A program made the translations under genes and the position numbers. DNA of 64,000 bases from Leptotrichia wadei. Lineage in GTDB: Bacteria; Fusobacteriota; Fusobacteriia; Fusobacteriales; Leptotrichiaceae. The notes beneath the pieces were generated by a model that did not search any database, had not been told where the DNA came from, and was given only the letters and a program-made list of their open reading frames with translations. The DNA lies in the NCBI RefSeq assembly GCF_007990545.2, contig NZ_AP019829.2:1178001-1242000 (forward strand). Reading direction: 5' to 3'. Shown piece after piece: positions 1-64,000 of this stretch. Every line of letters starts with the position of its first letter. Positions within the stretch are counted from its first letter, which is position 1.

Positions 1-2
1 AT

Positions 3-137
3 TATGAAATAAAAAACGGAAACAACGACATACAATCTGGAAATTTTATTTTTTTGTTTTTATTCAATTTATTACTCCTATCAAAAATTTTATTTCATGG
101 CACTATATTTAGATTAATAATTTTTTATTTATACTAA
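3..137 (+). other. possible 3' end of a gene cut by the window edge
   Basis: One frame is open from the window edge to a TAA at 135-137. It begins with a polar, protein-like stretch (YEIKNGNNDIQSGN) and ends in a hydrophobic segment of about 25 residues, as a C-terminal membrane anchor would. There is no similarity I recognise, and such an AT-rich open stretch can arise by chance. Confidence 0.2.
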
Positions 138-185
138 TTCTAATTTAAATAATGAATCTAATATAAATTTAAAAAGTTGACGGAG

Positions 186-301
186 CTTTTATTTGTTCAA
201 CTACGACTGTCTGACGACTGAAAGGAGGAGTTTCGTAGTTGGGCGAATAAAAGTCGTAGTCTAGCCATAGGTGCAGGATTTGCGGCAATGAGCAATCCTG
301 C
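186..301 (+). other. structured intergenic segment: two hairpins, protein-like remnant
   Basis: This is the only non-AT-rich part of the 545-bp gap before uvrB. Bases 186-206 and 233-253 form a long inverted repeat (CTTTTATTTGTTCAACTACG against CGTAGTTGGGCGAATAAAAG). A second hairpin pairs GCAGGATT (273-280) with AATCCTGC (294-301). One frame across the second arm also reads as a protein-like peptide (SLAIGAGFAAMSNPAKIKKK) ending at a TAA near 337, but it has no start codon and is preceded by a stop. It may be a structured RNA or a decayed gene end. Nothing was recognised in the rest of 1-545. Confidence 0.35.
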
Positions 302-545
302 AAAAATAAAGAAAAAACATAATAAAAATTGTTATTAAACAAAATAATCTAATACTAAATCTCATTAGAAAATAAAAGCTATGTCAAGAACAAGAAGTTT
401 TAATTCCTTACTAAAAAGTATGCAATCCAAAATTTGTTAAACATTCGCTATTAAATGGAAAATATATAGTATAATCTCTCTACTTAAAATAATTGGTATA
501 AATAAAATTCAAAATAACTTGTTTTAATATTATAAAAATAAAAAA

Positions 546-2519
546 TTACAGTTCAATTAACAACTTTTTCAATTCATTCATTTTATCCCTTAATTTAATA
601 GCTTCCTCAAAATTAAGCTCTTCAGCCAATTTCTTGATTTGTTTGTCGAGTTTTTTAATTTCCTTTTCCACCTCTTTTTCACTCTTATACTGCTTAATTG
701 CTTTGTTTGCTTCATTTTCTTTTTCAATTTCATAGTCTACGATTGACTCTGCGATTTCTCTTACGATTGATTTTGGATTAATATTGTTTTCCAAGTTGTA
801 TTTTTCCTGAACTTCACGCCGTCTGTTTACTTCGTCAATGGCTTCCTGCATAGAGCCTGTTATTCTGTCGGCATACAGGATAACATGTCCTTCCACGTTT
901 CTTGCGGCACGTCCCATTGTCTGAATTAAAGATCTTCTAGAACGTAAATATCCTTCCTTGTCTGCTTCCAAAATTGCCACTAATGAAACTTCTGGAATAT
1001 CCAGCCCTTCCCGTAGCAAGTTTATTCCAACCAGAACATCAAATTCACCTTTTCTCAAGCCTCTTATTATCTCTGTTCTTTCTAGCGTATCAATGTCAGA
1101 GTGCATATATTTTACTTTTATTCCATATTCCAAATAGTAATCTGTCAGTTCTTCTGCCATTTTTTTTGTCAAGGTTGTAACTAAAATTCGTTCTTTTCTT
1201 GCTGTTCTTGTTTTTATTTCATCTATCAAGTCATCAATTTGATTTTTTGTTTCACGAATATCGATACTTGGCTCTACAATTCCTGTTGGACGGACAAGCT
1301 GCTCTACAACTTCACCATTTGAATGTTCCAGCTCGTAATCACTTGGAGTGGCTGAAATATACACAGCTTGTGGAACTTTTTCAAAAAATTCCTCAAATTT
1401 CAACGGACGGTTGTCGTAAGCGCTTGGAAGCCTAAATCCATTGTCAATTAAAGACTGCTTTCTTGCCCTATCTCCCTTATACATCCCATTTATCTGTGGA
1501 ACTGAAATGTGCGACTCGTCCAGAAATACGACTAAATCCTCTGGAAAATAGTCAATTAATGTATCAGGTGCTTCTCCTTCACTCTTCCCAGTCAAATACC
1601 TAGAATAGTTTTCCACTCCTTTACAATACCCGATTTCCTCAATCATTTCCAAATCATACTTTGTTCTTTGCTCAATTCTTTGTGCTTCCAGCAATTTTCC
1701 CTCTTTCTGGAAAAAATGCACTCTTTCTTCCATTTCCTTTTTTATTGCCTCGAACATCACTTTTGTATCTTCATTTGTCAAATAGTGAGTTGCAGGCATT
1801 ATTGTGATTCTTTTTATATTTCTAATTTTCTGTCCAGTAAGCGTATTAATCTCTGAAATGCTTTCCAAATCATCTCCAAAAAATTCAAAACGGTACCCTG
1901 TATCCTGATAAGACGGATGTAAATCAAGAATATCACCTTTCACACGAAATTTTCCACGCTCAAATGCAATATCGTTTCTCTCATATCTAAGTGAAATCAG
2001 CCTTTTTATAAGCTCATTTCTCTCAAACCCTGTCTCTACATCAATCGGAATTGATCTCTTTTTATATGCCTCTGGCGACCCCAATCCATAAATTGCCGAA
2101 ACAGAAGCCACAATAATAACATCTCTTCTGTTCAAAAGTGCCGCTGTCGCTGCATGCCGCAATTTATCAATCTCATCATTAATTGAAGAGTCTTTTTCAA
2201 TATATGTATCAGTTTGCATAATATACGCTTCAGGCTGGTAATAATCGTAATAAGACACAAAATATTCAACAGCATTTTCAGGAAAAAACTGCTTATATTC
2301 ATTGTAAAGCTGTGCTGCGAGTGTCTTGTTTGGTGCCATTATCAAAGCTGGACGATTTATTTTTTCAATAACATTCGCAACTGTAAATGTCTTTCCTGAA
2401 CCCGTAACCCCAAGCAAAATCTGATCTGTAATACCATTTTCCAAGTTTTCTACAATTTTTTGGATAGCCTGAGGCTGATCTCCAGTCGGCTGAAATTTTG
2501 AATGTATTTTAAAATCCAT
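546..2519 (-). CDS. uvrB: UvrABC system protein B
   Basis: DNA-damage recognition helicase subunit of the UvrABC nucleotide excision repair complex, which loads onto the lesion after UvrA and recruits UvrC. The 657-residue product carries the Walker A motif GVTGSGKT near residue 38, the [10 protein letters not shown] beta-hairpin that inserts behind the lesion, the DESH helicase box, helicase motifs V-VI ending QTMGRAARN, and the C-terminal UVR motif ([21 protein letters not shown]) that contacts UvrC. Length is normal for the family. I place the start at the ATG at 2519 because an AAAGGAGG ribosome site lies just upstream, inside the longer open frame that begins at 2540. The neighbouring PIN-like gene upstream ends 29 bases away, so cotranscription is possible. 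Confidence 0.97.
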
Positions 2520-2548
2520 TTCTATTTTTCCTCCTTTCAATATAAACT

Positions 2549-3892
2549 TTATTTGTTACTTATAAAATTTACTATTTCTGTATATATTTTATCTGCTAAT
2601 TTATTATAATAAAATTTACTATTCCTCGTTCTCTTTCTCTCTCTCGTTAGCATTTCTTCTGATTCTAATTTTTCTATCATTAACGGTATATTTTTGCTAA
2701 TTTTTTTATTCTTATGTTTATAATTTTTTGTATAAGTTTTTATATTTTTTTCATAAACAGGGATTCTATACTTTTCAAAAAAACAAAACTTTTTTATTTT
2801 ATTAAAATTTATAATTTCATTCAGTCCTTCATCTGCTGATAAAATTACAGGAAGTTGTATTTTCCCATTTTTATGTTCTTTAATATTAATTTCTTGTAGT
2901 ATTCTTAAATGAGACAAATCCCACACCATTCCCTTAATATAACCTTTAATTTTTTCAATTTCTATTTTTTCTTTAGTATTTCTTAAATTTTTGTTTATCT
3001 TTCCAAAAAATTTTTGATTTTCTGCATCTAACAAATAAGTTATACATAGTAAAGTTTCATTTTCCATATAATAATATAATTCATTATTTATAAAATTAAT
3101 TAATTCTTCTATTCTTTTATTAATATTAGGTATTGTTATTTTTATATAAAATGATTTTAAAATTAAACAATATATTAACAAATTTCTATCTACATATTGA
3201 TTTTTAATTTCTCTTATATGACTTATTCTATTCTTAATATTTTTTACTCTTTGTTTTCGTTTTATTATATATATTATTCTATTTTTAATATTGTTTACTA
3301 CCTGTTTTAGTGTTATGTCCTTCAATTTTTTTTTATAACCAAAATTAATAAGATATTCTACTGAATTTACGCTATCTAAAATTATTTCTTCATCTATTTC
3401 TTTATCTCTCATTATACTTTCTATGATGTATAAATTACAAGAACCTAATAAAAAATTTTCACGTTTTTTGTCTAAATCTTCTATTATTCTAACTATATCC
3501 AATTTTAATTTTTCATCTTCCTTTGTTAATTGATTTTTATAAAATCTATCTAAATAACTGACTATATTAGTATCCATTTCAACAACATAATCTATATCTC
3601 GTAATTTATTAAAAAATTTTCTTTTTTCATAATCAGCTAATTTACTAACTATTATCTTTCCTTGATTATTTGGCAACTTAAAAATTTTGGAATCTTCTAT
3701 CTGATTATCTTCAAAAGAAATAATCTCTAAATCTTTCATTATTAACTGCAAATCTTTCTCTAAACCTTCTAATTCAAATGGAATAAATCCATTATTTATA
3801 TCTTTTTTTAAATTTTTAAATTTTAATTCAGGATTTAACGAATCCAATACTTGTGAAATCAAAATTCTAAATAAATATTCTTCTTTTTCCAT
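2549..3892 (-). CDS. PIN-like domain protein of unknown function
   Basis: A 447-residue, very Lys/Asn/Ile-rich protein that I do not recognise as a whole. Four spaced acidic motifs match the PIN ribonuclease fold in order: [12 protein letters not shown] (Asp107), LYIIESIM (Glu158), WDLSHLRIL (Asp325) and [10 protein letters not shown] (Asp354). The region between Glu158 and Asp325 is unusually long and predicted helical. PIN domains are metal-dependent RNases, often toxins or RNA-processing enzymes; that role here is inference from motifs. The ATG overlaps the era stop codon by one base (TAATG), implying translational coupling to era. Its composition is more AT-rich than era and uvrB on either side, which suggests acquisition. 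It could instead be a structural protein with chance motifs. Confidence 0.6.
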
Positions 3893-4773
3893 TATTTCCC
3901 ATACCCCATTTCATCAAGAAATTTCTTATTTTTTCTCCACTTCTTCTTAACTTTCACCCACAATTTTAAATTGACTTTCAAATCAATCAGATGCTCAATT
4001 TCCCGTCTAGCCTCTATCCCAATTTTCTTAAGCATAGCCCCATCTTTTCCAATAATAATACCTTTTTGACTATCTCTTTCAACATAAATATTTATATCAT
4101 ATTTCCTAATTGTAGGCTTTGTTTCCACATTAATAATCTCCACAGCTACACTATGCGGAATTTCATCTTTCGTATGATGTAAAATTTTTTCTCTGACTGT
4201 TTCCACAACGATTTTATTTACTGGCAAATCTGTATAGTAATCTTCTGGATAAAACCACACATCATTTGACAAGTATTTCTCAGCAACTTCAAATATTTTA
4301 TGAATCCCAATCGCATATTCCGCCGTAAGAGTTATTATTTCATCAAACTCTCCCAATTTTTCACGAATTTCCTTTTTCTTCTCCTCAATTTCCTCATCCG
4401 ACATTTTATCAATTTTATTAATGACAAGAACAATCGGTGTTTTCACACTTCTCACATTTTCATTGACAAAAATATCTCCAGTCGAAATTTCCTGTGTTCC
4501 ATCCAGCATAAACATTATCAAATCCACATTTTCAAGTGCTTCCAATGCCACATTTGTCATGTGTTCCCCAAGTAAATGCTTAGGTTTGTGAATCCCTGGT
4601 GTATCTACAAATATAAACTGATTTTCTCCAATATTTACAATCCCTTTTATCTGATCCCTAGTCGTTCCAGCCTTATCCGACACAATCGCAACCTTTTCCT
4701 TCACAAGCTTATTCATAAGCGTAGACTTCCCAACATTTGGACGCCCAACAATTGTTATAAATCCTGACTTCAT
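3892..4773 (-). CDS. era: GTPase Era
   Basis: Essential Ras-like GTPase that binds the 3' end of 16S rRNA and helps mature the 30S subunit. The 293-residue product has G1 GRPNVGKS (residues 9-16), G3 DTPG, G4 NKID, and a C-terminal KH domain with the loop GIIIGKDGAMLKKIG, all in the usual order and length. The start follows a GGAGAAAG ribosome site five bases upstream. Its stop codon overlaps the start of the PIN-like gene, so the two are probably translated from one message. About 650 bases without a gene separate it from the next gene upstream. Confidence 0.97.
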   Translation of the reverse strand: MKSGFITIVGRPNVGKSTLMNKLVKEKVAIVSDKAGTTRDQIKGIVNIGENQFIFVDTPGIHKPKHLLGEHMTNVALEALENVDLIMFMLDGTQEISTGDIFVNENVRSVKTPIVLVINKIDKMSDEEIEEKKKEIREKLGEFDEIITLTAEYAIGIHKIFEVAEKYLSNDVWFYPEDYYTDLPVNKIVVETVREKILHHTKDEIPHSVAVEIINVETKPTIRKYDINIYVERDSQKGIIIGKDGAMLKKIGIEARREIEHLIDLKVNLKLWVKVKKKWRKNKKFLDEMGYGK

Positions 4774-4959
4774 TCTTTCTCCAATTCTATTTTTTTAATT
4801 TAATTATGATAATAAATTTATTTAACAATTTATTTTATAAATTCAATTCTTAAATGTTTAACTAAGTAATTTTTATCTAAATAACAGTTTTTTTGGATAA
4901 AATAATTTGTTGTTAATAAATATTTTTTCTATAATTTATATATTTTTTTTCATATGTAA

Positions 4960-5326
4960 AAGGGAGCAGACACCATTCCCTTTTATTTCGCAATATTAGT
5001 TATTTTAATTTCTTCTATAATATTTTTAGATATAGGCGAAAGTGCTACGCACCAATCCCAGCTTGTCTAAGCATTTTTAATTTAATTACAACAATTATTT
5101 TGATTAGAAAATTATAATTATTCAAAATAATATGTAAAAACTTTAATAAGCAAAATTTCGTTTAAAGAAAAATAGCTGTTTGAGCTTTTGGAATAATTTT
5201 AAGTTGTATAAAGTTGTTTGTATTAGAATAATATAAATTCAAAAGCGAGTTCTATTTTTCTTTTATAAGAAAGTTTTGCGTTAAGCGTGGGTGCAGAGAG
5301 ATGGCGTCTGATCTCCCTACTTAAAT
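4960..5326. repeat. MITE-like element with related inverted hairpin ends
   Basis: The left end (4963-4986) and the inverted right end (5301-5325) share the pattern GGGAG(AT)CAGAC(A/G)CCAT, each inside its own hairpin whose loop reads ATGG(C/T)GTCTG. Between them are further stems: TTTCGC/GCGAAA near 4989 and 5037, and AAAGAAAAATAG (from 5165) against CTATTTTTCTTT (from 5250). The layout suggests a non-autonomous mobile element or a pair of structured RNAs in opposite orientation. No coding frame is convincing. The rest of the 4774-5429 gap is plain AT-rich spacer. Confidence 0.45.
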
Positions 5327-5429
5327 AAACTTAAAATAATAAAACTAAAATAATCTAAACTTATGAAAATTACTTTGTTGAATATTTAAAGAAAAAACTT
5401 ATAAAGTAAGTTATTAAAAAATCTATTTT

Positions 5430-5765
5430 TTATATTTTTTTAACAAATTCCGATTTCAGCTTCATCGCACCAAAACCATCTATTTTACAGTCAATATTAT
5501 GAATCCCATCATCAATTAATCTGATATTTTTAACTTTTGTCCCTCTCTTTAAATCTGATGAAGCACCTTTTACTTTTAAATCCTTTATAATCGTAACATT
5601 ATCTCCATTTTGCAAGATATTTCCATTTGCATCTTTTACTACAGCTTCATCACTGCTTTCTTCTTCAGTTTCTGCCCATTCGTAAAAGCATTCTGGGCAA
5701 ACTAGCATATTTCCATCCTCATAAACGTATTCTGACCCACATTTTGGACATTTTGGTAAACTCAT
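5430..5765 (-). CDS. PhnA/YjdM-type zinc-ribbon protein
   Basis: Small cytosolic protein of 111 residues with an N-terminal zinc ribbon (CPKCGSEY near residue 6, VCPECFYEW near residue 23) followed by the compact beta domain typical of the PhnA/YjdM family, containing [23 protein letters not shown]. The family's molecular role is not settled; the old link to phosphonoacetate hydrolase is not supported for most members. Length and domain order are normal. The start is set by an AAAGGATGAT ribosome site. It stands alone, with gaps of about 100 bp upstream and 650 bp downstream. Confidence 0.93.
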
Positions 5766-5870
5766 ATTTTATCATCCTTTCAAATTTTCATAGTTATTTA
5801 TTATTATATCACGAAATGAAGAGTTAGAAAACATATTTATTATTTTTATTTTCAACTTACAATCTTTATC

Positions 5871-7505
5871 TTAATTTTCATTTATATTAATTTTTGCAGT
5901 AAATAAAGGCATTATAAAAAGCGTTATGAAAAATAATACTCCATAATACAAAAAAACTGTCCACAAAGGAGCTTTTCCATTGATATTAATCTGTAAAAGC
6001 GGTATTTTGCTTCCAGCATAAATAAATCCTTCAAATGCTTTAAAAATAATTTCTGTTACAAAAACAACTATGCCATTAAATAATGATAATTTAAAAATAT
6101 TTAAAAGTACGGCAAAAAATAGGCACTGGATAACAACTGTTCCAATTGGAATTCCTACAATGTTCAGTAAAAATGAGAATAACGGCAATTTTTCAAAATA
6201 ATATAAAAATAGCGGAATACTTGTGATTTGGATTGTCAGGCTTAAAAATATCAAATCTACAGTATTTCTTAAAACTTCATTTTTTATTTTATCCAAAACT
6301 TTTTCCTGATAAAGTTTCTTAAATTCAGGATTTACAAAGATTATCGCTACAACTGCGGCATAGGAAAGCTGCATTGAAATATCAAAAACTGAATAGGGAT
6401 TTAACACGATTATGACAATAAATGACACCAGCAAAGATTTTTTACTTTCCTCCTGTTCAAAAAGGATTCTTGCTAAAATCATCATAGCTCCCATAATATA
6501 AGCACGTAAAATCCCTGGTGAAAATCCGATTAATGCACAATAAAAAGTAAGTGCCGCAAGTGCCATTAAATACTTAAACCTGTATCCTAACGACAACCCA
6601 TCCAAAATTTTAACAATCCCAATCACAACCAGACTTATGTGAGTCCCAGAAATTACAATTAAATGAGCCAGCCCCGTGTATTTAAACTTTTCTTTCATAT
6701 CTTTAGAAACTTCTGCTTTTTCCCCTAAAACTGCAGCACGTGAAAAAGCATACAAATTTTCATCAGTTATAAACAATTCATCAAAAATATTCAAGATATA
6801 TTTCCGAACTCCATTCAGCCGTGATTCCTTGTATCCTAAAATTTTCCCATCAATTTTAACATTTCCATTTTTACTTATAACCTTCCTAATTTTGTACCGC
6901 ATAAGATAAAATCCATATTCCAGACCCTTTTTATTCTCAATGCCCGCCTGATTTTTCAAATATTTATTATTAACTTTTAGAACACTCCCACGATTCCCAT
7001 CAATTTTAACATAAAGCACCTTTTCCCCAGCAAGCTCTCCTTTAAAAGTAACAAAATTTAGATAAAACAAAAACAAAACAATACCTGCTAAAATCAACAT
7101 CCCAAATTGCCAAGCTCTTTTTACTTCTTCAATTCCAATTTCCATACAAAAAAACTTTTTTAAATTTTTCCTTCTTCGCAAAAGTTCGGATTTTATATAT
7201 CTTTTCCTCGCTACTTTTTCCCTCTGTTTTTTCATTTCCAAAATATATTTATCAAATTCACTATTTTCAAATTTATTTGAATGTTCATTATTTTTTATAT
7301 TTTCTTTATTTTTTAAATTTTCATTGGCTTCATTATTTTTATTAACCTTTATATTTTCAACATTCCTAAAATTTTCATTTCTTTTTGAATCTTCATTTTT
7401 ATTTGATTTTTTCACTATTCTACGAAAACTTACATTTTTAAAATCTCTTTTTTTATTACTTTTCTCTACTATTCCATTGTCCCCAATATTTTCCCCTTTT
7501 TTCAT
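5871..7505 (-). CDS. comEC: ComEC/Rec2-family competence membrane protein
   Basis: Inner-membrane channel protein expected to pass single-stranded DNA into the cytosol during transformation. The 544-residue product has a highly charged, Lys/Asn/Glu-rich N-terminal region (about residues 1-120), one membrane segment near 135-155, a soluble OB-like region, and the multi-spanning Competence domain with the conserved GLAHLIVISGTHISLV motif (about residue 278) and GFSPGILRAYIMG. It ends after the last membrane segment and lacks the C-terminal metallo-beta-lactamase domain found in many ComEC proteins. The start is one base after the stop of the pilin-like gene (TAAGATG), with the ribosome site inside that gene, so the two are coupled. 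The low-complexity N-terminus is unusual for the family. Confidence 0.9.
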   Translation of the reverse strand: MKKGENIGDNGIVEKSNKKRDFKNVSFRRIVKKSNKNEDSKRNENFRNVENIKVNKNNEANENLKNKENIKNNEHSNKFENSEFDKYILEMKKQREKVARKRYIKSELLRRRKNLKKFFCMEIGIEEVKRAWQFGMLILAGIVLFLFYLNFVTFKGELAGEKVLYVKIDGNRGSVLKVNNKYLKNQAGIENKKGLEYGFYLMRYKIRKVISKNGNVKIDGKILGYKESRLNGVRKYILNIFDELFITDENLYAFSRAAVLGEKAEVSKDMKEKFKYTGLAHLIVISGTHISLVVIGIVKILDGLSLGYRFKYLMALAALTFYCALIGFSPGILRAYIMGAMMILARILFEQEESKKSLLVSFIVIIVLNPYSVFDISMQLSYAAVVAIIFVNPEFKKLYQEKVLDKIKNEVLRNTVDLIFLSLTIQITSIPLFLYYFEKLPLFSFLLNIVGIPIGTVVIQCLFFAVLLNIFKLSLFNGIVVFVTEIIFKAFEGFIYAGSKIPLLQININGKAPLWTVFLYYGVLFFITLFIMPLFTAKININEN

Positions 7506-7506
7506 C

Positions 7507-8052
7507 TTAAATTTCCTCCTCCCACAAATTAGCCTTTAAATAGTCATCCGAAAGATTAATCGGCTTTTTAGCTCGATAAATACTTATAATCGGATATTTT
7601 GCCGCATTTATTGTATTTGTGGAAATTCTATAATAAATCTTTTCTCCCTTTTTATCCAGCAAATAAACAGAAAATCCCCTTTCAAAATTTCCCTCATTTG
7701 TTGTCCTTCTCCTAAAATCAGCATTTTTATTGGAATTATTTGTCATATAAGATAAGTTTTTGGAAATCTCCATTTTATCAATAATATCCTTTTGCCCATT
7801 TTTTTCATCTAAAAAATAAGCCATCTTTTCAGATATCTTAAAATCCAGCACATATTCCTTCCTATTATGTTGTGCATACTGCTGAATTTTCCTAATAAAC
7901 TGGCTAATATTCCTCTTCTGAATTGCAAACTCCTGATTTTGCCTCTGCTTCTGCAAATTCACAGAAATAACCATAAACAAAATCGCCATAATCGAAATGT
8001 ACAGCAAAACCTCAATAAGCGTAAACCCATTGCTATCCCCTTTTATTTTCAT
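7507..8052 (-). CDS. type IV pilin-like (pseudopilin) protein
   Basis: A 181-residue protein with a classic prepilin leader: a short charged peptide ending SNG, then FTLIEVLLYISIMAILFMV, where prepilin peptidase cuts before Phe and Glu5 is retained. The rest is a soluble C-terminal domain with no further similarity I recognise. Such minor pilins build the pseudopilus used in DNA uptake or type II secretion. Coupling to comEC argues for DNA uptake. The start follows a GGGGGAG ribosome site. Its upstream region is shared divergently with the Hsp70 cluster. Confidence 0.88.
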   Translation of the reverse strand: MKIKGDSNGFTLIEVLLYISIMAILFMVISVNLQKQRQNQEFAIQKRNISQFIRKIQQYAQHNRKEYVLDFKISEKMAYFLDEKNGQKDIIDKMEISKNLSYMTNNSNKNADFRRRTTNEGNFERGFSVYLLDKKGEKIYYRISTNTINAAKYPIISIYRAKKPINLSDDYLKANLWEEEI

Positions 8053-8439
8053 TTTTCTCCCCCTGAAATTAATCTAATTATTGAAACTATTTTTAATTAT
8101 ATTATACAACATTTTTTCAAAAAATCAAATTATTTTTAAAATTTTATTAATTTAATATAAAAATAAAACATTTGATAATTAAAAATTTGAAATCAAAAAT
8201 AATATAAAACTTAAATTAAAACTTTTTAGAAATTTTGAAAAATATGCTATAATTTTATAGAAATATTTTTAATTTGAACTTAAGCTACATTTATGCTATT
8301 CCTTGTTAAAATAATAAATTTGTTAGAATTTCTGCTTTTAAATTGGAATTTAGTATTAAATAGCAAAATCGTTCGATATTAAAATTTTGAAAAAATTTGT
8401 TAAAACAAAAATATCTTATAGAGAAAAGGAATGATTAAT
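8053..8439. other. divergent intergenic region, no gene
   Basis: A 387-bp, almost purely A/T spacer between the leftward pilin-like gene and the rightward J-like/Hsp70 cluster. Besides one extended -10 element facing right, I see no gene, no strong hairpin and no repeat. Confidence 0.5.
8246..8253 (+). promoter_or_regulatory. extended -10 promoter for the J-like/Hsp70 cluster
   Basis: TATAAT at 8248-8253 is preceded by GC after a T, giving the extended form TGCTATAAT. No good -35 hexamer is visible at 16-18 bases upstream. It would give a leader of about 180 bases before the first start codon. Confidence 0.45.
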
Positions 8440-9101
8440 ATGACAAAAAAATTTAACTACAAACCATTAATTGAATATACAAATTATGAAAAAAAAAATA
8501 TATAAAACCTGAAAAAGCTGGAGATTTAAGGAAAGATATGGAACTTTTTAGAAAAAATGGACAAAATGCTAGAAAAGTTTTTACGGAAATTGCAAAGGCT
8601 TTGGAAGAAAAGACTGATGGATTTCATTTGCAAAAAGTTAGCAGCTGGATGAATCAGGCTCAGATTGCAAGACCTTATCTTTGGGTATTTTTGCGTCAAG
8701 ATGGGGATAGCGATACTGAATCTGGAATTGCTTTGAGAGTTTTTAAAAATGAAAGAACTAGAAAAGTTGGAATTTCGCTTGAAGTGAGTTTTGTTGAAAG
8801 AAAAATTGGGGAAAATACACTTGAGAATCAGAATAAAGTTTTGGAAGTGCCGATTGATGAACCACTTTATTATTTCGTGCAATTTGCGAAAAGTAAGGAA
8901 AACTGTGCTTTGGATAGATTTGAAGGGAATGAAAGTAATAGAAAAAGATTTCTTAAAGAGTGGAAAAATGGGGAAATTAGGAAAGTTTTGGTTAAGTTTG
9001 ATGTGGAAGAGATTGAAAGATTTGAGAGTTTGGATGAGCTAGTTGAGGAATTTTTGAAGGGATTTAAATTGCTTATGCCATTTTATGCTGCTACTCATTA
9101 A
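8440..9101 (+). pseudogene. conserved-looking unknown gene interrupted at an A10 run
   Basis: Translation from ATG 8440 (AAAAGGA site nine bases upstream) gives MTKKFNYKPLIEYTNYEKK and stops at once after a run of ten A at 8489-8498. Adding one A restores a frame of about 220 codons through YIKPEKAGDLRKDMELF to the TAA at 9101. The downstream part is clearly coding: good codon use, and motifs such as SSWMNQAQIARPYLWVFLRQ. The break may be a true mutation, a phase-variable tract, or a site where RNA polymerase slippage makes the full protein. If only the open part is used, translation would begin at ATG 8538. I do not recognise the family; a faint likeness to MrcB N-terminal (DUF3578) domains is not enough to name it. 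It heads the J-like/Hsp70 cluster. Confidence 0.6.
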
Positions 9102-9176
9102 ATAATAAATTTTTTTAATTTTAAAGAGATTCAATACTGCTAAACAAAAGACTAGAAAAATTTGGGAGTGATGATT

Positions 9177-10565
9177 TTGAATTTTGATGAAGCATTTAAA
9201 ATACTGGAAATAGACCCGACGGATGATAAAAAGAAAATAAAAATTGCATATTCTGAAATGTTGAAAAAATATCATCCTGAGGAATTTCCTGAGATATTTA
9301 TGAAGACTAATGAAGCATATAGAGTTGCTTTGGAGTTTGAAAAAGCTGATTTTGATGAAGTGAAATCAGAGAATAAGATGACTGAAAAAAATAATGAAAA
9401 TGAAGAATTTTTTGAAAGAGTAAAAAAGAATTTTGAAGAAAATAAAGAAAAATCTTTTTTTGAAAATTTTGAAGATATTTTTTCTGATGAAAAAAATGAA
9501 AGTGAATTTGAGAATATTTTTTCTAATAAAAATAATTATGTGAATAAAAAAACTTTTGAAGAATCTGAAGAGTTTTCAAATATTTTTGATGAAAAGAAAA
9601 ATTTAAAAAAATCAATATCTGAATGGATAGAGGGATTGAAGAGTCTTATTTTATCTGAAAAGCGACCGCTTACAGAATATAGGAAAATTTTACGGGAATT
9701 TCATTTTAATTTTGATAACTTGGAAAAAAAGCAGATTAGAGAAATTTTCCAAAAAAGTGAATTGTATAATTATGCTTGGAGAAATTTGACTAGAATTGAA
9801 ATAGAACTTTTAATTTATAATTTGAATAGTTCTGATGAGATTGTTGATATTTTAGGAGAAACTTGGGCAGATTCTGGGAAAAATGAAAACACGAGCTTAA
9901 ATAAAATTGCAAAAAAAATTTCAAGTGAAAATTTTTTAGAAAATGAAGAGGGATATGAGCAGTTTATTCAGGATTATTTTAATATTAATGTTTTTAAATT
10001 ATTTAAAAAAAATGTTGCATTGTATTCCTATCGGGATATTGAGCAAGTTGGTAATACTTTTAAATTTGTATTTTATAAAATAAAAAATGAATATATTGAA
10101 ATTAATAATTATATGAAAATTTTGGGAATGGGCTATAAAGATGGTCTTGAAGCAAAAATAACCGTATTTATAATGTTTATGTTTTTATCAACTATTATAG
10201 CTTTATTTTTTCTAGATACTAATGTTGCATGGAATATAACAGTCTTTGGAGGAATTTTTTTTACAATCATAGACTGGCTTAACATTATTTATGAAAAAGA
10301 TTTTGGCTGGAGTATGAGATGCGGATTTTCAAACTATTTATTTATACTAATGACTATAATTTTTTTGGGAAGATTAATAGTTATTGGAAATGCAGAATAT
10401 GATTCATCATTCTCAAAATTTTTACTATATTTTTTATTAATATCTCAATATTTATTTATAAATATTATTTTATTTATAAAAATGGTAACGACAACTTATG
10501 TAAGATATGAAAAAATAAAAGAATTTTCAAAAAAAATTTTGAATGTCTTTGTTTTAAAAAGATAA
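9177..10565 (+). CDS. J-like domain membrane protein, copy 1
   Basis: A protein of 463 residues with an N-terminal J-like domain (about residues 1-55), a long acidic, disordered middle rich in Glu/Asn/Phe, a helical region, and about four membrane segments in the last 150 residues. The J helix II-III loop reads YHPEEFPE, so the HPD motif that triggers Hsp70 ATPase is HPE here (His33-Pro34-Glu35). The protein would be anchored with its J-like head in the cytosol. I choose the TTG at 9177 as the start: it sits eight bases from GGGAG (9164-9168) and aligns exactly with the start of the second copy; ATG 9171 is too close to that site. It is followed 19 bases later by its paralogue and then by an Hsp70 gene. 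The cochaperone role is inference. Confidence 0.8.
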   Translation: MNFDEAFKILEIDPTDDKKKIKIAYSEMLKKYHPEEFPEIFMKTNEAYRVALEFEKADFDEVKSENKMTEKNNENEEFFERVKKNFEENKEKSFFENFEDIFSDEKNESEFENIFSNKNNYVNKKTFEESEEFSNIFDEKKNLKKSISEWIEGLKSLILSEKRPLTEYRKILREFHFNFDNLEKKQIREIFQKSELYNYAWRNLTRIEIELLIYNLNSSDEIVDILGETWADSGKNENTSLNKIAKKISSENFLENEEGYEQFIQDYFNINVFKLFKKNVALYSYRDIEQVGNTFKFVFYKIKNEYIEINNYMKILGMGYKDGLEAKITVFIMFMFLSTIIALFFLDTNVAWNITVFGGIFFTIIDWLNIIYEKDFGWSMRCGFSNYLFILMTIIFLGRLIVIGNAEYDSSFSKFLLYFLLISQYLFINIILFIKMVTTTYVRYEKIKEFSKKILNVFVLKR

Positions 10566-10584
10566 AAAATAAGGAGTGATAATT

Positions 10585-11895
10585 TTGAATTTTGACAAAG
10601 CCTTTAAAATACTAGAAATAGAGCCAACAGATGATAAGAAGAAAATAAAAATTGCATATTCTAAAATGTTGAAAGAATATCATCCAGAAGAGTTTCCTGA
10701 GATGTTTATGAAGATTCGGGAAGCGTATCAGACTGCTTTGGCGTTTGAAGAATATAATTTTGATGAAGTAAAATACAATAAAACGAATTTTAAAAATAGA
10801 AATTTTTTTGAAATTGAAAAAAATTTTGAAAATGATGATTATGAGGAGATTTTTTTTGAAAATGATATTCAAAATACAGGTATTGAGGATGAAGAATTTT
10901 CTGATGTTTTTAGTGGAAAATATGAATGGATGGAAGAAAATCTAAAGTCTTGGCTAAAAGAGATTCGCAGAATTTTAAACAGAGAAAAAGTTTCTTTTAT
11001 TTACTTAAAAGTTTTTTTGAAAAGATTTGATAAGTTTTCAGATGATGAAAAGTCTAGAATTAGGGATATTTTAGGATTGGAAAATAATGATTTTGAAGAT
11101 AATTTGATTTTAAAATCAGAGAATCTTTTTGAATTTGAAAAAGAATACATTATTTCCTGTTTGTCAAATAATAAAAATGAATTTGGGGAAATAAAGGGGC
11201 TTTATAACAGTAAAGAGGAAAAAGATAATGATAAAGCTTTGGAAAATTTTGTGGAAAGATATTTTAATGTGAAAAAGTTGAATATTTTTGGATTTTTTAT
11301 ATTTTGGAATATTTATCGTGGAAATTATAGGTATCTTGATATAAAAATAAATAAAAAAATTCACAATTTATTTTTTAATTTGACAAATAATTTATTATTA
11401 AAAAGAATAGTTTATAGTTATAAAAAAATAAAAAATATATTTTATCATTTAGAAATTACTTGCGAAGACGATATTGGAGAAGATGACGCTTTTATACACA
11501 CTCTAATATTTCTTCTTAGTTGTATTGCGCTAATTTTTATTTGCATATTTAGTTTACCAGCAATAATAAATACAAAGGAAATAGATTATAGAAATGTCGT
11601 AAAAAGTTTTGAATTAGTTAAAATTTATTGGATCGTACTTACAGTTACAAGAACTTATTTGGATTTTTCGCTTGCAAAACGTGGAAATAACTTAAATATG
11701 GCGAGTATGTTGAATATACAAATAATTCTGCTTGGAAGTTATTTAATTTCTATTTATTTTAATTATAAAATTAAAAACTTTTGGCTGTTTGGAATATTAA
11801 TATGGATGATTATAAAATTAATAATTGTAAATAGAATAAAATATTTAAGATTGAAAAATTATGCGAAACAAATACTGGACAAAATATATAATTAA
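10585..11895 (+). CDS. J-like domain membrane protein, copy 2
   Basis: Paralogue of the preceding gene with the same plan: N-terminal J-like domain with YHPEEFPE (HPE again at residues 33-35), acidic linker, helical region and about four C-terminal membrane segments (for example LIFLLSCIALIFICIFSL). The first 40 residues are nearly identical in the two proteins while the rest has diverged strongly, which points to selection on the J-like face. The TTG at 10585 lies eight bases after AAGGAG; the GTG at 10576 overlaps that site. An Hsp70 gene starts 31 bases downstream. The twin copies may form a heteromer or serve different clients. Confidence 0.8.
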   Translation: MNFDKAFKILEIEPTDDKKKIKIAYSKMLKEYHPEEFPEMFMKIREAYQTALAFEEYNFDEVKYNKTNFKNRNFFEIEKNFENDDYEEIFFENDIQNTGIEDEEFSDVFSGKYEWMEENLKSWLKEIRRILNREKVSFIYLKVFLKRFDKFSDDEKSRIRDILGLENNDFEDNLILKSENLFEFEKEYIISCLSNNKNEFGEIKGLYNSKEEKDNDKALENFVERYFNVKKLNIFGFFIFWNIYRGNYRYLDIKINKKIHNLFFNLTNNLLLKRIVYSYKKIKNIFYHLEITCEDDIGEDDAFIHTLIFLLSCIALIFICIFSLPAIINTKEIDYRNVVKSFELVKIYWIVLTVTRTYLDFSLAKRGNNLNMASMLNIQIILLGSYLISIYFNYKIKNFWLFGILIWMIIKLIIVNRIKYLRLKNYAKQILDKIYN

Positions 11896-11926
11896 AAAAG
11901 AAAAATAGTGATGGAGGAAAGTAAAA

Positions 11927-13741
11927 ATGGGAAGAATGATTGGAATCGACTTGGGAACAACTAATAGTTTGGCAACATATATTGATGATAATGGAGAAAT
12001 ACAATTTATAAAAAATGAATATGGAAATATTTTGATTCCGTCTGTTGTGGGAATTGATGAAAATGATGCAATAATTGTAGGGGAATTGGCAAAAGAGAGA
12101 AGAATGATGAATGCAGGCGAAACTGCGAGTAATTTTAAAAGAAGAATGGGAACAGATGCAAAAATTAAAGTTAAAAATAGAACTTTTGATGCACAAATGT
12201 TATCTTCATTTGTTTTGAAACATTTAAAGGAAAATGCTGAAAAACAGCTAAGTGAAAAAATAGATAGAGCAATAATAAGTGTACCTGCATATTTTAACGA
12301 TAAACAGCGTAGAGATACAAAAATGGCGGCAGAATTAGCGGGACTTACAGTAGAAAGACTTATAAATGAACCAACAGCTGCAGCAATGTCGCTTGGAAGT
12401 CATATTTTAGATCAGAATTTAAAATTTATTGTGCTCGACTTGGGCGGAGGAACATTTGATGTTACTTTGCTCGAAACATTTGAAAATATTATGGAAGTGC
12501 TGTCAATAAGTGGAGATACAATGCTTGGAGGAGAGGATTTCACCACTAAAATTTGTGAAATTTTTTTGAAAAATATCAAGTTATCAATAGCAGATTTGAG
12601 TCGTGATGAAAGAACGAAATTATACACAAAAGCAGATAGAGCAAAAAAATTAATAAGCTTGAAGAATGTAGAAATCGAGATGGAAATTAAAGGAAAAAAA
12701 TATAAATCAGAAATTACACAAGAGAATTTTAGAGAGACTGTAAAACCATTGCTTGTAAAAATGAAAGTTGCGATTGATAAGGCTCTGCAAGATGGAAATA
12801 CAGATGCTAGGGAAATTGAAAAGGTTATTTTAGTTGGAGGAGCAGTAAAATTAGGAATTATTGAAGAATTTGTGGAAAAATATTTTCATAAAATGCGTGG
12901 AGAAAAAATCTATTTTAATAACGATGATTTTATTGAAAATAATAAACTAGTATCAATAGCAGCTGATCCCGATACAGTTGTGGCTTATGGTGTTGGAATC
13001 GCAGTTGGAATGAAGGAAAGAAACAAAGTATTTAAAGAGAGAATTCTGACTGATGTGTGCCCATTTACTCTAGGAACAGAAATCGTAGGAAGACGATTCG
13101 CACCGATTATTCCTAGAAATACCACAGTTCCCACAAGTAGATCTGAATATTTTTACACAATAGAAGACTATCAAAGTCAAGTAACTGTCGGAATTTATCA
13201 AGGAGAAAGTTTGAACATAGATGATAACTTATTTTTGGGAGAATTTTTACTAGATGTGCCACAAAACTTAGCAGGAAAAGAAGCCATAAATGTGAGATTT
13301 ACTTACGATATAAATGGTATTTTGGAAGTAGAAGCAAAAGTTGTGAGTACAGGAGTTAAAAAAAGTAAATTAATTATAAATGGTGATTTATCAGAAGAAG
13401 AAAAAAACGAGAAAATAAAAATGCTGGAAGAAATAAAAATTCAGTCTGAAAATAAAAATAAGGATAAACTGCTGCTTGAGAGAGCAAATAGAATCTATGC
13501 TGAAATAGTGAATACAGAAATTAGAAATCATATTTCTGAATATTTAGAAAATTACCAAAAAATTGTAGTAACAGGCGACAGAATCCGTATTCAAAAGACA
13601 AAAAAGAGTTTTTCAGAATTTCTTGACAAAATTGATCCTGAAATTAATGACATGAGTGTAGAAGATATTTTGAAAGATTTTGAAGATGAAACGGAAGAGG
13701 AAGATATGAAAGAAGAAGATGAACTAGAATTTTGGAATTAA
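11927..13741 (+). CDS. divergent Hsp70 (DnaK-family) chaperone
   Basis: An Hsp70 of 604 residues. The nucleotide-binding domain is intact: IGIDLGTTNS at residues 5-14, NEPTAAAMSLG, LDLGGGTFDVTLLE near residue 165, and the adenosine motif LVGGAVKLGIIEEF. The substrate-binding half is present but atypical (TLGTEIVGRRFAPIIPRNTT), with a shortened helical lid and an acidic tail (DETEEEDMKEEDELEFWN). It lacks grpE or a standard dnaJ next to it, unlike a housekeeping dnaK operon, and follows two membrane J-like genes. That context suggests a specialised, membrane-directed Hsp70 working with them. The start has a GATGGAGG site nine bases upstream. Confidence 0.9.
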   Translation: MGRMIGIDLGTTNSLATYIDDNGEIQFIKNEYGNILIPSVVGIDENDAIIVGELAKERRMMNAGETASNFKRRMGTDAKIKVKNRTFDAQMLSSFVLKHLKENAEKQLSEKIDRAIISVPAYFNDKQRRDTKMAAELAGLTVERLINEPTAAAMSLGSHILDQNLKFIVLDLGGGTFDVTLLETFENIMEVLSISGDTMLGGEDFTTKICEIFLKNIKLSIADLSRDERTKLYTKADRAKKLISLKNVEIEMEIKGKKYKSEITQENFRETVKPLLVKMKVAIDKALQDGNTDAREIEKVILVGGAVKLGIIEEFVEKYFHKMRGEKIYFNNDDFIENNKLVSIAADPDTVVAYGVGIAVGMKERNKVFKERILTDVCPFTLGTEIVGRRFAPIIPRNTTVPTSRSEYFYTIEDYQSQVTVGIYQGESLNIDDNLFLGEFLLDVPQNLAGKEAINVRFTYDINGILEVEAKVVSTGVKKSKLIINGDLSEEEKNEKIKMLEEIKIQSENKNKDKLLLERANRIYAEIVNTEIRNHISEYLENYQKIVVTGDRIRIQKTKKSFSEFLDKIDPEINDMSVEDILKDFEDETEEEDMKEEDELEFWN

Positions 13742-13880
13742 AAAATGATTCTTAATTATGAAGAAAAATAATTAAATATTTAAATTTTAATGATTTTGAA
13801 ATTGTGAAAAATGAGGTAAAATATATTAAAGTGAAAAAATATAAAATATTTTTTTAATAATAAAATTTTTTTATTATAAC

Positions 13881-13900
13881 TTATAGATTCTATAAATAAT
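13881..13900 (+). promoter_or_regulatory. recurrent upstream motif (copy 1), palindromic here
   Basis: TTATAGATTCTATAA is a perfect 7+1+7 palindrome followed by ATAAT, 30 bases before the start of the first DKNYY gene. Similar motifs lie upstream of six minus-strand genes in the window, so this may be a promoter or operator element. Confidence 0.35.
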
Positions 13901-13929
13901 TTATGAAATTAAAAAGAGGTGAAGTAGTT

Positions 13930-14826
13930 ATGAAAAGAAAAAATTTATTGAAAATATTGGGGTTATTGATTTTGTCAGGAAATGTTGCAAGTGCTAAATA
14001 TTTAGGAAAACTTGAGAAAACTTATTCTAAAACTTCAGATTATAAAATGAAAATTACGAGTGTTAAAAGTGGAAAAAGTAAGAGAAATGTTTCAAAAATG
14101 TTAAGTAATCAAGAAATTGATTTGAAACTTATTGAAAAAATTGGGGATTCAAATTATTTTAGAAATAAAAATGGGATTTATTATAAAAGTGGAGAAAAAG
14201 TTTTGAAATTGGATGGAGTTGATAAAGATAGTTTTGAAGTTATGAAATTTGGAAATTATGGGAAAGATAAGAATAGTGTTTTTTATCATAATAGAAAATT
14301 GGATGGTGTTAAACCAATTGGATTTGAGGAACTGGATGAAAGATTTGCGACATATGAAGGTGTTCTTTTTCATAATGGAGAAAAAGTTGAGGGAGTGAGA
14401 AGAATTGAGAGTGGCGATATGGATATGAATGGTCTTGAGAGAATTAGAGTTTCTGATCATTGGGATCTAGGGTACTCAAATTATTTCAAAAATAAAGATG
14501 GAATTTATTATGCGGGGGAAAGTAAATTTCTTAAATTGAACGGTGCAGATAAAGATAGCTTTAGTGTGACTTTTAAAGGAAAATATGGAAAAGATAAAAA
14601 CAGTGTCTATTATCAAGATAAAAAAATGGACGGTGTAAAACCAAGTGAATTTATAGAGTTAAATGATATTTTTGCAAAAGATCGAAATAATATTTATATT
14701 GATGGGAAAAAACTTGAGAATTTTGAGGCAAGAGATTTTTTGATTTTGGATGAAAAGAGATTCGAGTATAAAAATAAGAAATATTATTATGATAAAAAAA
14801 GTAAAACTGTTAAAGAAGATAAATAA
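13930..14826 (+). CDS. secreted DKNYY-repeat protein, short form
   Basis: A protein of 298 residues with a signal peptide (MKRKNLLKILGLLILSG, predicted cut after VASA) and about six DKNYY-type repeats such as KDKNSVFY, NKDGIYY and KDKNSVYY, spaced 20-30 residues apart and linked by DGVKPIGFEEL-like segments. The DKNYY family (named for the motif) occurs in Fusobacteria and Bacteroidetes on the surface or in the periplasm; the function is unknown. The ATG at 13930 follows AGAGGTG and gives a clean signal peptide, so I prefer it to the ATG at 13903 that precedes this site. The start of the next gene product is closely similar, so the two are paralogues. Confidence 0.85.
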   Translation: MKRKNLLKILGLLILSGNVASAKYLGKLEKTYSKTSDYKMKITSVKSGKSKRNVSKMLSNQEIDLKLIEKIGDSNYFRNKNGIYYKSGEKVLKLDGVDKDSFEVMKFGNYGKDKNSVFYHNRKLDGVKPIGFEELDERFATYEGVLFHNGEKVEGVRRIESGDMDMNGLERIRVSDHWDLGYSNYFKNKDGIYYAGESKFLKLNGADKDSFSVTFKGKYGKDKNSVYYQDKKMDGVKPSEFIELNDIFAKDRNNIYIDGKKLENFEARDFLILDEKRFEYKNKKYYYDKKSKTVKEDK

Positions 14827-14941
14827 ATTGAAAAAATTTTTTAAAGTTATCAGACAGAACTAATATTATTTTTTTTAAAGGATCTTGAATAAATTTACCA
14901 TTTTAAATAGAAAAAAATTTAAAAATGACAAGGAGTAAAAT

Positions 14942-17900
14942 ATGAAAAGAAAAAGTTTACTAAAAATATTGGTTTTATTTATTTTAGCGGGAACTATTGC
15001 AAATGCTGAGTATTTGAAAAAGGATGGAGAAGTTTATTATGAAATGCCATATCTTGAAATTAAGTTGAAAGTGAAAGATGCGGATGCGAAGACTTTTGAA
15101 AATTTGGGAGAAGATAAGATGAAAATTATCGGCTATTTTGGAAAAGATAGCAAAAATGTTTATTTTCTTGGGAAAAAATTAAAAGATGTTTCAACTAAAA
15201 AATTTGAAATTTTGGATGAAAAGTATGTGAAGGATTACAAAAATTTGTATAATCTTAAAACTGATTCACTTTCCTTTTTTTCAATTGATGAAATAAAACC
15301 GAAAAAAGTGTCGATTGATGGACTTGATGTGAAAAGTTTTAAAGTTTTAGAAAATAAAAAAGCTTCTTTAACAGACTATTATACGGATAAAAATAGCGTT
15401 TATTTTCATAAAGATGATTTGAGAAAAATAACTGGAGCGGATAAAAATTCTTTTGAAATTTTGGAGGAGTATATTGCCAGAGATAAAAATAATGTTTATT
15501 CTAAAGGGGAAAAGCTAGGAAATATAGATATTAAAAGTTTTAAATATTTTGAAGATGGGCTAGCAAAAGATAAGAACAGAGTTTTTTACATTGAGGATAA
15601 TAAAGATGTTACAGGAGTAGATGCGAAAACTTTTGAAAGAATGGGAGAAAGTTATTATTTTAGAGATAAAAATAATATCTTTGCTTTAAAGGATTATAAT
15701 CCTTATGATTTGGAAATGTTGAAAAATATTGATAGAAATAGTTTTAATACTTTGAGTAAGGAAATCGGGAAGGATAAAAATGGAGTTTATTATTTTGGAG
15801 AAAAAATAGATGGAATTTCTTCAGATAATGCTAAAATTGTTGAAGCGTTGGGAAATAGCGACTATATTCTTCAAAGTGGCAACGACCATTATTTGATGAC
15901 TGTAAATGAAAAGGATTCAGATAACAATGAAAGATTTGAAATAAAGAAAATAGATAGCTTGAATATTGATTTTGATACATTTAAATATTTTGAGATGTCT
16001 AATTTGTATAAAGATAAAAATAGTTTTTATTATCATTCAGATAATGACTTGAAAAAAATTAAAAGCAACATTGATGTGAAAAGTGCTGAAAAAGTGCTGA
16101 AATTAAATGATTTTATAAAGGATAAAAATAACCTTTATTATTATTCTAACGGAAAAATTGAGAAGATTAATTTGAAAATAGATGTAAATAATTTGGAATA
16201 CTTGGATGATGGAAATTCTACTTTTAGTAATTATTTGAGAGATGGGAAAAATATTTACTTTGTGGATAATGAGTATGGAAAAGTAAAAATTATGAAAAAT
16301 GTTGATAGAAATACATTTAAAGTTGTAAACGGAAATTATGGAGTGGATAGTAAAAATGTTTATTGTTTTGGAGAAAAATTGGATTTTGTAGGACTAGATG
16401 GGCTTAAAATTTTTAATGAGACTTATTTGAAAGATAATAAAAATGTTTATGAAATTTCTGCAAATGATAATGACAAAGTGAAAGTAGAACCGATTAAAAA
16501 TCTTAATATTGATGTGGCAAGTTTTGAAGATATTTTTGGTGGATTAAATTACAAAGATAAAAATTCAGTTTATTATGTTGATGAAAATAATGGAGAAGTC
16601 TCTTTGAAAATATTAAAAGGAGCAGATCCAGCTACATTTGAGTTTGGAATTATTTCAAAAGATAAAAATAGTGTTTTTATTGGAAATCAAAAGTTGAAAG
16701 GTGTGAGTTCTAAAGGATTTGAAGTATTAAATGATAGTTTAGATTTTGTAAAAGATTACAAGAATGTTTACTATTTGGATAGAGAAAGTGATGGAATTAC
16801 TTATAAAGTGGAAGTTTTAGATACAAAAGGAGTTGACATTCCGAGTTTTGAATTTTTTGGGAATTCTTACAACAAATATTACAAAGATAAGAATAACATA
16901 TATTTGTTAAATGATAGAGATGACAAAATGAAACTTGAAAAATTGGCTGGTGCAAATCCAAAAACATTTGAAATTATGGATGGTAATTTTGCAAGAGATG
17001 ATAAAAATCTTTATATTTTTGAGTATAAAGTGGATGGAATTGATCCAAAGACATTTGAAGCATTGAACTATGAAATGATAAAAGATAAAAATGGAGTGTA
17101 TTTTTTGGAAAATATTTCAGAAGAAAATGAAAATTCAGAAATAAAAACTAAAAAGTTGAACTTAAAAGGATTGGATTTGAGAAGTTTTAAAAAAGTTGAT
17201 GATAGCGATTATTATTTTAAAGATAAAAATAGTATTTATTACGAGGATTCTGGAAATTTACATAAAATAGAAAGTGCTGACTTGAAAACATTCAAAGACT
17301 TGGATTATAATTTTGCGAAAGATAAAAATAATATTTATTATAAAAATAAAAAATTGGATGGAATCGATGCTGCAAGTTTTGAAAAAATAGAATTTAATTT
17401 TATAAAAGATAAAAACAGACTTTATAAAATTGACGAAGATGAAGAAAAAAATGAGATAAAATTAATTCCAATCAATGAAAAAGTCAATCTTGAAAATTTT
17501 GAAGAAATTGGTGGAAATTATTATAAAGACGATAAAAATCTCTATTATTTTGGAGAAAATGAGTTTAAGAAAATAGAAGAAGCAGATCCAGATTCATTTA
17601 AATATGACAATGAAAATTATACTTTTATTGCAAAAGATAAAAACAATGTTTATTTTGAAGGAGAAAAAGTGAAAGGAATAGATGTTAAGAGTGCCGAAGG
17701 AATAGACGGGCTTTGGATGAAAGATAAAAATAGTGTGTTTTATCGAGGGAAGAAATTGGAGAAAATCAGTTCAAATAAATTTCAATATTTTGACGGTGGA
17801 ATTTCGTATGACAAAATTTTGATTGACAAAAATGGAGCTTATAAATTGCTAGAAAGTGAAAACCAGAAAGATAAAATAATTCCACTCGACAGCAAAAATA

Positions 17901-18145
17901 TTGACTTAAAAACTCTTGAAAGATTTGATACACCAATAGATGGTTCAAATTATTTCAAAGATAAAAACGGAGTTTATTTCTTGAACGGAGAAAAATTTGT
18001 GAAAATAAATGGAGCGGATAGAAATAGTTTTGAAGTAACGATGAGCGGGAAATATGGGAAAGATAAGAATAATGTTTATTTTGAAGGAAAGAAAATGGAA
18101 GGGGAGAATCCGAAGGAATTTGAGGAGATTGATATTAATGATTAG
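14942..18145 (+). CDS. large secreted DKNYY-repeat protein
   Basis: A 1067-residue exported protein made almost wholly of repeats after a signal peptide (MKRKSLLKILVLFILAG, predicted cut after ANA). I count about 27 copies of a KDKNxVYY-like motif, for example KDKNSVYY, KDKNNIYY and KDDKNLYY, each followed by a short turn and an ADxxSFEVL-like segment that makes a second half-repeat. This resembles a long solenoid or a chain of small beta units that could bind polymers or ions at the surface; the function is not known. AAGGAG lies six bases before the ATG. The AAA/PD-(D/E)XK gene starts 27 bases downstream, so the two are probably cotranscribed. Confidence 0.87.
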   Translation: MKRKSLLKILVLFILAGTIANAEYLKKDGEVYYEMPYLEIKLKVKDADAKTFENLGEDKMKIIGYFGKDSKNVYFLGKKLKDVSTKKFEILDEKYVKDYKNLYNLKTDSLSFFSIDEIKPKKVSIDGLDVKSFKVLENKKASLTDYYTDKNSVYFHKDDLRKITGADKNSFEILEEYIARDKNNVYSKGEKLGNIDIKSFKYFEDGLAKDKNRVFYIEDNKDVTGVDAKTFERMGESYYFRDKNNIFALKDYNPYDLEMLKNIDRNSFNTLSKEIGKDKNGVYYFGEKIDGISSDNAKIVEALGNSDYILQSGNDHYLMTVNEKDSDNNERFEIKKIDSLNIDFDTFKYFEMSNLYKDKNSFYYHSDNDLKKIKSNIDVKSAEKVLKLNDFIKDKNNLYYYSNGKIEKINLKIDVNNLEYLDDGNSTFSNYLRDGKNIYFVDNEYGKVKIMKNVDRNTFKVVNGNYGVDSKNVYCFGEKLDFVGLDGLKIFNETYLKDNKNVYEISANDNDKVKVEPIKNLNIDVASFEDIFGGLNYKDKNSVYYVDENNGEVSLKILKGADPATFEFGIISKDKNSVFIGNQKLKGVSSKGFEVLNDSLDFVKDYKNVYYLDRESDGITYKVEVLDTKGVDIPSFEFFGNSYNKYYKDKNNIYLLNDRDDKMKLEKLAGANPKTFEIMDGNFARDDKNLYIFEYKVDGIDPKTFEALNYEMIKDKNGVYFLENISEENENSEIKTKKLNLKGLDLRSFKKVDDSDYYFKDKNSIYYEDSGNLHKIESADLKTFKDLDYNFAKDKNNIYYKNKKLDGIDAASFEKIEFNFIKDKNRLYKIDEDEEKNEIKLIPINEKVNLENFEEIGGNYYKDDKNLYYFGENEFKKIEEADPDSFKYDNENYTFIAKDKNNVYFEGEKVKGIDVKSAEGIDGLWMKDKNSVFYRGKKLEKISSNKFQYFDGGISYDKILIDKNGAYKLLESENQKDKIIPLDSKNIDLKTLERFDTPIDGSNYFKDKNGVYFLNGEKFVKINGADRNSFEVTMSGKYGKDKNNVYFEGKKMEGENPKEFEEIDIND

Positions 18146-18172
18146 TAAAAATGAAAGGAAGGGGTATTCGAT

Positions 18173-19867
18173 ATGAAAAACAACAAAAAAACAAAACTGC
18201 CAATTGGAGTTTCCAATTTTAAAGACATTATTGAAAAAAATTACTATTATTTTGATAAAACAAAATTTATAGAAAATATTTTAGAAGATGGCTCTCAAGT
18301 GAAATTGTTTACTCGTCCGAGACGATTTGGAAAAACATTGAATATGTCGATGCTTAAATACTTTTTTGATGTTAAGAATAAAGATGAGAACAGGAGATTG
18401 TTTGAAGGATTGAATATTTCTAAAAGTGAGTATTTTGACATGCAGGGGAATTTTCCTGTGATTTCGATTTCATTTAGAAATTATGATGAAGAAAACTGGG
18501 AAAATGGATTCAAGGCTATCAAAGGAATTGTAAAAAGGTTATATTCAGATTATAAATTTTTAATTGAAAAAATGGATGAGATTGAAATTGAAGAATTTAA
18601 TTCTGTGCGAAGAGGATTAGATTCGGTAGAATGGGAGGCTTCTTTACTCAATCTGTCAAAATATTTGTATGAATATTATGGAAAAAAGGTGATTGTGTTG
18701 ATTGATGAATATGATCAGCCTATAATAAATTCGTATATAAAAGGGAATTATGAAAAAGCCATAAGTTTTTTTAAAAGTTTTTATGGATTAGTTTTAAAAG
18801 ATAACGAATATCTTGAAATGGGAGTTATGACTGGAATTTTAAGGGTTGCAAAGGAAAATATTTTTTCTGGATTGAATAATTTAGAAGTTCACACAATTTT
18901 AGATGATGAATTTACAGAATATTTTGGGATTATGGAAGATGAAGTGGAGAAAGCGCTTGAAGATTTTGGTTTGGAGTATGAATTGAAGGATGTCCAAAAA
19001 TGGTATAATGGATATTTATTTGGAAATAGGAAGGTTTATAATCCGTGGTCTATTGTCAACTTTTTAAAAAATGGAAACTTGAAACCTTATTGGGTAAATA
19101 CAAGTGGAAATGCTCTTATTAAATTATATTTGAAAAAGCTAAGAGACAGTATTTTTGATGATTTCACAAAACTTTTGAATAAAAAAAGTATCTTAAAAAT
19201 TATTAATGATAATATGACTTTTGGTAATTTAAAAGCTAATTTTGAAAAAAATATTTGGAATTTATTTTTTCATAGCGGTTACTTGACTTTGGCAGAAAAA
19301 TACAATGAAAATGATGTTTATTTGAAAATACCGAATGAAGAGATATTGAAAATGTTTTCAGAAATGTTTATCGAAGTATACTTTGACGATTATGAAAAAT
19401 TTTTGTATATGTCAGATGCTTTAAGAAAAGGAGAGATTTCAAATTTCAAAAAATATCTAAAAGAAATTCTATTGGAAAATACTGGAATATTTGATGTAAG
19501 TGGAACTTACAAAGAGCAATTTTATCACGGATTGATGTTAGGATTGATTTTAACTTTGAAAAATGAATACGAAATTACATCGAATAATTTTGCGGGGAAA
19601 GGACGATATGATTTACTTTTAAAACCTAAAAATATTTTGGAAGGAAAAGAAGGGATTATTATTGAGTTGAAAATTATTAATGAAGTGAAAAATTTAAATG
19701 ATAATAAAATTCATGAAAAACTTGAAAAAGAATGTGAAGTTGCATTAAAGCAGATTGATGAGAAAGAATATAGTTCAGTTTTAAAAAATGCTGGAGTTGA
19801 GAAACTTTTGAAAATTGGGATTGCATTTTTGGGAAAAGAATTTGAAATAAAGTTTGAAAGAGAATAA
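18173..19867 (+). CDS. AAA-ATPase-like/PD-(D/E)XK nuclease-fold protein
   Basis: A protein of 564 residues with the two-domain plan seen in many copies in Bacteroidetes, Clostridia and Fusobacteria. The N-terminal AAA-ATPase-like domain opens IGVSNFKDIIEKNYYYFDKT and has the P-loop RPRRFGKT near residue 45 and Walker B VIVLIDEYDQP near residue 182. The C-terminal domain carries PD-(D/E)XK residues GRYDLLLKP and IIIELKI (near residues 482 and 500). Family function is unsettled; roles in DNA mobility or defence have been proposed. The catalytic Asp, Glu and Lys look intact. It follows the DKNYY gene by 27 bases with an AAAGGAAGGGG ribosome site. Confidence 0.88.
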   Translation: MKNNKKTKLPIGVSNFKDIIEKNYYYFDKTKFIENILEDGSQVKLFTRPRRFGKTLNMSMLKYFFDVKNKDENRRLFEGLNISKSEYFDMQGNFPVISISFRNYDEENWENGFKAIKGIVKRLYSDYKFLIEKMDEIEIEEFNSVRRGLDSVEWEASLLNLSKYLYEYYGKKVIVLIDEYDQPIINSYIKGNYEKAISFFKSFYGLVLKDNEYLEMGVMTGILRVAKENIFSGLNNLEVHTILDDEFTEYFGIMEDEVEKALEDFGLEYELKDVQKWYNGYLFGNRKVYNPWSIVNFLKNGNLKPYWVNTSGNALIKLYLKKLRDSIFDDFTKLLNKKSILKIINDNMTFGNLKANFEKNIWNLFFHSGYLTLAEKYNENDVYLKIPNEEILKMFSEMFIEVYFDDYEKFLYMSDALRKGEISNFKKYLKEILLENTGIFDVSGTYKEQFYHGLMLGLILTLKNEYEITSNNFAGKGRYDLLLKPKNILEGKEGIIIELKIINEVKNLNDNKIHEKLEKECEVALKQIDEKEYSSVLKNAGVEKLLKIGIAFLGKEFEIKFERE

Positions 19868-20010
19868 TAGAAAATAGTTTTTAAGATATGCTTTTAAAGC
19901 ATAACTAGTTATAAAAAATAAGTATTTGATATAATAGGATAAATATTGTAAAATAAATCATAAAAAAGTAAAAAATTTAGATTTTATCTAATTTTAAGAG
20001 GTGATTTTTT

Positions 20011-20493
20011 ATGAATAAAATATTAGTAGCTTATTTTTCAGCGACAGGGACAACAAAAAAAGTTGCAGAAAAATTGGCAAAAGCGACTGGGGAAAATTTG
20101 TTTGAGATAAAACCGCAAGTTGAGTATACTTCTGAGGATTTGAACTGGAACGACAAAAAAAGTAGAAGTTCAGTGGAAATGAATGATGAATTTAGCCGTC
20201 CAGAGATTGAAAATGTTGTGGAGAATATTGATGATTATGATACTGTGTTTATTGGATTTCCAGTTTGGTGGTATATTCCGCCTCGTATTATTCAGACTTT
20301 TATTGAAAAACATAATTTGAGCGGGAAAAAGATAATCACTTTTGCGACATCAGGTGGAAGCGGGATAAAAGGCTCAACAGATTTTTTGAAAAAAAATTAT
20401 TCGGATTTGAATATTATTGAAGGCAAAAGATTTGGGTGGAATGAAAGCTTGGAAAGCATTGGAGCTTGGGTAGAAAAAATAAAAAAATTTTAA
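20011..20493 (+). CDS. flavodoxin
   Basis: A 160-residue flavodoxin-type electron carrier. The FMN phosphate loop FSATGTTKKVAEKLA lies at residues 9-23, followed by the FMN ring-contact loop around GFPVWWYIPP and the late loop ATSGGSGIKGS. It is most like the family with a Trp-rich loop that serves in anaerobic reduction. It leads a short run of redox-type genes, with a cupin-containing protein 42 bases downstream. AAGAGGTGA precedes the ATG. Confidence 0.92.
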   Translation: MNKILVAYFSATGTTKKVAEKLAKATGENLFEIKPQVEYTSEDLNWNDKKSRSSVEMNDEFSRPEIENVVENIDDYDTVFIGFPVWWYIPPRIIQTFIEKHNLSGKKIITFATSGGSGIKGSTDFLKKNYSDLNIIEGKRFGWNESLESIGAWVEKIKKF

Positions 20494-20535
20494 TGAAAAA
20501 GAGAAATATTTTTTGATTAAACAGAGGTAAAAAAA

Positions 20536-21282
20536 ATGAGAAAAAAAATTACTGCAGGAAGAGATTTATTAGGTAATATTGCACCAAAATTTGCACAATT
20601 GAATGATGATGTTTTGTTTGGAGAAGTTTGGGCAAGAGAGGATAAATTGTCGGCTAGAGATAGAAGTTTGATTACGGTCACTGGACTTATGGCGAGTGGA
20701 ATTTTGGATAGTTCTTTGAAATTTCATTTAAAAAGTGCTTTGGAAAATGGGGTTACAAGAGAAGAACTGGCAGAGGCTGTTACACATTTAGGATTTTATG
20801 TGGGATGGCCAAAAGCTTGGGCTGTATTTCGGCTTTTGAAAGAGATCTATTCAGAAGATGGGACGGCTGATCCTGTAAGCAGCTTGTTTGGGAAAGGCGA
20901 TTATAACGAGGCTTATGCAAAATATTTTAATGGGAGAACTTATTTAAAAACATTAGTTGAGCCGAATGACACTTCAAAAGTTGGTATTCATAATGTTGTT
21001 TTCGAGCCAGGAGTTATAAATAACTGGCATTCTCATTCAAATGGACAAGTATTATTGGTGACTGATGGATACGGATGGTATCAAGAAGACGGGAAAGAAG
21101 CGATAGAATTACATCCAGGAGATGTTGTGAATATTCCTAAAAATGTTAAGCATTGGCATGGAGCAGCAAAAGACAGTTGGTTTACTCACATTGCTTTATC
21201 AGATAGCGGTTCGACTGAATGGTTTGGAATATTGTCAGAAGATGAATATGAAAAGTTGCCAAAAGCGGTGAATGCTAGATAA
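20536..21282 (+). CDS. carboxymuconolactone decarboxylase-like/cupin fusion protein
   Basis: A 248-residue protein with two parts. Residues 1-115 form an AhpD/CMD-like helical domain (DRSLITVTGLMASG, HLKSALENGVTREELAEAVTHLGFYVGWPKA), and residues 140-240 form a cupin barrel with the metal ligands of NNWHSHSNGQVLLVT and HPGDVVNIPKNVKHWHG. CMD domains often work in peroxide or quinone chemistry, but this copy lacks the CxxC pair of AhpD, so peroxidase activity is unlikely. The fused form is widespread near oxidoreductases, as here between a flavodoxin and an aldo/keto reductase. The true substrate is unknown. Confidence 0.88.
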   Translation: MRKKITAGRDLLGNIAPKFAQLNDDVLFGEVWAREDKLSARDRSLITVTGLMASGILDSSLKFHLKSALENGVTREELAEAVTHLGFYVGWPKAWAVFRLLKEIYSEDGTADPVSSLFGKGDYNEAYAKYFNGRTYLKTLVEPNDTSKVGIHNVVFEPGVINNWHSHSNGQVLLVTDGYGWYQEDGKEAIELHPGDVVNIPKNVKHWHGAAKDSWFTHIALSDSGSTEWFGILSEDEYEKLPKAVNAR

Positions 21283-21318
21283 GTTAGTATAAAAAAATTA
21301 TAAAATGAATGAGGATTT

Positions 21319-21447
21319 ATGGAATTAAGAATTTTAAAATATTTTTTGATGGTTGCAAAAGAGGAAAATATAATTGAAAATAAAGAATTTATAAATATTG
21401 AAGGTGTAAAATTATTAAATAAGGGTAATTTAAATTATGTGAAATAA
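21319..21447 (+). pseudogene. LysR-type regulator remnant
   Basis: A 42-codon frame with its own GAGG site begins MELRILKYFLMVAKEENI, which is the classic opening of the helix-turn-helix of LysR-family regulators. The sequence then leaves the family and stops. The rest of the regulator is missing, so this is the fossil of a gene that may once have controlled the neighbouring redox genes. Confidence 0.6.
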
Positions 21448-21477
21448 AAAATATTAAATTTTGAACTTTGGTAAAAT
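21396..21477 (+). repeat. direct repeat, copy 1 (left of aldo/keto reductase)
   Basis: About 80 bases here recur at 22575-22655 with roughly 80% identity by eye, sharing TGTAAAATTATTAAATAA and an AACTTTGG block. The two copies flank the aldo/keto reductase gene. Confidence 0.5.
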
Positions 21478-21510
21478 AACAATTTATGTAAAAAATGGAG
21501 ATGATTTCAA

Positions 21511-22476
21511 ATGAAAACAACAAAAATACAGGAAATAGATGTGCCTAAAGTAGCACTAGGAACTTGGTCTTGGGGATTTGGAGGAATTGCTGGAGGAGAT
21601 TCGATTTTTGGAAATAAATTAGGAAAAGATGAATTGAAACCAGTTTTTGATAGAGCAATGGATTTGGGACTAAAATTGTGGGATACTGCCACTGTTTATG
21701 CGAGTGGTCAATCTGAAACTATTTTGGGAGAATTTGTAAAAGATAGAAGTGATGCGATAATTTCTACAAAATTTACACCTGAACTTGCTGAAGAAAGAGG
21801 AGATAATGCGATTTTTGAATTTCTTGATAAAAGTTTAGAAAGATTGAATAAGAAAGTTATTGATATTTATTGGATACATAATACAAAAGATATGGAGAAA
21901 TGGGCACCTAAATTGGTTGATGTGTTAAAATCAGGAAAAGTGAAAAAAGTAGGGGTTTCTAATCACAATTTAGAACAAATAAAATATGTGAATAATCTTT
22001 TGAAAGAAGCTGGATTTCAGTTACACGCTATTCAAAATCATTTTAGCTTACTTTACAGAACAATTGAAACAACTGGAATTTTAGATTATTGCAAGGAAAA
22101 CAATATCGCAGTATTTTCGTATATGGTACTGGAACAAGGTGCTTTATCTGGGAAATATACAAAAGAAAATCCATTGCCAGCTGGAACAAGAAGGGGTGAA
22201 GCATTCCCACCTGAAACTTTGGCAAAATTGGAGCCATTATTTTATGAAATGAAAATTTTAGGTGGAAAATATTCTGCAACAATTCCTGAAATTGCGACTG
22301 CTTGGGCGATTGCAAAAGGAACTATTCCAATAATCGGAGTTACAAAACCTAATCAAGTTGACGATGCCAAAAGGGCTGCAAGTGTTGAATTAAGTGATGA
22401 AGATGTTGAGCTTATGGATAGAGTAGCTATTAGTACAGGTGTTACTGTGAAAGGTGAATGGGAAAGTTCAATGTAA
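21511..22476 (+). CDS. aldo/keto reductase
   Basis: NADPH-dependent oxidoreductase of the AKR superfamily, 321 residues, cytosolic TIM barrel. Visible motifs are the catalytic Asp and Tyr in LWDTATVYASGQSE (near residues 50-63), the catalytic Lys in ISTKF, the His of IYWIHNTKDM, and the cofactor-binding C-terminal part IPIIGVTKPNQVDDAKRA. The substrate cannot be read from the sequence. It is flanked by an 80-bp direct repeat and by a LysR remnant, suggesting that the gene arrived or was duplicated as a unit. The start follows a GGAGATGAT site. Confidence 0.92.
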   Translation: MKTTKIQEIDVPKVALGTWSWGFGGIAGGDSIFGNKLGKDELKPVFDRAMDLGLKLWDTATVYASGQSETILGEFVKDRSDAIISTKFTPELAEERGDNAIFEFLDKSLERLNKKVIDIYWIHNTKDMEKWAPKLVDVLKSGKVKKVGVSNHNLEQIKYVNNLLKEAGFQLHAIQNHFSLLYRTIETTGILDYCKENNIAVFSYMVLEQGALSGKYTKENPLPAGTRRGEAFPPETLAKLEPLFYEMKILGGKYSATIPEIATAWAIAKGTIPIIGVTKPNQVDDAKRAASVELSDEDVELMDRVAISTGVTVKGEWESSM

Positions 22477-22574
22477 TTTTAATTTAAAATGAAATTTAAA
22501 AAAATTCAGATTTTAAATAAATTTTAGTAGATGTGAAATAAAACTTTTTAATAAAGTTAGTAAAGCTAGTAAGT

Positions 22575-22655
22575 AATAATTGAAGTTGTAAAATTATTAA
22601 ATAAAGGTAATTAAATTATAAAATAAAAGTATTAATTTAAACTTTGGAAGAAATA
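22575..22655 (+). repeat. direct repeat, copy 2 (right of aldo/keto reductase)
   Basis: Second copy of the repeat described for 21396-21477. It contains no open frame. It lies in the 436-bp gap between the aldo/keto reductase and galU, which otherwise holds only the palindromic element at 22666-22748. Confidence 0.5.
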
Positions 22656-22665
22656 ATAAAAAATA

Positions 22666-22748
22666 TGAGAGTGTGTGTGTAAATTTTTTTATGTAAAAAT
22701 CTATATATTACTAAAGTATATATTTACACGAAATTATAGACACTCTCA
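22666..22748. repeat. 83-bp palindromic element with IS256-like ends, copy 1
   Basis: The element begins TGAGAGTGTG and ends with the inverted complement. Read inward from the right the end is TGAGAGTGTCTATAATTTCG followed by TGTAAA, which resembles terminal repeats of IS256/Mutator-family elements. Only about 35 bases separate the two arms. No clear target duplication is seen. It lies between convergent genes, so it could also act as a bidirectional terminator. A second copy is at 25601-25686. Confidence 0.5.
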
Positions 22749-22912
22749 TTTCATAAAAAGTGATATTTAAACTTGCAACTTACTTTACTTTTTTGTCGCA
22801 TCCGTTTATTGACGATACACTATAGAAATTGAATTTTATTAATTTGATAAATTTAATCTGATAATCAATTTTTTTATTTTTTATAGATTTAATTCAAAAT
22901 CGAACTATAAAA

Positions 22913-23815
22913 TTATAATTCTTTTATTAAATTTTTCAAATATTCTTTTACTCTATCCTTTAATTCTTCATGTCTAAGTCCAAATTCGACATTTGCAACA
23001 AACATTCCAAATTTATCTCCAGTATCATATCTTAACCCGTCAAAATTATAGGCATATAATTTTTCACCATTGTTTTTCATTGCTAAAATTGCATCTGTCA
23101 GTTGTATTTCTCCCCCTTTTCCAGGTTTTGTATTTTTTAAATACGAAAAAATTTCAGGCTCTAATACGTAACGTCCCAATGCAGCAAGATTACTCGGAGC
23201 TTCATTAACTAATGGCTTCTCAACAAAATCCTCTACAATAACTGTCTTTTCATCAAATTGCTTCAATGGTTTTATTATTCCATATTTTGAGACATTTTTG
23301 TGAGGAACTTCCTGAACTCCTAAAATTGTTCCTCCTTGCAGTTCATTATATTTTTCTATAAGCTGTTTTGTTACAGGAAACTGCCCTTTCTCTCTATCTG
23401 TGTAAATAATGTCATCTCCTAAGAGCACAACAAATGGCTCATCTCCCACAAAAGATTCTGCGCAACTTATTGCATGTCCTAATCCCAATGGCTTTTTCTG
23501 ACGCACATAATAAATATTTGACATCTCAGAAATATGATTTACCACTTTTAAAAGGTCTTTTTTCCCATTTTCTTCCAAAGTTCTTTCAAGTTCATATGAA
23601 TAATCAAAATGATTTTCAATTGATCCTTTATTTCTTCCAGTAATAATTAGAATTTCTTCAATTCCAGCCTCCAAAAGTTCCTCCACAAGATACTGTAATG
23701 CAGGTTTATCGACAATTACAAGCATTTCCTTAGGCTGTGCTTTTGTCGCAGGCAAAACTCTTGTTCCAAGTCCTGCTGCTGGTATAACGGCTTTTCTTAT
23801 TTTTTTTATGCTCAT
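22913..23815 (-). CDS. galU: UTP-glucose-1-phosphate uridylyltransferase
   Basis: Makes UDP-glucose from UTP and glucose-1-phosphate for polysaccharide and glycolipid synthesis. The 300-residue product has the nucleotidyltransferase signature AAGLGTRVLPATKAQPKEM (residues 14-32), the LGDDI metal/sugar site, VEKP, and GKGGEIQLTDAI near residue 225. Length is normal. AGGAGG lies six bases from the ATG. The small exported-protein gene upstream ends 58 bases away and points the same way. Confidence 0.96.
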   Translation of the reverse strand: MSIKKIRKAVIPAAGLGTRVLPATKAQPKEMLVIVDKPALQYLVEELLEAGIEEILIITGRNKGSIENHFDYSYELERTLEENGKKDLLKVVNHISEMSNIYYVRQKKPLGLGHAISCAESFVGDEPFVVLLGDDIIYTDREKGQFPVTKQLIEKYNELQGGTILGVQEVPHKNVSKYGIIKPLKQFDEKTVIVEDFVEKPLVNEAPSNLAALGRYVLEPEIFSYLKNTKPGKGGEIQLTDAILAMKNNGEKLYAYNFDGLRYDTGDKFGMFVANVEFGLRHEELKDRVKEYLKNLIKEL

Positions 23816-23873
23816 AATTTACCTCCTGTTTTATTCATATATCAAATTTTAAAGCTATCTTAAAATTTAAAAA

Positions 23874-24416
23874 CTAAAATATATGTCCCTCATCCGAATA
23901 ACTAACTTTTATTGCTAACGGTTCAAACAATTTTAATTTTTCAAAATATTCTTTTGCCCTTGAATTAGCTATCATATGGTATTCCTTCGTCTTTAAATCA
24001 TACTCGTATTTTCCAATTATAATAATACTTTTTTCATCTGGAAACTGTACATAGAACCGTACAATTTCTTTATCCGGTAACGGATTTTTCCCTAAATTTT
24101 TAGTATCAATTTTTGTAAAAAAGTTTTTATACTCATCAAATTTTTTATAAAATTCTTTTTTAAACTCATCATTTGTAGTTGTTGGAGTAGCCTTTATAGT
24201 AATTCCTATATTAGCATTATAATTCTCATCTTCAATTGTATAATAAGCCATTTTAACATTGTCGCTATCACAAAAAATATCATTCGATCTTTTTTCAGTT
24301 TGAATTTTTTTTATAACTCTATCCAAAAAGATATCAGGATTATTCGCAAAATTACAAGTATTACTAAATCCTTGTATTCCCGCCAAGAATAAAAGTGATG
24401 ATATTATTTTCTTCAT
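23874..24416 (-). CDS. exported protein of unknown function
   Basis: A 180-residue protein with a signal peptide (MKKIISSLLFLAGIQGFS) and no membrane segment after it. The mature part is mixed alpha/beta with a YHMIANSRAKEYFEKL region; I recognise no family. It is probably periplasmic. Its promoter region is divergent from mscL, with a perfect 16-bp palindrome between the two promoters. Confidence 0.75.
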   Translation of the reverse strand: MKKIISSLLFLAGIQGFSNTCNFANNPDIFLDRVIKKIQTEKRSNDIFCDSDNVKMAYYTIEDENYNANIGITIKATPTTTNDEFKKEFYKKFDEYKNFFTKIDTKNLGKNPLPDKEIVRFYVQFPDEKSIIIIGKYEYDLKTKEYHMIANSRAKEYFEKLKLFEPLAIKVSYSDEGHIF

Positions 24417-24457
24417 TTTATCTACATCCCTTCAAAAATATAATTTTAATATGTTTA

Positions 24458-24466
24458 ATTATACCA
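24458..24466 (-). promoter_or_regulatory. extended -10 promoter of the exported-protein gene
   Basis: On the minus strand the sequence reads TGGTATAAT, an extended -10 element, about 40 bases before the start codon. The -35 region is weak. Confidence 0.5.
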
Positions 24467-24485
24467 TAATTTTTTTAATTAATGA

Positions 24486-24501
24486 AATGTTTTAAAACAT
24501 T
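24486..24501. promoter_or_regulatory. 16-bp perfect palindrome between divergent promoters
   Basis: AATGTTTTAAAACATT lies between the leftward promoter of the exported-protein gene and the rightward mscL promoter. It has the size and symmetry of a dimeric repressor site. In DNA this AT-rich, chance is a real alternative. Confidence 0.3.
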
Positions 24502-24537
24502 ATTTTTCTAACTTTGAAAAGTCATAAAATAAAAAAG

Positions 24538-24565
24538 TTGCAATTTTAAAAAAATACACTATAAT
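24538..24565 (+). promoter_or_regulatory. mscL promoter
   Basis: TTGCAA (24538-24543) and TATAAT (24560-24565) are separated by 16 bases, close to the sigma-70 consensus, and would start transcription about 25 bases before the mscL start codon. Confidence 0.7.
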
Positions 24566-24597
24566 TAACGATATATATTTGAAGGGAGATTGTATTT

Positions 24598-24993
24598 ATG
24601 TTTAAAGAATTTAAAGAATTTATATCAAGAGGAAATGTAATGGATCTTGCAGTTGGAGTTATAATTGGAGCTGCTTTTGGAAAAATAGTAACTTCATTAG
24701 TTGATGACATAATTATGCCTATTATTGGAATAATTTTAGGGAAAATTGATTTTTCAAATTTAAAATTAGTTATTACGCCTGCTAACGGGTCTACTCCAGA
24801 AGCTGCAGTAAAATATGGATTATTTATTCAAAATGTAGTTAATTTCTTTATTATGGCTTTTGTTATCTTTCTTATGGTAAAATTTGTAAATAAATTAAGA
24901 AAACCTGCTACGACTGAAAAACCAGCTGAACCTGAACCAACAAAAGAAGAAGTATTATTATCTGAAATCAGGGATATTTTAAAAAACAAATAA
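24598..24993 (+). CDS. mscL: large-conductance mechanosensitive channel
   Basis: Inner-membrane emergency valve that opens under hypo-osmotic stress. The 131-residue protein has the conserved N-terminus [20 protein letters not shown], first membrane segment [20 protein letters not shown], periplasmic loop, second membrane segment [16 protein letters not shown], and a C-terminal charged helix. Length is normal. GAAGGGAG precedes the ATG, a near-consensus promoter lies upstream, and a strong terminator follows, so it is a single-gene unit. Confidence 0.97.
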
Positions 24994-25011
24994 TAAAAAT
25001 TATAATTTATG

Positions 25012-25047
25012 AACGGAATAGAAAAAATTATTCCGTTTAATCTTTTT
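25012..25047 (+). terminator. rho-independent terminator after mscL
   Basis: AACGGAATA pairs with TATTCCGTT across an A-rich loop and is followed by TTTTTTT, 18 bases after the mscL stop codon. Confidence 0.85.
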
Positions 25048-25104
25048 TTGAATTTAATATTAAAATTATTTAAAAATTTAAATTAAAATATTATGGAGGT
25101 TATT

Positions 25105-25584
25105 ATGGATTTTGAAAATAATAAAAATGAACAACATCATTCAAATCATAATATAGAAGAGTTAGACAGAATAAGAAATGAAGTAACAAATAATTCCAGC
25201 AATTCAAATTTTAATGAAAATATAAATGGCTCGATTACCTTAACTCTAGATGATCTAACTGTAAAAAATATGAGATTTATGGCAACAGTAATAAAAATTT
25301 TATCAGTTTTAGGAGTTATTGTAGGAGCTTTCCAAATATTAATACTATTTCTTGGAATTTTTACTATTATAATTTCAATCAAATTTTTTAAATCAGCAAA
25401 TGCTTTGGAAGATACACTTATTATGAAGGATGGAGAACAATTAAAAACATACTTCAATGAACAGTCCAAAGCCTTAAAATTATATATTATCTTTATAATA
25501 GTTGGTATTATTATAGGTATTCTTTTTTATGGATTTCTTATGGTATGTGTAATAGCTGCTTTAGCCAATGATACAATCTTATAA
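25105..25584 (+). CDS. small membrane protein, DUF5362-like
   Basis: A 159-residue protein with a polar, Asn-rich N-terminal 60 residues and two pairs of hydrophobic segments (VIKILSVLGVIVGAFQILIL and LYIIFIIVGIIIGILFYGFL), the pair structure being typical of small uncharacterised DUF5362-like membrane proteins. The family name is a tentative call. The ATG at 25105 follows TGGAGG by five bases; the earlier ATG at 25093 overlaps that site. It stands between mscL and a convergent FtsZ-like gene. Confidence 0.7.
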   Translation: MDFENNKNEQHHSNHNIEELDRIRNEVTNNSSNSNFNENINGSITLTLDDLTVKNMRFMATVIKILSVLGVIVGAFQILILFLGIFTIIISIKFFKSANALEDTLIMKDGEQLKTYFNEQSKALKLYIIFIIVGIIIGILFYGFLMVCVIAALANDTIL

Positions 25585-25600
25585 ACAGTTTTATTTAAAA

Positions 25601-25686
25601 TGAGAGTATTAAAATTTTATGTAAATATATATAATTTAATAAATATGAATTTCAAACTATAATTACACAAAAAATTTATACTCTCA
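25601..25686. repeat. 86-bp palindromic element with IS256-like ends, copy 2
   Basis: It starts TGAGAGTATT and ends ATACTCTCA, with an internal ATTTTATGTAAATATATA block that matches copy 1 at 22666-22748 in order and spacing. Like copy 1 it sits between convergent genes. Confidence 0.5.
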
Positions 25687-25713
25687 ATTGTTATTTTAAA
25701 ATTTATCGAAAAA

Positions 25714-26682
25714 TTAAACACTGGATATTACAACTGTTTTTATCTTCTTAATCTCATCATAACTTGGATCAATTACAACTCCCCATATTAAATTAACGTT
25801 TTTATCCTTTACAATATCTGAAATTTTCTCTGTTATTTTTCCAATATCCATAAGTGAAACACTTGTTCCAGTTGTAAAATTTACTAAAACTCTTTTAGCA
25901 TTTTCCAATTTACCTTCAAACAAGTTATTTTCCATAAGCTGTTCAATTATTTTGTCAACTGCGTTATCTCCCTTTCCTTCCCCAACTCTAATAATCGTAT
26001 TCTTAGCATTATGAAGAACTGCTTTTACATCTAAAAAATCAATATTCATAAATCCAACTTCCGTCAAAATATTTACAATTCCTTCAATCCCTTCCTTTAT
26101 AATTAAATTTACCGTATTATAAACAGATTCAAGCGGCTCTTTTCTATCAATATAATTATATAATTTTTCGTTTGGAATAATAATTAGACTATCCGTAAGT
26201 TTTTCAATTTTCTTTATTCCTGTATTCGCAATTTTCAGAGTTTCAAATCCCTCCAGATAAAATGGACGAGCAACAATACTAATAGTAAAAATCTTCAATT
26301 TTTTTGCAACTTCAAGAATAACAGGCATTATTCCACTCCCAGTAGCTCCACCAATCCCAGAAATCAAAAACAATATATTCGTTCCCAAAAGTAATTTCTG
26401 AAATTGATTTTCACATTGAAATGCCACTCTTTCAGCCTTTTCCCTGCTACATTCCTTAACACCAGTATCTAAAAATATTTTTTTCTCTGCGTGACTCGAA
26501 TCAGAACTTTCACTATTTGTATCAATCGTTATATATTCGACCTTCTTTACACCTGAGGCTATCATAAAATTAACAAAATTTATCCCCATTCCGCCAATTC
26601 CGATAACTTTCATATTCATCTTATCTTTCATACCGTTATCCCAATCTTGCAAATACAAATTATATGCAAATCTCCCTTCCAT
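25714..26682 (-). CDS. minimal FtsZ/tubulin-superfamily GTPase
   Basis: A 322-residue FtsZ-like protein. It has the N-terminal nucleotide-binding start KVIGIGGMGINFVNFMI, the tubulin signature as GIGGATGSG (residues 109-117; FtsZ usually GGGTGTG), ARPF, and a complete catalytic T7 loop NIDFLD (Asn213, Asp215, Asp218). The T3 loop motif GAGANPE is replaced, and the protein ends right after the C-terminal domain (KTVVISSV) with no linker or conserved tail for FtsA/ZipA binding. It is therefore likely a paralogue or a highly reduced FtsZ. The start is uncertain: a GGAAGGGAG site lies inside the frame, so TTG at 26658 may be the true start. A membrane-protein gene lies just upstream on the same strand. 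Confidence 0.82.
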   Translation of the reverse strand: MEGRFAYNLYLQDWDNGMKDKMNMKVIGIGGMGINFVNFMIASGVKKVEYITIDTNSESSDSSHAEKKIFLDTGVKECSREKAERVAFQCENQFQKLLLGTNILFLISGIGGATGSGIMPVILEVAKKLKIFTISIVARPFYLEGFETLKIANTGIKKIEKLTDSLIIIPNEKLYNYIDRKEPLESVYNTVNLIIKEGIEGIVNILTEVGFMNIDFLDVKAVLHNAKNTIIRVGEGKGDNAVDKIIEQLMENNLFEGKLENAKRVLVNFTTGTSVSLMDIGKITEKISDIVKDKNVNLIWGVVIDPSYDEIKKIKTVVISSV

Positions 26683-26755
26683 TAAAGATTTTTAACATTA
26701 AAATTAAATTTTTATAGTTATATTTTAGCAGATTAGAAGTGGTATTTCAAGGGAT

Positions 26756-26783
26756 AAAAAAATCACAGTTAAATTAATAACTG
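26756..26783 (-). terminator. terminator after the membrane-protein gene
   Basis: On the minus strand CAGTTATTAATTTAACTG forms a hairpin followed by TGATTTTTTT. It lies 26 bases after the stop of the membrane-protein gene and 74 bases before the FtsZ-like start, so the two may be transcribed separately despite being adjacent. Confidence 0.75.
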
Positions 26784-26808
26784 CAATTCCTTATTTCTAT
26801 TTTTTTCA

Positions 26809-27765
26809 TTACTTTTTTCCAACTCCGCTTAATTTCTCAAAAATAACAGACTTTGTAATCACATAAAGTAAAATTGCTATCAACAATGGCAACACTATTG
26901 ATGTTAACAAAAGTATTCCAATAATAACTGGTGCATCTTCAACCAAATCTTTTGAAATGGTATTTATTTCCTTCGTAAAGTTATCAATTTTACCTTTTGC
27001 ACTATCTATTTGACCTGGAATGTTAAAAATGCTCTTAGACTGATCTAGCGAAAGCATCTCATCTTTCACTTTATTTAGCCTTCCCAGATCTTGATTTAGT
27101 TCAACAATTGCAGGCTCTTTATATTCCTTTTCAAAATATCTCGATATTGTTGAATTTATAAAAATTGCACTTGGTAAAACTATGTAAATATAAAGCAATA
27201 TGAAAAATGAATATTTAGAAATCTTTCTAAAAATTTTTGTAACTTTATTTTTATAAATAGTATATGGAAAAATTGTAATTAACGAAATAAACGTCAAGAT
27301 TGTAGCCAATTTTACTTTAAAAATTTCATAATAAATAGTTTCCAGCTTCAGTATAACAACGCTCGCAAGTGACACTTTCCATAAAATATTTATCATGTCG
27401 TAAATAGGCTGAATAATATCTCCAATCTCAATTTCCATTCCAACAATCATACTAACATTAACCGTACTACCTTCAATAATATCCGTAGTTCCTTTCAAAA
27501 GCGACAATGTTAAAAACATCTTTTTAGATTCTTCATAAGTTTTTTCTAAATATGGCATTGTTAAATTTTTAAAAAAATTAAAAACTGTATGCTCAAAAAT
27601 TTTATCCATTATCCCAAAAATACATAAAACTAATCCAACTACAATTAATATTTTTACTAAAAGATTTTTTTTCTCAGAATCCCATTTTGGAAAATTATTT
27701 TTTCGATTTTTCTCCAATTTTTTTTCATTTTCTGCTGTCAAAACAGCCTCATTTTTTTCTGCCAA
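26809..27765 (-). CDS. multi-pass membrane protein of unknown function
   Basis: A 318-residue protein with a Lys/Glu-rich cytosolic N-terminus (about 45 residues) and roughly five membrane segments: ILIVVGLVLCIFGIM, LWKVSLASVVIL, LATILTFISLITIFPYTIY, FFILLYIYIVLPSAIFI, and VIIGILLLTSIVLPLLIAILLY at the C-terminus. A soluble region of about 80 residues before the last segment looks like a short coiled coil (LNQDLGRLNKVKDEML). No family is recognised. The start is a TTG with an AAGGAGTGA site. It lies between tcdA and the FtsZ-like gene, and a membrane anchor for the latter is a plausible but untested role. Confidence 0.75.
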   Translation of the reverse strand: MAEKNEAVLTAENEKKLEKNRKNNFPKWDSEKKNLLVKILIVVGLVLCIFGIMDKIFEHTVFNFFKNLTMPYLEKTYEESKKMFLTLSLLKGTTDIIEGSTVNVSMIVGMEIEIGDIIQPIYDMINILWKVSLASVVILKLETIYYEIFKVKLATILTFISLITIFPYTIYKNKVTKIFRKISKYSFFILLYIYIVLPSAIFINSTISRYFEKEYKEPAIVELNQDLGRLNKVKDEMLSLDQSKSIFNIPGQIDSAKGKIDNFTKEINTISKDLVEDAPVIIGILLLTSIVLPLLIAILLYVITKSVIFEKLSGVGKK

Positions 27766-27799
27766 TTAATCTCACTCCTTTTTTACTTTTTTATTAAAA

Positions 27800-28621
27800 T
27801 CAATCCCATTCTAAAATTTTTCTCACAACATAAGAAGCCAACACAAGCCCAGCTGTTCCAGGTACAAACGAATTACTTCCAGGCGTAGTTTTTCTAGGAA
27901 TCTCATTATTCTCCCTAAATTCAGTTGGTAATTCTTCCTTAAATAATTCCGATTTGTCAGGTTTAACTGGAATTTCTCTTGAATACACAACTGGTATATT
28001 TATAATCTTTTTCTTTTTTAAAATGCTTCTAATCGTTCTTGCCATCGGACAAACAGATGTATTTTTTATCTTTGCAATTTCTACCATTTCTGGATGCATT
28101 TTATTCCCAAATCCCATCGAAGAAATGATATTTATTTTGTTTTCTACACAATATTCAATTAAATTAACCTTACTTCCAATTACATCAATAGCATCCACAA
28201 CAAAGTCATATTTATATTTACAATTTTTCTTACCATTATTCAAATCTTTTGATTCTTCAAAATTTTCAACCTTTTCAAAATCCCCTAAAATTTCATCAAT
28301 ATCATCAGCAACCAGTTTTTTCACAAGTTCAACTTCACATTCAGGATTAATATCCAAAATTCTATCCTTCATAACATCAACTTTAGACTTCCCAATCGTG
28401 CTTCTAAGCGAATGAAGCTGTCTATTAATATTTGACTCTGAAATTTCATCAAAATCAACCATCGTAATATGCCCGACTCCAGCTCTCGCCAGAGCTTCCA
28501 CAGTATAAGAGCCAACTCCGCCAACTCCAAAAATTATAACTCTCGAATTATTCAACTTTTCAATTCCATCTTCTCCAACCATCATTGAAAATCTGGCAAA
28601 TGTCTGATTCTTATTATTCAT
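27800..28621 (-). CDS. tcdA: tRNA threonylcarbamoyladenosine dehydratase (TcdA/CsdL)
   Basis: E1/ThiF-like enzyme that uses ATP to cyclise t6A37 of tRNA to ct6A. The 273-residue product has the N-terminal RFSMMVGEDGIEKL, the nucleotide loop GVGGVGSYTVEALARAG, DFDEISESNINRQ, and the late motif TPGSNSFVPGTAGLVLASYVVRKI, all specific to the TcdA branch. The ATG at 28621 is chosen because the AAGGAG site lies between it and the earlier in-frame ATG at 28648. Confidence 0.93.
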   Translation of the reverse strand: MNNKNQTFARFSMMVGEDGIEKLNNSRVIIFGVGGVGSYTVEALARAGVGHITMVDFDEISESNINRQLHSLRSTIGKSKVDVMKDRILDINPECEVELVKKLVADDIDEILGDFEKVENFEESKDLNNGKKNCKYKYDFVVDAIDVIGSKVNLIEYCVENKINIISSMGFGNKMHPEMVEIAKIKNTSVCPMARTIRSILKKKKIINIPVVYSREIPVKPDKSELFKEELPTEFRENNEIPRKTTPGSNSFVPGTAGLVLASYVVRKILEWD

Positions 28622-28657
28622 ATTTAAAATATTTCTCCTTTTCAACACTTATTTTTA

Positions 28658-28679
28658 ATCATTTACAAAAGTATAAAAA
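28658..28679 (-). promoter_or_regulatory. recurrent upstream motif (copy 2)
   Basis: Minus strand reads TTTTTATACTTTTGTAAATG, 37 bases before the tcdA start. This is one of seven similar sites in the window. Confidence 0.3.
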
Positions 28680-28893
28680 TGGCAATAAAAACAGTATCTT
28701 TAAATTTCTATCTTTATTATTTTCTCTCTGCTTTTTTATTATTTAAAAAAAGCAAAATTTCAACTAGATTAGACTTTTACTACTCTCATATCTTTTCAAT
28801 TTTTAAAATTTCGCTCCTATTATATCACAAATTTAAAAAATGTAAATAGCCAAAATATAAAAATTTTATTATCTACTTTTATTATATTTGATT

Positions 28894-30075
28894 TCATTTT
28901 TTCTTACCAAACTCTTTCTCAAACGAACTCAAATCCATATTTTTCAACACTCTCTCAAGTAAAAGTGGCAATTTTTCAGGATTACAAGCAAAACATGGAA
29001 TTCCAAGTGATGCAATTTTTCCAGACATTTGTGAGTCATAATAAGGTTTTCCATCTCCAGATATTGCTAAAAGACAAACTACTATTACTCCCGAATCTTT
29101 CATTTCTTGTAATCTTCTTAGCATTTCACCACGATTTCCACCTTCGATTAAATCAGATATTAGAAAAAATATTGTTTTTTTCGGATTTTCAACATATTTT
29201 GTACAATATTTAATTGATTTATTGATATTTGTTCCACCACCTAGCTGAAATCCGTATAGTAAATCAACTGGATCATCTGATTTTTCTGTCAAATCCACAA
29301 TTTCAGTATCAAAAGCTACCACACGTGTTTTTAGTGAAGCGATACTTGCTAAAATACATGCCATTACTGAAGAATAAATTACAGATTCTCCCATCGATCC
29401 ACTTTGGTCAATATCCAAAATGACTGTAAATTTACTTGTGGGATTAACGCTTGCCCTCTCAAAAAAATAATAATGCTCTGGAACAATTTTTTTTAATTCC
29501 CTGTTGTAATTTTTTATTCCTCTTCGTATCGTTGTTTTAAAATCTAAAGATGACGCAGATGGAATTGGCGAGTGTTGTTTCTTGTTAAGTGCTGCTCTAA
29601 CTGCTCTTCTAATATTACTTTCCAACAATTTATTAATTTCCTCTACAATTTTTTTTATGAAATTTCTAACACTTTCTTTACTTTTTTGTGGAATTTGCTC
29701 TTTCAAAAGCATAATTGTTGAAGCAAGATTTATGTTAAGCTCTACTTGATCCAATATTTCAGGCTCAAAAAGCAATTGTTTCAATCCACATCTTTCCATC
29801 GCATCTGTCTGAATAATTTTCACCAATTCTTTATCAAACAAAGTTCTAACATCTCCGAGCCATCTACTAATTTGTGGATTAGACGGACCTCGCCCAGCAG
29901 AATCTCCACCCATAAATTGTCCTGTTGGATTATAAATCGCATCCAACGCCTTATCCATCAACCAATCTTCCTCTGTAAAACTTGGAATAGCTTCTGAATC
30001 CATAGATGAAAATTCTTCTTCCGTATCTTTTCCAAGAATTAATCGCCAACGTTTTATATCTTCTTTATAGTCCAT
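28894..30075 (-). CDS. vWA-domain protein, YehP-like
   Basis: A 393-residue cytosolic protein. The C-terminal half is a von Willebrand A domain with a full metal-ion site: DIDQSGS (Asp223, Ser225, Ser227), Thr282 in GGGTNIN, and Asp308 in LISDLIEGG. The N-terminal half is helical, as in CoxE/YehP-type proteins that pair with MoxR ATPases. It is the last gene of the six-gene unit, 41 bases after a membrane-protein gene. The closest known arrangement I can name is E. coli yehLMPQ, in which yehP is the vWA gene; function there is also unknown. Together with the AAA+ partner it likely forms a metal-dependent remodelling complex (inference). Confidence 0.87.
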   Translation of the reverse strand: MDYKEDIKRWRLILGKDTEEEFSSMDSEAIPSFTEEDWLMDKALDAIYNPTGQFMGGDSAGRGPSNPQISRWLGDVRTLFDKELVKIIQTDAMERCGLKQLLFEPEILDQVELNINLASTIMLLKEQIPQKSKESVRNFIKKIVEEINKLLESNIRRAVRAALNKKQHSPIPSASSLDFKTTIRRGIKNYNRELKKIVPEHYYFFERASVNPTSKFTVILDIDQSGSMGESVIYSSVMACILASIASLKTRVVAFDTEIVDLTEKSDDPVDLLYGFQLGGGTNINKSIKYCTKYVENPKKTIFFLISDLIEGGNRGEMLRRLQEMKDSGVIVVCLLAISGDGKPYYDSQMSGKIASLGIPCFACNPEKLPLLLERVLKNMDLSSFEKEFGKKK

Positions 30076-30116
30076 TTTTTCGCACCTCTTTAATATTCTT
30101 AATATATCTTAAAATT

Positions 30117-30929
30117 TTATTTAGGATTAGCTACAAATTTTTCTTTTTTTATTTCTATTTCATCATTATTAATAATTATTGATTCCAAACTATGTCCTGT
30201 TTTTTCAATTAATTCATAAGTTCCCACAAAAAAACAAAATTTTTTCTTACATTCTTTAGATTTTTCTGAATAGGGAACTACTAAATAATTATCTCCATAT
30301 TCAGATAGTACAATCATTTTTTTACCTTCCACTGTAGTTAATTCATAATTATGAGAATTTATAGACGAATTTATTAATATCCCTATACCTATGATAAATT
30401 CTGCTATCCAAACCCATGCTATCTTTTTTTCAATTTCTGATCTCTGATTTCTAGATTTAAAAAAATTATAGTACACTAATACTCCAAAATCAAATATAAA
30501 AAATAAAAATAACAATATAAAATAATAATAAGATAATTTATTATCTAATCTTAATTGATAGACATTGAAAACCAATAATTGATAACTTATTACAATGTGG
30601 CACAAAAAATTTTGTATTTTTTTCTCATCTTTTATTTGACTACTATCCGAACTCTTTTCTTTATTATATATTAATAGCAAGAATAAAAGAATCGGAATTA
30701 TTATAATTATTAACATGTAAAGTATTCTGTTATAATCAAAAGAAAAGAAATATTTAGAAGGTATATCATACAACTTTTCTTTATCTTTCGAAAGATATAA
30801 TTTAATAATATAATCTATTCCTATTATAATAAATCCCAAGATAGCTGTGACTATTTCAAAATTTTCTTTTATTTTCTTTATCCATTGTTCTATTCCTTGA
30901 TTTTCTAATTCTAAATTTCTTTCTCCCAT
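30117..30929 (-). CDS. membrane protein inside the MoxR-vWA unit, family unknown
   Basis: A 270-residue protein with about five membrane segments (IVTAILGFIIIGIDYIIKLYL, ILYMLIIIIIPILLFLLLI, ISYQLLVFNVYQL, YYFILLFLFFIFDFGVLVYY, IAWVWIAEFIIGIGILI) and a C-terminal soluble domain of about 80 residues (VEGKKMIVLSEYGDNYLVVP; CKKKFCFFVG). No family is recognised. It lies in the same direction between the DUF5682 and vWA genes, with spacings of 49 and 41 bases, and its codon use is the most AT-rich of the unit. The E. coli yeh set has no such gene as far as I know. It may bind the complex to the membrane or sense a membrane signal. Confidence 0.72.
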   Translation of the reverse strand: MGERNLELENQGIEQWIKKIKENFEIVTAILGFIIIGIDYIIKLYLSKDKEKLYDIPSKYFFSFDYNRILYMLIIIIIPILLFLLLIYNKEKSSDSSQIKDEKKIQNFLCHIVISYQLLVFNVYQLRLDNKLSYYYFILLFLFFIFDFGVLVYYNFFKSRNQRSEIEKKIAWVWIAEFIIGIGILINSSINSHNYELTTVEGKKMIVLSEYGDNYLVVPYSEKSKECKKKFCFFVGTYELIEKTGHSLESIIINNDEIEIKKEKFVANPK

Positions 30930-30978
30930 AAAAATTCTCCTATTTTTTATTAAAATTTTTTAATCATCTAATTTTCGA

Positions 30979-33258
30979 TCAAATATCATCAAAATCAAAT
31001 TCTTCTAATCCTGCAATTATTTCTTTCTCATTTTCTCCCAGATCATCATTTATTACAGCACTTACATCATTTTTATTCAAGCCCCATATTTCTGCGATAT
31101 TTTCGGCAATATCATGCTTTTCATTTGAAGTAAAGTCAGCAAAAGCTCTTCTTAAAAATAATAATGCTCTTTTAAATTCTTCCTCATCTAAGTTTGAAAT
31201 ATAATTTTGGAGTTTTTCCCAAAGTCCAAGCCTTGCAATTAAGGTGTAATGATTTTTCATCGACAGACCTTCAAACCAAGTTGCCCCTAAATCTGCGGGA
31301 ACTCCTTTTGACAATCTTTTTTCTACTTCTTTTCCAAGTACTTCATTATCAATTTTTCCAGCTTCCAGTAATATAGCCATTGCAAGTCCTGAAATTTTTG
31401 TATTTAAATCGTCTCTTTTTGAAATTTCTAAAAGAAGTGAATACCATCTTTCTCTATCTAAAAAATCATGATTTTCAACTACAGTATGCATTATTATTAT
31501 ACTTTTAGCTAGTTCTACTGCTGCATTATTGTCGCAAAAAGACTCGCTTGGTAATATTAAGCAAACTCTTAAAAAAAGTTGCTCAAGAATAGGAATCAGA
31601 ACTTTTGTATCTAATTTTCTAATATCGCCATAACGAAGCATCACTGATAAAGTCGACATTGTCTTGGCTATTTCATCGATAGGGACGTCGCCTGTTATGA
31701 AATTTTGTAACGCTTGAAACGCTTTTTCTAGTGCTTTTGGCATTCCGCAATAGAAGGCATCTTTCACTATTTCTGCCATTTCTGACAATGTTTTTGCACC
31801 TTCTATTCTTTGCATCAATTCAAAAGCTGTTGCAAATTCAATTGTATCTCCTTTTAAGATTGTTTCCACAATTTCAATTTCTGTTTCTGGTTTCCATTGT
31901 AAAATCCACTCTTCTGCCCAAGTTGTATTTTCTTGGCGATTCCCAATAAGTTTTGCAAACGAAATATTCAAAACTCTCAATTTATGAAAAAAGAATGAAC
32001 GTTCCAAGTCCATGAATGCTAATTTTTCTGATTGAACCCTTAATTTTTCCCTCAAATCTAATTTTATTTCTGTCGCTGTTAATGAACGATATTTTTCAAG
32101 TTTCAATTCCTTCAATAAATTGTAAAAATCTGACTGTATCGATGTTTGAATAGCTTCCTTTGGAATACTTCCTATTTTTTTCCCAACTTCAACATTCGCC
32201 ATTGCTAAAACTAGTTCTGAGTAGCTTCCGTGTGCCATACAAGTTATCGCTGCATCTTTTATATCCTTTAACGTCGGTATTTTCCCATCGTGTAAATTTG
32301 CCAATGAAGTTGCTAAATGGACTGCTTCTATAATTTGAGCTGACGATACCATATTTCCATTTTCCCTTTGATATTCTGCAATTTTACTTAAATACATATA
32401 TGTCGCAAAAAATGGGTCTTCTTTTTCTAAACCATTCCACAAAAATTCATAATACCCTGGTGCCTTATTTCCAGCTCCATAATTTGAATAAGTCGACAGT
32501 TTATAGTAAGAATAAGGCATTAACGTTTTTTTAGATTCTAATTTTGGTAATTTTTTGATTTCCTTTTCAGTCAAAATCAATTTGCCACTTTCTATTCCTT
32601 CAACGTGAAAAGCCCCAACAACCATAGCAATTTCATCCATTTCGTAGCCTTCTTTACACACATCAGAAACGACTTTACACATGTACGACTCTCTTATAAT
32701 ATTTTTCGCATCAGACACCGTATTTGATAAAGTCAACTCCCTCAAATGTTTCCCATAATCTCTCGCTCCACTACGATATGCCTTATAATCAGAAGCCTGC
32801 TCCACTACTCTTTCCCAAAATACTTCATCATCTGAATCTTCCAAATATTCATTAATTTTTCTATAAATGTAGTCATTCAAATTTTCCTCTGGATTCTCAT
32901 CTAAATTTTTCTTTACACTTTCTACACCTAAAAAAATTGAAGATGGCAAATCGCAAAATCTGCACTCTACTCCATTTTCCTTTGTCCACAAAATAGCTTG
33001 ATATTCTGGCGAAAACTCTGCAAATGGATATACTATTGTCTGGATAGGCGCTTCTAAAGTGTAAGCCATTACAGCAATTGGCGGAACAATATTTTTTCCA
33101 GTAATTTCGCTAATAAGGTCATTGAAATCAGAAGGCCCTTCTATCAAAACGATTTTTGGCTGTATTTCATCTAAATAATCTCTCAAATAATGTGCTCCAG
33201 CTGGTGAAAAATGCCTAACTCCGAATATATTCGGTTTCACTTCATTTTGTTTTTTCAT
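30979..33258 (-). CDS. DUF5682 protein, YehM-like (EreA/TraB/ChaN-type fold)
   Basis: A 759-residue protein, the same size as I recall for E. coli YehM. The N-terminal third has the motifs of the EreA/TraB/ChaN-like hydrolase superfamily: VRHFSPAGAHYL (Arg15, His16), IEGPSDF (Glu40), and VVGAFHVEGI (His218). The rest is helical, probably scaffold repeats. No enzyme activity is proven for DUF5682. It is encoded 14 bases after the MoxR gene and is expected to act with it and with the vWA protein in one complex or pathway. Confidence 0.85.
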   Translation of the reverse strand: MKKQNEVKPNIFGVRHFSPAGAHYLRDYLDEIQPKIVLIEGPSDFNDLISEITGKNIVPPIAVMAYTLEAPIQTIVYPFAEFSPEYQAILWTKENGVECRFCDLPSSIFLGVESVKKNLDENPEENLNDYIYRKINEYLEDSDDEVFWERVVEQASDYKAYRSGARDYGKHLRELTLSNTVSDAKNIIRESYMCKVVSDVCKEGYEMDEIAMVVGAFHVEGIESGKLILTEKEIKKLPKLESKKTLMPYSYYKLSTYSNYGAGNKAPGYYEFLWNGLEKEDPFFATYMYLSKIAEYQRENGNMVSSAQIIEAVHLATSLANLHDGKIPTLKDIKDAAITCMAHGSYSELVLAMANVEVGKKIGSIPKEAIQTSIQSDFYNLLKELKLEKYRSLTATEIKLDLREKLRVQSEKLAFMDLERSFFFHKLRVLNISFAKLIGNRQENTTWAEEWILQWKPETEIEIVETILKGDTIEFATAFELMQRIEGAKTLSEMAEIVKDAFYCGMPKALEKAFQALQNFITGDVPIDEIAKTMSTLSVMLRYGDIRKLDTKVLIPILEQLFLRVCLILPSESFCDNNAAVELAKSIIIMHTVVENHDFLDRERWYSLLLEISKRDDLNTKISGLAMAILLEAGKIDNEVLGKEVEKRLSKGVPADLGATWFEGLSMKNHYTLIARLGLWEKLQNYISNLDEEEFKRALLFLRRAFADFTSNEKHDIAENIAEIWGLNKNDVSAVINDDLGENEKEIIAGLEEFDFDDI

Positions 33259-33272
33259 TTATTCCACCGCCT

Positions 33273-34373
33273 TTATTTAGTAGCTTTGTTAAGTGCCTTA
33301 CATTCTTTATAAAGATCCAGCCATTCTGAACCTCGTTTTTTCATAATATTTTCTAAATATTCTTCCCAAATTTGCCCATCTTTACTATCTTCTTTTACTA
33401 CAGCTCCCTGCAATCCTGCCGCCAAGTCATAATCTGATATCTCTCCATCCCCAAAACTTCCAGCCAATGCCATACTATTCGCTAAAAGTGAAATAGCTTC
33501 TGCAGTTGATAACACATTTGCAGTCGGCTTTATCTTTTGTCTTCCATCTAACGTAACACCTTGACGCAATTCTCTAAATACTGTACAAACTTTTTCAATA
33601 ACTTCCTCTTCAGGCAATTTCGCATTTAAATCTAAATTTCCTGCAAGTTGCGTAACTCTACTTCTAACAATATCTATCTCTGCTTCAAGAGTCTTCGGAC
33701 TTGGTAACACCACAATATTAAAACGTCTCTTTAACGCTGCCGACATCTCATTAACTCCCTTATCACGAGTATTCGCAGTTGCAATAATAGAGAACCCTTT
33801 TTTAGCTGGAATTTCTACATTCAATTCAGGTACACTCATTCTTTTCTCTGACAACAAAGAAATCAACGCATCTTGCACTTCTGACGCACAACGAGAAATT
33901 TCTTCCACTCTAGCAATCGCTCCATCTTCCATCGCTTTATAAATCGGACTTGGTATCAATGCATCTTTTGTAGGCCCTTCTGCAATCAACATCGCATAAT
34001 TCCAAGAATATCTAATTTGCTCTTCAGTCGTTCCCGCTGTCCCTTGAATAACTCGAGTCGAATCTCCATTTATCGCCGCCGTCAAATGCTCTGACAACCA
34101 AGATTTTGCAGTTCCCGGCTCCCCAATCAACAGCAATGCCCTATCCGTAACCAAAGTCGAAATTGCAATCTCAACCAATCTTTTATTCCCAATATATTTA
34201 GGCGTTATCACTTTTCTTCCAGCTTTCCCTCCACAAATATATGTCAACACTGACTTAGGTGACATTTTCCATCCAGTAGGTATCGGATTTTTTTCCGCCT
34301 TAATTAATGCATCAATTTCATCTTGAAACATCTGTTCTGCTGTTAATCTTTGTAATTCTTCTTTTTTAGCCAT
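33273..34373 (-). CDS. MoxR-family AAA+ ATPase, YehL-like
   Basis: A 366-residue AAA+ ATPase. Walker A GEPGTAKS (residues 84-91), Walker B region ARVEEISRC (around residue 157), sensor 1 ATANTRD (198-204) and an arginine-rich sensor region SAALKRRFN are all present. The insert pattern fits the MoxR clade, whose members act with vWA proteins to insert cofactors or remodel client complexes. The start has GAAGGAG nine bases upstream and lies three bases after the helical-repeat gene, so these are translationally linked. As far as I recall, in E. coli yehL sits in the same set with yehM and yehP. Confidence 0.92.
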   Translation of the reverse strand: MAKKEELQRLTAEQMFQDEIDALIKAEKNPIPTGWKMSPKSVLTYICGGKAGRKVITPKYIGNKRLVEIAISTLVTDRALLLIGEPGTAKSWLSEHLTAAINGDSTRVIQGTAGTTEEQIRYSWNYAMLIAEGPTKDALIPSPIYKAMEDGAIARVEEISRCASEVQDALISLLSEKRMSVPELNVEIPAKKGFSIIATANTRDKGVNEMSAALKRRFNIVVLPSPKTLEAEIDIVRSRVTQLAGNLDLNAKLPEEEVIEKVCTVFRELRQGVTLDGRQKIKPTANVLSTAEAISLLANSMALAGSFGDGEISDYDLAAGLQGAVVKEDSKDGQIWEEYLENIMKKRGSEWLDLYKECKALNKATK

Positions 34374-34376
34374 TTT

Positions 34377-36293
34377 TTACAACTCCTTCACTTTCATTCC
34401 ATTATTTAACTTTTCTAGCCATTTTTCACATAAATTTATAGACATTCTTTTTGTTTTTTTATCCATTTCAAATAATTCTTCAATTTGCTTTATTAATTCA
34501 CTTTCAGATATAGGAACTTCATTTAAAATGTATCCTATTGATCTTACTCTATTATGTAATTTAGGTGCATTTTTTTCTATATCTATTTTACCCTTAAGAA
34601 AATTTTTATAGTTTGTCCATTCTAACTTATTTAGGAACTCTATATCTTCACTATAAGGAATACGAGAAAGAATAATATTATAATAAAATGCTCCGTATTT
34701 TTCTTTCATTCCTTTTATATCTGGATTATATAAGTTCTTTAAATCTCTATGATATGAACTGTAATAATTCCAATTTTCATAGAAATCATCTTCAATATTA
34801 AAGATTATATTATACCATTTTTTATCAAAACCATTTAACTTTATTTTCATAACACTATAATCATTTATATTTTGCCAATATAAAATATATTCTTTATTTT
34901 CTTCATCATAGTGAATATGGAAAATTACATTAAATAATGTACTAAAATCCTCTTGAGCTTTAGCTTCTTCCTTATTTTTAGAAAGTTTATTATTAGCAAA
35001 GAATGTATGGAATAATTTTTTTATTCCTTTTTCATCTTTTCCTACTCCTGCAAATTTAGAAAAATTCTTATATGTAGTTTCAGGTTTATCTTTAATAAGT
35101 GAAATTAAAAATTCTTGTTCTAAGAACTCTCCTTCATATATCTTAGACAGTTTCTTTATTAAATTCGTAATTTCTTTATTTATTTCAGTTACTATGTAAT
35201 GGCTTAAAATTCTTTTTACAGCAGCTTTATTATAAGGATACAGTTCTTTGTATAATGATAAAGTTTTTTCTGTTCTTTTATTTGAACTAACTGAACACAA
35301 TTCTGCAACCTCTTCCTGAACTTTTCTTCTTTCTTCTTTTGTTTTTAATGTTTTATTTTTTAAATCTTCTGTATATTCTTTAATATAATTGTTAATATAA
35401 TCTGATACCCATTGCTGCTCTGTTCCTGCCATATATTCCATATTTTCAAACGGTTTTTTTCTAAAAAATTTATCCCACTCTTTTTTGACTCTCTCATCAT
35501 CCATATACGCAAGACTTTCAAAAACTTTATTTTTCAATTTCCCACGTTCTTTTTTCATTAAATCTAAAAGATAATCAACGTTATCCTGATCGTATGCCAA
35601 AGCTCCAATTGCAACTTCTTTCACTTCTTTTCCACCATTTTCAACACAATATTTATAAAATTCATTTTCTTCGCCTTTACAAATATCTTTGATAATTTCC
35701 AATCGAGCAATCATTTCCTTTTTACCTTGAGGATCAAATCCTTCTTTCAATAGCGGAATTATCTCTTTCCCCTGTTTCTTTAACATTTTAATCATTAAAT
35801 CTATAATTCCAGAATAACTATCATTAAGTCCGTTTATCATAAATTTTTTCACTCTAAAATCATTCACTATTTCAGGATTATCCCATCGCAATGTCGAATC
35901 AATAACTCTGAAACGACCACCACCAGTTCCTTTAAATGCAGCAATTAATTCGCTCAACTCACTGTAATGAAGTTCTTGATAAAAATTTTCTTTTCCAATA
36001 GTTGTCTCTATTTTTTGCAAATTACCACCAGTATAAGTTGTCGCTTGGGTACAAAGCACCGCATCAAGCAAAGCCAACAAATCTAAAAATAAATCACATT
36101 TATCTTCCTCATCGCCTTCAATCAATTTTTGCCCCATTTCATAAATTTGCTTAAATACTTTGGCAGCCGAAGCATACCCCTTCATTTGATCAACAGCTCT
36201 TTGCAAACGAAAATCATCTTTCACCAAATTTATCCCAACAATCGAAACATTTTCAAGCCTATTCTTCAATTCATATAACGGTTCTAAATTCAT
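34377..36293 (-). CDS. large helical-repeat protein of the MoxR-vWA unit
   Basis: A 638-residue soluble protein, mostly helical. Residues about 175-285 look like HEAT repeats (for example VAIGALAYDQDNVDYLLDLM followed by NKVFESLAYMDDERVKKEWD). The C-terminal half is rich in Tyr, Asn and Trp and has no motif I know. E. coli has a large DUF4132 protein (YehI) near its yeh set, but I cannot show that this is a homologue. It lies 24 bases after the SWIM gene and 3 before the MoxR gene. A scaffold or recognition role is inference. Confidence 0.8.
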   Translation of the reverse strand: MNLEPLYELKNRLENVSIVGINLVKDDFRLQRAVDQMKGYASAAKVFKQIYEMGQKLIEGDEEDKCDLFLDLLALLDAVLCTQATTYTGGNLQKIETTIGKENFYQELHYSELSELIAAFKGTGGGRFRVIDSTLRWDNPEIVNDFRVKKFMINGLNDSYSGIIDLMIKMLKKQGKEIIPLLKEGFDPQGKKEMIARLEIIKDICKGEENEFYKYCVENGGKEVKEVAIGALAYDQDNVDYLLDLMKKERGKLKNKVFESLAYMDDERVKKEWDKFFRKKPFENMEYMAGTEQQWVSDYINNYIKEYTEDLKNKTLKTKEERRKVQEEVAELCSVSSNKRTEKTLSLYKELYPYNKAAVKRILSHYIVTEINKEITNLIKKLSKIYEGEFLEQEFLISLIKDKPETTYKNFSKFAGVGKDEKGIKKLFHTFFANNKLSKNKEEAKAQEDFSTLFNVIFHIHYDEENKEYILYWQNINDYSVMKIKLNGFDKKWYNIIFNIEDDFYENWNYYSSYHRDLKNLYNPDIKGMKEKYGAFYYNIILSRIPYSEDIEFLNKLEWTNYKNFLKGKIDIEKNAPKLHNRVRSIGYILNEVPISESELIKQIEELFEMDKKTKRMSINLCEKWLEKLNNGMKVKEL

Positions 36294-36317
36294 TTTTTCT
36301 CCTTCCTAAACTTCATT

Positions 36318-37757
36318 CTAAAATCCAAAACGAATAATTTTATCATCAGTTATGATACTTTGTGCTTGGGCATAAATATTTCTACCTTCATAAAATAATT
36401 TTACAAACATCACTTGATTTTCCAAACATTCATTTGGCAAAAGTTCATAAAAATTTTCTGAAAATTCCTTGTTTTTCTTATCTCTAAGCTCTATCATTTT
36501 TTGATTTTTATCAATTAAAATATATTTTTTCTTACCTTCTTCTTCAACAAACATAATTTTTTCAAATTCTAGTAATAAAGCCACTTCATTATTTGTCAAA
36601 ATATTTTTTAATTCATTTTTAGCAATTTTTACGGCATGATCTACACTTTGAGCATGTTTTTTTATCTCTTTGTAACAAGAACTTTCAATTTTATCAAAAC
36701 TAGCAGCATCCCATCTTATTCTCTTATTAACTCCACCTGGATAAAAAGTTAATGTAGGCACCGTCAATAATGAAAAATTAGAATTTTCCTGCTTGATATA
36801 TTTCATCGCCGAACGAGGTCTATAATTGGCAGTATATGACACTTCTCCACTTTCTAGATCAATCCAGTATCCACAATCTGTAAAAATCTTACTAGCCTCA
36901 TCATAGTTCACTTCAAATGAAAGCTGCACCAATCTCGCATTTTCCTTTTTTAACCCCAAATCATTCAACTGAGTTAACTTCCATACGCCTCCTAAATCCT
37001 CATACAACGTATTATCCGTCAATTCTGGATCATTCTTTTCAAGTTGCTCATTCAAAAACTCTCTACCTTTTTTCTCAATCGCCCTCAACTTTTTCAAACA
37101 TTCTAAAGCCGTCTGATAATGTCCCTTATCCTGATCCTCTTTATACGCCTGAATTTCCAAAAGTAATCTTTGAAACAAAACTTGTGGCCCTGGTAAGTAA
37201 TAATCTCCCAATTGTTTTACAATATCTCGATACTCTGTAATCGAAACACTCCCCATTGCAGAAAGTCCAACTTTCAACAATTGCGAACTTATTTTCTTTA
37301 TCAAATCTAGCCCTTCGAGTTGCTTTTTAATTTTCTTTGTTCTAGCCGATTTAGATGCTTTTGAAGAAGTTTTTTTCTTAACTTCCTTTTCCTCATTCGC
37401 CCTTTTAGCCTTTAATTTTTCCTTTTTTTCTCTCTTTGCCAAAATATCTTCTGGTATTTCACACTCCTCAAATTTTTTCCCTCTCAATATCTCAAATAAC
37501 AAAGCTAATCCATGCTTACAAGGAAATTGTCTACTTGGACAAGTACATCGTGTAACAGGATTTTCTTCATCAATAAAATCCACCGAAACCGTATAATTCG
37601 ATTTCCCACTTCCCTTACACTCGCCCATATACAAAGTATCGTCAACCGAACGCCACAATTTCAAAAATGCCCCTTTATCACACAATTTTTTTGCATTTGA
37701 AATCGCTGAAGCATTCGGAGCCATAGCAATAATCCTGCTCTCCTCTAATCTCTTCAC
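36318..37757 (-). CDS. SWIM zinc-finger protein, YehQ-like
   Basis: A 479-residue protein with a SWIM zinc finger near the N-terminus: CTCPSRQFPCKHG (Cys71, Cys73, Cys80, His82), the CxCxnCxH pattern that binds DNA or protein. A Lys-rich charged stretch follows (about residues 115-150), then a helical region and a beta-rich C-terminal domain. The GTG at 37757 is the likely start: AAGGAGG lies eight bases before it, inside the longer frame from 37808. It is the first gene of the six-gene unit and lies next to an extended -10 promoter. As far as I recall, yehQ of E. coli is the SWIM member of the equivalent set. Confidence 0.87.
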   Translation of the reverse strand: MKRLEESRIIAMAPNASAISNAKKLCDKGAFLKLWRSVDDTLYMGECKGSGKSNYTVSVDFIDEENPVTRCTCPSRQFPCKHGLALLFEILRGKKFEECEIPEDILAKREKKEKLKAKRANEEKEVKKKTSSKASKSARTKKIKKQLEGLDLIKKISSQLLKVGLSAMGSVSITEYRDIVKQLGDYYLPGPQVLFQRLLLEIQAYKEDQDKGHYQTALECLKKLRAIEKKGREFLNEQLEKNDPELTDNTLYEDLGGVWKLTQLNDLGLKKENARLVQLSFEVNYDEASKIFTDCGYWIDLESGEVSYTANYRPRSAMKYIKQENSNFSLLTVPTLTFYPGGVNKRIRWDAASFDKIESSCYKEIKKHAQSVDHAVKIAKNELKNILTNNEVALLLEFEKIMFVEEEGKKKYILIDKNQKMIELRDKKNKEFSENFYELLPNECLENQVMFVKLFYEGRNIYAQAQSIITDDKIIRFGF

Positions 37758-37829
37758 AATACAAACCTCCTTCTTTTTTATCCAAAATTCACTCAATTTT
37801 TTATTCAAATTTTTAAATCGTTTAGATTT

Positions 37830-37838
37830 ATTATATCA
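37830..37838 (-). promoter_or_regulatory. extended -10 promoter of the SWIM-MoxR-vWA unit
   Basis: The minus strand reads TGATATAAT, an extended -10 element about 70 bases before the SWIM start codon. The -35 region is poor. An IS605-type element begins about 170 bases farther upstream and faces away. Confidence 0.5.
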
Positions 37839-38063
37839 TAATTTTTTTATAAACTAAACTCTATTTAAAATTATATTTTATAATATTCCCTGTTTAAAAA
37901 GCAAATATTTATTTTCATTAAGAACTTGAATATATTTTTGCTAAATAAAAAATCGCTGCTTTTTATCACAACGATTATTTTAAATATTTTATTTTAACAA
38001 AAAGATAGCAAGAAGTCACCTACTTCTACAAGTGGGAGATGAATTGCTTTTTTTGTAAAAAAA

Positions 38064-38092
38064 TTGAAAAAAGGATACTCTTATGATACAAT
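38064..38092 (+). promoter_or_regulatory. tnpB promoter
   Basis: TTGAAA (38064-38069), a 17-base spacer and TACAAT (38087-38092) inside the element, followed by AAAGGAGGTG before the tnpB start. Confidence 0.6.
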
Positions 38093-38159
38093 TTTTGTAT
38101 AAAATATCGAATAGAAATAATTAAAAATAATATTCAAAATCAAAAGGAGGTGTAATTTC

Positions 38160-39257
38160 ATGAAATATAATTTAGCATTCAAATATAGGATTTATCCAAA
38201 TAAGGAGCAAGAATTATTGATAAACAAGACTTTTGGATGTGTTCGTTTTGTTTACAATACAATTTTGTATATTGCTAATAAAATTTATGAAGAAACTGGA
38301 AAAAATAAAATAATTACACCTGCTAGTTTGAAAAGCGAAAACTAATTTTTAAAAGAAGTGGACAGTTTGGCACTTTCAAATGCTCAATTGAATGTAAAAC
38401 GATCGTTTAAGAATTTTTTTCAAAAGAGAGCGAAGTTTTCAAGATTCAAATCTAAAAAGAATAATGTTAAAAGTTACACGACAAATTGTGTGAACAATTC
38501 GATACGAATTGAGGAAAATAAATATTTGGTTTTGCCAAAATTAAAAAGAATAAAATTAAAATGTCATAGAGAAATACCAAAGGATTACAGAATAAAGTCA
38601 GTAACATTGACAAACAGTAATGGAAATTACTATGTTTCTGTTTTGACAGAATTTGAAAAAGAAATTCAAAAAATGCCAAGTAATGATAAAGTAATTGGAC
38701 TTGATTTTTCAATGTCTGAACTATTTATCAGTTCTGAAAACCAAAGGGCTGATTATCCAAAATATTTTAGAATGCTGGAGAAAAAATTGAAAAAATTGCA
38801 GAAATTGTTATCAAGAAAAGTGAAATTTTCTAAAAATTGGTATAAGCAAAAAGCGAAAATATCAAAATTACATGAATATATCAAAAATTGTCGAAGAGAT
38901 TTTTTACATAAATTATCGAAAAAATTGTCTGAAGCGTATAATGCTGTGGTTGTTGAGGATTTGAATATGAAAGGGATGAGTCAGGCATTAAATTTTGGTA
39001 AAAGCGTAGGAGATAATGGATGGGGAATATTTTTGAGAATGCTCGAGTATAAGTTGATGTTTTTAGGGAAACAATTTTTGAAGATAGATAGGTGGTTTCC
39101 GTCATCGAAGACTTGTAGTAAATGCGTAAATATTAAAGAGAAATTAAAATTATCAGAAAGAAGTTATAAATGTGAGTGTTGTGGGATTGAAATTGATAGA
39201 GATTACAATGCGGCACTGAATATAAAAAATATTGGAAAAGAAATGTTGAAATATTAG
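38160..39257 (+). pseudogene. tnpB: tnpB RNA-guided nuclease gene with one nonsense codon
   Basis: The reading frame runs 365 codons from ATG 38160 to TAG 39257 with a single in-frame TAA at 38343-38345; the context (N-stop-FLKEVDSLALSN) suggests GAA changed to TAA. All later nuclease parts are intact: RuvC Asp in VIGLDFSMSELF (residue 182), Glu in VVVEDLNMKG (266), zinc ribbon CSKC...CECC, and Asp in IDRDYNAALNI (348). The first 61 codons hold the start of the DNA- and RNA-binding domain. Unless translation restarts near 38358 or the stop is read through, the nuclease is dead. TnpB proteins use the right-end omega RNA as guide to cut near a TAM. Confidence 0.85.
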
Positions 39258-39365
39258 GAAATAAAAAAACAGGGCAGGGACTGTCCGAAGAGCTTGGTAA
39301 ATATATTTGGCTAACAAAAGCAGATACTTCCCAAGAAGCTCCCGCTTCTAAAAGCGGGAGTAGTT
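39258..39365 (+). ncRNA. candidate omega RNA (right-end RNA) of the tnpB element
   Basis: Established TnpB systems make their guide RNA from the 3' end of tnpB through the right end of the element. Here the segment after tnpB is conserved-looking and structured (GGGCAGGGACTGTCCGAAGAG, then the strong right-end hairpin). Its borders are inferred from position only. Confidence 0.45.
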
Positions 39366-39367
39366 CA

Positions 39368-40117
39368 CTAATTATATTCCTGAATTACTTTTCCATCTTC
39401 TCCATACTCTTTTTCCAAAAATATTTTCCCATTTTCTAAATGACTTTCCATTTCCAATTTTCCAGTTTTAGAATTATATCTCCAGATAATTCCCGTTTTA
39501 TTAGCTAAACTTTCTTTTTTTACAATTTCTCCTGTATTTATATCATATATTTCATAATATTCCACATAATCTTTAAAATCATCTGGATTACTAAATGGAT
39601 GAAAATTATTTTTCTTTCTCAAAGTAGATTTTCTATAAAGTTTTCCGTTATCATAATATTCTTCCATTTCTCCAACTGGTTTACCGCTTTTATAATTTAA
39701 TTTTAAAGAATTTTCATTACCAAATCCAAAAGATTTATCAACATACATTTCCCCAACGGGTCCACTTTGATTATATTGTGCAGAAAATTCTAATTTGCCA
39801 GTTTTTGAATCTCTTGCTTCAAATTTTACCATTCTTCCATTTTTTATTTCAAAAGTTAATGTTCCAGAAATATCCAAATCATCAACATAAAGATATCTCA
39901 ATATAAATACTCTAAACGAAACATTCGTGTTTTCACATTTGTAAATACCATTTTTAAAAGGAATATTTGTTTTTCCAGTATATGGATTAAATTTTTTCTT
40001 ACTATCTCCACCTTTAAAATATTTACAAACTTCTAAAGTCTGGTTATCTGTATTACCAAATATAACTATTGAACTAAATAAAAGAAGAAAAAGAAAAATT
40101 ATTTTTTTCTTAAACAT
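39368..40117 (-). CDS. exported MORN-repeat-like protein
   Basis: About 249 residues with a signal peptide ([20 protein letters not shown]) and a mature region made of YwqK/MORN-2-like repeats, for example [27 protein letters not shown] and [21 protein letters not shown]. Such proteins are common in Fusobacteria, often annotated as antitoxin-like on weak grounds; a periplasmic or surface role is more likely. The start at about 40117 gives a proper signal peptide and overlaps the end of ychF by eight bases. Its stop codon lies at the right tip of the IS605-type element, so the last residues may have been changed by the insertion. Confidence 0.75.
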
Positions 40118-41213
40118 TAAATCTAAAGAACATAACATCCCCATCTTGCACAATATACTCTTTTCCTTCAAGCCTCATCGCACCTTTCTCTTTTGCTCCG
40201 TTCCATCCATTTAATTCAATAAATTTATCAAACGAAACAACTTCTGCACGAATAAATCCTTTTTCAATATCCGTATGAATTTCACTAGCTGATTTTTGTG
40301 CATTTGTCCCTTGTTTAATTGTCCAAGCTCTGACTTCCTTTACTCCAGCCGTAAAATATGTGATTAATCCCAATAATTTAAATCCAGCACGAATTAATCT
40401 ATTTAAACTTGGCTCTTTAATTCCAAGTTCATCAATGAACATTTGTCTTTCCTCTTCATCTTCAATTTCGATTAATTCAGCTTCCACTTTTGCCGAAAAA
40501 GTTACAACTTCGCTGTCATACTGTTTTGCAAATTCCCTAACTTTTTTTACATAGTCATTTTCAGTCTCGCTTGTCAAGTCGTCTTCAGAAATATTTGCTG
40601 CAAACATCATCGGCTTTATAGTCAAAAATTGATAAACTTTTATTAATTCTTCTTCCCTTTGAGTAAATTCTAAAGTTTTTAATAATTTAAATTCTTCCAA
40701 ATGTGCCTTACATCTTTCAAGAACTGCAAGCAATTCCTTTCCTTCAGCGTTTCCGCCACGAGCCAGTTTCTGATTTTTCTGAATCGCTCTTTCGACAGTT
40801 TCCAAATCAGCAAAAATAAGTTCCGCATTGATTGTTTCAATATCTCTAATCGGATCAACGCTTCCTTCCACATGAATAATGTTGTCATCGTCAAAACATC
40901 TCACAACTTGGCAAATCGCAGCCGTATTTCTGATATTTGACAAAAACTGATTTCCAAGCCCTTCCCCTTTGGAAGCACCTTTCACAAGCCCCGCAATATC
41001 CACAAATTCAACTGTCGCTCCAACCGTTCTCTCTGGATTAATCACTTTTTCCAAAGCCTTTAGCCGTGGATCTGGCACACTCACAAGCCCCACATTTGGC
41101 TCAATTGTCGCAAACGGATAATTTGCTGCCTCTGCATTTTGTGTTTTTGTTATCGCATTAAATAATGTTGATTTTCCTACATTTGGTAATCCTACAATTC
41201 CTATTCCTATCAT
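40110..41213 (-). CDS. ychF: redox-regulated ATPase YchF
   Basis: OBG-family P-loop protein that prefers ATP and interacts with the ribosome and 26S/50S particles. The 367-residue product has G1 GLPNVGKST at residues 8-16, [20 protein letters not shown], the altered G4 region, and the C-terminal TGS domain ([20 protein letters not shown] ... [14 protein letters not shown]). The ATG at 41213 starts the conserved [15 protein letters not shown]; an upstream TTG frame from 41243 precedes the ribosome site. Length is normal. Confidence 0.96.
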
Positions 41214-41311
41214 TCTATTTATATTTCCTTTCTTTTTTTGCAATTTATAAACTTTATTTTATTTATTTCATTATATCCTAAATTTATATATCTTCTAAAT
41301 AAATCTAATTT

Positions 41312-41845
41312 TTATAATTTTTCCAAAATTTTTATCAATTTCCACTTTTCCTTGTCTGTCGCCTTAAACAAATAAGAAATATCATAAATCGGCACAATCT
41401 TAATTTCTCCATAAAAATCAAATACTTTCCCAACTAAATCCTTTATATCCTCTTTCTCATCATTTTCCAAAAGCGATTTAGTCGCCCTTTCTCCAACTGT
41501 TACAATATATTTGGGATTTATCAAGGCAATTTGCGTTATCAAAAACTCATTGCATTGCAAAATGCTTTCTTGCTCAATTATATTCCCATGGGAACTACAT
41601 TTTGTAAGTGTTGTAAAATAGCATTTTTTTAAATCCAGTTTTGAATATTCTAAAAATCTTTTGAAATATTTTCCATTTTTATCGGCAAGAAGCTGCTGCT
41701 TTATATCCTCTTCCTCACTTACACTATCCAATACAAACAGTACCTCTGCCTTTTTATTCCCTTCTCCAACAATCGGATTAATTCGAGTTTTTTCCAAAAC
41801 ACATTTAGTACAAATATCAATTTCTAATTTTAAGTCATTCCACAT
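41312..41845 (-). CDS. uracil-DNA glycosylase superfamily protein (type 4/5-like)
   Basis: A 177-residue protein with the layout of the Fe-S uracil-DNA glycosylases: ICTKCVLEKTR (first Cys pair, near residues 12-15), VGEG at about 27, TLTKCSSHG and SILQCNEFL for the other two cluster Cys, and PKYIVTVGERATKSLL. The GEG loop continues NKKAEV, and SVSEEED stands in for the usual GEEED loop. Base excision of uracil is likely but not certain, as the family includes inactive and other-activity members. It follows the MBL gene by 25 bases. Confidence 0.83.
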   Translation of the reverse strand: MWNDLKLEIDICTKCVLEKTRINPIVGEGNKKAEVLFVLDSVSEEEDIKQQLLADKNGKYFKRFLEYSKLDLKKCYFTTLTKCSSHGNIIEQESILQCNEFLITQIALINPKYIVTVGERATKSLLENDEKEDIKDLVGKVFDFYGEIKIVPIYDISYLFKATDKEKWKLIKILEKL

Positions 41846-41870
41846 AACTTTTCCTTTATTTATTTATTTT

Positions 41871-42644
41871 TTATATTTTATAAATTTCTGTTCCTTCTTC
41901 ATCAATAACTTCAATTTCCAAATGACTTTTATTTTCCCGCTCCAAAATTTCATACAGCGAATTATATGCCAATTCTGGAGTATTGTTATCCTTACTTATA
42001 TGCATCAAATAAATTTTTTTCAGTTTTTCATTCAATACTTGAGCAATTAATTTTGATGCTTCTGAATTTGATAAATGCCCATTTCTTCCCTTTACACGAT
42101 TTTTAAGTTCCCAATGATAAGGTCCTGTCATTAGCATATTATAGTCATAATTGCTTTCCAATACGATTACATCGCTATTTTTCAAATTTTCCTTAATAAT
42201 ATTGTTCACACACCCAACATCACTCGCATAAGACAACTTTTTTCCTTCATACTCAAACGTATAACCTAAACATTTTTTCGCATCGTGCATCACTTCAAAA
42301 TTATTAATTACACAATTTCCAATTATAATTTTATCTTCCCTTATAAAATTCAAATTCTTTTTATCAATTTTTCCAATCTTTTCCCTAATAACGCCATAAG
42401 TCATTTCATGAAGGTAAATTGGAATATCATATTTTCTCGACACAACTCCAAGCCCCTGAATATGGTCAGAATGCTCATGAGTTACAAATATCCCCTTTAT
42501 ATCTTCTATTCTCTTTTCAATATTATTTAGTTTTTCTGCAATTTTTTTCCCACTAAATCCTGCATCCACCAAAAATTTCTTATTCCCCATCTCAATATAG
42601 CTGGAATTTCCGCTGCTTCCACTTCCCAAACTTGAAAATTTCAT
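41871..42644 (-). CDS. MBL-fold metallohydrolase, WalJ/YycJ-like
   Basis: A 257-residue single-domain metallo-beta-lactamase-fold protein. The metal site is complete: FVTHEHSDHIQG (residues about 53-64), VMHDAKKC, and ASDVGC, together with the opening MKFSSLGSGSSGNSSYIE that marks the WalJ/YycJ branch. Members are thought to be DNA- or RNA-directed nucleases linked to cell-wall or replication control. It is followed by the UDG-like gene, which suits a DNA-repair setting. Confidence 0.9.
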   Translation of the reverse strand: MKFSSLGSGSSGNSSYIEMGNKKFLVDAGFSGKKIAEKLNNIEKRIEDIKGIFVTHEHSDHIQGLGVVSRKYDIPIYLHEMTYGVIREKIGKIDKKNLNFIREDKIIIGNCVINNFEVMHDAKKCLGYTFEYEGKKLSYASDVGCVNNIIKENLKNSDVIVLESNYDYNMLMTGPYHWELKNRVKGRNGHLSNSEASKLIAQVLNEKLKKIYLMHISKDNNTPELAYNSLYEILERENKSHLEIEVIDEEGTEIYKI

Positions 42645-42721
42645 TATTTTTCAATCTTCTTTCTAACCGAGTTTTTGTTTTTTTAAACTCTCAAATTCCC
42701 CACTTTTAAAATTCTCAAATT

Positions 42722-43162
42722 TTAAATATTTGGCGAAATAGTTCCCTTAGCTTCATCATAAACCCATCCGCCTTTTCTATCTTTTTTTATCACAATTCTA
42801 TTGCTTTGCTCCCTGTCATCCTTTAAACTTTCAGGAATTTCATAAATCTTTTCATTTCCATAAAAAGTTTCAAAATTATATTTTCCATCCGCACTTTTTA
42901 CACTTCTAAGATTATCTTCAAGCCCTGCCAATTTAGGATTTGCACCTGTCATTTCCTTAAATTTCTTTACTGCATTTTGCAATTTCACAGTTTCAACTTG
43001 AATATCAGCATTTATAAGTTTATCAACTTTTCTTGAAAAAAGTATAACAACATTAAAAATTGCAATAAATAAAACTATAAGAAAAACTACTCCTCGAGAA
43101 ATAATCTTTCTAGTTATTTTCGCCCTATTATTCCCATAATAATAATCATTATCAAAAGCCAT
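42722..43162 (-). CDS. membrane-anchored pseudopilin-like protein
   Basis: A 146-residue protein with one N-terminal membrane segment (GVVFLIVLFIAIFNVVILF) and a soluble domain that resembles the C-terminal part of GspG-type pseudopilins: VKLQNAVKKFKEMTGANPKL, then GKYNFETFYGNEKIYEIP and GGWVYDEAKGTISPN. The usual prepilin cleavage site (G before FTLxE) is absent, so it would remain uncleaved in the inner membrane. A role in secretion or uptake is inference. Confidence 0.75.
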   Translation of the reverse strand: MAFDNDYYYGNNRAKITRKIISRGVVFLIVLFIAIFNVVILFSRKVDKLINADIQVETVKLQNAVKKFKEMTGANPKLAGLEDNLRSVKSADGKYNFETFYGNEKIYEIPESLKDDREQSNRIVIKKDRKGGWVYDEAKGTISPNI

Positions 43163-43215
43163 TTTATTGAATGAAATTTAAAAATTTCATATTCTCCCTT
43201 CTAAAAATTACTTCT

Positions 43216-43241
43216 AATCATTTGTAAAAGTTATAAAGTCT
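43216..43241 (-). promoter_or_regulatory. recurrent upstream motif (copy 3)
   Basis: Minus strand reads ACTTTATAACTTTTACAAAT, 54 bases before the pseudopilin-like start. Confidence 0.3.
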
Positions 43242-43344
43242 CCTTAATACAATATTTTTCAATTTTAAACTTATATACTCTTATATTTTTTCAAAAAAAT
43301 ATTTTGAAATTTTGATAATTTTACTTTTACAATAACTTAAAAAA

Positions 43345-44466
43345 TTATTTTTTATTTTTAAAAATTGATGGTCTTACAATTACCTTTACCTGTTTTGGAA
43401 TTTCCAACTGTATTTTTAAAGGTCCTCTTTTCACATTAACCCATCCAAGCCCAGCAATTGCCAGCTCTTCATTTTCTTCAATTTCCACTTCGCAAGTTAC
43501 AAATTCATTTTGGAAATACTTTTTCTTTTCACTCCCTTGCAAAATTTCAAAAAAGTTCCCATTTAACAAGTCCTCCACTCTTTCCTCACGAGTCACATGA
43601 AATTTCACACTTTTTGAAGCATAAGCAGAAAAAATCGGCTTGCTCCCACTTTCCAAAAGCTCATTTCCCAATATTTTAAATCTACAAAAAACATCAAACA
43701 TAAAAACTTGATTTTCTTCTAATTTAAAAGTTTTCCTTGAAATTTCTCCCACTGGCACAAGTTTCAATCCACTTTCTACACTAATTAAATCAGAAACTCT
43801 TCCATCTGGAATAAGCCCAGGCGTATCAATTATCGTAATCTCACTATTTTGAATTTTGTTATTAATTGATTTTAAAGTTGTCCCTGAATATTTTGAAGTT
43901 GTTATTCTATTGTTTCCCAAAAGCAAATTTATAACTGAAGATTTTCCAACATTTGAAACTCCCAGGACAGTTGCCTTAACTTTTTTATTTTGAAAAATAT
44001 TTTTTATTTTTCTAACAATACCATTTATTCCATATTTACTTTTGGCACTAATAAAAGCAATGTCATCAGGCACAATATCCTCTTCAGCAAGTCTATCCTT
44101 TACCCAGTTGGAAATTTCGGTCGGATGTATAAAATCAGGCATAAGATCAATTTTATTAACCAAAATTATTGATCTGTAATCCCTCAAATAATCCAAAATT
44201 TCCTCAGTAAAAGAACCCTCAAAATCAATAATATCAAATATTGGCAATATTACATCCGACTTTTTTACACTTTTACTTACTTCCTTCAAATAATCTTCTC
44301 TGCTAAAATTATTTACAAGGTTTTCTCCATAATTCTTAATCTTAAAACATCTTTGACAAAGCAAATCATCCTGCATCACAAATTTTTCCTTAGGAACATA
44401 CCCCTCCTTATTTTTATCTTCAAACTGCAGCTCAATCCCGCAGCCACTACATTTCTTTTTAATCAA
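43345..44466 (-). CDS. yqeH: ribosome-biogenesis GTPase YqeH
   Basis: Circularly permuted GTPase needed for 30S assembly, 373 residues. An N-terminal zinc finger (CSGCGIELQ ... CQRCFKIKNYG) precedes the motifs in permuted order: G4 VNKIDLM, G5 SAKSKYG, G1 GVSNVGKSS, G3 DTPGLIP. The C-terminal part ends with the conserved beta domain. The start is a TTG six bases after AGGAGG, so translation may be moderate. A 570-bp gap without a gene lies upstream. Confidence 0.94.
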   Translation of the reverse strand: MIKKKCSGCGIELQFEDKNKEGYVPKEKFVMQDDLLCQRCFKIKNYGENLVNNFSREDYLKEVSKSVKKSDVILPIFDIIDFEGSFTEEILDYLRDYRSIILVNKIDLMPDFIHPTEISNWVKDRLAEEDIVPDDIAFISAKSKYGINGIVRKIKNIFQNKKVKATVLGVSNVGKSSVINLLLGNNRITTSKYSGTTLKSINNKIQNSEITIIDTPGLIPDGRVSDLISVESGLKLVPVGEISRKTFKLEENQVFMFDVFCRFKILGNELLESGSKPIFSAYASKSVKFHVTREERVEDLLNGNFFEILQGSEKKKYFQNEFVTCEVEIEENEELAIAGLGWVNVKRGPLKIQLEIPKQVKVIVRPSIFKNKK

Positions 44467-45038
44467 AATTTCCTCCTACTTTTTTTACTCATTTAGCTAT
44501 TTATAAAAATTTCAATAGACTCATACTAAACTCCAATTGAATAATGAAAATGAATATGTTATAAATCTTTTTAGTAGATTAAACCTAATATTTATTTTAA
44601 TTATTTGAAAATAAATATTCGCTTTTTAAGCGGAGAATATATCAATATTCTTAAATTTTTTAGTTTTATTATTTTTCTCTGCTTTTTGACAATTATAAAT
44701 ACTGCTATTATTCAATTTCTATCACTTTTACTTTACAATTATCTTTTTTTTCGAGCGTATAAAAATTTTTGTGTAAATAGAACAGCAAAGTATTGAATTT
44801 ACTGAATTTATCTATTAATTTTCACAAAATTATAAGTGCACTCGTTTTTTCTCATTCATAAAAATCTTTAATTTATAAAATTTTTACTATTTGTAATAAT
44901 AATATATTATATTAATATTTTTGTTATTTATTAGTTTAATTTAATTTATAAAATACGTCCGATAATATAATTTTTTATTTCCATAAAAATAATAACTATT
45001 TTTTTATTTAATTTGTTAATTTAATTTTCAAAACAAAC
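44467..45038. other. 572-bp intergenic region, no gene supported
   Basis: Apart from the recurrent upstream motif at 44495-44521, which faces yqeH, the region is AT-rich spacer. A 63-codon rightward frame at 44605-44796 is hydrophobic but has no ribosome site and a weak start, so I do not call it a gene. Confidence 0.4.
44495..44521 (-). promoter_or_regulatory. recurrent upstream motif (copy 4)
   Basis: Minus strand reads AGTCTATTGAAATTTTTATA followed by AATAG, 29 bases before the yqeH start. Confidence 0.3.
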
Positions 45039-46094
45039 CTATTCCTTAGCCAGTGGATGCGTACTCATATAAATATCACGCAAAAAAGTTTTGCTCACGT
45101 GTGTATAAACTTGCGTCGCAGCAATACTGCTATGCCCTAAAAGTTCCTGTAAATATCGAATATCCACACCATTATTCAAAAGTTCCATTGCAAACGAATG
45201 TCTAAATACATGTGGTGTTATTTCCTTTTGTATTCCAGCTTCATGTGCATGTGCCGAAATCAGCCTTCTAAGTGAACGTGTTGTTAATTTTTTACCCTTA
45301 CTATTTACAATAAGCACTTCCCTAGTATAATTAGCATACTGCCTCTTTTTTTCTTCAATATACTTTATAAGCCACTTTTTAGCATTTTCACTAAAAAAAG
45401 TAATCCGTTCCTTGTCTCCCTTCCCAACAACCCGAATTTCCCGCTCTTCAATATCAATCATAAATTCACTTAAATTGATAAGTTCAATTGAACGAAGACC
45501 GCTGGAATAGAGCAGTTCAATAATCAATCTGTCACGAATCCCAGTAATTTTCTCTGTATTTATAACATGCCTTAAATTATTCAAATCATCTCGATTAATC
45601 ACATTTGGCAATTCTTTTTCAAATTTTGGAACATTTATATAAGAAGCCTTATTTGTTTCAATTACTTTTATTTCCTGAAGATATTTAAAAAATGTCCTAA
45701 GTGCTGAAATTTTCCTATTTATGCTTCTTTTAGAAATTGGCTTTAATTTTGCCTTTTTATCAGAATTTTCCATATTTTCAATACTTTTTACATTTTTATC
45801 ATTTTTTTCAACTTCTTCAAGCCTTTTAGGAGAATTTAAATAGGCAATAAATGATCTAAAAGTCATCATTTCAATTTCCTCAAAATTATGAATCTCTTCA
45901 TATTCTTCAAGATATTCCATAAATTGCAGTAAATCTCGCCGATAACCTCTAATTGTGTTAAAACTCTTACCAAGAATAACTTCCTCATAATATAAAAACT
46001 TATCCACATACATTACAAGATTTTCATTTTTTATATTTTCTTGTACATTTTCATTATTTTTTTTTGTTAATTCATCATTTATATCATTTTCCAT
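45039..46094 (-). CDS. tyrosine recombinase, XerC/XerD-like
   Basis: A 351-residue site-specific recombinase. The N-terminal SAM-like domain binds DNA; an extra charged insert (about residues 95-115) separates it from the rest. The catalytic domain has all key residues: Arg in YSSGLRSIELINLS, Lys in GKGDKER, HVFRHSF, LGHSSIAATQ and the nucleophile Tyr in VYTHVS. Its place among rph, glyA and yqeH and its standard length suggest the chromosome-dimer-resolving Xer rather than a phage integrase. I cannot separate XerC from XerD. GGAG lies before the ATG. Confidence 0.93.
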   Translation of the reverse strand: MENDINDELTKKNNENVQENIKNENLVMYVDKFLYYEEVILGKSFNTIRGYRRDLLQFMEYLEEYEEIHNFEEIEMMTFRSFIAYLNSPKRLEEVEKNDKNVKSIENMENSDKKAKLKPISKRSINRKISALRTFFKYLQEIKVIETNKASYINVPKFEKELPNVINRDDLNNLRHVINTEKITGIRDRLIIELLYSSGLRSIELINLSEFMIDIEEREIRVVGKGDKERITFFSENAKKWLIKYIEEKKRQYANYTREVLIVNSKGKKLTTRSLRRLISAHAHEAGIQKEITPHVFRHSFAMELLNNGVDIRYLQELLGHSSIAATQVYTHVSKTFLRDIYMSTHPLAKE

Positions 46095-46140
46095 TTAAAT
46101 TTCTCCAATTTTTAAATTTCTCAAAGTTTTTAATTTTTCT

Positions 46141-46164
46141 AGTTATTTACAAGAATCTATAAAC
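46141..46164 (-). promoter_or_regulatory. recurrent upstream motif (copy 5), across the rph stop
   Basis: Minus strand reads GTTTATAGATTCTTGTAAAT, which includes the rph stop codon TAG and ends 47 bases before the Xer start. If it is a promoter, the recombinase has its own start site inside the rph end. Confidence 0.35.
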
Positions 46165-46852
46165 TAAATAATTTATCAAAAGCATTTTTTGAAAGTTCAA
46201 TAAATTTTAAAAGTTCAGCTTGTGTAAACGTTGCCTCTTCTCCTGTTCCTTGTAACTCAATAAATTCACCCTTGTCATTCATTACAATGTTCATATCCAC
46301 GTCAGCCTTTGAATCCTCTTCATATTCCAAATCAAGAAGCAGCTCGTTATGCACTTTCCCAACACTTATTGCTGCAACTTTTGATTTTATTGGAATTTCC
46401 TTTAATTTTCCTTGATCAATCAATTTTTCAACTGCCAGTTCCAAAGCAAGATAAGCTCCTGTTATCGAAGCTGTTCTTGTCCCGCCATCAGCCTGAATCA
46501 CATCACAGTCAATCATTACCGTTCTTTCTCCCAGTTTTTCCAAATCTATTGCCGCTCTTAATGCTCTTCCGATTAAACGCTGAATTTCCATAGTTCTTCC
46601 GCTAAGCTTTCCCTTTGCTGACTCCCTTTGGACACGTGTATGCGTAGCTCTGGGAAGCATGCTGTATTCAGCAGTTATCCAACCTGAATTTGTTCCCTTT
46701 AGCCATCTCGGAATTTTTTCCTCGATTGTAGCATTACAAATAACTTTTGTATTTCCAAATTCAATTAAAACTGAACCTTCTGGATGAATAATATAATTTT
46801 TAGTAACTTTTACTTCTCGCATTTCATCATTTTTTCTATTATTATTTCTCAC
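46157..46852 (-). CDS. rph: ribonuclease PH
   Basis: Phosphate-dependent 3'-5' exoribonuclease that trims tRNA 3' ends. The 231-residue product shows [23 protein letters not shown]-type contact region [61 protein letters not shown], and the C-terminal [18 protein letters not shown]. The active-site Arg and Asp residues are in place. The start is GTG with AGGAGAAAAT before it. The glyA stop lies 19 bases upstream. Confidence 0.96.
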
Positions 46853-46871
46853 ATTTTCTCCTAAATTCCAA

Positions 46872-48116
46872 TTATTTTCCTTTATAAAGCGGAAATTTTT
46901 CAGTTAGCTTAAAAACTTGCTCTTTTACTTGGGCAATTTTTTCGCTGTCATCTATATTTCCCAAAACTGTTAATATAAATTGTGCCACCTGTCTTGTTTC
47001 TTCTTCCTTAAATCCACGAGTTGTAATCGCAGGCGTTCCCAATCTTATTCCACTTGTAATAAATGGTTTTTCAGGATCATTTGGAATAGCATTTTTATTA
47101 CAAGTTATACCAGCCTCTTCTAATTTTGCTTCAGCCAATTTTCCTGTAACTCCCATTGGACGTAAATCTACAAGCATTAAATGATTATCAGTTCCTCCAC
47201 TCACAATTCTAAGTCCACCTTTTGTAAGTTCTTCAGATAAAACTTTTGCATTTTTTACAACTTGTTCTTGATATTCTTTATATTCTGGACTAAGTGCCTC
47301 TTTAAATGCTACAGCCTTTGCCGCAATTATGTGAACTAACGGCCCTCCTTGAATTCCAGGGAATATTGTTTTATCAATTTTTTTAGCAATTTCTTCATTA
47401 TTTGTCAGAATTACTCCTCCACGAGGTCCTCTCAATGTTTTATGAGTTGTAGAAGTTACAACATCTGCATATTCTAATGGATTTGAATGAAGTCCAGCTG
47501 CAACAAGTCCAGCAATATGAGCCATATCCACCATTAAATATGCCCCAACTTCATCAGCAATTTCTCTAAATTTCTTAAAGTCAATTATTCTTGAATAAGC
47601 GCTCGCTCCAGCAACTATCATTTTAGGTTTTTCCCTCAATGCAATTTCTCTTACCGCTTCATAATCAATCAATTCTGTTTCAGGATGTAATCCATATTCC
47701 AGTCCAATATAATTTTTTCCAGAAAAATTAATTTTATAGCCATGAGTCAAATGCCCGCCAGCACTAAGACTCATTCCTAAAATCTTATCCCCGGCTTCAA
47801 GCAATCCAACATAAACTCCCATATTTGCTTGAGAACCAGAATGTGGCTGAACATTAGCATATTTTGCCCCAAATATTTTTTTCAATCTTTCAATTGCAAG
47901 ACTTTCCACTACATCAGCATTTACACATCCACCATAATATCTTTTTCCAGGATAACCTTCTGCATATTTATTAGTAAATACAGACCCAGCCGCTTCCATC
48001 ACAGCCTTTGAAACAAAATTTTCAGATGCAATTAACTCAATTCCCTCTTCTTGTCTATTCTCCTCTTCCACAATCGCATTATATACTTCCAAATCAAAAT
48101 CTTTTATATAGCTCAT
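46872..48116 (-). CDS. glyA: serine hydroxymethyltransferase
   Basis: PLP enzyme that interconverts serine and glycine with tetrahydrofolate. The 414-residue protein has [55 protein letters not shown], and the PLP lysine in [16 protein letters not shown]. Length is typical. AGGAGG precedes the ATG, and a copy of the recurrent upstream motif lies 29 bases before it. The window also carries a glycine-riboswitch-controlled symporter near its end, so glycine supply is represented twice. Confidence 0.97.
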
Positions 48117-48144
48117 TCTAATTTCCTCCTGATTTTTTATTTTT

Positions 48145-48168
48145 ATTATTTATAAAAGTCCATAGATT
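48145..48168 (-). promoter_or_regulatory. recurrent upstream motif (copy 6)
   Basis: Minus strand reads AATCTATGGACTTTTATAAA followed by TAAT, 29 bases before the glyA start. Confidence 0.3.
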
Positions 48169-48244
48169 CTAATAAATATATTATCTTTAAATTTCATTTA
48201 TTAAATTAATAGTTTTTTTATTGTGCTTAAACTAAGCAAAATTC

Positions 48245-49225
48245 CTATTTTACAACTTGTATTTTTCTATAATTATAATAAAGTGCCTTTACAAAATCAT
48301 ATTCAAATGGAGAATTTAAATCCCCGTATCTTAGATTAAACATAGAACGTGCATTTAATCCCGTCACAACTGGTCTTGTAAATCCATAAACATTTTTATC
48401 AAATACTCCTGTATCAAAGAACAGCTTTTCTTCTGCAACTCCTCTTGCTGCACCCCCTATTGCTGTATCTGCTGCAGTTCCAACTGCATCTCTAACAGTA
48501 CTTGGTCCTAATGCTGGCAAAATTAAAAAAGAACCTGTTTTTATTCCATAATATCCCAAAGTATCCCCCATTGTTTCAGGATCACTTTTTAATCCAATAT
48601 TTTTAGCAACGTCAGTTACTCCCAATAATCCAGCAGTTGAATTTACTACAAATCTTCCAAGTGCATTTGCAGCTTTTCCAGGTTTTAATTGTAAAACTGA
48701 ATTTACAAATGTCGGTATCTCTTTAAAATTATTATAAAAATTTGAAATTCCCTTTCTTACCGGTTTTGGAATAACTGCTGAATAAACACGGGAAACGGGA
48801 TAAAGTACCTTTCTATCAAGTTGTGTATTAAAAGCGTACATTCTTCTATTAAATGGCTCTAGCGAATCATCAATTCCAGTCAACTGAAATACTTGACTTG
48901 ACACAATATAATCTTCGTCCAGTTCTTCTAGGTTTTCTGCCAATACTCCATAACCATCTTGTTCAAGTGCAATATATTTATTTTTATCAGGCTTATTTTT
49001 CTTTGTTTTTATATTTGTCTGTGCAACTAAATCAATACTTTTATCTGGTTTTTGTGCTGTCTTTCCATCCACAAATTCAACAAAAAGATCATCATTTGCC
49101 TCCTTATTACTTTCTTCTAAAAACATTATAGTATCTTCATTTTTTATATCCATCAATTCAGCTTTTCCAATTACTGTAACGGCAAACATAGCTCCAAGCA
49201 TTAATAATTTATTTTTCCCTGCCAT
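48245..49225 (-). CDS. MlaA/VacJ-family outer-membrane lipid asymmetry protein
   Basis: A 326-residue exported protein. After a signal peptide (KNKLLMLGAMFAVTVIGKAE) and a long acidic linker (about residues 28-100) comes the MlaA domain: DSLEPFNRRMYAFNTQLD, PVSRVYSAVIPKPVRKGISN, RFVVNSTAGLLGVTDVA, GDTLGYYGIKTGSFLILP. MlaA removes mislocalised phospholipid from the outer leaflet. Classical MlaA is a lipoprotein, but no lipobox Cys follows this signal peptide, so it may be free or membrane-inserted. Its gene starts three bases after a predicted alpha/beta hydrolase. Confidence 0.92.
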   Translation of the reverse strand: MAGKNKLLMLGAMFAVTVIGKAELMDIKNEDTIMFLEESNKEANDDLFVEFVDGKTAQKPDKSIDLVAQTNIKTKKNKPDKNKYIALEQDGYGVLAENLEELDEDYIVSSQVFQLTGIDDSLEPFNRRMYAFNTQLDRKVLYPVSRVYSAVIPKPVRKGISNFYNNFKEIPTFVNSVLQLKPGKAANALGRFVVNSTAGLLGVTDVAKNIGLKSDPETMGDTLGYYGIKTGSFLILPALGPSTVRDAVGTAADTAIGGAARGVAEEKLFFDTGVFDKNVYGFTRPVVTGLNARSMFNLRYGDLNSPFEYDFVKALYYNYRKIQVVK

Positions 49226-49228
49226 AAT

Positions 49229-50530
49229 CTATTTTTCCTCCAATTTATCTACCATTAAATTTGCCACATCCTTATGCCAAAGAACTCCTGTATGACCTCC
49301 AAATGGTATTAACACTCTATTTGAAAATGTATTTTTTATATAATCCAAATCTTTCTCTTTAAGTAAAATATCATTTGTTGAAGTAATAAATATAATATTT
49401 TTATTATTTCTATTAATAAAATCCTGACTGCTTCTCAAATCAAAGTCACTTATGAATTTATTAAAGTCAAGATTAGGATATTTATATTTTTTCAAATATG
49501 GATATAAAATTTCCTTTGCATATTCATCAAATGAAACTGATAGTCCTTCTCTAAATTCATTAGACACAGAATCAAATCTCTTGTATGACTTTTTATTTGA
49601 AAGCCTTCCAACAGCATTATTCCCACTAAATACTTCCCCTGCAAAAGTCATATTTGCCGAATAAAACCTAAATAATAACCCTGTAAGCATTTCAAAATCC
49701 TTTTCTCCAAGTCCTAATTTTCCTAACGAAGTTGTTAAATTTGAAAACTCAATATCTTTTATTTGTATCGATTTATCATACATAAGCTTACTAAATATTG
49801 TATCTAAATATTTTTCCAAACTTCTCGCATCATAAACTCCATTTTTTACCAAATATCCATCTAATTTATTCGTTGCCGTCAAAATGCTGATTGGTGAATT
49901 TAATAAAAGAGATTTCTCAATTCCAATTTTTCTGTTATTTTTTTCATCCATCTCATGAATCAACAATGACTGAAATCCACCTAAACTGTAACCTCCAATA
50001 TAAGTCTTATCAATTTTCATTCCATTACTTTTTTCTTTTAAAATAGCTTTTTGTATCAAATCATACATTTGTACAGTTTCATCTTTTATATACCCTGCAT
50101 AAATATTTTTACTTTGACTTACAATGTAAGGCATTGTCGTAGGTGAACTAAATGCAATTACATTATATCCTTTATCGTAAAATACATTCGCTAAATAAAG
50201 CGACATTCCGCTGTTATAAACTGAACCTGTTCCTGAAATTAAAATCATTAGAGGAGCTTTTTTGTCTTTTTGAGTCCACACGCCATATTCATAATCTTTC
50301 CATTGTCTTAATATTTCAGGAATCTTTTTTGTCGTCGTAAATCTTCTAACTTTTGGTCCCTTTGGATTTTTAAATTTATACTGCTGCTCTACAGGCGTTC
50401 CAAGAACAGTTGCCATTATGGCACTTTCCTTATATGGATAATCACTTGCAATCTGTGTCACATCCGTTTCAGCAAGTCCAATAACTGAAAATGTAAATAT
50501 TATTATCAAACCCAATATTTTTTTTAACAT
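49229..50530 (-). CDS. exported alpha/beta hydrolase linked to mlaA
   Basis: A 433-residue protein with a signal peptide (MLKKILGLIIIFTFSVIGLA) and an alpha/beta-hydrolase core. The nucleophile elbow GGYSLGG (about residue 180), an Asp in FITSTNDILL and a His in FGGHTGVLWH form a complete triad. LISGTGS near residue 97 may supply the oxyanion hole. The substrate is unknown; position three bases ahead of mlaA suggests action on envelope lipid. A shared message with mlaA is very likely. Confidence 0.85.
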   Translation of the reverse strand: MLKKILGLIIIFTFSVIGLAETDVTQIASDYPYKESAIMATVLGTPVEQQYKFKNPKGPKVRRFTTTKKIPEILRQWKDYEYGVWTQKDKKAPLMILISGTGSVYNSGMSLYLANVFYDKGYNVIAFSSPTTMPYIVSQSKNIYAGYIKDETVQMYDLIQKAILKEKSNGMKIDKTYIGGYSLGGFQSLLIHEMDEKNNRKIGIEKSLLLNSPISILTATNKLDGYLVKNGVYDARSLEKYLDTIFSKLMYDKSIQIKDIEFSNLTTSLGKLGLGEKDFEMLTGLLFRFYSANMTFAGEVFSGNNAVGRLSNKKSYKRFDSVSNEFREGLSVSFDEYAKEILYPYLKKYKYPNLDFNKFISDFDLRSSQDFINRNNKNIIFITSTNDILLKEKDLDYIKNTFSNRVLIPFGGHTGVLWHKDVANLMVDKLEEK

Positions 50531-50655
50531 ATTCCCAATTATGCGAAAACTGTTTCACATTTCTCCTTTCCAATTTTAAAAAGTTATACTTTTTATTTAT
50601 TTATCTATATTTTATCAAAAATATCAAAAAAATTCCAGTAAAAAAATTTATTAAA

Positions 50656-53600
50656 TTACACATCCACCGAAACAATTTTAGTCTCCCCAATCTCTTTATT
50701 CATCGTAACTCCATAAAGCCGATGTGACCCCTTCATCGTCTCCTTATTATGAGTTATAAGAATAAATTGCGATTTATTAATAAACTGATGCAGCAATTCA
50801 ATAATTTTTTTAGTGTTTTTTTCATCAAGTGCCGCCTCAATTTCATCAAAAAATGTAAACGGACTTGGCCTAAACATAAAAATCGCCATTATAAACGAGA
50901 CTGCAAGCATTGATTTTTCCCCACCTGAAAGTAAAAGTAAAGTCTGTTCAGGTTTATTTTTATATTTTACACTTAATTCTAATCCAGTCGTAAGCACATT
51001 TTCAGGATCTGTCATTTTAATTATTCCTTTGGCACCATTTAAAATCGTTTCACACATATATTGAAAATTTTTATTTATTTGTTCATAAGCCATAAAAAAC
51101 TTGCTCGTAACTTCCTCTTCAATTTCTCTAATAAATCCAAGTAACGATTCTCTGCTCTCAAACAAATCCCTCTTCTGTGCCACAATATTCTGATACCGCT
51201 CATTTTCATGCTCATATTCTTCTATTGAAGCCATATTTACAGGTCCAATATTTATACGATTTCTCTCATTTAAAGATAATTTTCTTTTCGTTGCTGCAAG
51301 CTCTTCTTCACTAATAATCTCAAAATATTCTTCATCATTAAAAATTTCATCATTTTCAAGTTCCTTAAATTCAGAAGTTTTAAATTCCAATTCACTCTCA
51401 TTTCGTGTAATTTTTTCTATGATTTTTTCATATTCATTTTTACTTTTCAGAATATTCATTTCAATTTCTTTAATTTCCGCAATTAATTTCCTTTCACTTC
51501 CTTCAACTTCTTGAATTTTAGCTTCTGTTTCTTGAATTTCTTTTAAAATATTTACTTTGCTTTTTTCATTTGCCTTAATTTCAGACTTCATATTTGAAAT
51601 TTTATCTATTAGTTCACTTCCAAACAATTCCTTCTTTTTCTCAAATTCAATTAATTCAGCCTTTTCACTTAAAAGTTTTTTATAATCAATCTCAATTTCT
51701 CTAAAACGATTTTTATTATTATCTGTTTTGACTTTTAAAACTTCATATTCCTTATCCGCCACATTTAATTTTTGAACAAATTCATCAATATTCTCAAGTT
51801 TTTTCAATTCTTCATTCAAATTTTTCATTTTCAGATTATTCTCTTTAATACATTTTTCGATATTTTGAATTAATTTCAGATTTTCCTTTATTTTAGTTTC
51901 TTTCTCTAAAATAAATTTCCCACTTTCAGAAATTTCATAATTCAAAGTATTAATTTCCCGCTGTTTTCGACTAAATTTAACACTAAAATCATCATAATTA
52001 TTATTAAATGACTGATAATTATTTTTAAAGTTCTCAAATAATTTCTCTTTCTCTTCCTTTTCTTTTTCAACTTTTTCAGCTTCTAAAACAACTTCCGATA
52101 ACTTTTTCTTAAATTTATCCAAATTTTCCCTATTTGTCTCAATCTCAGCTTCCAGACGCTTCAATTCCTTTTTTCTTTCTAAAATCTCATCTTTTCCCTT
52201 AAACGAATGCCCACCAGTCATTCTCCCCCGAGAAGCAATAATATCTCCCTCAAGCGTAACAATTCTATCATTGAATCCCTTTTTTAAAAGCTCTGTTCCA
52301 ACTTCCAGATTTTCCACAACAACAGAATTTCCATAAACAAATTGAATAACTTTTTTTATGTTTTTATCTACAAATTTAGCATCAACTTTTACAATATTTC
52401 TTGCAAAATCAATAATTCCATTTTCTCCATTTGTATTTAAAATAATATTCTGAATTTCCTCTTTTGACATTTTATTTTGAAAATCACCTTGGTGTAAAGT
52501 TTTATCAATAATAGGTAAAGTTTCATTCATTTTTGAAACTCGAATATTTTCAATTGGCAGAAACGAAGCTCTTCCAAGTTTTTTTCTTTTCAAAATTTCA
52601 ATACATTTCTTCCCAATTTCACTATCTTTAACAACAATATCTCGAAACATTCCTCCAGACAAAGTCTGTACCGCTTCCTCAAATCCCGATGGAACATCAA
52701 TCAAATTAACAAATGCCCCAATTACTCCATCAATTTTTTCATTTAAAATATGCTTTACACTTTGATTAAATGTCTCATTTTTTTCAATTGCATTAGCAAT
52801 AGCCTTTTGCCTAACTTTATAATTTTCCAATTTATAACTGATTTCATTTTTTCCCCTATTAATTTTTGAATATTCTTTTCTCAATTCATCAGTCTTTTCA
52901 TTAAGCTTCTGAATTTTTTGTTCCCTTTCAAGTTTTTGCTTTTCCTTTTCTGATTTCTCCACTTCATAAGCCTTCTTTTCCTGACTTATCTTATCAAATT
53001 CAGCTTCCAAGTCCATCTTTTCGGCAATTTGTCTTTTATTCTCATTTTTAGCCCCAAAAACTCTTTTTTCCAAATCCTCATTTTCTCCAGCAACTTTTAT
53101 CTTATCCACTTCAAAATCAGAATTTTTTTGTATCCGTTCCTTCAATTCAAGTGCAATTTCATTTCTCTTCTTTTTTACATCCTTAACTTTAACTTCCAAT
53201 TCAGTCTTTTCTTGTTCCTTTTCAGTTAAATCCTTTGTTATAAGCTCAAGCTCATTTCTGGAATCATTTAAAATTTTCTCCTTTTCCTCAATATCCTTTT
53301 CTAAAATTCCTTTCCTTTTAGCCTTTTCATTAGCTTCGGTTTCTAAGTTAGAATTTTGATTCATGAGTTTTGAATACTTTTCCTTCAATATTTCCAGATT
53401 TTCAAAATTTTTATTTCTTCGATTTTTTTGGCTTTCCAGATTTTCTTGTAATTTTACCCTAATTTCATTAGTCTTTTCAAGTTCAGCCTGCTTTCCAGAA
53501 AAACTTTTTTCATTTTTTTCCAGTTCTTCCTTTACCTCCTGACTTTTCTCCTCATATTCATATTTCAACGAAGTTTTCTCATTAACATCATACTCTAGAA

Positions 53601-54285
53601 CCATAAATCTCTGAATATTAATCTTCTTGCTGTATTCTTTAAAAAGTTTTGCCTTTTCCTGCTCACCTTTTAAATAATCAACCCGTTGTTTCAAGTCCTT
53701 TTCCACATAATCAATTTTTTCAATTTCATTTTTCAAATCCTGTAGCTTTTTCTCAGACTCATCCTTTTCAATCTTAGCCCTCTTAACTCCAGCTGCCTCT
53801 TCAATAATTTCTTTCAATTCCTTTGGTGAAGAACCTATAATTCTCTCCACTCGCCCTTGCCCAATTATTGAATAAGCCTGTTTTCCAATCCCAGTATCCA
53901 TAAAAAGATTATGAATATCTTTAAGCCTGGATTTCCTGTTATTTATCAAATATTCATTTTCCCCTGTCTTGAAAATCCTTCGGGTAATCTTAACCTCTGA
54001 AAAATCCACATCCAAATATCTATCCTCGTTATCAATAATAAGACTGACTTCCGCCATAGACTTTGGCTTCTTGTTCTTCCCGCCAGAAAAAATAATATCT
54101 GAACTCTCCTTAGCTCGTATATTCCTATAACTTTGCTCTCCTAAAACCCACAAAATCGCATCCAGAATATTACTCTTCCCACTCCCGTTAGGCCCAACAA
54201 TCGAAGTAATCCCATCATCAAACTCCACAATAGTTTTATTTGCAAACGATTTAAATCCAGTTAGTTCCAATGCTTTTAAGTACAT
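50656..54285 (-). CDS. smc: chromosome segregation protein SMC
   Basis: Large ATPase that, with ScpA and ScpB, extrudes DNA loops to compact and segregate chromosomes. The 1209-residue product has Walker A GPNGSGKSN near residue 32, long Glu/Lys-rich coiled coils (about 165-500 and 670-1030), a hinge around residues 510-660 (GVIGAFVNLIDVPSGFEEAV ... GDIIASRGRMTGGHS), signature LLLSGGEKSMLA and Walker B FFDEIEAALDEKN. Length is slightly above the usual 1180-1190. The 289-bp gap upstream has no gene. Confidence 0.97.
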   Translation of the reverse strand: MYLKALELTGFKSFANKTIVEFDDGITSIVGPNGSGKSNILDAILWVLGEQSYRNIRAKESSDIIFSGGKNKKPKSMAEVSLIIDNEDRYLDVDFSEVKITRRIFKTGENEYLINNRKSRLKDIHNLFMDTGIGKQAYSIIGQGRVERIIGSSPKELKEIIEEAAGVKRAKIEKDESEKKLQDLKNEIEKIDYVEKDLKQRVDYLKGEQEKAKLFKEYSKKINIQRFMVLEYDVNEKTSLKYEYEEKSQEVKEELEKNEKSFSGKQAELEKTNEIRVKLQENLESQKNRRNKNFENLEILKEKYSKLMNQNSNLETEANEKAKRKGILEKDIEEKEKILNDSRNELELITKDLTEKEQEKTELEVKVKDVKKKRNEIALELKERIQKNSDFEVDKIKVAGENEDLEKRVFGAKNENKRQIAEKMDLEAEFDKISQEKKAYEVEKSEKEKQKLEREQKIQKLNEKTDELRKEYSKINRGKNEISYKLENYKVRQKAIANAIEKNETFNQSVKHILNEKIDGVIGAFVNLIDVPSGFEEAVQTLSGGMFRDIVVKDSEIGKKCIEILKRKKLGRASFLPIENIRVSKMNETLPIIDKTLHQGDFQNKMSKEEIQNIILNTNGENGIIDFARNIVKVDAKFVDKNIKKVIQFVYGNSVVVENLEVGTELLKKGFNDRIVTLEGDIIASRGRMTGGHSFKGKDEILERKKELKRLEAEIETNRENLDKFKKKLSEVVLEAEKVEKEKEEKEKLFENFKNNYQSFNNNYDDFSVKFSRKQREINTLNYEISESGKFILEKETKIKENLKLIQNIEKCIKENNLKMKNLNEELKKLENIDEFVQKLNVADKEYEVLKVKTDNNKNRFREIEIDYKKLLSEKAELIEFEKKKELFGSELIDKISNMKSEIKANEKSKVNILKEIQETEAKIQEVEGSERKLIAEIKEIEMNILKSKNEYEKIIEKITRNESELEFKTSEFKELENDEIFNDEEYFEIISEEELAATKRKLSLNERNRINIGPVNMASIEEYEHENERYQNIVAQKRDLFESRESLLGFIREIEEEVTSKFFMAYEQINKNFQYMCETILNGAKGIIKMTDPENVLTTGLELSVKYKNKPEQTLLLLSGGEKSMLAVSFIMAIFMFRPSPFTFFDEIEAALDEKNTKKIIELLHQFINKSQFILITHNKETMKGSHRLYGVTMNKEIGETKIVSVDV

Positions 54286-54574
54286 CTTTTCTCCTATTTC
54301 TCCATTTTTTTTAAATAAAATTCAATCATATTTCTACATTTAAAATCATATTTTTTCTTTTTTTGCTAATGCTATATAACATTTTCTTTATTAGCTTTGT
54401 TCGACAACTTAATATTTTTTATTTTTAATAAAAGGTTTTACTTATTTGTGAATAATATTTATTTCATTATATTTTGAAATTTATATTGCTATCGAAAAGA
54501 TTCTATTTACTTTACAATAAGAATACTTTTTAACTCCTTGATAAATAAAGAATCTACATGTTTACTACAAATTA

Positions 54575-55858
54575 TTATCTCCCTTTTCCAAAAATTACAA
54601 TCGTAACCGTCTTCAGTAATATCTTCATATCAAATAAAATATCGTGATTTTTTATATAATACAAGTCATACTGTAATTTTCTATAAGCATCTTCAATGCT
54701 TGCTCCATACGGATACATAACTTGAGCCCAGCCAGTAAGACCAGGCTTTACAGTATGTCTTAGATTGTAGTACATAATTTCTTTCTCAAGCTGTTTTATA
54801 AAGAATTCTCTTTCTGGACGTGGTCCCACAAAGCTCATTTCTCCACGTAGCACATTCCATAGTTGCGGCAATTCATCAACCCTTGTAAGACGCATAAATT
54901 TTCCAAATTTTGTAACACGATTGTCATTTTTAGTAGCCCATTTTGGTCCATCTTTTTCTGCATCAGTTGTCATTGAACGAAATTTGACTATTTTAAACGG
55001 CTTATTTCCTTCCCCAATTCTTTCCTGAATAAAAAATATCGGTCCTTTCGACTCCAGTTTTATTATTATCGCAGCAATAATCATAATTGGAATGACACAA
55101 ACTCCGATTAAAAGTGCAAAGATTATGTCAAGAATTCTTTTTGCCTTCAAGTTAAAGCTATTATAGTAAATTTCAAAACCTGTATTTTCCAAAAACCACT
55201 TTGGACTTAAATTTGAAACTGGTAATTTATTTTCATACATTTCATAAAATTCCAAATAATTATAATACTGCATTCCATTAAGTTTATACTGCAAAAGTTT
55301 ATCTACGAGTTTTGTATCATACAAAAGATTATTTGTAAAATCTACAATTATGTCAACTTTTTTATTTTCACAAAGATCTAACAATTTTTTTGTTAAAATA
55401 GTTATATCTTTTTTTTCCTTCAAAACATCTGATAATTTATATTGACTATCTTTTTTTATACTTTCCAGCAGGTCATTTGTATACCCATTTTCTCCAACAA
55501 ATACAACTTTTTTCTTTTCAGCCAGTCCAATCATTACGATATACCGATATATAATCTGGAACATTGTAATTAACCCAAATAAAATTATCGCCTCATTTAA
55601 AAGAAATATTTTAAAAAGTTTTATAACTATTACAAGGATAAAATTAATTATAATTATAATCGCAATATCCCGTAATTTATATCTTCCTGTCATATTATAA
55701 ACATTCGCCACATAATAAATTATCATCGAACAAACAATTACAATTACATTTGTAAATCCAAGTCCACGATTTATAAGCAGCAATCCTACCAAATACATCA
55801 CAACCGTCAATATCCCAAATAAATAGGAATAATTTTTTTTCATTCCACGTACAGCCAT
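54575..55858 (-). CDS. polyprenyl-phosphate sugar-1-phosphate transferase (WbaP/WcaJ-like)
   Basis: Initiating glycosyltransferase that moves a sugar-1-phosphate from a UDP-sugar to undecaprenyl phosphate for exopolysaccharide or O-glycan. The 427 residues comprise four N-terminal membrane helices, a CoA-binding-like middle domain ([14 protein letters not shown]), a re-entrant helix ([20 protein letters not shown]), and the catalytic domain with [37 protein letters not shown] and [11 protein letters not shown]. The sugar is not identifiable. A 29-codon ORF ends one base before its start, so the two are coupled. Confidence 0.94.
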
Positions 55859-55859
55859 C

Positions 55860-55949
55860 TTAAATTACACTTCCTTTTTTCATTTTTTCTTTAATAACAA
55901 ATTTATCTAACGAAACTATTTCATTAAGTAGATAAAATTTCCAAATCAT
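55860..55949 (-). CDS. 29-residue leader-type ORF coupled to the sugar transferase
   Basis: ATG at 55949 has a strong GAAAGGAG site nine to ten bases upstream, and the frame encodes 29 residues (MIWKFYLLNEIVSLDKFVIK...). Its stop is followed by G and then the ATG of the sugar transferase (TAAGATG), the same junction as between the pilin-like gene and comEC. The ribosome site for the transferase (AAAAAGGAAG) lies within it. No homologue is known to me. It may be a small regulatory or coupling ORF. Confidence 0.5.
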   Translation of the reverse strand: MIWKFYLLNEIVSLDKFVIKEKMKKGSVI

Positions 55950-55982
55950 AATATTTTTTCTCCTTTCATCTATACATCCCAT

Positions 55983-56003
55983 ATTATTTATAAAAATCTA
56001 TAA
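55983..56003 (-). promoter_or_regulatory. recurrent upstream motif (copy 7)
   Basis: Minus strand reads TTTATAGATTTTTATAAATA, 34 bases before the small leader ORF and its sugar transferase. Confidence 0.35.
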
Positions 56004-56052
56004 AATCCAATTAATGAAATATTTTAATTCCCTTCAATTTTTTTGTAAATCC

Positions 56053-57176
56053 TTACTTTAATTCAATTTTTTTATAAAATTGCCTATTTATCCCAGTTAA
56101 AAGATTATACAGCACTTTTAATATTTTACTTGTAAAAAAAGATAACAAAAATACTATTACAAACGTAACAATTATATATAAAAAATAATTCACTTTGAAT
56201 TTTAATATTTTTTCACAAAAAAACAAAAAAATCGGATGAATTAAATAAATATCATAAGTTTTCGCTGATACAGACTTTATAACATTTTTTACTTTGGCTA
56301 AATTTTTTCCCCATCAAAAGTATTTACAAAAAAATCATAAAATAAAACTGTTGCTCCAAAAACACCAATTGAATGATAATCATAAAAATAATCAAAAAAT
56401 TTACTATTTGATTTTGTAAATATATATGTTAAAAAGATAATCGAAAATATCATCATAAAAAAAATTATGTATTTTTGCCACTTTTTCATATTTAAAGGTT
56501 TTTCAAAAAGTAAGTAGCCAATTAAAAAATATCCGATATATTGCCCAACTGGAGAATATATTTTTATATTTTTCCTAAAAACTGCATTTAAAAATGGAAT
56601 AACAATTATAAAAGCAATCCAAATATAAACTAAATAATCTATGCTCTTTCTATCAACTTTTATCACAATTTTTCTCAAAAATGGAGTTATTAAATAAAGC
56701 AATAATATCATATAAATATACCATAAATGATAGTAAATTTTTCCTTGAAAAAAGTCTGAAAAAAAATTATGATAACTTTCCTTTTTGGAAAAAATTAAAA
56801 TTATCGTTTTATAAGTTGATTTTCTAAAAAAAACCAAAAACAATTCATCGTTTTTTACATCTTTAAAAATTATTACAAATATAAAAAAAACAACAGAATA
56901 TATAAAAAACTTTGGAATAATTTTTACAAATCTCTTTTTAAAAAATACTTTCACATCCTCATCTTTCCTTAATAAAAAAAATCCACTAACCATAACAAAT
57001 AGTGGCACGCACATTCTGCTAAAAGAATCTATAATATTTGCCGTCATCCATCTGTTTCTAGATATTTCACCATAACTATACAGCTCACTTGCAACAATAT
57101 GAATAAATAAAACCATACTAATCGCAATACATTTTAAAATATCAAAATTAAAAAATCTGTCCTTACTTTTTACCAT
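56053..57176 (-). pseudogene. acyltransferase-3 family membrane protein, frameshifted
   Basis: The N-terminal 292 codons encode an OafA/WecH-like acyltransferase: FFNFDILKCIAISMVLFIHI with the catalytic His at about residue 26, FVMVSGFFLLRK, and about eight membrane helices. The frame ends at 56298 after a run of six A. One added A joins it to a second frame that encodes the missing C-terminus (VSAKTYDIYLIHPIFLFF ... NRQFYKKIELK) and ends at 56053. The whole would be about 373 residues, normal for the family. It may be inactive, phase-variable, or rescued by slippage. O-acetylation of a surface polysaccharide is the expected role beside the sugar transferase. Confidence 0.82.
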
Positions 57177-57368
57177 TTATAAATCTCCAAATTTATCAAT
57201 TTCCTTTAATAAAAATATAACTAATTTTACCATAGTTTAAGGTAATTTTCAATCGTTTTTACCTTTATACATTTTATATATAAATGAATTTAGAAACAAT
57301 AATTATTCTATTCAAATTCTAAATTTATTTAATTTTAATAATGTGATAAAAATTTTTATATTAAAAAT

Positions 57369-57396
57369 TTGCATTTTTAATAAATATTGGTATAAT
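57369..57396 (+). promoter_or_regulatory. promoter of the methyltransferase/ABC operon
   Basis: TTGCAT (57369-57374) and TATAAT (57391-57396) with a 16-base spacer, about 48 bases before the start codon. It closely resembles the mscL promoter. Confidence 0.65.
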
Positions 57397-57443
57397 TATA
57401 TCGAATAGTTTGCTAACCAAAATATTTGAAGGAGGAAAGAAAT

Positions 57444-58238
57444 ATGAAAATAAAACTAAACAATATTTCAGAAACTATGCTTATTACTTTGCATGCACGT
57501 GCGAAGGATGCTGAAAGTAAAAATCCAATTTTAAATGATAAAAAATCTTCCGAGATTCTTTCACAGCTGGATTATGATTTTTCAAAATTTGAGAAGGCGT
57601 GGGCTTCGTACTATGGGATTCTTTCACGTGCGAAAGTGATGGATAATGAAGTAAAAAAATTTATGGAAAAATATCCAGATTGTGCGATTGTGTCAATTGG
57701 CTGTGGACTAGATACAAGATTTTTACGAATAGATAACGGAAAAATAAGATGGTTCAATCTTGACTTGCCAGAAGTTATTGAAAAACGAAAATTATTTTTT
57801 GAACCTAATGAACGAGTTACAGATATTGCAAAATCTGCATTTGATTCAGCGTGGACAAAGGATATTAAACTGGAAGGGAAAAAATTGCTTATTATTTCCG
57901 AAGGTGTATTAATGTACTTTGAAGAACAGCAAATTAAACAGTTTTTGGAAATACTGACTGATAATTTTGATTCTTTTGAAGCTCAATTTGACTTGCTTTA
58001 CAAAGGAACAGTTAAAATGAGTAAAAAACATGATACCTTAAAAAATATGGAAGCAAAATTTAGTTGGGGAGTAAAAGATGGAAGCGAAGTCGTAAAATTG
58101 AATCCAAAATTAAAACAGACTGGACTTATTAATTTTACCGATGAAATGAAACATCATCTTCCTGGCTGGAAAAAATTGTTTATTCCATTCTTTTACATTT
58201 TTAATAACAGACTTGGAATTTATACTTATGAAAAATAA
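57444..58238 (+). CDS. class I SAM methyltransferase, leucine carboxyl/TcmP-like
   Basis: A 264-residue cytosolic methyltransferase. The SAM site is IVSIGCGLDTRFLRID (around residue 90), with NLDLPEVIEKRK holding the ribose-binding acid and IISEGVLMYFEEQQIKQFL as motif for the later fold; these place it in the LCMT/TcmP polyketide O-methyltransferase branch. The ATG at 57444 is used because AAGGAGG lies just upstream, inside the longer frame from 57426. It opens an operon with two ABC exporter half-genes, which suggests modification of a small exported or imported molecule. Confidence 0.9.
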   Translation: MKIKLNNISETMLITLHARAKDAESKNPILNDKKSSEILSQLDYDFSKFEKAWASYYGILSRAKVMDNEVKKFMEKYPDCAIVSIGCGLDTRFLRIDNGKIRWFNLDLPEVIEKRKLFFEPNERVTDIAKSAFDSAWTKDIKLEGKKLLIISEGVLMYFEEQQIKQFLEILTDNFDSFEAQFDLLYKGTVKMSKKHDTLKNMEAKFSWGVKDGSEVVKLNPKLKQTGLINFTDEMKHHLPGWKKLFIPFFYIFNNRLGIYTYEK

Positions 58239-58287
58239 ATTTATTTTTTAATTTATTTCCTTTTCTAAAATGAATGGAGGGATTATT

Positions 58288-60024
58288 ATGAAAGAATTGA
58301 AATATTTGCTAAGTTTATCTGGTAAACATAAGATGAAGCTAATTTTTTCAGCAATATTCAGTATAATTGGTACGACATTGTCTGCTGTGCCTTATCTTCT
58401 TGTGTATCAGATTGTTCTGGAGCTTTTTAAGGCAAATATTGATTATTCAAGAATAAAATTCTGTGTTTTTATTGCGATATTTTTTATAATTGTAAAAATA
58501 ATTATGCAGATTTTATCAGGGGTATTTTCACATATTGCGGCTTTTTCGATTTTGTACAAAATTCGGATTGATTTGATTGAGCATTTGTCAAAGCTGAATA
58601 TGGGATTTTTTAAGAAAAATATGTCTGGAAAGCTGAAAAAGATTATTAATGAGGATATTGAAAAATTGGAACTCTTTATTGCACATCAGATTCCAGATTT
58701 ATCTTCAGCTCTTGTAACTCCGATAATATTTTTAGGGATTATGATTTACTTTAACTGGAAATTGACACTTGTTTTATTTATTCCAATTATTCTAAGCATA
58801 ATGGCACAGGGAAAAATGTTTCAAAGTTATGGGAGTCGTGTTGAACATTATTACACTCTTCTTGCAAACTTAAACGCTACTATTATGGAATACATAAATG
58901 CAATGAACGTTATGAAAGCATTCAACCTTACTGCTAAATCATTCAAGGATTATCGGGATATTACTCAGGAATATGCAGATTACTGGATTGAGCTTACAGA
59001 ACTAAGTGTGCCGTTTTACTCGATTTTTCTCTGTCTGACTGATTCGGGGCTGCTTTTCATTATTCCGGTTGGCGGACTTATGCTGTTTTATAATCAAATT
59101 TCAGTATCTGTGTATATTCTATTTATTTTAATGAGTACAATTTTTTTAAGCTCATTAAAGGCATTATTTGACTTGGCACACCATCTTTCCGCATTGACTA
59201 AAGGGCTAGGAAAGATTATGGAAATCAATGGGGAACAGGAGCAAAAATCTGGAAACACAAATTTCCCTTCTAATTTTTCAGGCTATATAAAATATGAAAA
59301 TGTAAATTTTGCATATAAAAATAAAAATGTTATAAATGACTTTTCCTTGGAAATAAAGGCTGGAACCTCAACTGCACTTGTAGGGCCTTCTGGCTCAGGA
59401 AAAACAACGATAGGACTTCTGCTTGGAAGATTTTGGGATATAAATAGCGGAAAAATAACTATTGATGGAACTGATATTAAGGATTTTACTTACACAGGAT
59501 TGGCTGACAATGTTTCGTTTGTCTTTCAGGATACATTTATGCTTCACGATACTATTTTTGAGAATATAAGAATGGGAAGGGATTATTCGCTGCAAGAAGT
59601 GGAAAATGCTGCAAAAAAGGCACAAATTCACGATTTTGTAATGTCCTTGCCTCAGAAATACGAAACTGTGATTGGAGAAGGCGGGATTAAATTAAGTGGA
59701 GGGGAAAAGCAGAGAATTTCAATAGCTCGTGCCATTTTAAAAAATGCCCCAATTATCGTACTGGACGAAGTTACTTCCTACTCTGACATTGAAAACGAAG
59801 CCAAGATTCAGGAGGCTCTGCGTACTTTACTAAAAGGGAAAACTGCCATTATCATTGCTCACAGGCTTTACACAATAAAAAATGCCGATAATATCGTTGT
59901 AATGAATAAAGGACGTATTACCGAGCAAGGTACTCACAAGGAGCTTCTGCAAAACAAGTCAGAATACTGGCATTTATGGAATTTATATAGCGATAATGAT
60001 TTGATGGAAAATAAGGAAATTTAG
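58288..60024 (+). CDS. ABC exporter half-transporter A
   Basis: A 578-residue type IV ABC protein: six membrane helices (residues 1-310) and a C-terminal ATPase. Walker A GPSGSGKTT, Q-loop FQDTF, signature LSGGEKQR, Walker B VLDEVT and H-loop IIAHRLY are present. The D-loop is SYSD where SALD is usual, so this half differs from its partner, whose D-loop is ASLD. Heterodimers of this type include drug exporters and siderophore importers such as IrtAB and YbtPQ. The substrate is not known. The ATG at 58288 follows GGAGGGATT; the ATG at 58270 lies before that site. Confidence 0.93.
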   Translation: MKELKYLLSLSGKHKMKLIFSAIFSIIGTTLSAVPYLLVYQIVLELFKANIDYSRIKFCVFIAIFFIIVKIIMQILSGVFSHIAAFSILYKIRIDLIEHLSKLNMGFFKKNMSGKLKKIINEDIEKLELFIAHQIPDLSSALVTPIIFLGIMIYFNWKLTLVLFIPIILSIMAQGKMFQSYGSRVEHYYTLLANLNATIMEYINAMNVMKAFNLTAKSFKDYRDITQEYADYWIELTELSVPFYSIFLCLTDSGLLFIIPVGGLMLFYNQISVSVYILFILMSTIFLSSLKALFDLAHHLSALTKGLGKIMEINGEQEQKSGNTNFPSNFSGYIKYENVNFAYKNKNVINDFSLEIKAGTSTALVGPSGSGKTTIGLLLGRFWDINSGKITIDGTDIKDFTYTGLADNVSFVFQDTFMLHDTIFENIRMGRDYSLQEVENAAKKAQIHDFVMSLPQKYETVIGEGGIKLSGGEKQRISIARAILKNAPIIVLDEVTSYSDIENEAKIQEALRTLLKGKTAIIIAHRLYTIKNADNIVVMNKGRITEQGTHKELLQNKSEYWHLWNLYSDNDLMENKEI

Positions 60025-60036
60025 GGGGTGTAGACA

Positions 60037-61776
60037 ATGATTAATGATATTAGAAATATAAGAACTCTTGCTGGAAATAAATATAAAAATCTTAAAAAGC
60101 CAATATTTTTTCTAACAATAGATGCTATATTTTATATGATGAACTACGCAATGTTTTATTTTACAATTATTGATTTGATGAATAATAATTTTACAATGAA
60201 AAAGTTGATAATCTATACTTTTATTATGATTTTTGCAATCATTTGCAGATTTGTATTAAATCGTATCGGATATATTGGAATTCAAAGTGAGGGAGCTAAA
60301 ATTATTCAGGATTTGAGAATCAGGATGGGGGATCATTTGAGAAACTTGAATTTGGGATACTTTAACAGTCACAATATTGGGAATATTATTAATATTATGA
60401 CAAATGATTTACAGGATTTTGAGCAGGTTATAACTCACAGCACATCAGAAATTATAAAGTTATCCATACTGACAATTTATCTTCTGTTAATTATATTTGA
60501 AATTTCACCTCTACTTGCCATACTGCAACTGATAATCTCCCTGACTGGATTAATATTTGTCATTCTGGGAACGAAAAAAGGTGCAAAAATAGCATTGAAA
60601 AAAAAGCATACTATGGATAATGTTGTTTCACGTATGGTGGAATATATCGCCGGAATGGAACTTTTTAAGGCATATAATCTGACTGGGGAAAAATTCAAGA
60701 GGTTAAAGGACAGTTTTAATGATTTGAAAAAGGAAAGTATAAATACTGAAATTGCTCTTGCCCCCTATGTTATGATTTTTCAGCTTATTACGGATATTTC
60801 CTTTGCCTTGCTCCTGTTAGTATCTACACAGCTTTTTATGGCTTCTTCCATTAATAAAGTAGAATTTTTTTCATACATAATTATTGGACTTTCACTTTCA
60901 AACGTGCTAAAAGCCTTTTCTACACAATATACTTTTATCCAATACTTGAAACTTGCCACAGATAAACTGATAAATGTGCATAATGAAAAGGAAATTTCCT
61001 ATGAACTTGAAAAAGTTACTTTACCAAATTACAATATAAAATTCCAGAATGTAAGTTTTTCTTATGAAAAAGACACTCCTGTCCTAAAAAACATCACTTT
61101 TGAAGCAAAACAGGGGACAAAAACTGCCTTAGTCGGTTCGTCAGGCTCTGGAAAAACAACTGTTACCAGCCTTATTGCAAGATTCTGGGACTGCCAGTCT
61201 GGCGAAATTACCATTGGCGGAATAAATATCCAAAAAATATATCCTGAAGAGCTGCTTACAAATATAAGCATGATTTTTCAAGATGTCTACTTGGTAAATG
61301 ACACTTTTGAAAATAACATAAGGCTGGGAAAACCTAAGGCTGCAAGGGAAGAAGTGATAAATGTGGCTAAAAATGCCAATTGCCACGATTTTATAATGGA
61401 AAGCGAAAATGGATACGACACTGTAATCGGAGAAGGCGGCTCTACTTTGTCTGGTGGAGAAAAACAGAGAATTTCAATTGCAAGAGCCTTATTAAAAGAT
61501 ACCCCAATTATTTTAGTTGATGAAGCCACAGCCTCACTTGATGCCGATAATGAATACGAAATAAGAAAATCTCTCAATATTCTTACAAAAAATAAGACTG
61601 TAATTACAATCGCCCACAAACTCAACACAATAAAGGATTATGACAAAATCATAGTTATGTCCGACGGGATAATCGAAGAAATTGGAAATCATGAGCAGCT
61701 TATGGAAAATAAAGGACGATATTACAAAATGTATACTGAAATGGAAAAGGCACAGTCAGAATTTGAATTAATTTAA
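60037..61776 (+). CDS. ABC exporter half-transporter B
   Basis: Partner of the preceding protein, 579 residues, with the same six-helix plus ATPase layout. Motifs are canonical: Walker A GSSGSGKTT, Q-loop FQDVY, signature LSGGEKQR, Walker B LVDEAT, D-loop ASLD, H-loop IAHKLN. Its gene begins 12 bases after the first half with a GGGGGTG site. The two are expected to form an obligate heterodimer. A hairpin after the stop closes the operon. Confidence 0.93.
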   Translation: MINDIRNIRTLAGNKYKNLKKPIFFLTIDAIFYMMNYAMFYFTIIDLMNNNFTMKKLIIYTFIMIFAIICRFVLNRIGYIGIQSEGAKIIQDLRIRMGDHLRNLNLGYFNSHNIGNIINIMTNDLQDFEQVITHSTSEIIKLSILTIYLLLIIFEISPLLAILQLIISLTGLIFVILGTKKGAKIALKKKHTMDNVVSRMVEYIAGMELFKAYNLTGEKFKRLKDSFNDLKKESINTEIALAPYVMIFQLITDISFALLLLVSTQLFMASSINKVEFFSYIIIGLSLSNVLKAFSTQYTFIQYLKLATDKLINVHNEKEISYELEKVTLPNYNIKFQNVSFSYEKDTPVLKNITFEAKQGTKTALVGSSGSGKTTVTSLIARFWDCQSGEITIGGINIQKIYPEELLTNISMIFQDVYLVNDTFENNIRLGKPKAAREEVINVAKNANCHDFIMESENGYDTVIGEGGSTLSGGEKQRISIARALLKDTPIILVDEATASLDADNEYEIRKSLNILTKNKTVITIAHKLNTIKDYDKIIVMSDGIIEEIGNHEQLMENKGRYYKMYTEMEKAQSEFELI

Positions 61777-61780
61777 TATA

Positions 61781-61838
61781 AAATATACCCAATCTTGAAT
61801 TTTTCAATCAAAAATTTGGGTATATTTTTCTTTTTTAT
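61781..61838. terminator. bidirectional terminator between ABC operon and symporter
   Basis: AAATATACCCAA (61781-61792) pairs with TTGGGTATATTT (61816-61827), and an inner TTGAA/TTCAA stem extends it. T-runs follow on the plus strand, and A-runs that act as U-runs lie on the minus side. It serves two convergent genes. Confidence 0.8.
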
Positions 61839-61849
61839 ATCTCTAATTA

Positions 61850-63193
61850 TTAATCTTTTAACAACGGATCTTTCTTCGTAACTTCAACTACCAATTTATG
61901 TAGCCCAATTAACGCTATCAAATTCGGAATTACCATAAGCCCATTAAACATATCTGCAAGTTCCCACACTAAATCAACTTTTTGTAGCGAACCTGCCACT
62001 ATACAAGCCATTACTAAAGCTCTATAAACATTAAGTGCTTTTTTACCAAATAAATATTTTACATTAGCTTCTCCAAAGAAATACCATCCAATTATTGTTG
62101 AAAAAGCAAAAAAGAATAATGCAACTGCAACAAATATTACTCCAAAATGCCCCAATACTGCTTGAAATGCTTGCTGTGTCAATGAAATTCCAGTTCCATT
62201 TGCTCTTCCATCTGCAATCAGTATTACTAATGCTGATAATGTTAAAATTACAAATGTATCAATGAAAACTGTAACGATTGCAACGTGTCCTTGATCTTCA
62301 GGATTTTTTACTTTCGCAATTGCATGTGCATGCGGTGTTGAACCCATTCCAGCCTCATTTGAGAACAACCCTCTCGCCACTCCAAATCTTATTGCTTTTC
62401 TCATTCCAGCTCCTGCAAATCCACCTAAAACTGCTTTTGTAGAAAAAGCATTAATAAAAATTGCCTTAAATGCCATACCTGTATTTCCAATGTTTAATAA
62501 AATAATAGCAACACATGTTACAACATATAAAATTGCCATAATTGGCACAATTTTTTCAGTAACTGAGGCAATTCTTTTTACTCCACCAAAAAATATAAAT
62601 CCAGATAAAGCTGCTAAAAATAATCCTGTTACAACTGTTGGAATATGAAAAGCATTATGAAAGGCATCCCCTACCGAATTTGCCTGAACTGCATTTCCCA
62701 TAAACCCTAAAGCTAAAATACATGAAACTGCAAAGAATCCTGCTAAAAATTTAGCTGCTTTTCCACCATTAAATAAAGTTTGGATATAATAGGCAGGACC
62801 TCCTGTCATTTCTCCATCTTTTTTCTGTTTAAAAATTTGGCTTAATACTGCTTCTGAATAAATAGTAGCCATTCCAAAAAATGCACTTACCCACATCCAG
62901 AATATCGCTCCAGGCCCTCCAGATACAATCGCTGTTGCAGCTCCTGCAAGATTTCCTGTTCCAACTTGTGCAGCGATTGCTGTTGCTAATGCCTGAAATG
63001 ATGACATTCCATTACTATCCGCCTTTTCTCCACTAAGGTCAAATCCACCTGTAAGTTGTTTTAATCCACTTTTAAATTCTCTAATTTGAATAAATTTCAG
63101 TCTAAAAGTGTAAAATATACCAGTTCCAACTAACAAAATAATTAAAACAACTCCCCAAAAAAATCCATTAAAATCCTTAATAACGTTTAACAT
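61850..63193 (-). CDS. alanine/glycine:cation symporter (AgcS family)
   Basis: A 447-residue inner-membrane Na+ symporter for glycine and alanine, with about eleven helices. Family motifs seen are FQALATAIAAQVGTGNLAGAA (substrate and sodium site), GGPGAIFWMWVSAFFGM, MTGGPAYYIQ, and GLFSNEAGMGSTPHAHA. Length is typical. The long leader holds a tandem glycine riboswitch followed by an intrinsic terminator, so expression follows cell glycine. GAAGGAG precedes the ATG. Confidence 0.95.
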   Translation of the reverse strand: MLNVIKDFNGFFWGVVLIILLVGTGIFYTFRLKFIQIREFKSGLKQLTGGFDLSGEKADSNGMSSFQALATAIAAQVGTGNLAGAATAIVSGGPGAIFWMWVSAFFGMATIYSEAVLSQIFKQKKDGEMTGGPAYYIQTLFNGGKAAKFLAGFFAVSCILALGFMGNAVQANSVGDAFHNAFHIPTVVTGLFLAALSGFIFFGGVKRIASVTEKIVPIMAILYVVTCVAIILLNIGNTGMAFKAIFINAFSTKAVLGGFAGAGMRKAIRFGVARGLFSNEAGMGSTPHAHAIAKVKNPEDQGHVAIVTVFIDTFVILTLSALVILIADGRANGTGISLTQQAFQAVLGHFGVIFVAVALFFFAFSTIIGWYFFGEANVKYLFGKKALNVYRALVMACIVAGSLQKVDLVWELADMFNGLMVIPNLIALIGLHKLVVEVTKKDPLLKD

Positions 63194-63297
63194 TTAAACT
63201 TTTCTCCTTCTATTTTTATATTTTGAATTTTAAATGAATGTAGAATTTAGGCTGTGTATTTCAAACAAATAACATTATAATTCAGATTTATTTAAAT

Positions 63298-63338
63298 AAA
63301 AAAAGTTGCTCTCTACTTTAAAATAAAGTATAGACAAC
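63298..63338 (-). terminator. leader terminator of the glycine riboswitch
   Basis: On the minus strand GTTGTCTATACTTTA pairs with TAAAGTAGAGAGCAAC (one bulge, one mismatch), followed by TTTTTTT at 63304-63298. It lies about 60 bases after aptamer II and 105 before the symporter start, where an expression platform should be. Confidence 0.85.
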
Positions 63339-63399
63339 CTCTAAAAATTCTTTTTATATAAAAAAACAAATATAAAATTATAATTTTATATGTATCAAT

Positions 63400-63579
63400 C
63401 TCTGTTCTTTTACCTGAGAGTTTAGGGAATTTATTCCTTTGCTCCTTCGGTGCAGCCATCTAAGACTATCTCTCCAGAGGTCCGTCCACTATGAGTCCTT
63501 TTACCTGAAAGAGTCACTTCTTCGGTGTTTCAATTATATTTTTAATATTTTTCTAATATAATTAAAATCTCTCCTCATA
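63400..63579 (-). promoter_or_regulatory. tandem glycine riboswitch
   Basis: Aptamer I (63579-63490) has P1 arms TATGAG and CTCATA, an extended AT-rich P2, then ACACCGAAGAAGTGACTCTTTCAGGTAAAAGGAC. Aptamer II (63479-63400) has P1 arms CTCTG and CAGAG and the core GCACCGAAGGAGCAA ... AAACTCTCAGGTAAAAGAAC. GCACCGAAGG and CUCUCAGGUAAAAGG-type strings are diagnostic of the glycine riboswitch. Aptamer P1-II lies in position to compete with an antiterminator that uses ACCTCT (63481-63476) and AGAGGT (63342-63337). Confidence 0.95.
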
Positions 63580-63607
63580 CCTTCATCCAATTTATTCAAT
63601 TTTTTAC

Positions 63608-63636
63608 ATATTATCATATTTTTTTTAGTATGTCAA
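63608..63636 (-). promoter_or_regulatory. promoter of the glycine riboswitch/symporter transcript
   Basis: On the minus strand TTGACA (63636-63631), a 17-base spacer and TAATAT (63613-63608), the best match to the sigma-70 consensus in this window. Transcription would start near 63601, about 20 bases before aptamer I. Confidence 0.8.
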
Positions 63637-63695
63637 AAAATATTTTTTAATGTTTTTTTATTTAATAATTTTTATATTGTTAATAAATTCAAATC

Positions 63696-64000
63696 TTAAT
63701 ATTTTACTTCAAAATAATCAAGCATTTTTTTCATTTCATCTTGTGCCATAAGACAAGTATCATAAAGCCATCCCTTTTCACTCTCATAATTTTTTAACCC
63801 ACGATAATAAAACATTTTATACTTATCTTCCAATATAAAAGGCACAATATCATTTTTCAGACATTCCTTAAACATTATAAGCCTTCCAACTCTCCCATTC
63901 CCATCTTGAAATGGATGAATTTTTTCAAATTCATAGTGAAAATCTATAATTTTTTCAACAGTTATTTCAGTTTGGCTATTATAATTTTCCAAAAGTTTTT
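63696..64000 (-). CDS. Fic-family protein, C-terminal part, cut by window end
   Basis: The frame is open to the window edge. The visible 100 residues include the Fic catalytic loop HPFQDGNGRVGR (His, Asn-Gly and Arg all present), with IIDFHYEFEKI before it and a helical end. Fic enzymes transfer AMP or other phosphate groups from nucleotides to target proteins, and serve as toxins or regulators. The inhibitory helix, usually (S/T)xxxE(G/N), would be outside this window, so class and control cannot be told. Confidence 0.85.
   Translation of the reverse strand, partial: KLLENYNSQTEITVEKIIDFHYEFEKIHPFQDGNGRVGRLIMFKECLKNDIVPFILEDKYKMFYYRGLKNYESEKGWLYDTCLMAQDEMKKMLDYFEVKY

Follow-up and report, generated by a model that had tools for sequence, protein, structure and literature searches.

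The HPD triad of J-domain proteins is taught as indispensable, and a locus in which two neighbouring J-like proteins carry HPE instead, directly before an Hsp70 gene, raises the question of whether such heads still activate their Hsp70 or only recruit it. The locus lies in a 64,000-nucleotide stretch of the Leptotrichia wadei genome, which is referred to here as the window. An earlier note on this DNA had proposed a dedicated membrane chaperone set, and this proposal is supported by the present analysis, which finds the system to be of HscC type, with both its linkage and its HPE conserved. The note had taken the set to be a dedicated one, but did not recognise its likeness to HscC, DjlB and DjlC. 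HPE is the rule for part of that family. We regard it as highly probable that the locus is a fusobacterial HscC system in which two membrane-anchored HPE J proteins bring HscC to inner-membrane clients, with HPE acting as HPD does elsewhere.

Gene order and the J-like proteins

The three genes lie head to tail on the plus strand and all three open reading frames are intact. The features are as follows.

9177..10565, plus strand: J1, a class C J-domain protein of 462 aa with a TTG start; N-terminal short-loop HPE J head, acidic linker, helical middle and four C-terminal membrane segments
9273..9281, plus strand: HPE codons of J1 (cat cct gag), residues 33-35, as H33-P34-D35 of DnaJ
10585..11895, plus strand: J2, a paralogue of J1, 436 aa with a TTG start; HPE head, acidic linker and three to four membrane segments
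10681..10689, plus strand: HPE codons of J2 (cat cca gaa), with synonymous differences from J1
11927..13741, plus strand: HscC-type Hsp70, 604 aa, ATPase motifs intact; R167 equivalent kept, Q378 equivalent replaced by A, GrpE-loop deletion; lineage insertion of about 18 aa in the NBD and an acidic C-tail

On reading the sequence, both J genes are likely to start with TTG, at 9177 and at 10585, in either case with a GGAG 8 nt before it, and the numbering of H-P-E as residues 33-35 is counted from these starts. The Hsp70 follows the second J gene by 31 bases, as had been noted, and its ATPase motifs are intact. Neither grpE nor a usual dnaJ is nearby, again as noted: dnaK, dnaJ and grpE are at 330-338 kb and the window is at 1178-1242 kb. 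The stretch at 8440-9101, which had been counted as part of the module, holds a different gene, which lies upstream and has no tie to the module; its membership was rejected, as it is also found in genomes without the module, and searches of Pfam and PDB gave no match for it. In the window the start region of this gene is out of frame at an A run near 8490-8500 and in ten relatives it is intact; the break could be a sequencing error or real. Directly after the module (window 13903-18145) are DKNYY repeat proteins with signal-like starts. A role of the module as a defence system was also considered and rejected, PADLOC giving no match.

Both heads contain YHPEEFPE. They had been called nearly identical over 40 residues, which captures their close likeness but is slightly generous, identity being 82% over 50 residues (dN 0.10, dS 0.70, dN/dS about 0.15), values that indicate purifying selection. 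The Pfam DnaJ model (PF00226) matches the heads of J1 and J2 at E 1.9e-5 and 1.6e-7, respectively, and at 2.1e-6 and 6.0e-8 in a six-frame search. An AlphaFold model of the J1 head (pLDDT 90) has J-domain helices I-III, and its best PDB matches by Foldseek are J-domains at probability 1.0, with E-values of only 0.03-0.1 because the query is 63 residues long. Likewise, a profile of the heads finds the J-domains of DnaJA1, DnaJ and CbpA at 1e-13 to 1e-16. Of the features that define class C J-domains, the helix II/III hairpin is present in the head and the HPD triad is replaced by HPE in both copies. The loop from triad to helix III is about six residues shorter in HscC-linked heads, and J1/J2-type heads, with their shorter loop, have lost contacts of the K26, R27 and K48 type made by DnaJ.

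Outside the head, the fold prediction for full-length J1 is not confident. The four C-terminal membrane segments claimed for each protein are present in J1, but hydropathy gives J2 three clear segments and a weak fourth. Compared with DjlB and DjlC, the heads align over their whole length (hhalign E 7.6e-19), whereas comparison of the bodies, made with shallow profiles, gave E 0.4 and no detectable relation; nor was any relation detected to other membrane types of J body. Across bacteria, the short-loop head and HscC stay together as a unit, and the body is exchanged, presumably along with the client or location. In J1 of four relatives the HPE head is followed by a second, degenerate J repeat with HRN, which is complete in three (L030, L031, L033) and interrupted by a frame break in the fourth (L032); the two repeats would make a tandem of an active and a degenerate J.

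The Hsp70 and its contact residues

The best curated match (NCBIfam) of the Hsp70 is generic and E. coli HscC is placed likewise, so that a tree was needed. An IQ-TREE phylogeny of 41 rows was reconstructed with E. coli DnaK and HscA and fusobacterial DnaKs included. The window Hsp70 and E. coli HscC fall into one group of 32 rows (support 100/99) that stands apart from all of these, and a grouping of the genus Hsp70s with DnaKs was rejected (p-AU 1.4e-5). The genus joins the Bacillota HscCs at 100/99 on a long stem branch (1.75), which may mean that the function of the Hsp70 has shifted. Diagnostic features of HscC, including an L1,2 insertion, have been described (PMC8215388). The window protein has the linker ILTD and T at DnaK positions 392 and 477, and when aligned with E. 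coli HscC, DnaK and HscA it lacks both the GrpE signature (DnaK 290-295) and the helix B residues. Deletions in the DnaK 76-101 region and the D211 loop are present as well, yet these occur also in the local DnaKs and do not discriminate. The 4-8 residue L1,2 insertion (SBD-beta) is missing from the window and the genus and present in the HscCs of E. coli and of G046, a fusobacterial genome outside the genus, and the window protein is longer than usual for HscC (604 against 550-580 aa). The window Hsp70 is an HscC-clade Hsp70 and not a new kind of system. Matches of about 40% identity elsewhere in Fusobacteriota (G040, G041 and G046:C86) were rejected as HscC; these are DnaK, with an HPD dnaJ downstream.

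In the DnaK-DnaJ structure, D35 of the triad bonds R167 and Q378, H33 bonds the backbone of L391, and P34 packs on P419 (PMC8215388); the HPD aspartate has been proposed to pull R167 off intramolecular aspartates, including linker D393 (PMC7289447). R167 is retained in every HscC examined but one, which has K; D393 and P419 are invariant, and position 391 is L or M. Compensation for HPE at R167 was rejected on this basis, and the retention of R167 indicates that the main partner of the triad acid has not been re-coded. At position 378 the 11 carrier genomes have T (7) or A (4), and all other HscCs examined have Q. Strict covariation of Q378 with HPE was rejected too, as three Bacillota, Erwinia and E. 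coli combine HPE with Q. In this genus the longer Glu might be accommodated by the smaller side chain at 378, a lineage-specific hint only, since other HPE systems manage with Gln. The earlier suggestion that a changed J loop is matched to a changed Hsp70 therefore holds only loosely: R167 is unchanged, and the change at 378 is missing from other HPE-partnered HscCs.

Distribution in Fusobacteriota and the reading of HPE

A search of 98 Fusobacteriota genomes for the window Hsp70 found it in 10 of the 13 genomes of the window's genus and in one neighbouring genus (Hsp70 identity 77-100%). The predicted synteny is borne out, a J gene being linked to the Hsp70 in 11/11 carriers, and all 17 heads in these 11 genomes have HPE (HPEEFPE or HPEDFPE), HPD thus not being the norm. 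Two J genes with HPE heads occur in six genomes, the window included (the others are L028 and L030-L033), some with broken frames; the remaining carriers have a single head-bearing J gene. Next to the head-bearing gene, G074 and G069 have a J1-like stretch in which no head was recognised; in G074 (L029) it lies at about 5680-6591, before J2. The module is placed between the conserved upstream gene and the DKNYY repeat genes, and in G071, G073 and G075 the DKNYY genes (L163-L165) follow the upstream gene directly with no trace of the module. Its presence or clean absence (3/13) at one site marks it as a cassette at a fixed address. Frame breaks are found in J1 and J2 of G080, J1 of G079 and hscC of G078, some of which may be homopolymer sequencing errors. 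Downstream of the module, two relatives have an extra partial copy of the hscC 3' end (residues 529-604, 84% identical; L028 11298-11525 and L034 11275-11502), and L034 belongs to G078, whose hscC is itself broken.

HPE is most likely functional here and neither dead nor confined to recruitment. A recent review (PMC13254874, 2026) notes that HPE seems to be the sole tolerated replacement of HPD and gives DjlB and DjlC, both interaction partners of HscC, as proteins that have it. DjlC stimulates the HscC ATPase, and both J proteins are membrane anchored (PMC8215388). As DjlB and DjlC carry HPE and DjlC stimulates HscC, a J domain with HPE is not necessarily dead. By analogy, J1 and J2 would tether HscC at the inner membrane with their heads facing the cytoplasm. 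Published work on DnaK and DnaJ leads one to expect that the carboxylate of Glu35 takes R167 from linker D393, thereby triggering ATP hydrolysis. Separation of this pair from DnaK/DnaJ would be due to the shorter loop together with a remodelled patch of charges, and GrpE is expected to be unnecessary because the GrpE-binding loop is deleted. Judging from the dissimilar J bodies, the clients may differ from those of DjlB and DjlC.

Three other readings have been weighed. The first, raised in the earlier note, is that the HPE heads recruit HscC to the membrane without ATPase stimulation, like the pseudo-J protein Pam16, and that a client or another J protein stimulates. Such a reading could draw on the loss of stimulation by D-to-N and other HPD changes in DnaJ-type pairs (PMC8215388), on the loss of Q378 in this lineage, and on the degenerate HRN repeat beside the HPE head in some relatives. 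We consider it improbable, and the earlier suggestion is disfavoured: E. coli DjlC, with the same HPE, stimulates HscC (PMC8215388, PMC13254874), Glu retains a carboxylate and R167 is kept, and an HPD partner is linked in none of the HscC loci examined. It is still less probable that J1 and J2 serve the housekeeping DnaK besides or in place of the linked Hsp70. The DnaK system is present in this genome and its R167 is an identical partner for the triad, but the tight linkage to hscC in all carriers, the missing DnaJ-type contacts and the shorter loop speak against such service. That the module is decaying, with HPE as an early step of loss, is hardly credible despite the frame breaks in G080, G079 and G078 and the clean absence from three relatives, given that the window genes are intact, that HPE recurs in distant Enterobacterales and Bacillota, and that sequencing errors may account for some of the breaks. 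The earlier argument that HPE in both copies speaks against decay is strengthened by the 17 fixed heads, the synonymous codon differences and the low dN/dS. The preferred reading thus remains that of HPE heads that activate HscC at the membrane.

Triads beyond the genus and comparison with known systems

To keep clear of bias, the survey of other bacteria started from the Hsp70 rather than from the triad. Among 80 loci with an HscC-type gene on genome contigs, mostly of Lachnospiraceae, an adjacent J-like protein was found in 76, all with NPE (76/76), and the remaining four are short contigs or have a truncated hscC. Three further Bacillota loci have HPE and one has NPE, and the fusobacterial G046 (L038) has an HscC with an NPE partner. 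In Pseudomonadota, which were sampled through plasmids only, the triad is HPE in Erwinia, DPQ in Eleftheria, DIE in Paracoccus, and RPD in Pseudomonas, Rahnella (twice), Duffyella and Rhizobium. As a control, J-domains of other classes in six whole genomes are HPD in 18/18 cases. Less expected than HPE itself, the classical HPD was found in none of the helper heads beside HscC-type Hsp70s across the whole sample, which is dominated by Lachnospiraceae with other phyla thinly sampled. Triad counts are not independent events; the tree, whose backbone is weak, requires nine triad changes in all.

Several related arrangements were also observed. In L111 (4860-8663) and also in L145, the NPE J-like protein is fused to HscC in a single frame of 1,267 aa. 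Two Lachnospiraceae loci (L143, L144) have a second, distinct Hsp70 class that falls outside HscC in the tree and is linked to short-loop heads with PPE and SPE. A Nostoc plasmid (L133) has a cluster of a TPR protein, a J-like protein without HPD (FPAH), GrpE and a divergent Hsp70 with Q at position 167.

We tentatively suggest, with slightly less than even confidence, that the heads linked to HscC form a class of J-domains whose activation loop has been re-coded: it is shorter by about six residues, its triad is usually [H/N/R]-P-[E/D], and all such heads productively activate HscC through the unchanged R167. If this is true, J-domains have no universal need for either the His or the Asp of HPD, and NPE has become fixed as a functional triad throughout a bacterial family. 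The locus itself shows HPE fixed in another phylum than that of E. coli, and the survey points to a shift of an entire J class linked to Hsp70 to NPE, RPD or HPE with the Hsp70 arginine unmoved. With these naturally occurring variants one can ask which of the triad's atoms are important, and whether it is the triad and the length of the loop that keep HscC insulated from DnaK. Most worth pursuing is the lack of HPD throughout the class together with the fixation of NPE in a single family, and there may be earlier published mention of NPE or RPD.

The E. coli system of HscC with DjlB and DjlC was reportedly described by Kluck and colleagues in 2002. In K-12, djlB, djlC and hscC lie within 6 kb, and the triads are in FHPETDPQGF (DjlB) and CHPETDPQGF (DjlC). 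Only for E. coli is it known that the linked J protein stimulates HscC and that DnaJ does not (PMC8215388). Cadmium sensitivity is a known phenotype of deletions in this K-12 system. Like the window, E. coli has an Hsp70 of the HscC clade with genes for two paralogous, membrane-anchored J proteins of class C alongside, and it also shares HPE, a shortened loop to helix III and deletion of the GrpE loop. In contrast to E. coli, the J bodies here are without detectable relation and have three to four membrane segments, not one tail anchor; the three genes are co-directional, without DUF1266 neighbours; and the Hsp70 has Q378 replaced, no L1,2 insertion and an extra NBD insertion.

The Lachnospiraceae systems also place a J-like gene, encoding a TPR protein of about 1,100 aa, directly beside an HscC-type Hsp70, and share the short-loop form of the head (PE-x-x-P-E-x-F...AYE). 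They differ in having NPE throughout, only one J gene, which in one case (L111) is fused to the Hsp70, and a body with TPR repeats (Pfam, one scanned) and no membrane segment in those checked. DnaK-DnaJ-GrpE has in common with the window a J-domain hairpin that triggers the Hsp70 ATPase and the contact of R167 with a carboxylate, but has HPD, a longer loop and a GrpE-binding loop, and is encoded elsewhere in the genome. Pam16/Tim16 is likewise a membrane-associated J-like protein without HPD, but the place of HPD in Pam16 is taken by DKE or DKS (PMC13254874) and its Hsp70 is not stimulated.
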